Below are positions 1 through 33,493 of a DNA stretch of 33,493 bases, in pieces. Both the position numbers and the translations under genes were made by a program. The notes below the pieces were generated by a model. That model saw only the letters and a list, made by a program, of their open reading frames with translations. It was not told where the DNA came from and did not search any database. Numbering within the stretch: the stretch's first letter is position 1; each line of letters begins with the position of its first letter. Source of the stretch: Gemmatimonadota bacterium (GTDB lineage Bacteria; Gemmatimonadota; Gemmatimonadetes; Gemmatimonadales; GWC2-71-9); assembly GCA_016199245.1 (NCBI GenBank), contig JACQHC010000083.1:1-33493 (forward strand), written 5' to 3'.

Positions 1-2
1 AT

Positions 3-809
3 CTGGACCCGGGCACCGGGCCGCACAACCTCGTCGTGGACGACGCGGGGATCGTGTGGTACTCAGGAAACCTGGCCCGGCACATCGGCCGGCTCGACCC
101 CGCGACCGGGAAGATCGCCAAGTACCCCATGCCCGATTCGGCGGCGCGCGATCCGCACACGCTGCTGCTCGACAGAGACCACGCCCGCAACGGACTGATC
201 TGGTTCACCGTCCAGGGTGGGAACTTCGTGGGGCGGTTCGAGACAAAGACCGGAACGGTCACGCTGCTCAAGAACCCCACGCCGAATGCCCGCCCCTACG
301 GCATCGTGCAGGGAACCGACGGGGCGCTGTATTACGATGAGTTCAACAGCAACAAGATCGGCCGGATTGACCCAGTCACGATGACCATCAAGGAGTACGC
401 GCTGCCCGCCGAGGACGCCCGGCCGCGTCGCATCGCGGTAACCGATGACGGGATGATCTGGTACGGCGACTACCGCCGTGGATACCTGGGCCGCCTGGAC
501 CCCAAGACCGGAACGATCGAAGAATGGCCCGCGCCGTCGGGAACGCAGTCCCGGCCCTACGCTATCGCGTCAAACGGCGAAACGGTGTGGATGTTCGAAA
601 CCGGCGTGCAGCCGAATAAGCTGGTGGGCTTCCATCCAGTCCTCAAGCAGTGGTTCAGCGTGAACGACGTTCCCAGCGGCGGACGGACGGTGCGGCACCA
701 TTACTACGACGCGCGCAACCGGACGCTGTGGTTTGGTGCGGATACCGGAACAATCGGGCGGGCGGTACTGCCACCCGCGCCGTCGGGGCAGAGAGTGTCA
801 GCTCGGTAA
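3..809 (+). CDS. Virginiamycin B lyase-like / streptogramin-lyase-type beta-propeller protein, 5'-truncated by the window edge
   Basis: The frame is open through the window start (LDPGTGPHNLVVDDAGIVWYSGN...). Repeated blades of the type 'IGRLDPxTGxIxxYxxP ... GxIWYxDY' are typical of Vgb-family propellers. Stop at 807-809. Confidence 0.85.
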   Translation: MDPGTGPHNLVVDDAGIVWYSGNLARHIGRLDPATGKIAKYPMPDSAARDPHTLLLDRDHARNGLIWFTVQGGNFVGRFETKTGTVTLLKNPTPNARPYGIVQGTDGALYYDEFNSNKIGRIDPVTMTIKEYALPAEDARPRRIAVTDDGMIWYGDYRRGYLGRLDPKTGTIEEWPAPSGTQSRPYAIASNGETVWMFETGVQPNKLVGFHPVLKQWFSVNDVPSGGRTVRHHYYDARNRTLWFGADTGTIGRAVLPPAPSGQRVSAR

Positions 810-810
810 G

Positions 811-900
811 ACACGGGCGATGACGGGCGATCGCAGGCGATGCCAGGCGAACTCGGCTGCCGACATCGCCTGTCATCGTCCGACGTCGCCTGTCATCGCC
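811..900. repeat. Inverted cluster of 10-bp units (four direct units, a spacer, four inverted units) between convergent genes; potential long hairpin or bidirectional terminator
   Basis: ACACGGGCGA TGACGGGCGA TCGCAGGCGA TGCCAGGCGA / ACTCGGCTGC / CGACATCGCC TGTCATCGTC CGACGTCGCC TGTCATCGCC, read directly from the sequence. Confidence 0.85.
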
Positions 901-914
901 TATTGCCCTCAGTC

Positions 915-1472
915 TCACTTTGCCCGCTCGAGATACGCGCCGCTCCTCGGGTCCACGCGGATCTTGTCTCCCTCTCCCAGGAACTCCGGAACCTGCACGG
1001 TCACGCCGTTGTTGAGCTTGGCCGGCTTGGTCGAAGCGGTCTTCGTGGCACCCTTCATGACCGGCGATGTCTCCACGATCCGGTACTCACCCACGGCCGG
1101 GAGCTGCACGCCGATCGCTCGTCCCGCCAGCATCTCGACCTGGAAGTGCATCTCCGGCTCCAGCCATTGCCCCGCGTCACCCACTGCCTCCGCGTCCAAC
1201 ACGTACTGCTCGTAGCTCTGCGTGTCCATGACGTGGACCCCCGCCTCTTCGCGGTACAGCACCTGGCATTCGTGGAGGTCCAGGCGGGCTTCCTCGACGA
1301 AGTCCGTGGCGCTGACGCGCTGATCGAACGTGTTGCCAGTCATCAGGTTACGCAGCCGAAGCTGCACGAACGCCCGCAGGTTGCCCGGCGTCCGGTGTTG
1401 GAAGTCCATCACACGGCACGGCTGTCCATCGATCACCACGATGTGGCCACGCCGAATATCGTTCGCTTTCAT
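915..1472 (-). CDS. efp: Elongation factor P family protein (variant tip loop TPGNLRAF)
   Basis: MKANDIRRGHIVVIDGQPCRVMDFQHRTPGNLRAFVQLRLRNLMTGNTFDQRV... through ...KVD(T/P)RSGxYLxR-type C-terminus. Start taken at internal ATG 1472; the upstream ORF extension is not EF-P-like. Confidence 0.93.
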   Translation of the reverse strand: MKANDIRRGHIVVIDGQPCRVMDFQHRTPGNLRAFVQLRLRNLMTGNTFDQRVSATDFVEEARLDLHECQVLYREEAGVHVMDTQSYEQYVLDAEAVGDAGQWLEPEMHFQVEMLAGRAIGVQLPAVGEYRIVETSPVMKGATKTASTKPAKLNNGVTVQVPEFLGEGDKIRVDPRSGAYLERAK

Positions 1473-1654
1473 GTCCTCGAAACCTCTGTTGACCTCGCGG
1501 GTGCATCCCGTGCCGGCGGCAGGGGGGAGAATTATAGACGCCCGGCCGGCACTCTCAAAACGGCCCCGTGAACATCCCCTCCCTTGCGGACCCCTCCCAA
1601 CCAAGAGCAGTATACCGGCAGCCGCCCTGCGAGGGCCCCGCAAGCGGAGGTGCT

Positions 1655-2134
1655 ATGACACAGCCCCGTACAAACCAGGGTTCGCTGAACGCCGCGGCCG
1701 GCGCTGAACGGCGTTGCGGCCGGGATCGCCGCCATGAACAACGACGCGGCACGTACGGCTCCGTCAGCATCGAACGCCGTAGCGGGGAGGAGCGACGCTA
1801 CTGGGAGGAGCGTCGAGCGGGCGTGCGCCGGCGAGCGATTGAGCAGCAGGCTGCTCGCGTCGCGGGTTCTGGGGCACCGCCGCGCTCGAACGACCGCGAA
1901 CGCGCGCGGGCTAAACGGTTGCTGGAGGAGTTCGTGGCGATGACGGGCCCGGCAGATCAGCGGTTGCCAAGACTGGTCCGACGGCATTGGCCATCCTACC
2001 CGCTTGGCGCCCGTGCTTTGCTGGTGGCGAGCCTGTCGCCGATACTCGAGCCGGCCGCGCAGGGCCGCGCCCTCACCGACGGGTTGCGGCAGGCAGTGGA
2101 GAACGCCGTGATCGACTGGGCGGCCCGCCTCTAA
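1655..2134 (+). CDS. Hypothetical protein with repeated Arg-rich RRxGxERR motifs
   Basis: Part of ORF 1568-2134; likely start at MTQPRTN. Contains ERRCGRDRR, ERRSGEERR and ERRAGVRRR. The downstream region (RLLEEFVAMTG...) looks like a normal folded protein. Confidence 0.55.
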   Translation: MTQPRTNQGSLNAAAGAERRCGRDRRHEQRRGTYGSVSIERRSGEERRYWEERRAGVRRRAIEQQAARVAGSGAPPRSNDRERARAKRLLEEFVAMTGPADQRLPRLVRRHWPSYPLGARALLVASLSPILEPAAQGRALTDGLRQAVENAVIDWAARL

Positions 2135-2135
2135 C

Positions 2136-2239
2136 GCTGGCCGCCCGGATTCGCCAGTCGGCCGAAGATCCTCTGCACAAGTCGCGCGACTTGCGCAGAG
2201 CCCTCCTGTCTGCTGGCCGCCCGCCTTCGCCTATCGGCT
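2136..2239. repeat. Composite intergenic element: two ~28-bp direct repeats (2136-2163, 2212-2239) flanking a 30-bp near-perfect palindrome (2171-2200)
   Basis: GCTGGCCGCCCGgaTTCGCCagTCGGCc versus GCTGGCCGCCCGccTTCGCCtaTCGGCt. Palindrome CTCTGC-a-CAAGTCGC|GCGACTTG-c-GCAGAG. Confidence 0.75.
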
Positions 2240-2501
2240 AGCCGCTTCGATGAATGGGCGCCCCTGCCGAGGCGCAGGTGGCGCTCGGTGGGTCCCCGGA
2301 ATCTGCGCGCGCCTGGGTCGGATTGGAGGCCCAGAGACCGATCCCGCCACCTGCCGCCACGGCAACCCCGACCGCCAGCGCCACGCTTGTCCCGCGCGGC
2401 TGCGACCGGGCCAGAGAGTGGGCCACCTGCCGCCAGCGGAGGCCGGGCACTGCATCTATGAGAACCGTCGGCTTGAGCGCCGGATGATTGTCGTTCCGCA
2501 T
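2238..2501 (-). CDS. Small hypothetical protein with one predicted transmembrane segment
   Basis: Within ORF 2238-2678. MRNDNHPALKPTVLIDAVPGLRWRQVAHSLARSQPRGTSVALAVGVAVAAGGGIGLW..., with GAGG 8 nt upstream of ATG on the minus strand. Its 3' end abuts the hairpin element shared with the convergent gene. Confidence 0.4.
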   Translation of the reverse strand: MRNDNHPALKPTVLIDAVPGLRWRQVAHSLARSQPRGTSVALAVGVAVAAGGGIGLWASNPTQARADSGDPPSATCASAGAPIHRSG

Positions 2502-2641
2502 AACTGTCGCCTCAACGTTGCCATTCACATCCCTTTTGATGCTCCAGGCAGCCAAAGCGTTGCGCGGAACACGGAGTCTTCCCACCTTGGTGTGCTGATC
2601 CCGGGCCGGCGCGCCGCCGGACGGGCACCAGCGGAGCGAGC

Positions 2642-4381
2642 ATGGAACCCAGAAACACGCCAGGGCCATCGCGGCCAACCGTTACCCGGTTCCCCCAGTA
2701 CCAGAATCAACCGTGGACGGACGAGCCCACCGTTCAGCCGGCGGCCGCCCAGGCGCGGCACAGCGGCGCCACGGCGGGAGCGGACAAATACCCCCCTGAC
2801 GTCGTGTTCATTGTGGGCGCAGACGGGCAGATCCTCTTCGTCAATCGCGCCATGGGCGGCGTGAATCCAGACGAGGTGATCGGCTCGAGCGTGTTCGACT
2901 GGGTGTTCCCCGAGCAGCACGCCCTGGTGCGGGAACGGCTGCGGTTGGTCTTCGAAACGGCGGAACCGCAGGGGCACGAGCTGGCCGGGTTCTACCCGCA
3001 CAGCCCGGATTCGTGGTACGAATGCCGCCTCGCACCGAACCTGCGGGATGGCGCCGTTGTCTCCGCCACGATCGTCGCGCGCGACATCACGCACCACCGC
3101 CGGGCGGAGCGGGAGGCGGAGCGTCGCTACATCGAGCTGACCCGGATGTACGAGGAGCGCACGGCAGACCTCTCCCGGGCCAATGCGGCACTGGCCAACG
3201 CCCGCCGGGAGCGGGACTCCGGCTCCGCGCGCCAGCTGCGACTCCTCGCGTTGCTGGATGCCTCCGGTGAGGCCGTGTTCGTGTCGCACCCGGAAAGCGG
3301 GACGATCCTGGACGTGAACGAGACCGCCTGTCGCTGGCTCCAGAGAAGCCGCGAGGAGATCGTCGGCTCTCGCGCCCATGCCCTTGGCCTTGGCTTCCCC
3401 ATCCAGCTCACGGAAGATCAGGACCTCGAGTTCACGGAGACGCGGGACACGCGGCGGCCGGTGTTCGTGAATGGCGTGCACTACCGGCAAGACGGCTCGA
3501 CGTTCCCGGTTGAGGCTGCGATCGCCCGGCACGACCTGGGAGGGGGGGAGGGCTGTTTTCTGACCGTCGTCCGCGACATGAGGGACCGGCAACAAACGCA
3601 GGTGGCCCTGCGACAGCGCGAGGCCGCCTACCGTGACCTGTTCCGCCTCACGTCGGACGCGGTCTACCTCACGACGCGGGCGGGCGAGATCGTAGCGGTG
3701 AACGACGCGGCGGTGGGGCTGTTCGAGTACACGCGGGACGAACTGCTCGGCATGGACGCGCGGGCGCTGTTCTCCGACGTGCAGGACATCCGCCGGGTTC
3801 AGGCTGCCATGGCCGAAAACGACGGCGTGGCGCGGGACGTGGCCGTCGAGTTGCGTACCAAGAGTGGGACGATTGTCGCCGGGGTGCTGTCCGCCACCCG
3901 GGCCCAGGGCGCGGAGGGGAAGATCCAGGGCTATCAATTCCTGCTGCGCCGGGTGGCGAGTCACGCAGTTCACGCCGGGCCGCCCATGCCTGAGCCTGTG
4001 ACGGGACCGTTGGTACTCGTGGCGGACGCGAACGCCGACGTGCTGGCCATGGCCACGGAAGTCCTCGAGCGCGCCGGCTTCCGCGTGCTCGCGACTGACT
4101 CCAACGCCCGCGCGCTCGACCTGCTGCGCCAGCACGCCGGCGAAGTGGCTGCGCTAGTGCTCGGCGTCGAGCCGGGGGAACGCGACCTCGAGCACTCGGT
4201 TGACGAGTTCCGCCGGGTCGATCCCGACACGGCGGTGGTGGTAAGCAGCGCCGACGACCGCCTGGCCCTGGCCGACCGTCTCGCGGGCCTCGACGTCGCG
4301 GGTTATCTCGAGCACCCGCCCCACCCACTTGCGCTCGTGCAGAAAGTGCGGGATGTCCTTTCCCGCGGCTCGCCCGAGTGA
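2642..4381 (+). CDS. Multi-PAS domain protein with C-terminal degenerate response-regulator receiver domain; no histidine kinase domain
   Basis: Three PAS-like segments (PPDVVFIVGADGQILFVNRAMGG..., ASGEAVFVSHPESGTILDVNETACRWL..., TSDAVYLTTRAGEIVAVNDAAVGLF...). C-terminal PLVLVADANADVLAMATEVLERAGFRV...AVVVSSADD...YLEHPPHPLALVQKVRDVL has a CheY-like fold signature. Confidence 0.85.
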   Translation: MEPRNTPGPSRPTVTRFPQYQNQPWTDEPTVQPAAAQARHSGATAGADKYPPDVVFIVGADGQILFVNRAMGGVNPDEVIGSSVFDWVFPEQHALVRERLRLVFETAEPQGHELAGFYPHSPDSWYECRLAPNLRDGAVVSATIVARDITHHRRAEREAERRYIELTRMYEERTADLSRANAALANARRERDSGSARQLRLLALLDASGEAVFVSHPESGTILDVNETACRWLQRSREEIVGSRAHALGLGFPIQLTEDQDLEFTETRDTRRPVFVNGVHYRQDGSTFPVEAAIARHDLGGGEGCFLTVVRDMRDRQQTQVALRQREAAYRDLFRLTSDAVYLTTRAGEIVAVNDAAVGLFEYTRDELLGMDARALFSDVQDIRRVQAAMAENDGVARDVAVELRTKSGTIVAGVLSATRAQGAEGKIQGYQFLLRRVASHAVHAGPPMPEPVTGPLVLVADANADVLAMATEVLERAGFRVLATDSNARALDLLRQHAGEVAALVLGVEPGERDLEHSVDEFRRVDPDTAVVVSSADDRLALADRLAGLDVAGYLEHPPHPLALVQKVRDVLSRGSPE

Positions 4382-4478
4382 CCAGGCGGCGGGCGATGCC
4401 AGGCGACCGTTGAAGCCCTTGCCCCGCCCGCGGCCGGCGGCTATTTCACTTCCGCACCCGCCGTTCCGGAGGCGTCTG

Positions 4479-4676
4479 ATGGGCAAGGGGCAGGAGTACG
4501 TTCAGCGAGTCGCACAGGCGCTCGACGTGTTCGAGCAGGCAGTGGTACACCGTGAAAACAAGAAGCCGTTCCTCGACAGCAAGGTCGCGCTGCAACAAGG
4601 CGTGGACCGCGCTCGCACTCAGCTCATGGAAGTGGTCGCCAAGGTCGTCGCCGAAGAGAGACTCCGGGGGAAGTGA
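4479..4676 (+). CDS. Small conserved-looking hypothetical protein (65 aa)
   Basis: MGKGQEYVQRVAQALDVFEQAVVHRENKKPFLDSKVALQQGVDRARTQLMEVVAKVVAEERLRGK. GGAGG-type RBS before ATG 4479, and a strong terminator follows. Confidence 0.65.
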   Translation: MGKGQEYVQRVAQALDVFEQAVVHRENKKPFLDSKVALQQGVDRARTQLMEVVAKVVAEERLRGK

Positions 4677-4694
4677 CGAAGCGCCGGGTAAACC

Positions 4695-4726
4695 GGGCCC
4701 CGCCTCAGGGCGGGGCCCTTTTTCTT
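4695..4726 (+). terminator. Rho-independent terminator
   Basis: Perfect 10-bp stem GGGCCCCGCC-TCAG-GGCGGGGCCC followed by TTTTTCTT. Confidence 0.93.
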
Positions 4727-4865
4727 GCCTCGATGACCTACGAACTGGTTGGGGGCAACGGCGCCCCTGCCTGATCCGGACAGCGATCCTCGGCGGGACC
4801 ATGGCATTGCATCCGGCGTGAACGGCGGTGCACCTTCTCCGCGCCCAGAATTCACCGGAGCCGCC

Positions 4866-6629
4866 ATGCTGCGTTCCCAGTTCGTCGCCCCCGGTCGTTT
4901 CGTGGCCACGATGATCCTCGTGCCCGTCGCCGCCCTCCTGCTTGGCGCGACCGGCACGCAGCAACGCCCGGCCCCGCTGCGGTTCGCGGTGTCGTTCCCC
5001 GCCACCAGGAGCGCCGCGCCTCTCGACGGCCGCCTGCTCCTGTTGATCTCCGCCGACTCCAGCGCCGAGCCCAGATTCCAGATCAGCGACGCAGCCAACA
5101 CGCAGCTCGTGTTCGGCGTCGATGTGGATGGCTTGAGGCCCGGACAGGAAGCGATCGTGGACGCGGCCGCGTTGGGCCATCCGCGCAAGAGCATCGCCGA
5201 CATCCCCGCCGGCCGATATCGGGTACAGGCCCTGCTCAATCGCTACGAGACGTTCCGCCGCGCCGACGGACACACGGTGAAGCTCCCGCCGGACAAGGGT
5301 GAGGGACAGCAATGGGCCCGCAAGCCGGGGAATCTCTACTCTGTGCCGCGCGACGTAGTTCTGGACCCCGTGAAAAACGAGGTCATCCGGATCAGCATGG
5401 ATCAGGAGATTCCGCCCATCCCGGACCCGCCGGAGACGAAGTACGTCAAGCACGAGCGAATCCAGAGCAAGCTGCTGAGCGACTTCTGGGGGAGACCGAT
5501 GTACCTCGGCGCCCACGTGCTGCTGCCGGAGGGGTTCGACCAGCACCCGCAGGCCCGTTACCCGCTCGCCGTATTCCATGGCCACTTCCCGTACACCATG
5601 GGAGGCTGGCGCGAGACACCGCCGGACTCGACCGTCCCCTGCGTGTACAGCGAGCGGTTCAGCCTGGACTGCTATAACCGGATTCAAGACCGCTACGCGT
5701 ACCAGTTCTACAAGGACTGGACGAGCCCGGGATTCCCGCGGGTGCTGGCGATCGAGATCCAGCATCCCACGCCCTACTAAGACGACTCCTACGCCGTGAA
5801 CTCGGCCAACAACGGTCCCTACGGCGACGCCATCATGCGGGAGTTGATTCCTCACATCGAACGGAAGTACCGGGGTATCGGGCAGGGCTACGCCCGCTTC
5901 ACGTATGGCGGCTCGACCGGCGGCTGGGAGGCTATGGCGGTGCAGGTGTTCTATCCCGATGAGTTCAACGGAGCCTGGGTGGCCTGCCCGGACCCCATCG
6001 ACTTCCGGGCGTACACGGTGGTCAACATCTACGACGACGAGAACGCGTACTACTACGGCGGTCAGTGGAAACGGACGCCGCGTCCCGGCTTCCGCAACTG
6101 GCTCGGCCAGATCCGCGCGACGCTCGAGGAGATGAACCACCGTGAGCTGGTGCTGGCAAGCAGGGGACGGTCCGGCGACCAATGGGACATCTGGCAGGCG
6201 GTGTACTCGCCCGCGGGACCCGATGGGTATCCCAAGCCGATTTGGGACAAGCTCACGGGCAACATCGACCGCAAAGTCGCGGCGTATTGGCGGGAAAACT
6301 ATGACCTGTCCTACATCCTGCGGCGCGACTGGAAGACGCTCGGACCCAAGCTGAAGGGAAAGCTGTTCATCTACGTGGGCGACATGGACAATTACTACCT
6401 GAACAACGCCGTGTATCTCACCGAGGAATTTCTCGAGAGCACCACGGACCCCTACTATGCAGGCGACGTGGACTACGGCGACCGAGCCGAGCACTGCTGG
6501 AATGGGGATCAGTCACGGGCCAACGCATACTCCCGGCTCCGGTACCACCAGATGTTCATCCCGCGCTTCCTGGAGCAGATGCGGAAGAACCACCCGGCAA
6601 ATCCAGATACGTTGAGCTGGCGGTACTGA
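4866..6629 (+). pseudogene. Putative secreted esterase/alpha-beta hydrolase, interrupted by a single in-frame TAA at 5778-5780
   Basis: ORFs 4749-5780 and 5796-6629 are in the same frame. Sequence reads ...IEIQHPTPY*DDSYAVNSANNGPYGDAIMRELIPHIERKYRG...YGGSTGGWEAMAVQ... The N-terminal half has a signal-peptide-like hydrophobic segment; the C-terminal half has the GGSTGG nucleophile-elbow-like motif. Confidence 0.8.
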
Positions 6630-6669
6630 GGGGTGCGACGCTCCGGCCCGACCGCGCAGCTGGGCATCA

Positions 6670-6700
6670 CGGATGATGAGGGCGGACCGCGCATCATCCG
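6670..6700. terminator. Hairpin between convergent genes
   Basis: CGGATGATG ... CATCATCCG, perfect 9-bp inverted repeat. Confidence 0.5.
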
Positions 6701-6723
6701 GAGAGTTCAGGCACACAGCAGGC

Positions 6724-6758
6724 GGCGGTAAGCAGCCACGCGCTCGCTGCTTACCGCC
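6724..6758. terminator. Strong hairpin between convergent genes, likely bidirectional terminator or transcript end
   Basis: GGCGGTAAGCAG-ccacgcgctcg-CTGCTTACCGCC, perfect 12-bp stem. No strong U tract. Confidence 0.6.
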
Positions 6759-6785
6759 CACTCCCAATCACTCACCACCCGGGGC

Positions 6786-7922
6786 CTACGCCCCGTTCGC
6801 CAGCAGGAGCCTCGCCACAAAACCGGCATGATCCGACGGCCACAGTCCGGAGCCGGTCCGGTCCGCTGGATCCTCTCCCACGATGTCCATGTGGACGCCG
6901 CCGGTCACGCGCCCGCGGGGGTGGTCAAACCCGTCACGCACCAGAATGAAGTCGATGCGCTTGACGAGTCGCGACGCGGCGTTGCGCAGATCGCTGGCCT
7001 GGCAACATGAATACGCCGGATCTCGCGGGTGAGCTTGCGACCAGGTATCCACCATCCCGGCGTTGATCAACGTACCGTAGGTAGGTGAGGTGGTGCCGTC
7101 CGCGTTGGAGTTGAAGTCGCCCACGAAGATCAACGGTAGGGCCTCACCGGCGTACGCTTGCAACAGCTCGGAGGCCTGGGCCATCTGGATGGGGTAGAGA
7201 TCCGGTATGTCGGCAGGCTCCAGGTGCGTGCTGACGAAGCGGTAGGAGCGCCCGTCCACGGTGGCACGGACGGCGGCCCACCCACGTGTGGTGGTCACCG
7301 GCACGCCAGCGACCGTGAACGTGAGGTTCACCGAGAAGTTGCGCTGATCCACTTCGGCGATCCCCACGTCGCCACGGGCCAGAATCACCTCGTGATCGAC
7401 CAACCGCAGATCCTCTCCCGTGGCGCTCGGCAACTCGATGTCCCAATCTTTGGTCAGAGCAGCGACTCTGTAGTCGAGGCCGCGCGCGGCGAGCGCGGCC
7501 CGGAGGATCGCGAGATAGTCATACACGACCTCCGTGGCCGGCGTGTTCTCGCCGGTAATGACAAAGCCGGGGAACTGCCGCAGGATCGAGGAGACTTCCT
7601 GGAGGCCGATGAGATGCGGCCGCGTGGCGGCGATCTCGTCCGCCAGGGCCTCCGCACGCAGGGCGAAATCCGTGGACCGGATGACCCCGAACTGGTGCGC
7701 CACGCGGGCCAGAAGGTCGGGCACGGATTCCGCCAGCGCGATCGAGTCGATGTTCGCGCCGACGTAGACGTTGCGCGTCATGACCACCAGCCCGTTGACG
7801 TTCCCTGCGGGGGCCACCTGCTGGAGGTCCGGGCCGAACATCAGATCCGGGCTGACCGGGTCGCGGTCGATGCATCCCAACATCCCCAACGCGCTGATAA
7901 GTGCTGCCAGTGAACGGTCCAT
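6786..7922 (-). CDS. Endonuclease/exonuclease/phosphatase (EEP) family lipoprotein
   Basis: Lipobox-like LGC in MDRSLAALISALGMLGC. Motifs NVYVGANID, IGLQEVSSI, FVSTHLEP, FVGDFNSNADG, IDFILVRDG and SDHAGFVARL match the EEP superfamily. Confidence 0.9.
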   Translation of the reverse strand: MDRSLAALISALGMLGCIDRDPVSPDLMFGPDLQQVAPAGNVNGLVVMTRNVYVGANIDSIALAESVPDLLARVAHQFGVIRSTDFALRAEALADEIAATRPHLIGLQEVSSILRQFPGFVITGENTPATEVVYDYLAILRAALAARGLDYRVAALTKDWDIELPSATGEDLRLVDHEVILARGDVGIAEVDQRNFSVNLTFTVAGVPVTTTRGWAAVRATVDGRSYRFVSTHLEPADIPDLYPIQMAQASELLQAYAGEALPLIFVGDFNSNADGTTSPTYGTLINAGMVDTWSQAHPRDPAYSCCQASDLRNAASRLVKRIDFILVRDGFDHPRGRVTGGVHMDIVGEDPADRTGSGLWPSDHAGFVARLLLANGA

Positions 7923-7995
7923 GTGCCACCTCGCGAATGAAGGGTCCCAGGGGTCGGGGCACAGTATCCGCGGGCTGGCGTCAAGGGACCGTCAA

Positions 7996-8026
7996 GAAAA
8001 CGGCCGCCGGCTCCGTGCCGGCGGCC
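7996..8026 (-). terminator. Rho-independent terminator downstream of the 8058-8822 gene
   Basis: On the minus strand: GGCCGCCGGC-ACGGA-GCCGGCGGCC-GTTTTCTT. Perfect 10-bp stem and short U tract. Confidence 0.75.
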
Positions 8027-8057
8027 TCGAAGAGACCGGCTTCGAACGGGCGACCCG

Positions 8058-8822
8058 TTACGGGTGCCGACCGCAGGTCGACGTGCGGTTGGCGAGGTCG
8101 CGCGTGCAGGTCATCGTGCCCCGCTCCGTCGTGATCTCGACCTGCACCACGCCCGACCCGTCGAACGTCTCGCGCACGATGCGCCAGAAGGTCCGGGGCT
8201 CGCCGCCTCCCACGACGTGCGTCGTGGTCACAGCGTGGACCCGCGCGCCGGACAGCGGCCAGTGATTCGCGCGGTCCCGCGGGACAGGAACGACCAGCGC
8301 CAAAGTGCTGTCCGTCACGACGTCCGAGACCTGGACGGCCACCCCCGCGCGATCCGTGAACGAGCGGGTGATCGTCCCGTTCTCCACACCGTTGAGCGTC
8401 CGCTCCGTTTCCTCACCCGCCATCCCGCTCACTAGCATGACGCCCGAGCGGTCCACGGTGATCGTGCCGCCATCCCGGCCGGTCGCCGTTCCCTTTGCAG
8501 TCGTCTCGGTCCGCATGGAGGCCGTGGTCAGCCGGTCGAACTGCGCCTGGACGTTGCCGTCGGCGTCGTACAGCGTGAACGTGCGCGTGATCACGATCCC
8601 GTTCCGGTTCATCTCGGGGCAGGTGAAGCGACCGTCGGCCTCCGAGTAGACACACGGGCCGCCACGCGTCGTGCCGGCGGGTCCGATATCGAACGTCGGC
8701 ACCTCAGGGTCGGCCAGGGCGCCGAGCTCGGTCGGCTCCGGGTCGGCCGGCCCGTCCGAGCAAGCGGCTGCCGCGAGTAGCAGGGCCGCGGTCCCAAATC
8801 GTAGAACTCTGGGGATCACCAT
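8058..8822 (-). CDS. Hypothetical lipoprotein
   Basis: MVIPRVLRFGTAALLLAAAACSDGPADPEP: signal peptide plus lipobox AAAC. Followed by a terminator. Confidence 0.8.
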   Translation of the reverse strand: MVIPRVLRFGTAALLLAAAACSDGPADPEPTELGALADPEVPTFDIGPAGTTRGGPCVYSEADGRFTCPEMNRNGIVITRTFTLYDADGNVQAQFDRLTTASMRTETTAKGTATGRDGGTITVDRSGVMLVSGMAGEETERTLNGVENGTITRSFTDRAGVAVQVSDVVTDSTLALVVPVPRDRANHWPLSGARVHAVTTTHVVGGGEPRTFWRIVRETFDGSGVVQVEITTERGTMTCTRDLANRTSTCGRHP

Positions 8823-8993
8823 CGTTTGTTCCTCCGAAATGTTGGCTTCCGCAGCGCTGCCCGCGACGGCACACCTGGGAAGAATCCCTCAGAACGCGGT
8901 CGGGGTATTAGTCGCGGGCATACGGCTCACGCCCCCCCGCCCCGCCATGCACCATCTCCGACGCTCTCACAGGCCGCTTGTTAAGCCCCCGAG

Positions 8994-10526
8994 TCACGCC
9001 GGTACCGGTCCCGGCCTGCCATCCTCCACGACGAAGGACGCCCGCGTCTTGAGCGGGGCCCCGGGCTGCGAAATGTACTCCACGATCCGGTAGTCCGACT
9101 GCCAGGCTCTGGGCGTCACCTCGCAGCTCACGTAGCCCCGCTGGCTGTTCAGGAACTTCACGTGCGGGTTTTCCGACAGCACGCCGCTCGCCCAGGGGGC
9201 GAGGTCCACCCCGTCTCCGCCCGAGCTGACCGACGTGCCGGCGAACTCGGTCGCCACAGCCGGCGAGCGTTCGTCCGCGAAGTCGGCCTTGAGGTCGCTC
9301 ACCCAGTTGTTGTGGTTGTCGCCCGTGAGCACCACAGGGTTGGCGACCCGCCGGTCCCGCAAGCCGCCGAGCACGCGGTTCCGCTCCGCCACGTAGCCGT
9401 TCCATTTGTCCATGCTGTAGCCCCGGTCCGGTCCGGTCACGGTGTCGGCCTGTACCATGAGCACCTGTTGGGCCAGGACGTTCCAGCGCGTCCGGGATCG
9501 GCTCAGCCGATCCCACAGCCAGCGCTCCTGTTCCGCTCCGAGGATCGTCTGCGCGCGGTCGAGCGCCGCGGGACACAGGGGAGCGACTCGCTGCTCGCAC
9601 GGCTGGTCGCTGCGGTACTGCCGGGTATCAAGCACGGAGAACCCGGCGAGCGTGCCGAACTCGACGCCCCGGTACATCTGCGCGAACGGCCCATGCGGGA
9701 CTGCCGCGCGCCGCAGCGGCATGTGCTCGTAGTAGGCCTGGTAGGCCGCCGCGCGTCGTTCCAGAAACGCCTCGGCGGGATCCCGGTTTTCGGAGACCGC
9801 CCCAGCATAGTCGTTATCCACCTCGTGATCGTCCCACGTCACGACCCAGGGAAATGCCGCGTGCGCGGCCTGCAAGTCCGGGTCTGTCTTGTACAGCGCG
9901 TAGCGGTTGCGGTACTCGTCGAGTGACTGGATCTCGTTGCCGGTGTGGATCCGCACGCGGGACGCATCGCCCTGGTACTCGTAGATGTAGTCACCGAGAT
10001 GGAAAACCAGATCGAGATCTTCCTCCGCCATGTGACGGTACGCGGTGTAGTAGCCGTACTCGTAGTGCTGGCAGGACGCGAAGGCGAAGCGCAGGCGCTC
10101 GGTGGCGGCGGCGGCCGCCGGTGTCGTGCGCGTCCGGCCTATCGCGCTCGTCTCCGCGCCCGCATGGAACCGGTACCAGTAGGTGCGATCGGGCTCGAGG
10201 CCCTCCACTTCCACGTGCACGCTGTGCCCGAAGTCCGGAGACGCTACGGTCGTGCCTCGCTTGACGATTCTCCGCAGCTGGTCATCCGTCGCCACCTCCC
10301 ATCCAACCTCGACGCCTTCAGGCGGCATTCCCCCGCCGCGTAGCGGATCGGGCGCGAGCCGCGTCCACAGGACCACGCCGTGGGGAGCCGGGTCGCCGGA
10401 CGCCACGCCCAGCGTGAACGGGTATGACGTGAAGACGGGGCGCCGCCACAGCGCTCGCGCGGCCGGGATCCACAGCCCGCCCGCACTCAGCGCCGCCAGC
10501 CGCGCGACGAATGCTCGACGTTGCAT
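8994..10526 (-). CDS. phoD: PhoD-like alkaline phosphatase family metallophosphoesterase
   Basis: Tat-like N-terminus [94 protein letters not shown] and [14 protein letters not shown] match the PhoD family. Confidence 0.93.
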
Positions 10527-10630
10527 GTGTCCCCAAGATCCAGGGCGGTGACAATCTACCCGCCGCAAGCGGCGCCTGTGAGGCCGGCCTTGACCTTCGC
10601 TCAGGCTCACCGGAAGTTGGTCGGCCGATC

Positions 10631-11410
10631 ATGCCTGAGCCACTCCGGGCCTACCTCGATTTCGCGTTACAGACCGCCCGGGCTGCCGGCGACGTCACGC
10701 TCCGGTACTACCAGCAAGGCGTGGCCGTGGAGGCCAAGGCGGACCGCACGCCCGTCACAGCCGCCGATCGCGAGGCGGAAGGGTTGATCAGGCGACGCAT
10801 CGAGACACAGTTCCCGAGTCATGCCATCGTGGGCGAAGAGTATGGCACGACCGGTCGCGCCGATGCCACGCATCGCTGGATCATCGACCCCATTGACGGC
10901 ACGCGCGCCTTCGTTCGGGGCGTACCGCTCTATGCCGTCTTGATCGGACTCGAAATCGAGGGCCGCGTGCGGGTAGGCGTGGCGCACTTCCCCGCGCTGA
11001 CGGAAACGATCTCGGCGGCAAGCGGGGAAGGCTGCGACTGGAACGGCCGGCCAGCACGAGTCTCGGGTATCGCGAGTCTGCGGGATGGAATCGTGGTCCA
11101 CTGGAATGCCGCCACGTTCAACACGACGGGCAAAGCCGGAGCGTGGGCCCGGCTTGCGGCGGCGGCCGGCTTTTGCGCCGGCTGGGCGGACGCGTACGCG
11201 TACCTTCTGGTCGCCACCGGGCGCGTCGAAGTCGCGATTGACCCCGTGATGCGGGAGTGGGACTGCGCCGCGTTCGTGCCGATTCTCGAGGAAGCAGGCG
11301 GGTATTTCGGAGACTGGAGCGGCAACGAGACCATCTACGCCGGCGAGGCCCTCGCCACGACGCGCACGTTGTTGCCGGAGGTATTACGGGTGCTAAAAGG
11401 GCCGACGTAG
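10631..11410 (+). CDS. Inositol monophosphatase family protein (histidinol-phosphatase-like)
   Basis: GDVTLRYYQ..., TAADREAE, IVGEEYG, WIIDPIDGTRAFVRGVP, EWDCAAFVPILEEAGG. ATG start at 10631. Confidence 0.93.
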   Translation: MPEPLRAYLDFALQTARAAGDVTLRYYQQGVAVEAKADRTPVTAADREAEGLIRRRIETQFPSHAIVGEEYGTTGRADATHRWIIDPIDGTRAFVRGVPLYAVLIGLEIEGRVRVGVAHFPALTETISAASGEGCDWNGRPARVSGIASLRDGIVVHWNAATFNTTGKAGAWARLAAAAGFCAGWADAYAYLLVATGRVEVAIDPVMREWDCAAFVPILEEAGGYFGDWSGNETIYAGEALATTRTLLPEVLRVLKGPT

Positions 11411-11430
11411 GCGACACAGCATAGGCCGGG

Positions 11431-11470
11431 TCGGTGGCGATCAGGGACGATCACAGCGACGATCGACGAG
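11431..11470. repeat. Short intergenic repeat of the same 10-bp-period family as 811-900
   Basis: TCGGTGGCGA TCAGGGACGA TCACAGCGACGA TCGACGAG, located between convergent genes. Confidence 0.5.
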
Positions 11471-11503
11471 CCTGATGCCCCTCCGCACGCTGCTCGCCAT
11501 TGC

Positions 11504-13645
11504 CTACTGTTCCGTTGAACTCCTGCGGCCAAGCCACTTCTCCCACCACTTCAACTCCTGGTAGTAGCGATGCACCGTGTTCCACGGCGTCCAGTTGCCG
11601 TGGTACATGTCGGGATAGCGGACGAACATCGCCGGCACGCGCCGCTTCTTCAGCGCCACGTACATCTGCTCGGCCTGCTCGATGGGCACGCGGAAATCGG
11701 ACTCTCCGTGGACGAACATCGTGGGCGTCACCGCGGCGTCCGCGTGCATCACGGGCGAGAGATCCATGAGGAGCCGACCGCTCCGCTCTTCCCACGGCGG
11801 CCCGAAGAACTCGCTTTCCTTGGTGCGGGGAATGTCCGCCGTGCCGTAGTCGCTCACCCAGTTCGAGATGCCGGCTCCCGAGACCGCGGCCGCGAACCGG
11901 TTGGAATGGGTGATCAGCCAATTCGTGAGGAACCCACCATACGAGTAGCCCGTGACCGCGAGCCGCTCCGCGTCCACGGGAAACCGCGCGACGACGTGAT
12001 CCACGCCGGCCAAAACGTCTTCCGAATCCTTGAGGCCCCAACCACCCCACGTGCCCCACAGGAACCTCTCCCCGTAGCCGGTGGAGCCACGAGGGTTCGT
12101 GTACAGCACGCCATAACCTCGGGCAGCCCACAGCTGGAATTGGAACGAGAAGTCGTAGCCATAGGCGCCGTGCGGGCCGCCGTGAATGGCCAGGATCAGC
12201 GGGACGCGTGCGTTGCCCGCCACTTGTGGCAGTATCACCCAGCCTTCGACGTCCGTGCCGTCCGCGCTCTTGTAGGACACGCGTCCGGCGGGCCGAACCA
12301 ACGCCTCCGACAGCAGCGCGTCGTTCAAGCCGGAGAGCCGTCGCTCGTCCGATCCGTCCAAACGGGCGGAGTAGATTTCCGCGGGATGCGTAGGATCCGT
12401 CAGGCCATACGCCATCCGCGTGAAGTCGGTCGAGAACGTGAATCCGGAGAGTCGCCGCTCCCCCCGTGTGACCTGCTCGACTGAGCCGCCGGCGAGTGAT
12501 ACACGGAACAGGTGATCCGCGCCTCCCATGCCGCCGCCGAAGTACGCGAAGCGTCCGTCCGCACCGACTCGCGGTGATCCGGGAAGCAGGTCCCATTGCC
12601 CCGTGAGGTTCTCCATTGGTCCGCCCGCCGCGGGCATGCGGAACAGGTCCACCGGCGCCCCGTGACTTTGGCCCACCGCGATCACCATGCTCAGCCCCAT
12701 TTGGCGGCGGAACACGAGCCACCTGCCGTCCGGCGACCAGGCGGGCCCGTCATGGTCGTAGCCGTCGCCCGTGAGGCGCGTAACGCCGCCCGTGAGATCC
12801 ACGACCCACAGGTCGGCGCGCTCGTAGGTGTATTCATCCCGCTGGTGCGCGTTTGCCACGATCACCAGAGCCCGGCTATCGGGCCGCCACGCGATCTCCT
12901 GCACGTTCACGCCCAGTGTGGTCAATTGTCGCGGGGTCCCGCCATTCAGCGGCACGACGTAGAGCTCTTCCGGCGGCGTTACGAGCGGGTCCCGCGGGTC
13001 CTTGAGATACCCACGCCCATCGAACCGATAGTTCATCCAGTCGTACGTCCGGCCCGTGAACCGCTCGGCCAGGCGCCGCTCGAAATCCGTCGCCGGTGCT
13101 GGCGCCGCGCCGCGGTCCGGCGGCGAGGACTTGGTGAACGCGATCCACTGGTTGTCCGGGCTGAACACCGGCGTGCCTTCGACACCGGGGATCTGGAACG
13201 CCTCGCCTGGCTGGTCCATGCGCAGGAACCAGACGGACGCCCTGGGCTCGGTGTCGCCCGGCACGCGCCGCTGCGAGGTGAAGGCGAGCAGCCGGCCATC
13301 CGGGCTCCATCGCGGAGACGAAGAACTGAACGAGGGATGCGTGAGGCGTGTCCCCGGGCTCGAGCCGTCCGATGGCGCGACCCAGATTTCGCTGCGCCGC
13401 TGGTTCTCCGCCTCGACGATGTAGGTGCGCACGAATGCGACCCGTTTGCCGTCGGGCGACATCGCGGGACTGCCGGCGGTCTCGACCCGGTAGTAGTCCT
13501 CGAGGGACAGCGGGCGGGTCTGACCCGTCGCCGGGGAAGAGGCGAACAGGCACAGCCCCGTAAGTAGAAGCGCGTGGCGGGACACTGCGGACCTCACTGG
13601 GGTCAGCGGAAGCGAAGAATGCTCTCCGCTCCGCTCATCCGGCAA
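11504..13645 (-). CDS. S9 family peptidase (prolyl oligopeptidase / acylaminoacyl-peptidase type), exported
   Basis: WD40-like TolB-type propeller repeats (SPDGKRVAFVRT, SPDGRLLAFTSQ) plus AIHGGPHGAYGYDF, VTGYSYGGFLTNWL, FVHGESDFRVPIEQAEQMY and MYHGNW. Hydrophobic N-terminus; the exact start is uncertain. Confidence 0.95.
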   Translation of the reverse strand: MPDERSGEHSSLPLTPVRSAVSRHALLLTGLCLFASSPATGQTRPLSLEDYYRVETAGSPAMSPDGKRVAFVRTYIVEAENQRRSEIWVAPSDGSSPGTRLTHPSFSSSSPRWSPDGRLLAFTSQRRVPGDTEPRASVWFLRMDQPGEAFQIPGVEGTPVFSPDNQWIAFTKSSPPDRGAAPAPATDFERRLAERFTGRTYDWMNYRFDGRGYLKDPRDPLVTPPEELYVVPLNGGTPRQLTTLGVNVQEIAWRPDSRALVIVANAHQRDEYTYERADLWVVDLTGGVTRLTGDGYDHDGPAWSPDGRWLVFRRQMGLSMVIAVGQSHGAPVDLFRMPAAGGPMENLTGQWDLLPGSPRVGADGRFAYFGGGMGGADHLFRVSLAGGSVEQVTRGERRLSGFTFSTDFTRMAYGLTDPTHPAEIYSARLDGSDERRLSGLNDALLSEALVRPAGRVSYKSADGTDVEGWVILPQVAGNARVPLILAIHGGPHGAYGYDFSFQFQLWAARGYGVLYTNPRGSTGYGERFLWGTWGGWGLKDSEDVLAGVDHVVARFPVDAERLAVTGYSYGGFLTNWLITHSNRFAAAVSGAGISNWVSDYGTADIPRTKESEFFGPPWEERSGRLLMDLSPVMHADAAVTPTMFVHGESDFRVPIEQAEQMYVALKKRRVPAMFVRYPDMYHGNWTPWNTVHRYYQELKWWEKWLGRRSSTEQ

Positions 13646-13704
13646 GCTTGGCCTGACTGGCGCCCCGCGGGGATCGCTGGCGAACGCGGGGCCAGGCGGC
13701 GTGC

Positions 13705-13724
13705 GATCCTATAGGATCCTATAG
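13705..13724. promoter_or_regulatory. Tandem GATCCTATAG x2 containing the 16-bp perfect palindrome CTATAGGATCCTATAG, upstream of the S9 peptidase gene
   Basis: Direct reading; an AT-rich palindrome in a GC-rich intergenic region. Confidence 0.45.
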
Positions 13725-13767
13725 AGGTGTCTGCCGGATCCCCGCCGGCTACTCGGGCGACCGAGGC

Positions 13768-13977
13768 TTAGCTCGTGGTTTCCGGGCGCCGCTCGATCAG
13801 CTTTTGGAACAGCCGGTACGCGACGTACAACAACAGCGCCACAAGGGCGATCTTCAGGACGAGGAACACCGCGCCGAGGGCGATGGCGATGAACGGTAAC
13901 ACCAGACCCCACAACAACTTCCACACTACGACTCCGGCCACGCCCAGGGCGGCAAGAGTCACGAGCGGACGCAACAT
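13768..13977 (-). CDS. Small two-helix hydrophobic membrane protein
   Basis: MLRPLVTLAALGVAGVVVWKLLWGLVLPFIAIALGAVFLVLKIALVALLLYVAYRLFQKLIERRPETTS. Confidence 0.75.
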   Translation of the reverse strand: MLRPLVTLAALGVAGVVVWKLLWGLVLPFIAIALGAVFLVLKIALVALLLYVAYRLFQKLIERRPETTS

Positions 13978-14040
13978 AGGATGACCTCTTTCAGAAGAGA
14001 GCCTGCTTCATCCCACTACGCACGCCTCGGACGGTTGTTT

Positions 14041-14090
14041 CGACTGTCGTCCCCTGTCGCTCTACGTCGTCCCCCGTCGTCTCGTCGTCA
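14041..14090. repeat. 10-bp-period repeat overlapping the 3' end of idi
   Basis: CGACTGTCGT CCCCTGTCGC TCTACGTCGT CCCCCGTCGT CTCGTCGTCA. It encodes the C-terminal TTRRRGTT tail of the isomerase on the minus strand. Confidence 0.55.
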
Positions 14091-14589
14091 TGCCCTCAAC
14101 CACCGGCTTCAGCCAAGCGCTGTACCGCTCGGGACGGGCATACAGATCTGCTACCAGGTCAGCCACTGTCACCCAGTGCCACTCCGACACCTCCTGCGGA
14201 TCGGGCTGAGGTGTGCCGTCGAACCGCCCCACGAACACATGATCCAGCTCGTGTTCGACGAGTCCGCCCCCCAGTTCGGCCCGGTATGTAAAAGTGAACA
14301 CCGGCGCGAGATCGACCTCTACCCCCATCTCCTCGCGCAAGCGGCGTCGCGCGGCGCCCGCCGTGCTCTCGCCGGGGCGCGGATGCCCGCAACAGGTGTT
14401 GGACCAGAGCCCGGCCGAGTGGTACTTGCCGGATGAGCGCCGCTGGAGCAGCAGCCGGTTGTGCGCGTCCTCGAGGAATACCGAGAAGGCGCGGTGCAGC
14501 CGCCCGTTACGATGCACCGCGAGCTTCTCGGCCGTGCCGACCTCGTGATCCTCGGCGTCGACCAGGACGACCAGTTCCTGCATCATGAG
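14062..14589 (-). CDS. idi: Isopentenyl-diphosphate delta-isomerase, type 1
   Basis: ELVVLVDAEDHEVGTAEKLAVHRNGRLHRAFSVFLED...LWSNTCCGHPRPGE...AARRRLREEMG...EHELDHVFVG...: conserved Cys (TCCGHP) and Glu (EHELDH) motifs. Start at one of the Met codons near 14586-14601. Confidence 0.95.
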   Translation of the reverse strand, partial: LMMQELVVLVDAEDHEVGTAEKLAVHRNGRLHRAFSVFLEDAHNRLLLQRRSSGKYHSAGLWSNTCCGHPRPGESTAGAARRRLREEMGVEVDLAPVFTFTYRAELGGGLVEHELDHVFVGRFDGTPQPDPQEVSEWHWVTVADLVADLYARPERYSAWLKPVVEGMTTRRRGTT

Positions 14590-14683
14590 TTCGTGGCGCA
14601 ACGGTGGCGGTCGGTGGCCAGTCGCACAAGGGGTCGCTGACAGACTGGACGGTTGCGCTCATCGGCCCGTAGAATCTCTACTC

Positions 14684-15088
14684 ATGCGCACGGGACTCCT
14701 CTCCCCGATACGGCGCACGGTGCTGAGTATGACCGCCTTGGCCACCGTCGCCGGCTGCTGGGGTGACGTCGTTGAGCCCCGGCGAGACCTTCTCGTGCAG
14801 CTCGAATCGCCCAACGGCAACGAGGGCGCCGCTGTGATCGAAGTGGTGGGCCCGGGTCTTGGAGAGGTAGCCGCCGTTGCCGGCCAGTCGTTCACGTACG
14901 TCTCCGGTGATACCACGCGCGTCGTGATCCTGCTGGACTCCGCCGGCCCGATCGAGTTCACCATGCGGCTCACCGGTCTCACGTATCCCGGCGCCGCCGT
15001 GCTCCAGGTGGCGGACAGCGCGGATAACCTCCGCTCGCTCGGCGGGTACCGGGCGCGGGTCACAGCAGGGCGAGCCGCACCAAGATGA
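14684..15088 (+). CDS. Hypothetical lipoprotein, translationally coupled to the M6 protease
   Basis: MRTGLLSPIRRTVLSMTALATVAGCWGD lipoprotein signal. Stop TGA overlaps the next ATG (ATGA at 15085-15088). Confidence 0.75.
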   Translation: MRTGLLSPIRRTVLSMTALATVAGCWGDVVEPRRDLLVQLESPNGNEGAAVIEVVGPGLGEVAAVAGQSFTYVSGDTTRVVILLDSAGPIEFTMRLTGLTYPGAAVLQVADSADNLRSLGGYRARVTAGRAAPR

Positions 15089-16719
15089 CGCGCCAGCTGA
15101 TCGGTCCTGCTGCTTCACACATCGGCCTAGCGCTGGCGGCGCTGAGCGTCCCGTGGCAGACCGTCGTGGCGCAGGATGTCGAACTGGCCGCGCACATGAC
15201 CGGCCGTCGCCTGCCGGCCGAGTACTACGTCCAGGTCGCCCGGCAACCCGATTTCTACTCGTTCGCCAACGGCTGGATCGCGCGATCCGTCGCTGCCCGG
15301 GAGGCGGGCGTGGCGGTCGCGGGAACGCTGCCGCTCGTGATCGTCCAAGCGCTGTTCAAGGACTCGCCGGAGCCGCCCATCGCCATCGCGGACGTGCAGC
15401 GCGTCTTGTTTGACGGGCCAGCGCCGTACGGCACGCTAACGGCAGCCTACGCCGAGCTGTCGCGCGGTCGGCTGCAGATCGCGGGCCGCGTGCTGCCGTG
15501 GACGCGATCGACGCTCACGCTCGCGGAGGCGGTTGGGACCTCGCAGGGGCTGGGTGCGTCGCTCGGACCGTACTTGATCCAGGCGCTTGCGGCCGCCGAC
15601 GGAACCACGGACTTCGGCGCGTTCGATAGCGACGGGCCGGATGGCGTTCCCAACAGCGGAGATGACGACGGCGTGGTGGATGCGCTCGCGTTTCAGTATC
15701 TGGAGAACGCGGCCTCGTGTGGTGGCGCAGGGCCGTGGCCGCACCGCTCACGACTCTCGGCGCGCGTGGGATCGGCCTACCAGACCAACGACCCACAAGC
15801 GGGCGGCGGCTTCGTGCAGGTCAACGACTACATCATCCAGAGCACGGTGCAGTGCGACGGCGCCTCACTGCTGACCGCCACGGTGATCGCGCACGAGTTG
15901 GGACACGTGCTCGGCCTTCCCGATTTGTACGACGCCTCCGGCGGCTCCAACCCCGAGCAGCGCGTGTGGGTGCTGGGATGCTGGTCCCTCATGGCTGGCG
16001 GTGGGTGGGGCTGCGGGAACGCAGCGGCGCGGACAGTGGCCAATCGACCGCCGCACATGGGGCCGTGGGAGAAGGCACAGCTGGGGTGGCTGGACGTGGA
16101 GCTGGTGGTGGGTTCGGTGCGGGATGCCGAGTTCGTGCTGCCCCCCGTGGTCGCGAGCGGGAAAGTGCTCAACGTACCGCTCTCAGCGCGCGAGTATCTC
16201 CTGATCGAGTATCGCACGCGGACTGGGTTCGACCAGGATCTGCCGCTGCCCGGCGTGCTCGCCTACCACGTTGACCTGGACCGGCCCATCTCCCGGCCGG
16301 CGAACGCGCCGAGGCTCTACCGCGTGGCGCTGTTGGAAGCGGACGGAAACAACGGGCTCCTGCGGACAGCGACCGAAGGCGGCAACCGCGGCGAGGCGGG
16401 GGACGTGTTCGGCAACGATGCGGCGCAGCGCGTGACCAACGCGGGAACTCCGTCTACGCGGCTCAACTCGGGGAGTGCGTCTCCGGTCGCGTTGTATTCG
16501 ATCACGCTCGCGCCGGACTCGGCGCGCGTGCGGCTGTCAACCACGGTCGTGGCCGCGGACGTCCTGATTGGCGCGCTGGTGGGTGATCCGACCCGCCTGC
16601 CCAGCTCCGAGGAACGGGCGTATCTCGACGCGGTGGGGAACAAGAACGGGCGGTTCGACGTGGGGGATGTGCGGCGGTATCTGCGGGAGCATCCGTCGGC
16701 TGCGGTCGGCCGACCGTAA
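15085..16719 (+). CDS. M6-like secreted metalloprotease with C-terminal dockerin-like segment
   Basis: Signal-peptide-like N-terminus. Zinc motif VIAHELGHVLGLPDLYD, WSLMAGGGW. C-terminal YLDAVGNKNGRFDVGDVRRYLREH resembles a dockerin/EF-hand-like loop. Confidence 0.88.
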   Translation: MTRQLIGPAASHIGLALAALSVPWQTVVAQDVELAAHMTGRRLPAEYYVQVARQPDFYSFANGWIARSVAAREAGVAVAGTLPLVIVQALFKDSPEPPIAIADVQRVLFDGPAPYGTLTAAYAELSRGRLQIAGRVLPWTRSTLTLAEAVGTSQGLGASLGPYLIQALAAADGTTDFGAFDSDGPDGVPNSGDDDGVVDALAFQYLENAASCGGAGPWPHRSRLSARVGSAYQTNDPQAGGGFVQVNDYIIQSTVQCDGASLLTATVIAHELGHVLGLPDLYDASGGSNPEQRVWVLGCWSLMAGGGWGCGNAAARTVANRPPHMGPWEKAQLGWLDVELVVGSVRDAEFVLPPVVASGKVLNVPLSAREYLLIEYRTRTGFDQDLPLPGVLAYHVDLDRPISRPANAPRLYRVALLEADGNNGLLRTATEGGNRGEAGDVFGNDAAQRVTNAGTPSTRLNSGSASPVALYSITLAPDSARVRLSTTVVAADVLIGALVGDPTRLPSSEERAYLDAVGNKNGRFDVGDVRRYLREHPSAAVGRP

Positions 16720-16761
16720 GATCCAACGCTGCTCGAGCAGTTTACGGCGCTGTTGTCCTGG

Positions 16762-17340
16762 TCAGCCGCTGAGGCGCTCGAGATCCTCCGGCGTGTCAAC
16801 GTCCGCGAGGCAGTCCTCGGGCCAATCCACGTACACGACGTCGCCCGGATGCCGCTCGACCAGCCCTGGTCCCGCACCTTCCCCGGTCCACGCCGCTAGC
16901 TCGCTGAACAGTCGGCGGTCGAAGTAGAATGGCGGCGCGACGACGTCGCCGTATCGGGACGCGACGAGCGGCGCAACAGTGCGGCGCGCCGTGATCGCCA
17001 GCGCGGTCAACATGTGGTCGGTCACCTTCACCATGTCGCCCAGCAGCACCACCGCCCCGCGGGCCTCCCGCGGCACGCGCTCGATTCCCTTCTGGAGCGA
17101 TGTGGAGGTCGGCCCCTGGAAGTCCGGATTCTCCGCGAACACCACGTCGAGATCGGCCAGCGCTTCCCTCACCTGCGCTGCTTCGTGGCCCAGGACCACT
17201 ACGACGGGTGAGAGCCCCGCAGCGAGCGCGTGCCTCGCGGCGCGCCGCACGAGCGGCTCGCCATCGAGGGCAAGCAGCATCTTGTTCCGGCCCATGCGCC
17301 GGGAAGCGCCGGCGGCAAGCACGACGCCGGCCACGCCCAC
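16762..17340 (-). CDS. MobA-like NTP transferase (MocA-type molybdenum cofactor nucleotidyltransferase)
   Basis: VAGVVLAAGASRRMGRNKMLLALDGEPLVRRA..., VVLLGDMVKVTDHML, ADVDTPEDLERL. Last gene of the cox-like operon. Confidence 0.88.
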   Translation of the reverse strand: MGVAGVVLAAGASRRMGRNKMLLALDGEPLVRRAARHALAAGLSPVVVVLGHEAAQVREALADLDVVFAENPDFQGPTSTSLQKGIERVPREARGAVVLLGDMVKVTDHMLTALAITARRTVAPLVASRYGDVVAPPFYFDRRLFSELAAWTGEGAGPGLVERHPGDVVYVDWPEDCLADVDTPEDLERLSG

Positions 17341-17344
17341 GGAC

Positions 17345-18436
17345 TCAGGTCTCGGCGTGGATGGGGGCGGACCGATCCCGCAGCGAGCGCGCCGCCCTTC
17401 CTGAACGGATCGCGAGCACTTCTGCGATCACGCTGAGCGCCACTTGCTCCGCGCCGTCAGTTCCGATGTCCAGCCCCACGGGTCCGAAGAGGCGCTCGGC
17501 ATGATCGCGCGGCACAGCGCCGGTGATCTCCAGACTTTGCACGATGCGCTTCCGCCGGGCGCGAGGACCCAGCATGCCGACGTAGGGGGCGGGGGTCTTG
17601 AGTAGCGCCGCGACGTACGCCTGGTCGTGCGCATAGTTGTGCGTCATCACGACGGCGAACGAATCGTCGTCGAGTCCCACCTCACCAAGCCCCCCGCTCG
17701 CATCCGTCGCCACCAGCGCTGCGGCGTGGGGGAACCGCTCCCGCGTGAGATACCCGTGACGGTAGTCCACGACAATGACGCGGAATCCCGCGGCGGCGGC
17801 GAACCGCGCGAGCGGGATCGCATCATCGCCGGCCCCGAACAGGGCGAGCTGCGGCGGCGGCTGGAGCACGTCGATGAACACCGTATAGCCGGCCACCTGG
17901 TCCACGCCCGGCTCGCCCGTGTGCAGCCGCTCTCGCGCTCGCCCAACGACGCGTCCGTCGAGCCCGGCCTCCAGCGAGCCGTTCACCGCAGCGGCCGTGA
18001 CGACCATCCGCCGTTCCGCAAGCGCGTCCGGTCCTTTGATCACACTGCACGCAGCGAAGGCGCGGCGACCGTCGAGCAGTCCCCGCTCGTCGGACCGCGC
18101 GGCGCTCACGGGCTCCACGAACACGTCCACCTGCCCGTCGCAGCCGAGGCCCAGATCCCACGCCTCCACCTCGTCAGATCCCGAGCAGTAACTCCGCAGT
18201 TCGCTCGTCCCGCTGCGAATCACGCGCAGGGCGACCTCGCGCACGTCCTGCTCCAGGCAGCCGCCGCTCACGTTTCCAACGCTCGAGCCGTCCTCTGCCA
18301 CGAGCATCTTGGCACCCTCGTGCCGGTAGGCCGACCCCTTCACGTTGATCACAGTAGCAAGCGCCGCGCGTCTGCCAGCCGTGCTCAGCTCGGCAAGCCG
18401 ATCCAGGACCTGACGGGTTTCCAGCCAGTGTTTCAT
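17345..18436 (-). CDS. coxF: XdhC/CoxF family protein (molybdenum hydroxylase maturation)
   Basis: ALATVINVKGSAYRHEGAKMLVAEDGSSVGNVSGGCLEQDV (XdhC/CoxI N-terminal domain); LALFGAGDDAIPLARFAAAAGFRVIVVDYR Rossmann domain; MTHNYAHDQAYV...YVGMLGPRARRKRI. Confidence 0.93.
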   Translation of the reverse strand: MKHWLETRQVLDRLAELSTAGRRAALATVINVKGSAYRHEGAKMLVAEDGSSVGNVSGGCLEQDVREVALRVIRSGTSELRSYCSGSDEVEAWDLGLGCDGQVDVFVEPVSAARSDERGLLDGRRAFAACSVIKGPDALAERRMVVTAAAVNGSLEAGLDGRVVGRARERLHTGEPGVDQVAGYTVFIDVLQPPPQLALFGAGDDAIPLARFAAAAGFRVIVVDYRHGYLTRERFPHAAALVATDASGGLGEVGLDDDSFAVVMTHNYAHDQAYVAALLKTPAPYVGMLGPRARRKRIVQSLEITGAVPRDHAERLFGPVGLDIGTDGAEQVALSVIAEVLAIRSGRAARSLRDRSAPIHAET

Positions 18437-19593
18437 GACAACCTGCCCAGTCGACGCGCCAGCGCTTCGAGCGACGCCACGCTGGCGCAGGGTACGAAGT
18501 CATCCACGTACGGGAGCGCCGCTCGCAGGCCCTGCGTTGCCGGCTCGAAGCCAGGTCGGCTGGCGAGCGGATCCAGCCAGATGAGCCGGTGACACGAGCG
18601 CCGGAGCGTCGCCATCTCGCGTGCGAGCAGCGCCGGATCGTCGCGCTCCCACCCGTCAGACACCAGCAGCACGACCGCACCGCTCCGCACCGTACGGCGC
18701 ACCCACCAGCGGTTCAACTCCCCGAGACTCGACCCGATCCGTGTACCCGAGCTCCAGTCCGCTACCGCGGTGGCCGCGCGCCGCAACGCCGTGTCCGGGT
18801 GACGGTGGCGCAGCGCTCGCGTGATGCGCGTGAGGCGGGTGCTGAACGCGAACACCTCGAGCGGCGCCCCAGCCTGCCCGAACGCGTGCGCGAATCGCAG
18901 CAGGAAGCGACTGTACCGCTCCATGGACCCGCTCACGTCGAGGATCAATACGACGGGCCGCGGACGCTCCCGCCGCCGGAGCCAGTACCAGTACGTCGCC
19001 TCGCCGCCGCTTCCCAGCGTCCGGCGCAGCATGCGCCGGGCGGCGAGCCGCGAGCCCGAATTATCGATCCGTGGCCGGCGCGAGGGCCTCAGGGGCAAGC
19101 GTGGCCGTAGCGTCTGGAGCATCGCCACTGCGTCACGCGATTCTTCGGGCGTAAGATCCGCGAAGTCCGCCGCGCGCAGGCGCTCGTTGGCGCTCGCAGT
19201 CCGCGGTGCTGAGCCGTCCACGACGTCGGTGACCTCCTGCGTGCCGCTCTCCGCGGGCCACGCCGTGGCGTGTGGTGGCTCACTGGCCTGACGCACGCGT
19301 GGGAGCGCGGACGAGGGCCGACCCGACACGGTGCTGCGTCGCCAGAACAGGTCGAACGCGGCGTCATAGACTCCGCGCTCCTCGCGCCGCCGCACGAAGA
19401 TCGCCCGACCCGCAGCCTTCACATCTGATCGAGCGTCGAAGCCGAGCAGCGGTAATACGCGGACAAACTGCCGCGTCTGCTCCGGGTCCACGGCCATCCC
19501 CGCCTGGCGCAGCAGCCGGCCGAACGCCACCACGTTTGCGACGAGCGCATCGCCGGACGGCGCGACCGTCACATCAGGCCGCGTGAATCTCAT
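18433..19593 (-). CDS. coxE: CoxE-like VWA-domain protein
   Basis: PRPVVLILDVSGSMERYSRFLLRFAHAFG (MIDAS DxSxS), FAFSTRLTRITRAL, VLLVSDGWERDDPALL. Overlaps XdhC start and MoxR end. Confidence 0.93.
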   Translation of the reverse strand: MRFTRPDVTVAPSGDALVANVVAFGRLLRQAGMAVDPEQTRQFVRVLPLLGFDARSDVKAAGRAIFVRRREERGVYDAAFDLFWRRSTVSGRPSSALPRVRQASEPPHATAWPAESGTQEVTDVVDGSAPRTASANERLRAADFADLTPEESRDAVAMLQTLRPRLPLRPSRRPRIDNSGSRLAARRMLRRTLGSGGEATYWYWLRRRERPRPVVLILDVSGSMERYSRFLLRFAHAFGQAGAPLEVFAFSTRLTRITRALRHRHPDTALRRAATAVADWSSGTRIGSSLGELNRWWVRRTVRSGAVVLLVSDGWERDDPALLAREMATLRRSCHRLIWLDPLASRPGFEPATQGLRAALPYVDDFVPCASVASLEALARRLGRLS

Positions 19594-20464
19594 CCAGCAG
19601 CTTCCTCGCGCCGCCCGAGCGCATCGCGCTCACGTCTTCCTGGTACTTGAGCAGCGCGCCGAGCGTGCGTTCCACCTGGTCGGCCTCGAGCCGTTTGCTG
19701 CCGAGCGCCACGAGCGCGGCGGCCCAGTCGATCGTCTCGGCCACGCCCGGCACCTTGGTGAGATCCGCCTGGCGTAGCCGTTGGACGAATGCCACGATTT
19801 CGCGCGCCAGGCTCTCCGGCACGCCCGGCAGGCGTCGCGCGAGAATCTCGAGCTCGCGCTCGCTCGTCGGGTAGTCGATCCAGTGATACAGGCAACGGCG
19901 TTTCAGGGCATCGTGGACCTCGCGCGTGCGGTTGCTCGTGATGATCACCCGTGGCGGCCGTTCGGCCTTGATCGTGCCGATCTCCGGCACGGTCACCGCG
20001 AAGTCACTGAGTACCTCCAGCAGGTACGCCTCGAATTCCTCGTCCGCGCGGTCCACCTCGTCGATCAGCAGCACCGGCGGCTCTGGACGTGAGTTGGCCA
20101 GGGCCTTGAGCAACGGCCGGCGGATGAGGAACTCCTCGCTGAAGATGTCCTTCGTCGCCGCCGTCTTGGCTTCGCCCCGCGCCTCGAGCAGGCGAATCTC
20201 CATCATCTGGCGCGGATAGTCCCACTCGTAAACGGCGGTGTTGACGTCCAGGCCCTCGTAGCACTGCAGACGGATCAATTCGGCCTTAAGCACGGCGGCG
20301 AGCGTGCGGGCCACCTCGGTCTTCCCAACGCCGGCTTCGCCTTCGAGCAGCAGGGGGCGGTCGAGCGTAAGAGACAGGTAGACCGCCGTCGCCAGATCGC
20401 GATCGGCGATGTAGCGCTCCGCTTCAAACGCGGCCCGGAGGGAGTCGATGGAAAGCGTCGCCAT
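19574..20464 (-). CDS. coxD: MoxR/CoxD-type AAA+ ATPase
   Basis: LLLEGEAGVGKTEVARTLA (Walker A), VLLIDEVDRADEEFEAYLLEVLSDF (Walker B), PRVIITSNRTREVHDALKRRCLYHWIDYP. Confidence 0.95.
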   Translation of the reverse strand: MATLSIDSLRAAFEAERYIADRDLATAVYLSLTLDRPLLLEGEAGVGKTEVARTLAAVLKAELIRLQCYEGLDVNTAVYEWDYPRQMMEIRLLEARGEAKTAATKDIFSEEFLIRRPLLKALANSRPEPPVLLIDEVDRADEEFEAYLLEVLSDFAVTVPEIGTIKAERPPRVIITSNRTREVHDALKRRCLYHWIDYPTSERELEILARRLPGVPESLAREIVAFVQRLRQADLTKVPGVAETIDWAAALVALGSKRLEADQVERTLGALLKYQEDVSAMRSGGARKLLDEIHAA

Positions 20465-20524
20465 GGCAGGACAAATCTACGGCCTGGGGAAGGAACACGT
20501 GAGCGCTGCGCTCGGACACGCAAA

Positions 20525-21028
20525 TCAGCGCCGCTCTCGCCCAACCGCCTTTGCGAACTTCTTCCAAAACCCGTCGGCGAGCTTCCCGGCCGTCCCCTTG
20601 AGCAGCCGCGCACCCACGCTCACCACCGTCCCATGCACGTCCGCCGCCACAGTCCACGATAGCCGCGTGCGGTTCGCCGCCGGGGTCTCGAGCGCGACTG
20701 ACGACTCCACCCGCACCTCCGACCCGGCCGCTCGCCCGCGCGCGGCCATCTTGGCGCTAATCGGAGGGTCGAGATCGGACAGCTCGACATCAAGCACGAA
20801 GGTGAGCTTCACCGCCCCGACGCCCAATCCGGCGGTGACTTTGTAGTGGGTGTCGTCCACCACCTTCACGGACCTCACCCCCGGCGCGCACTTCCCCACG
20901 AACTCGGCGTCCAGCAGCCGCTCCCACACCCGCTCGCGCGGCGCGGCGATCTCGGGCGCGCCGGACAACTCCAGCCGCACGTTACGGAGATCGCGGATTG
21001 CGGAGTGCAGATGCCGGAATGCGACCAC
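20525..21028 (-). CDS. coxG: CoxG family SRPBCC protein (carbon monoxide dehydrogenase subunit G-like)
   Basis: LSGAPEIAAPRERVWERLLDAEFVGKCAPGVRSVKVVDDTHYKVTAGLGVGAVKLTFVLDVELSDLDPP...; true start probably the GTG or TTG just before VRLELSG. Confidence 0.9.
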   Translation of the reverse strand: MVAFRHLHSAIRDLRNVRLELSGAPEIAAPRERVWERLLDAEFVGKCAPGVRSVKVVDDTHYKVTAGLGVGAVKLTFVLDVELSDLDPPISAKMAARGRAAGSEVRVESSVALETPAANRTRLSWTVAADVHGTVVSVGARLLKGTAGKLADGFWKKFAKAVGRERR

Positions 21029-21087
21029 TCATCTCACTGCGCGGTCCCGGCGGTTGTCCGCTGCCGCCATCCTGTAACCCCCGGGGT

Positions 21088-21942
21088 TCAGCCGGCCCTG
21101 CCGGCCGCCGTGGTCAGCGCCTTCCGCACGGCCACCCTCGCCAGATGTAGCCGGTACTCGGCCGACGCGTGGATGTCCTCGTTTGCGGAGACGCCCTCGA
21201 CCGCCGCCGCAGCCGCCGCGCGGAGAATCTCTTTGTTCGGCGTCCGGCCGATGAGCTTGGCGGCGGACGCCGCGAAGAACGGGGTATCGGCGAGGCCGGT
21301 GATCCCCACCGCCGCGTGCGTCACCGCCCCGCCTGAGACCGCGACCACGGCTGCCACGCCCACCAGCGCGTACCCCGACGCCGCCTGCTCGAAGCTCTCG
21401 TACGCTGTGCCGGCACCTTGCGGCAGGAACGGCAACAGGATCTCCGTGAGCAGCTCGTCCTTCTTCATCGCGGTTGCGAACGGCCCCTTGAAGAACTTCC
21501 GCGCGGGCACCGACCGCTTGCCTCGCCTCGACTGGAGCGTGAGCACCGCGTCGAGCGCGAGCACGACGGCAGGCATGTCGGACGCGGGATCGGCGTGTGC
21601 CAGCCCGCCACCGATGGTACCGCGGTTCCTCACCTGCCGGTCCCCGATGCCCGCCGTGGTCTCGGCGATGATTGGATGGGTGTTGTGCAGCAGCTTCGAA
21701 TCGAGCAGATCCCGGTAGGTTGTCGCGGCCCCGATCACCGTGCCCTGTTTGGCCCGCTTGATCCCCTGGAGCTGTGGCAGGTGCCCGATGTCCACCACGA
21801 CGCTCGGCTGGGCGAGCCGGAACCGGAGGAGTGGCACCAACGACTGCCCACCGGCGATCACCTTGGTTCCCCGCGTGCCCGCGGCCTTCAGCGCGTCGGC
21901 GAGGGACCGGGCGCGCGTGTATTCGAATGCGGCCGGAATCAC
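21088..21942 (-). CDS. coxM: CoxM/CutM-type FAD-binding subunit of molybdenum hydroxylase
   Basis: VIPAAFEYTRARSLADALKA...VIAGGQSLVPLLRFRLAQPSVVVDIGHL...NRGTIGGGLAHADPASDMPAVVLALDA. GTG start overlaps the coxL stop (GTGA). Confidence 0.95.
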   Translation of the reverse strand: MIPAAFEYTRARSLADALKAAGTRGTKVIAGGQSLVPLLRFRLAQPSVVVDIGHLPQLQGIKRAKQGTVIGAATTYRDLLDSKLLHNTHPIIAETTAGIGDRQVRNRGTIGGGLAHADPASDMPAVVLALDAVLTLQSRRGKRSVPARKFFKGPFATAMKKDELLTEILLPFLPQGAGTAYESFEQAASGYALVGVAAVVAVSGGAVTHAAVGITGLADTPFFAASAAKLIGRTPNKEILRAAAAAAVEGVSANEDIHASAEYRLHLARVAVRKALTTAAGRAG

Positions 21943-24293
21943 CTCGCGCCTCCTTTCGCCTGCTGAATCGCCGCCCACACCGTGGCGGGAGTGAGCGGCT
22001 TGTCGATGTGGGTGATGCCGAGGGGGGCGAGCGCGTCGCATACGGCATTCACCACCGTCGGTACCGAGGCGATCGTGCCGGTCTCGCCGATCCCCTTTAC
22101 GCCGAGCGGGTTCACCGGCGACGGCGTCACGGTGGAGGCCGTCTCGATCTTCGGCATCTGCGACGCGCGCGGCACCGCGTAATCCATCATCGTTCCGGTG
22201 AGCAGCTGGCCGTCCTCGTCGTACACGGCGATTTCCTGGAGCGCTTCGCCGAGGCCCTGTACCACGCCGCCGTGTACCTGCCCCTCGACCAGCATCGGGT
22301 TGATCTGCGGGCCACAGTCGTCCACGGCGATATAGCGCAGGATCTTCACCCGCCCGGTCTCCACGTCCACCTCCACCGTGCAGATGTGCGTTCCAAACGG
22401 AAAGACGAAATTCGACGGGTCGTAGAACGCCGAGGCCTCGAGGCCCGGCTCCACCCCCGGTGGCATATTCCACGCAACGTTGGCCATGAGCGCGAGGTCC
22501 CCGAAGGTCTTGGCCTGATCGGGCGAGCCCCGGACGACGAACTTGCCGTCCTTCCACTCCAGGTCCGCTTCGCTCGCCTCGAGCAGATGAGCCGCGAGCT
22601 TCTTCGCCTTTTCCTTCACCCGGTCGGCCGCGAGCTTCACGGCGGGGCCGCCCACCGCCGTGGTCCTGCTCCCATAGGTTCCCCACCCCTGCGGTGTGGC
22701 CTCGGTATCGCCCGCTACGATTTCGATGTTTTCAATGGGGATCCCGAACTCGTCGGCCACGATCTGGGCGAACGTGGTCTCCTCACCCTGCCCGTGCGGC
22801 TTGCCCCCGATGTATACGCGCACGACGCCCGTGGGATACACGCGGACCACGGCCGAGTCGTACAGCCCGCCGCCGAAGCCCACCGCGCCGGCCACCTGTG
22901 ACGGCCCGAGCCCGCAAATCTCGCAGTACGTCGTGACGCCCACTCCGAGATAACGCCCCTGCTTCCGAGCCTTGGCCTGCTCGGCGCGGAAGGCCTTGTA
23001 GTCGAGCATCCCGAGCGCCTTGTCCAGCGCGCCCTGATAGTCGCCCGAGTCGTACGTGATGCCCGTGGCGACCGTGTAGGGGAACTTGTCCTTGGGAATC
23101 AAGTTCTTCCGCCGCACTACCACCGGGTCCATCTTGATCTTCCGCGCGTAGACCTCCACCAGCCGCTCGATCAGGTACGTTGCCTCGGGACGGCCGGCCC
23201 CGCGGTACGCATCGACCGGCGTCGTGGTCGTGTACACGCCGTACACGGTGCCCTCGATGTTCGGGATCGTATACGGCCCCGAGTACATGAGCCCGTGGAG
23301 AATCGTCGGAATCCCGGGCGCCGCCGTGGACGCATACGCGCCAAGTCCCGCGTACACCCGTGTCCTAAGACCCGTGATTGTCCCGTCCTTCGTCCCGCAC
23401 AACTCCACGTATTCCACATGGTCCCGCCCGTGGATCGTGACCTTGTAGTTCTCGGAGCGATCCTCGGTCCACTTGACCGGCCGCTTCAGGTCCATCGCGG
23501 CGAAGCACACCAGGGCTTCGTCGGCGTAGCCGGGGATCTTGCTGCCGAAGCCGCCGCCCACGTCGGGCGCCACCACCCGGATCTTGTGCTCGGGTACCTT
23601 GAGCATGACCGAGCAGAGGAACCGATGGATGTGGGGGTTCTGGCTCGTGACCCAAAGGGTGAGCTGACCCATCGCATCGTTCCAGGTCGCGACTGCGGCG
23701 CGCGGCTCCAGGGCGGTGGGCTGGAGGCGCGGCTGAAGCAGTCGCAGCTCGACCTTCACGGCCGCCTCGGCGAACGTCTTCGCCGGGTCCCCTCCTGACA
23801 CCTTCCACGTGAACGCGACGTTGCCGGGCACGTCGGCGTGAAGCTGGGGGGCCTCTTTTCCCGTGGCCTTCTCGGGGTTCACCACGGCATCAAGCGGCTC
23901 GTAGTCCACGTCCACCAGGTCCACCCCGTCCCGGGCCGCCGCGCGAGATTCCGCGACGACCATCGCGACCGCGTCACCCACATAGCGGACCTTCTCGTAG
24001 GCCAGCAGCGGATGCGGCGGGGTCCTGAGATCGCAGTTGGGCACGTTCCAGGCGCACGGCACCGGGTTCACGCGGTCCTTTGTGTCCTGGCCCGTGTACA
24101 CCGCGACCACGCCGGCGACCTTCTTTGCGCGCTTCGTCTCGACGCTCCTGACGCGAGCGTGCGCGAAGGGGCTCCGGACGAAGGCGGCGTACAGCATCCC
24201 CGGCAGCTTCACGTCGTCGGTGTAGGTCCCACGGCCGGTCAGCAGGCGGGGGTCCTCACGCCGTTTGATGCCGGATCCGAACAGGGTCGCCAT
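21939..24293 (-). CDS. coxL: CoxL/CutL-type molybdopterin-binding large subunit, form II (AYRGAGR motif)
   Basis: GSGIKRREDPRLLTGRGTYTDDVKLPGMLYAAFVRSPFAHARV..., PDVGGGFGSK, PVDAYRGAGRPEATYLIERLVEVYA, GVKGIGETGTIASVPTVVNAVCDALAPLG. Confidence 0.96.
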   Translation of the reverse strand: MATLFGSGIKRREDPRLLTGRGTYTDDVKLPGMLYAAFVRSPFAHARVRSVETKRAKKVAGVVAVYTGQDTKDRVNPVPCAWNVPNCDLRTPPHPLLAYEKVRYVGDAVAMVVAESRAAARDGVDLVDVDYEPLDAVVNPEKATGKEAPQLHADVPGNVAFTWKVSGGDPAKTFAEAAVKVELRLLQPRLQPTALEPRAAVATWNDAMGQLTLWVTSQNPHIHRFLCSVMLKVPEHKIRVVAPDVGGGFGSKIPGYADEALVCFAAMDLKRPVKWTEDRSENYKVTIHGRDHVEYVELCGTKDGTITGLRTRVYAGLGAYASTAAPGIPTILHGLMYSGPYTIPNIEGTVYGVYTTTTPVDAYRGAGRPEATYLIERLVEVYARKIKMDPVVVRRKNLIPKDKFPYTVATGITYDSGDYQGALDKALGMLDYKAFRAEQAKARKQGRYLGVGVTTYCEICGLGPSQVAGAVGFGGGLYDSAVVRVYPTGVVRVYIGGKPHGQGEETTFAQIVADEFGIPIENIEIVAGDTEATPQGWGTYGSRTTAVGGPAVKLAADRVKEKAKKLAAHLLEASEADLEWKDGKFVVRGSPDQAKTFGDLALMANVAWNMPPGVEPGLEASAFYDPSNFVFPFGTHICTVEVDVETGRVKILRYIAVDDCGPQINPMLVEGQVHGGVVQGLGEALQEIAVYDEDGQLLTGTMMDYAVPRASQMPKIETASTVTPSPVNPLGVKGIGETGTIASVPTVVNAVCDALAPLGITHIDKPLTPATVWAAIQQAKGGAR

Positions 24294-24296
24294 GGC

Positions 24297-24800
24297 TCAC
24301 CCCCCAGAGACCGCGGCGCCGGGCCGCCGGCTCCCGCGCAGGGCGGAGGCAGCGGACCGGACAGCGGCCACGATGTTCTGGTAGCCCGTGCACCGGCACA
24401 CGTTGCCCTCCAGGGCGTGCCGGATCTCGTCCTCGGTCGGATCGGGGTTGTCCCGCAATAGCTCCACGGTCGTCATCACAAACCCCGGTGTGCAGAAGCC
24501 GCATTGCAGCCCGTGCTTTTCCCAGAAGGCCTGTTGTACCGGGTGAAGCGTGCCGTCCCTCGCCAGGCCCTCAATGGTAGTGATCTTGTGACCTTCTGCC
24601 TGCACGGCGAGCACGGAGCAGCTCTTCACCGCGCGTCCGTCCAGCAGCACCGTACAGGCGCCACATTGACTGGTATCGCACCCGACCTGGGTGCCAGTGA
24701 GATTCAGCTCGTCCCGCAACATGTGGACGAGCAACGTGCGCGGCTCTGCCTGCGCCTTCAGCGCCTGGCCGTTCACGTTGAGTGTGATGGTCTGTGTCAT
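24297..24800 (-). CDS. coxS: CoxS/CutS-type [2Fe-2S] subunit
   Basis: GCDTSQCGACTVLLDG plant-type 2Fe-2S and CGFCTPGFVMT...NVCRCTGYQNIV second cluster motifs. ATG at 24800 with upstream GGGAGG. Confidence 0.95.
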   Translation of the reverse strand: MTQTITLNVNGQALKAQAEPRTLLVHMLRDELNLTGTQVGCDTSQCGACTVLLDGRAVKSCSVLAVQAEGHKITTIEGLARDGTLHPVQQAFWEKHGLQCGFCTPGFVMTTVELLRDNPDPTEDEIRHALEGNVCRCTGYQNIVAAVRSAASALRGSRRPGAAVSGG

Positions 24801-24932
24801 CGTGCAGGAACCTCCCAAGCCTGGTGCGCGTTTCCATGGGATAACCGGGTTGGGACGAGCGTCGTTAATATGCCCGCAGGCACCGTAGCCGCCAGGCCGA
24901 GCCAGGCCTCCGCGGCGCGCTATTATTCCGGT

Positions 24933-27173
24933 GTGACCGACCTATCCGCCCGCCTCAATGCGGGCCTCGCCGGCCGTTACACGATTGAGCGCGAGCTAGG
25001 GCGCGGTGGTATGGCTGTCGTGTACCTCGCGCGTGAGCTCCGCCACGACCGTCAGGTTGCGCTCAAGGTGCTACGGCCAGAACTCCAGGGGCCCGGCGCC
25101 GAACCGGACCGGTTCCTCCGCGAGATCCGCATGTCGGCGGGCCTCACGCATCCGCACATCCTGCCGCTCCATGACTCAGGGGAATGCGACGGCTTGTTGT
25201 ACTACGTCATGCCCCTGGTCGGAGCATCGCTCAGGCAGCGGCTGCGCGAGGAGCAGCGCCTGCCCGTCGCGGGGCCGGTGCGCATCGCGCGCACCGTGGC
25301 GGCGGCGATCGACTACGCGCACCGGCACGGTGTGGTACACCGGGACCTCAAGCCTGAGAACATCCTGCTCCACGACGGCCAACCGTTGGTAGCCGACTTC
25401 GGGGTCGCAAAGGCGCTGACGGCCTGTTGCGATGAGCTGACGCTGCGGGGCATGGCGATCGGCACGCCCGCCTACATGAGCCCGGAGCAGGCGACGGGCG
25501 ACGGCTCCGTGGACCAACGGAGCGACATCTACAGCCTGGGATGCATGTTGTTCGAGATGCTGTGCGGGCACCCACCGTTCTCGGGCGAGACGTCCGTCTC
25601 CGTGATGGCCCAGCAGGCGGTCAAGACGCCACCAGCCGTTCGGATGCTGCGGGCCGACGTCCCAGGTGGCGTTGCCGAGGCCGTCGCACGCGCGCTCGCC
25701 AAGGATCCGGCCCATCGCTACGCCACGGCGCTCGACTTCGCCGCCGCGCTCGAGTCGGGCCTGGCGGCGACGCCGGCCGCCTCCGCGACCGCCCGACGAC
25801 AGATGATCGCCGTGCTCCCGTTCGTGAACGCGAGTCCCGATCCGGACGCCGAATACCTGAGCGACGGGATCACCGATGAGCTGATCAATGCCCTCGCCCG
25901 GCTCGAGGGGCTGCAGGTTACCTCCCGCACCTCGGCGTTCGCGTTCAAGGGGAAGCAACTGGACGTCCGCTCCATCGGGGCGCAACTCAACGCCTCGGCC
26001 GTCCTCGAGGGCACCGTGCGGAAGGCCGGCAGCCGCTTGCGCGTCACGGCACAACTGTCGAGCACAGCCGACGGCACCCTGCTCTGCTCCCACCGCTTCG
26101 ACCGCGAACTAAAAGACGTGTTCGCCATTCAGGACGAGATTGCGCAGACAATGGTGAGTACCCTGAAGAAGGTGCTTCTCGCCGACACGGGACCCGTGGC
26201 GCCGCCGCGCTACACCCAGAACGAGCGGGCGTACCACCTTTACCTGCGCGGCCGGCATCACTGGAATCGGCGGAACCGCGAGGGCGTCGCCGAAGCGATT
26301 CGTTACTTCGAAGAGACGATTGCAGCCGATCCGTCCTACGCGCCCGCCTTCACCGGACTCGCGGATTCGTACGCGCTCGAGCTGGACTACCGCAGCGCGC
26401 CCGTAGCGGAAGGGATGGAGCGCGCCAAGCAGCAGGCGCGCCGGGCGCTCGAGTTGGACGAGACGCTGGCAGAGGCACACACCTCGCTCGGCTGGGTCAC
26501 GTTCATCTACGATTGGGACTGGGAAGCCGCGGGCAGCGAGTTCCGCCGGGCCATCGAGTTGAACCCGAGTTATGCCACGGCTCATCAGTGGTACGCATTC
26601 CTGCATGCCGCGCACGGCCGGTTCGACGAGGCGGTGGGAGAAGTCCTGCTGGCGGCGGACCTGGACCCGATGTCCGCGTCCATCCGCCGCAGTGTGGGAT
26701 GGGCGTTGTACTACGCCCGGCGCGCCGATCAGGCGCTCGATCACCTGCGGCGCGCGGCAACCATGGATCCCACGTCCGGCGAGACGTTCCGGATTCTGGG
26801 CCTGGTGCACCTGCTCCTCGGCAATGACACGCAAGCCGAGGCGGCGTTTCGCGAGGCGATTCCGTTGTCCGGGCACGCCGATTACGCCGTGGCCGGCCTG
26901 GCGCACCTCGACGCGCGCCGCGGTCGCACTACCGCGGCGCGAGAGGCGCTCGAGACTCTCCGCCGCGAAGCCGAGACGAGGTACGTCTCCCCCGTCGCGT
27001 TCGCAACGATTCACGCGGGGCTCAGCGACGCCGACGCCACATTCCATGCGCTGGAACAATGCTATCGGGAGCGCCGCGGCTGGATGGCGTATCTCAAGGT
27101 CCAACCCGTGCTGGATCCGCTGAGGAACGATCCCCGGTTCGCGCCGTGGCTGCGACGAATGAGGCTCGATTGA
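24933..27173 (+). CDS. Serine/threonine protein kinase with C-terminal TPR region
   Basis: YTIERELGRGGMAVVYLARELRHDRQVALKVL, VVHRDLKPENILLHDGQPLVADFGVAKAL, GTPAYMSPEQATGDGSVDQRSDIYSLGCMLFEMLCG. Then MIAVLPFVNASPDPDAEYLSDGITDELINALARL and TPR repeats. GTG start preferred; ATG 24870 is possible. Confidence 0.93.
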   Translation: MTDLSARLNAGLAGRYTIERELGRGGMAVVYLARELRHDRQVALKVLRPELQGPGAEPDRFLREIRMSAGLTHPHILPLHDSGECDGLLYYVMPLVGASLRQRLREEQRLPVAGPVRIARTVAAAIDYAHRHGVVHRDLKPENILLHDGQPLVADFGVAKALTACCDELTLRGMAIGTPAYMSPEQATGDGSVDQRSDIYSLGCMLFEMLCGHPPFSGETSVSVMAQQAVKTPPAVRMLRADVPGGVAEAVARALAKDPAHRYATALDFAAALESGLAATPAASATARRQMIAVLPFVNASPDPDAEYLSDGITDELINALARLEGLQVTSRTSAFAFKGKQLDVRSIGAQLNASAVLEGTVRKAGSRLRVTAQLSSTADGTLLCSHRFDRELKDVFAIQDEIAQTMVSTLKKVLLADTGPVAPPRYTQNERAYHLYLRGRHHWNRRNREGVAEAIRYFEETIAADPSYAPAFTGLADSYALELDYRSAPVAEGMERAKQQARRALELDETLAEAHTSLGWVTFIYDWDWEAAGSEFRRAIELNPSYATAHQWYAFLHAAHGRFDEAVGEVLLAADLDPMSASIRRSVGWALYYARRADQALDHLRRAATMDPTSGETFRILGLVHLLLGNDTQAEAAFREAIPLSGHADYAVAGLAHLDARRGRTTAAREALETLRREAETRYVSPVAFATIHAGLSDADATFHALEQCYRERRGWMAYLKVQPVLDPLRNDPRFAPWLRRMRLD

Positions 27174-27249
27174 CCGGACCGGCGGCGACCCAACCGCTGA
27201 AAGCCGGCGCCGGTTTGAACCCGCGAACGACCGCCGCTAGGTTCGTGTC

Positions 27250-27579
27250 ATGACGCCACCAGACGAATCATCCGGCCAGCGCCGCAGTAGCCAGCCCCTG
27301 CTCGACGCGCTGGGCAAGCTCATCGTTGAGGGCAAGGACGCCGCGACTTATCTCTGGCAGGTCCCGGACGACGCGGCCACGCGCGGCCGCGTGCAGCAGA
27401 TCCTCGAAGACGTCCGCGAGCAGTCCGCCAAGAAGGGGCGGCGCGAGATGCCGAAGCTGTGCGAGGAATTGCTCACGGCTCTGCGCGCAACACCCAGCCC
27501 GCAACAGATGGACATCCTCCAGGACGGGTTCGACCGTCTGTACAAGCTGTGGGAAGCGGCGAAGACGGGGCTGGGGTAA
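27250..27579 (+). CDS. Small hypothetical helical protein
   Basis: ATG start; MTPPDESSGQRRSSQPLLDALGKLIVEGKDAATYLWQVPDDAATRGRVQQILEDVREQS... Co-directional and close to the downstream genes. Confidence 0.65.
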   Translation: MTPPDESSGQRRSSQPLLDALGKLIVEGKDAATYLWQVPDDAATRGRVQQILEDVREQSAKKGRREMPKLCEELLTALRATPSPQQMDILQDGFDRLYKLWEAAKTGLG

Positions 27580-27600
27580 CCCTCATGAGGACCTATTCCA

Positions 27601-28122
27601 ATGGATGATCTCAAGGCCATCAAGGCCGCGCTCGAGCGCAACGTGAAGGCCGTCTCGCTGCGACCGGCCATGGGGCAGGGCACCGCCGTGACGCGAGCGC
27701 GGCTCCGGCCCGGGCTTGCGTGCGACGTCGAAGAGGGCGCCTGGCGGTTCACCGTGGGGATGTCCCAGAAGTACGGCGGCTCGAACGCGGGCCCGAACCC
27801 AGGCGTATACGGTCGCGCCGCGCTGGGCTCCTGTCTGGCCATCGGCTACGCGATGTGGGCCGCCCGGCTCGGCGTCCCAATTGACGCCCTCGAGGTCGAG
27901 GTACAGGCGGACTCCGACGTGCGGGGCGAGCTTGGCGCGTCGGATGACGTCCCGCCGGGGTATCTCGCGGTGCGCTACGTCGTGCGCGTGGAAAGCTCGG
28001 CTCCGGAGGCCGACGTCCAGCGCGTGATCGACATCGGCGACCGCCACAGCTCCTGGCTCGACGACTTCACGCGGGCAATTCCGGTCCGCCGCGACGTGCA
28101 GGTCACGGCTCCTCGGGGCTAG
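27601..28122 (+). CDS. OsmC family protein
   Basis: KYGGSNAGPNPGVYGRAALGSCLAIGYAMWAARLGVPIDALEVEVQADSDVRGELGASDDVPPGYLAVRYVVRVES matches the OsmC/Ohr superfamily. Confidence 0.88.
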   Translation: MDDLKAIKAALERNVKAVSLRPAMGQGTAVTRARLRPGLACDVEEGAWRFTVGMSQKYGGSNAGPNPGVYGRAALGSCLAIGYAMWAARLGVPIDALEVEVQADSDVRGELGASDDVPPGYLAVRYVVRVESSAPEADVQRVIDIGDRHSSWLDDFTRAIPVRRDVQVTAPRG

Positions 28123-28125
28123 GGC

Positions 28126-28950
28126 GTGGACCCGCGGCTCCAGCGCCGCGTTCAGCGGTACGGCTGGGACAAGGCCGCCGCGTACTACGAGCAGTACTGG
28201 TCGCGCCAGCTCGAGCCGGCCCAGACGCTGATGCTCCGTCTGGCACGGCTTCAACCCGGCGAGCGCGTGCTGGATGTGGCCTGCGGAACGGGACTGGTCA
28301 CCTTCAGGGCGGCCGAGGCCGTCGGGCCGGGCGGGGCGGTTGTTGGCACGGATATCTCCGACTCCATGGTCACGCGCCTGCGCGAATCGGCCCGGGAGCG
28401 CGGGGCACCGAACGTCACCGCCAAGCGGATGGACGCCGAAGACCTCCGCCTTCCCGACGCGCGGTTCGACGTCGCACTCTGCGCCCTCGGCCTGATGTAT
28501 TTCCCCGACCCGCAGAAGTCCGTTCGGGAAATGCTGCGGGTGCTGAAGCCCGGCGGGCGGCTGGCAGTCGCGGTCTGGGGAGCCCGGAGCAAGTGCGGCT
28601 GGGCGGAGATCTTTCCCATCGTGGATCGGCGCGTGGAGTCCGAAGTCTGCCCGCTGTTCTTCCAGCTCGGCACCGGCGAGGCGCTGCGGCTCACGCTGGA
28701 GGCGGCCGGGTGCACAGACGTGATGAGCGAGCGGATCTCCACGACGTTGCGCTACGAATCGGCGGATGATGCCGTGGGCGCCGCATTTGCCGGCGGCCCG
28801 GTGGCGTTGGCCTACTCGCGCTTCGGCGACCAGGTGCGAGACGCGGCGCACGCGGAGTACCTGGCCTCCATCGAGACGTTCGGCAAGCCGGATGGTCGGT
28901 ACGACATCCCCGGGGAGTTCATCGCGGCCGTGGCCCGTAAATCAGGGTAA
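28126..28950 (+). CDS. Class I SAM-dependent methyltransferase
   Basis: VLDVACGTGLVTFRAAEAVGPGGAVVGTDISDSMV...MDAEDLRLPDARFDVALCALGLMYFPDPQKSVREMLRVLKPGGRLAVAVWG. Confidence 0.93.
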   Translation: MDPRLQRRVQRYGWDKAAAYYEQYWSRQLEPAQTLMLRLARLQPGERVLDVACGTGLVTFRAAEAVGPGGAVVGTDISDSMVTRLRESARERGAPNVTAKRMDAEDLRLPDARFDVALCALGLMYFPDPQKSVREMLRVLKPGGRLAVAVWGARSKCGWAEIFPIVDRRVESEVCPLFFQLGTGEALRLTLEAAGCTDVMSERISTTLRYESADDAVGAAFAGGPVALAYSRFGDQVRDAAHAEYLASIETFGKPDGRYDIPGEFIAAVARKSG

Positions 28951-29023
28951 ACCAACGCCGCGCTAGAGACCAAGCTCCCAGTCGGGTATCTTACAGCGGT
29001 CCCCACACGTTCAAGAGGTACGC

Positions 29024-30043
29024 TTGACGCAGTCACTACCGCCGATCCCGGACGCACGCACGCTGATGGCGATCCTGAACCGTTACCGCACACCCTCGCT
29101 CCGTCGCAGCCTGTTTCAGCTGTTAACCACGGCCGGGTTGTTCACCGCCGGGTGGATCGCTGTCCTGCTGGCGATGCGCGTTGGCCTGTGGGCCGGCCTG
29201 CTCGTCGCCATTCCGACAGGGGGCCTCACCATCCGGCTGTTCATCATCCAGCACGACTGCGGGCACGGTTCCTTCTTTCGCCCCCGGTGGGCTAACGATC
29301 TTGTGGGGTTCGCGATCGGCGTCGTGACGCTCATGCCCTACGGCTACTGGCGGCGCACCCACGCCATCCATCACAAGACCTCGGGCGACCTCGACTACCG
29401 CGGGTTCGGTGACATCGACACGTTGACGGTGCACGAGTACTTCAGTCGTTCGCGACTTGGCAGGTTGGCGTATCGCCTGTACCGCAATCCGGTCGTGCTG
29501 CTCGGGCTCGGCCCCGCCTACCAGTTCGTCTTGAAGCACCGACTCCCGCTCGATGCCCCCCTGGCCTGGAAGCGCGAATGGACGAGCGTGCTGCTCACCA
29601 ATCTCGCGCTGCTCACGGTCGTGCTCGCCGCCTGGAGCACGATCGGGCTGACGTCGTTCCTCATGGTGCAACTCCCCATCACGCTGATCGCGGGGAGCAT
29701 CGGCGTGTTCCTGTTCTACGTCCAGCACCAGTTCGAGGACACCTACTGGCGTAACCACCCCGAGTGGGATTTCCACGCGGCGGGGCTACAGGGCAGCTCG
29801 CTGCTCGCCCTGCCGAAGGTCCTCCAGTGGTTCACGGCCAACATCGGCTTTCATCACATCCACCACGTGAACGCGAGCATCCCCAACTACCGTCTGCCGG
29901 AGTGTTACGCCAAGGAGCCGGTGTTCCAACACGTGACCAGGATCACGCTATGGGACGGCCTCAAGTGCCTCAGGCTCGCGTTGTGGGACGAGCAACAGCG
30001 GAAGCTGGTGAGTTTTCGGGAGGCGCGACACCGGAAGGCGTGA
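29024..30043 (+). CDS. Membrane fatty acid desaturase family protein
   Basis: Three His boxes HDCGHGSFF, HAIHHKTSGDLDYRG and HHIHHVN, plus multiple hydrophobic segments. Probable TTG start. Confidence 0.92.
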   Translation: MTQSLPPIPDARTLMAILNRYRTPSLRRSLFQLLTTAGLFTAGWIAVLLAMRVGLWAGLLVAIPTGGLTIRLFIIQHDCGHGSFFRPRWANDLVGFAIGVVTLMPYGYWRRTHAIHHKTSGDLDYRGFGDIDTLTVHEYFSRSRLGRLAYRLYRNPVVLLGLGPAYQFVLKHRLPLDAPLAWKREWTSVLLTNLALLTVVLAAWSTIGLTSFLMVQLPITLIAGSIGVFLFYVQHQFEDTYWRNHPEWDFHAAGLQGSSLLALPKVLQWFTANIGFHHIHHVNASIPNYRLPECYAKEPVFQHVTRITLWDGLKCLRLALWDEQQRKLVSFREARHRKA

Positions 30044-30052
30044 GGGGGGTAG

Positions 30053-30358
30053 TCAGAGGGGCTTGATCTCCCCGGACTCAACGACATCTACAAGGTAGCC
30101 CTCGAACGCCGGCGGGATCTGCGCCGCGAGCGCCCGCGTCCGTTTCACCACGTACACCTTGATACACGGCTTGTCATCGCACAGGCCAATGGCGACTCCC
30201 GTGACCCCGGGCAGGCGCATCACGCTCTCGGTCAGTTGAGCCTGAGCCTGTTCGATCGACATCGCCTGCTTCTCCGGAGCTTCGTCGGTGGCCTCGCACG
30301 CCACCATGACGCCAATGAAAACGGCGGCGCGAACCGACCGCCACGCCGCCGCCGTCAT
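30053..30358 (-). CDS. Small putative lipoprotein resembling the N-terminal segment of the adjacent protease
   Basis: Hydrophobic N-terminus ending GVMVACEATDE. VTGVAIGLCDDKPCIKVYVVKRTRALAAQIPPAFEGYLVDVVESGEIKPL aligns by eye with the neighbour's VVGTAVGLDVAGNPVIKVYLARGEARGLPGQLEGFRLVPEVTGPIYAL. Confidence 0.75.
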   Translation of the reverse strand: MTAAAWRSVRAAVFIGVMVACEATDEAPEKQAMSIEQAQAQLTESVMRLPGVTGVAIGLCDDKPCIKVYVVKRTRALAAQIPPAFEGYLVDVVESGEIKPL

Positions 30359-30376
30359 CGCATCGCTACCGACTGG

Positions 30377-31438
30377 CTAATTGCCGTCCACGGTGACGCC
30401 GAAACGTGTCAGAACTGCATTGATTGGGTTTGCAATGGTGTACCCGCCGCCACCGGCGAAGAGCAGCGCCACCGGTCTCCGGGCGTCGGTCCCGCTCTGC
30501 ACCACGATCAGGGACCCGGAATCGCCGCCGGCCGAGAAGCCGCCGCCCACGATGACCACCTGACCCACGAACCGCGCGACGCCCGGGGTGCCGTAATTCA
30601 CGTTCACGGTCGCGTTCACCGCGTCCACACGACCCTTGGTCTGTCCTGTGGTGCGGCCGTACTTCATCACGCGCAACCCCGGGACGGCCCCAACGGTCGT
30701 CGCCCGCGGCGTGCCGTATCCGTCGGCCGGTGTGGCGTTGCCGAGCAGCGACGTGCTGGAGCGCGCAATCGCCGCGTCGATCACGTTGTTGGCGCCACCG
30801 CTGAACATGATCGGCTCGAAATCGTCGAGCGTCCCGATCGCATCCGCGGGATCCTGACCGCCGTCGTACGGGCCGGGCTGGAGCACGTTATCACCGAGCG
30901 GGGCGGCGTTGGTGTTGGCGTACACGTGATTGTTGGACAGCGCGAAGAAATTCGTGCCGTCCGTGACGCGTGCTCCGATCGTCCCGGCCGTGATGTCCGG
31001 ATGACCCGTTGACACGCCGATCGGTACGGGGCGCGGGAATCTGGCGGTTCGATCCACTGGCGGTGCCCGCGGGCGAGCCTGGGCCCCCTGCGCCATGGAG
31101 CTCAGCGCGTAGATCGGACCCGTGACCTCTGGGACTAGGCGGAAGCCCTCGAGCTGACCCGGCAGCCCCCGGGCTTCGCCGCGCGCCAGGTAGACCTTGA
31201 TCACAGGGTTGCCGGCGACGTCGAGCCCGACTGCCGTGCCCACCACGTCGGCGTCGGCCATGACGGCCGGAGTGTGCCGCTCCTGCACCTGCATGGCCCG
31301 CTCCAGGCCCTGTTGCTGACCGAGCGACAGCTCCGCCGCGCCCGTGATGTCTGGACTGTCACTCGCGCAACCGTATGCCACCGCCGCGAGAAGCGCGGCG
31401 CCAAGCGCAGCTCGGGCGCGCGTGTAAAGACGACGCAT
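30377..31438 (-). CDS. Trypsin/chymotrypsin-fold serine protease-like lipoprotein
   Basis: Lipobox AVAYGC. Catalytic-type segments ALSNNHVYA (His), NVIDAAIA (Asp) and SAGGDSGSLIV (Ser); PVALLFAGGGGYTIANPI C-terminal strand. Confidence 0.85.
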   Translation of the reverse strand: MRRLYTRARAALGAALLAAVAYGCASDSPDITGAAELSLGQQQGLERAMQVQERHTPAVMADADVVGTAVGLDVAGNPVIKVYLARGEARGLPGQLEGFRLVPEVTGPIYALSSMAQGAQARPRAPPVDRTARFPRPVPIGVSTGHPDITAGTIGARVTDGTNFFALSNNHVYANTNAAPLGDNVLQPGPYDGGQDPADAIGTLDDFEPIMFSGGANNVIDAAIARSSTSLLGNATPADGYGTPRATTVGAVPGLRVMKYGRTTGQTKGRVDAVNATVNVNYGTPGVARFVGQVVIVGGGFSAGGDSGSLIVVQSGTDARRPVALLFAGGGGYTIANPINAVLTRFGVTVDGN

Positions 31439-31568
31439 TGAACCTCCGGCTCGTACCGATGGAGAAACGGGGGATTCAACAATGCGAGCGGCTTGACCGG
31501 CGCGCAAGGCCACCTCCAACAGGCCGAACGCGACGGGCGCCTGTGTGACGCCGGTCACAGCCCGGCCG

Positions 31569-31802
31569 CTAGTCCTTGAACGGGGAAGGCTTCCCGCGCG
31601 GTCGCGCCGGCTGCGCGACTGAGAGCAACCGCTCCAGCTCCTCCACGCTCATTTCGAAGGGATCGCTCTCATACCCAGGAGCGGCGCCGGTGCGAGGCGG
31701 CTGCGGGTTGTCGCCGACCGGCGAGAACTCCCACTCCGACCGGCTGTGGGCGCGGACTTCCCATGCGTGACCCTGGCGATCCACAAAGCGGCGATAGCCC
31801 AC
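31569..31802 (-). CDS. Small hypothetical protein (77 aa)
   Basis: MGYRRFVDRQGHAWEVRAHSRSEWEFSPVGDNPQPPRTGAAPGYESDPFEMSVEELERLLSVAQPARPRGKPSPFKD. Plausible composition and spacing between genes. Confidence 0.6.
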   Translation of the reverse strand: MGYRRFVDRQGHAWEVRAHSRSEWEFSPVGDNPQPPRTGAAPGYESDPFEMSVEELERLLSVAQPARPRGKPSPFKD

Positions 31803-31829
31803 GGTGTCTCCTACGCTGGCCCTGCGCTC

Positions 31830-32405
31830 TCAGGGCGTTTGCCGGCCGTATCGTAGCGACATCAACGTCGTTCCGCTCGGCGAGACGGTGACCACATAGA
31901 GCCGATCGTATTGCTCTTCGGTAATCTCCGGCACCGGTTGGGCGCCGAGTCCCTCGATAATGACGGGCAGCGTCTTGCGATGACTCACGACGAGCACGGT
32001 CTGGCCGGGGTGGTCCACACGGATCCGGTCGAGCAGCTCGGTGATGTAATTCTCGGTCGTCTGCAGGTTGGTGACGGGCAGGCTGCGGAGATCCGCGAGA
32101 GGCTTCACCGTTTGCTGCGTCCGGAGGTACTGCGTGGCGTAGATCGCGTCCACCCCGGCCTCGCCGAGCACGCGGGCAAGCTCGCGCGCACGGGCAAAGC
32201 CTTCGCGGCTCAGTGGATGGTCACCCAGCGGGCGGGATTTCTCGGCGTGGCGGACCAGGATTACCGTGGTGGGCCCTGCATCGGCTTGCGCCAACGCCAG
32301 GCGTGGCGCCGTCCACGAACCGAGGGCTGTGACAAAAGCGGCGAGGGCGGAGAACCAGGCCCGGCTCAAACCGTATGCGCCAGGCTTCGGACGGTTGACA
32401 GTCAT
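31830..32405 (-). CDS. Histidine phosphatase (phosphoglycerate mutase-like) family protein, exported
   Basis: TTVILVRHAEKSRPLGDHPLSREGFARARELARVL...IYATQYLRTQQTVKPLAD...VLVVSHRKTLPVIIEGLG. Hydrophobic N-terminal segment. Confidence 0.9.
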   Translation of the reverse strand: MTVNRPKPGAYGLSRAWFSALAAFVTALGSWTAPRLALAQADAGPTTVILVRHAEKSRPLGDHPLSREGFARARELARVLGEAGVDAIYATQYLRTQQTVKPLADLRSLPVTNLQTTENYITELLDRIRVDHPGQTVLVVSHRKTLPVIIEGLGAQPVPEITEEQYDRLYVVTVSPSGTTLMSLRYGRQTP

Positions 32406-32473
32406 GAGCGTAGGGTACACCGGCGCCCCCGGTCAGTCGAACCCGATGTCCCACTCCGCGCGCCGCCCAACGG

Positions 32474-32532
32474 TTGATTGTACGGTCACGTTGTAGTAGC
32501 ATAAAGTAATATCTAATCATACATCATAAGCA
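32474..32532 (+). promoter_or_regulatory. AT-rich putative promoter/operator of the RHH-nucleotidyltransferase module
   Basis: TTGATT-N17-TAGCAT promoter-like spacing. Direct repeat ATCATA-C-ATCATA (32516-32528) immediately upstream of ATG 32533. Local AT-rich island. Confidence 0.4.
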
Positions 32533-32928
32533 ATGACCCTCATTCGCATTTCCATCACCATCGCCCGTGAGCTGGTCAAGGCCATGGATCGGCGGGCCCG
32601 AGAGCTGGACCGATCGCGCAGCTGGGTGATAGGGGACGCGGCGCGGCGGTACCTGGAAGGCCCGGGCGTTACCGACAGCGCTCCCAGCGCCGCGACGGCG
32701 GCGGTTCGAGAGTCGCAGGCGCCGTACGGCATTTCGCCGGGCCTAGGCCCGTCTCGCCTGGCCCAGCTACACGCTGACCTGGCGCTCACCCCTACCGAGC
32801 GCGTGCGGGCGGCGGAACGCACCGCCCGCGCAGTCCCCCGGGGCACGCGACGCGTGGCGGACCGGATCCTCACGTTCGACCGCTACGAGGACTATCTCGA
32901 CTGGAAGCGGCGGGAGGGACTCCTGTGA
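32533..32928 (+). CDS. Ribbon-helix-helix (CopG/Arc-like) protein, candidate antitoxin/regulator
   Basis: MTLIRISITIARELVKAMDRRARELDRSRSWVIGDAARRYLEG is an RHH N-terminus. C-terminal LTPTERVRAAERTARA...ILTFDRYEDYLDWKRREGLL extension. Confidence 0.75.
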   Translation: MTLIRISITIARELVKAMDRRARELDRSRSWVIGDAARRYLEGPGVTDSAPSAATAAVRESQAPYGISPGLGPSRLAQLHADLALTPTERVRAAERTARAVPRGTRRVADRILTFDRYEDYLDWKRREGLL

Positions 32929-33389
32929 GCCGCTTCGAAACCGACCTGGCGCAGGTCTGTGCCAAGCTGAACGAGCGAGGAGCTCACTACGTTCTGGTGG
33001 GCGCCGCCGCGGTCCAGCTGTGGGGCCTCACGCGGGCCACCCGCGACATTGACATTCTGATCGAGCGAACGGAGGAGAACGCCCGGCGTGTGCTCAGTGC
33101 TCTTTCAGAGGTGGGGTTCGCTCTGGCTCGCGAATGGTTCGCGGAAGAGATCGTCAAGAAACCCGTGACCATCATCGGGGACTGGCCGCGCGTGGACATT
33201 CTCACCGTGGCCTGGAACGTTCACTACCCGGAGGCCCGGGCCGAAGCCACCGTGTTCGAGGTCGAGGGCGTGCCGATCCCCGCCGCCTCGATTGATCACC
33301 TCATCGCCTCCAAGCGAACCGGCCGCTTGCAGGATGCCGCGGACATCGAAGCGCTGGAGGAGATCAAGCGGCTGCGGGGGCTGGACTGA
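32925..33389 (+). CDS. Nucleotidyltransferase-fold protein (AbiEii/DUF6036-like), candidate toxin
   Basis: HYVLVGAAAVQLWGLTRATRDIDILIERTEENARRVLSALSEVGFAL: G-x-x-A...R-x-T-x-D-I-D nucleotidyltransferase signature. GTGA overlap with the upstream gene. Confidence 0.8.
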   Translation: MSRFETDLAQVCAKLNERGAHYVLVGAAAVQLWGLTRATRDIDILIERTEENARRVLSALSEVGFALAREWFAEEIVKKPVTIIGDWPRVDILTVAWNVHYPEARAEATVFEVEGVPIPAASIDHLIASKRTGRLQDAADIEALEEIKRLRGLD

Positions 33390-33393
33390 ACGA

Positions 33394-33414
33394 CCCTCGC
33401 CTAGAAGGCGAGGG
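33394..33414. terminator. Hairpin between convergent genes
   Basis: CCCTCGCCT-AGA-AGGCGAGGG, 9-bp perfect stem between stops at 33389 (+) and 33417 (-). Weak U tract. Confidence 0.55.
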
Positions 33415-33416
33415 GT

Positions 33417-33493
33417 TCATGGGGTGTCGATTGGAAATCGACTGTCATCCGCGATCTGCTCGCCTTGCTGCTCATCGATGTACTGCTGAATCA
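33417..33493 (-). CDS. C-terminal fragment of a minus-strand CDS running off the window
   Basis: Minus-strand frame reads ...IQQYIDEQQGEQIADDSRFPIDTP*. Protein-like composition; open to the window edge, so absent from the ORF track. Confidence 0.45.
   Translation of the reverse strand, partial: IQQYIDEQQGEQIADDSRFPIDTP

Follow-up and report, generated by a model that had tools for sequence, protein, structure and literature searches.

Free prodomain-like inhibitors have been described for the subtilases. Stand-alone subtilisin propeptide-like inhibitors (POIA1, yeast PBI2 and plant SPI-1 of MEROPS family I9, as well as Plasmodium SUB1-ProM and Toxoplasma MIC5) are encoded by small genes that copy the N-terminal pro-domain of a protease, and one of them, SUB1-ProM, is a stand-alone subtilisin propeptide whose gene adjoins protease genes at a syntenic locus and which is a potent inhibitor (PMC6993865). 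Inhibition by a prodomain is also described for the chymotrypsin-like protease Ssy5 of yeast (family S64), which is kept inactive by an N-terminal prodomain that stays non-covalently bound to it (PMC12958826). The protease family with which we are concerned here was known before from plants, in which NARROW LEAF 1 (NAL1) consists of an NAL1_N domain (PF25608) followed by a Nal1_C domain (PF25819). To our knowledge, there is no report of a free NAL1_N gene in the plant system. The literature that we searched, which covered few subscription papers, yielded no studies of bacterial NAL1 relatives and no description of a free NAL1_N domain tied to a NAL1-type protease. What appears to be new here is that, in several bacterial phyla, a NAL1-type protease is genetically linked to a free NAL1_N domain.

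The gene pair lies on the minus strand of a 33,493-nucleotide stretch of DNA from a Gemmatimonadota bacterium (the window), which lies on contig 54 of a 2.58-Mb genome that is 67% complete and in which one copy of each gene was found. The protease, a NAL1-type chymotrypsin-fold serine protease of 353 amino acids as judged by Nal1_C, Foldseek and its triad motifs, is encoded at 30377..31438 (ATG at 31438, TAG at 30377-30379), and the partner, a stand-alone N-domain copy of 101 amino acids, at 30053..30358 (ATG at 30358, TGA at 30053-30055). The partner ORF is downstream of the protease ORF and is separated from it by an 18-nt spacer (30359..30376) that is in the same frame and free of stop codons. 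Within the protease, an NAL1_N-like N-domain of one helix and three strands (31103..31291) precedes a catalytic domain (30380..31066) whose triad motifs are intact (NNHV at residue 169, DAAI at 221 and GDSG at 305, the serine being Ser307). In the partner, the conserved core spans 30056..30265 (profile positions 3-72) and has the topology alpha-beta-beta-(alpha)-beta. The protease has a putative lipoprotein-type signal with an imperfect lipobox (AYGC24), and is predicted to be exported; the partner has a lipoprotein-like signal, also with an imperfect lipobox (MVAC21). Two cysteines of the partner, Cys60 and Cys65, flank a hairpin, across which they could form a disulfide. An intermolecular disulfide is ruled out for the window pair because the only cysteine of the protease is that of its lipobox. 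Elsewhere in the window (32533-33389, plus strand), the gene for a ribbon-helix-helix protein precedes that for a nucleotidyltransferase-like protein (DUF2204/aminoglycoside adenylyltransferase-like), and the two look like a toxin-antitoxin-type pair.

The window protease belongs to the bacterial relatives of plant NAL1. Pfam PF25819 (Nal1_C) matched it above the cut-off (E 3.8e-7); NAL1_N did not score in the window protease itself and was matched in all 21 of the relatives that were scanned (best 3.7e-11), to whose N-domains that of the window protease is homologous. A profile of close relatives spans both domains of rice NAL1, N-domain and catalytic domain (E 8e-12), and the domain order is the same in plant NAL1 and the window protease, at ~20% identity. 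Consistent with this assignment, rice NAL1 structures ranked first in the Foldseek search with the protease (E 4e-16), the top 33 matches were all NAL1, and the next ranks were taken by streptogrisin/alpha-lytic proteases. Pfam S64 also matched weakly in the catalytic part. Given the NAL1 profile alignment and the presence of NAL1_N in the 21 relatives, the N-domain of the window protease is classified by sequence as an NAL1_N domain, and the small ORF as a divergent free NAL1_N-like domain.

The likeness of the partner to the region preceding the catalytic domain had been proposed in an earlier note from an alignment by eye, and pairwise BLASTP between the two proteins was marginal (30% identity, E 0.002). 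However, a profile built from 16 free copies and zero protease sequences matched the N-domain of the window protease at E 1.4e-8, and the N-domains of relatives at values down to 9.4e-14, and a profile-profile comparison of the 16 free copies with 12 N-domains gave a probability of 99.4% and an E of 8.3e-22 over 66 columns. These scores rejected chance or composition as the source of the likeness and bore out the alignment by eye; on their evidence, the 70-residue core of the partner is homologous to the protease N-domain. A joint alignment of all proteases and partners, in which the partners were placed on the N-domain, was consistent with this homology. AlphaFold2 predicted the same order of helix, strand, strand and strand in both copies, with pLDDT mostly 85-97 in the block; in the mature numbering of the protease the elements are H16-36, E42-49, E55-61 and E76-82, and the partner alone was predicted with a mean pLDDT of 90.2. 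A protease-partner fusion was also folded as a read-through (TAG=Q), a model that has no bearing on binding. The stand-alone copies reached no Pfam model, and the partner fold had no match in the PDB at E<=0.001.

The partner is therefore a small free-standing homolog of the neighboring protease's N-terminal domain, which is the structural arrangement of a stand-alone propeptide-like inhibitor, and like SUB1-ProM it is encoded next to a protease gene. Membership of MEROPS I9 was nevertheless rejected, given that there was no I9 sequence match (no Pfam match was obtained for the partner and no I9 propeptide was present among the 50 PDB matches listed) and that the topology is different, being (beta-alpha-beta)2 in I9. 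In addition, the I9 inhibitors target subtilisin, whereas the partner, a putative inhibitor, adjoins a chymotrypsin-fold protease. The weak S64 match in the catalytic part recalls Ssy5, whose prodomain acts in cis only, unlike the free partner. Neither the protease nor the partner matched any PADLOC model, and a known anti-phage defense system was rejected on that basis. The earlier note had also described the domain as propeptide-like, which cannot be taken as fact, as the solved structures of plant NAL1 (entries of 3 or 6 chains) retain the same domain in their crystal constructs; a role of the N-domain as a cleaved or inhibitory propeptide is putative.

The pairing is conserved well beyond the window. 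A search of 298 Gemmatimonadota genomes placed the protease (E<1e-20) in 85, the free domain in 84 and both in 81, compared with ~24 expected by chance (Fisher p about 7e-64); these counts are corrected for one genome in which the match was the protease's own N-domain. Seventy-eight free genes in this phylum adjoin a protease once one artifact is set aside: 67 of them are directly downstream and have the same orientation, and the other 11, which belong to a single family, are directly upstream. About 86% of the stand-alone copies are beside a protease in either gene order. The gap from the catalytic-domain match to a downstream free gene was mostly 6-950 nt and extended to about 3.1 kb in the case of proteases with long C-terminal repeats. 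In a cross-phylum set of 25 loci, gathered with the protease as the sole query and with one genome per species, a free copy adjoined the protease in 23 of the 24 scorable loci (L017, whose contig ends within the protease, was left out). This set spans Gemmatimonadota, KSB1, Planctomycetota, Nitrospirales, Desulfosarcina, Gammaproteobacteria, Bacteroidota, Anaerolineae and Actinomycetota. The free gene is convergent with the protease in Isoptericola and Nitriliruptorales, upstream of it in Algibacter and downstream on a Rubrobacter plasmid. Neither of the two outcomes that the note would have taken as a refutation was observed: the domains are related in profile searches, and the small gene adjoins such proteases in dozens of other genomes. 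Since adjacency persists in varied orders and orientations, i.e., through rearrangement, we argue for a functional link; an accidental operon was rejected by the co-occurrence in Gemmatimonadota together with the upstream, convergent and divergent arrangements. Rhizobium ruizarguesonis plasmid p4 has a NAL1-type protease gene and, in divergent orientation to it, a free NAL1_N-like ORF (L172, 2177-2440, minus strand) that is missing from the plasmid gene table and that lies beside genes for radical SAM and HEXXH peptide-modification proteins.

Signal peptides varied among the pairs. By a rough heuristic that misses GTG starts, both proteins carry one in the window, neither does in most Bacteroidota pairs, and apparently the protease alone does in some Gemmatimonadota. 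The N-terminal hydrophobic and cysteine-containing signals that the note had ascribed to both proteins hold for the window pair and are not general, as many relatives are without one or both. As such, its term "surface-proteolysis module" is too narrow: because the Bacteroidota pairs and others have no signal peptides, the system is not confined to the surface.

A tree was built from 58 N-domains and 45 free copies. One clade in it (support 0.86) comprised 41 of the free copies and no N-domains, and there were three label changes overall. This topology traces most pairs to a single ancient split and leaves a few that arose independently. The cysteine of a "PCIxV" motif, which in the window partner is Cys65, also separates the two groups, being present in 39/45 free copies versus 5/58 N-domains. 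Distances among proteases and among their partners were correlated (r 0.69; 0/2000 permutations as high), a co-variation that partly reflects species phylogeny and that shared species history alone could suffice to explain.

The protease is also encoded on 52 IMG/VR contigs, some of which may be host DNA, and most of these viral proteases retain the N-domain. There was no clear free copy on the 52 contigs, one weak match being found (L126, E 9e-4); apparent free copies on L120 and L145 were rejected as N-domains cut off from their protease by a frame break. On the contigs checked, some viral proteases are near head or tail genes. All three viral proteases tested matched PHROG 20754 "protease", and the Aeropyrum coil-shaped virus, a spiravirus, encodes the protease as well. 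The PHROG 20754 phage and spiravirus proteases have an N-domain and a catalytic domain as in the window protease, but, unlike in the bacterial pairs, no clear free partner adjoins them. In the protease tree, viral and cellular sequences mix little (7 changes) and the viral ones are mostly in other clades, so this contrast is partly a clade effect. Predicted structures from the phages Myrna and Phabba (A0A249XS89) have the same fold as the partner (TM 0.8; E 4e-5 and 3e-5, respectively), and no NAL1-type protease was matched in either phage. The Myrna protein is gp20 of this Mycobacterium phage (81 aa; L175, 8774-9019), and it matched the profile weakly with the filters off (domain E 0.004, full sequence 0.003). 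Profile searches of Myrna and Phabba at standard settings gave no free-domain match, and no free NAL1_N was found by tblastn in phage records. Proteins like Myrna gp20 may be free inhibitors that are carried by phages.

About 9-12 of some 91 partners have no protease nearby. In four genomes of one genus, the domain is C-terminal on lipoproteins with a six-bladed beta-propeller (DUF5128/NHL) that are not next to the protease (L104 3339-5003, L106 3057-4739, L107 2748-4616 and L108 315-1850). In two Gemmatimonadota genomes (L102, 2348-3367, minus strand; L114, 1441-3270, plus strand), the free domain is in frame with a PEBP/YbhB domain without an intervening stop, the PEBP domain of L114 matching PF01161 at E 2e-44. 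PEBP proteins include protease inhibitors, and the fusion is therefore a lead for an inhibitory role of the free domain. At L103 (3157-3999, minus strand), the beginning of a sequence resembling a Ser/Thr kinase is followed in frame by a free domain with a lipoprotein signal, apparently a fusion to a gene remnant. The solo, propeller-fused and PEBP-fused copies indicate that the domain is able to serve another function.

The inhibitor, folding chaperone or immunity partner that the earlier note had listed is still the right set of roles, and the viral proteases without a clear free copy shift the balance within it toward inhibitor or immunity protein and away from an obligate chaperone. We favor, at about an even chance, a dedicated trans-acting prodomain-like inhibitor or immunity/antidote protein of the NAL1-type protease, because the arrangement is like that of SUB1-ProM and because the Ssy5 prodomain is inhibitory. 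We infer physical binding, inhibition and release as its steps. The partner would most likely bind the protease at or over the surface that is filled by the protease's own N-domain; once bound, it would hold the protease inactive, either as a prodomain-mimic inhibitor or as an immunity/antidote protein; and the protease would be freed when the partner is titrated, degraded or left in another compartment. A somewhat unlikely alternative is that the free N-domain is a foldase in trans, which would aid folding or export of the protease without lasting inhibition. In alpha-lytic protease and subtilisin, the proregion can serve as an intermolecular chaperone, alpha-lytic protease and the streptogrisins, the nearest solved folds after NAL1, possess folding proregions, and the N-domain precedes the catalytic domain, at the usual proregion site. 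Some Gemmatimonadota partners, moreover, look signal-less beside a protease with an N-terminal hydrophobic segment, as would fit a cytoplasmic export chaperone, although elsewhere the partner bears its own lipoprotein-like signal. We rank a foldase below an inhibitor because the protease already owns an N-domain in cis and the viral two-domain versions manage without a clear free copy, from which it follows that an obligate extra foldase would not be needed for the fold.

The multi-chain NAL1 entries, of which the N-domain is a part, and the predicted structural copying of that domain by the partner would also suit a hetero-oligomer subunit, i.e., a partner that replaces or caps the N-domain position and thereby sets the assembly state, the localization or the access of substrates, without acting as a block of the active site. 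We think this unlikely, since the conserved cysteine and the separate clade of the free copies point to specialized divergence and not to interchangeable copies. It is quite improbable that the partner has a role of its own, as a substrate, sensor or scaffold, and merely has a domain and an operon in common with the protease: the solo and fused copies, and Myrna gp20, apparently an instance of this fold in the absence of a protease, are in keeping with such a role, but it fails to explain the frequent adjacency in Gemmatimonadota in either gene order. We also speculate, as a broader and unlikely reading, that this is a widespread undescribed bacterial protease/antidote system both halves of which are exploited by phages in a phage-host conflict, in which many phages would have the protease, in some cases within a virion module, but no antidote, and some phages, with a Myrna gp20-like protein, would have a free antidote-like domain but no protease.

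Under the inhibitor or antidote reading, the partner is probably a built-in restraint on the protease. If true, the principle of a free prodomain as regulator, known in subtilases, would extend to the chymotrypsin fold. In rice, NAL1 is a major gene for yield, and little is understood of its regulation. With a linked copy of the N-domain in bacteria, two small genes allow a direct test of whether NAL1_N functions in inhibition, in folding or in assembly.
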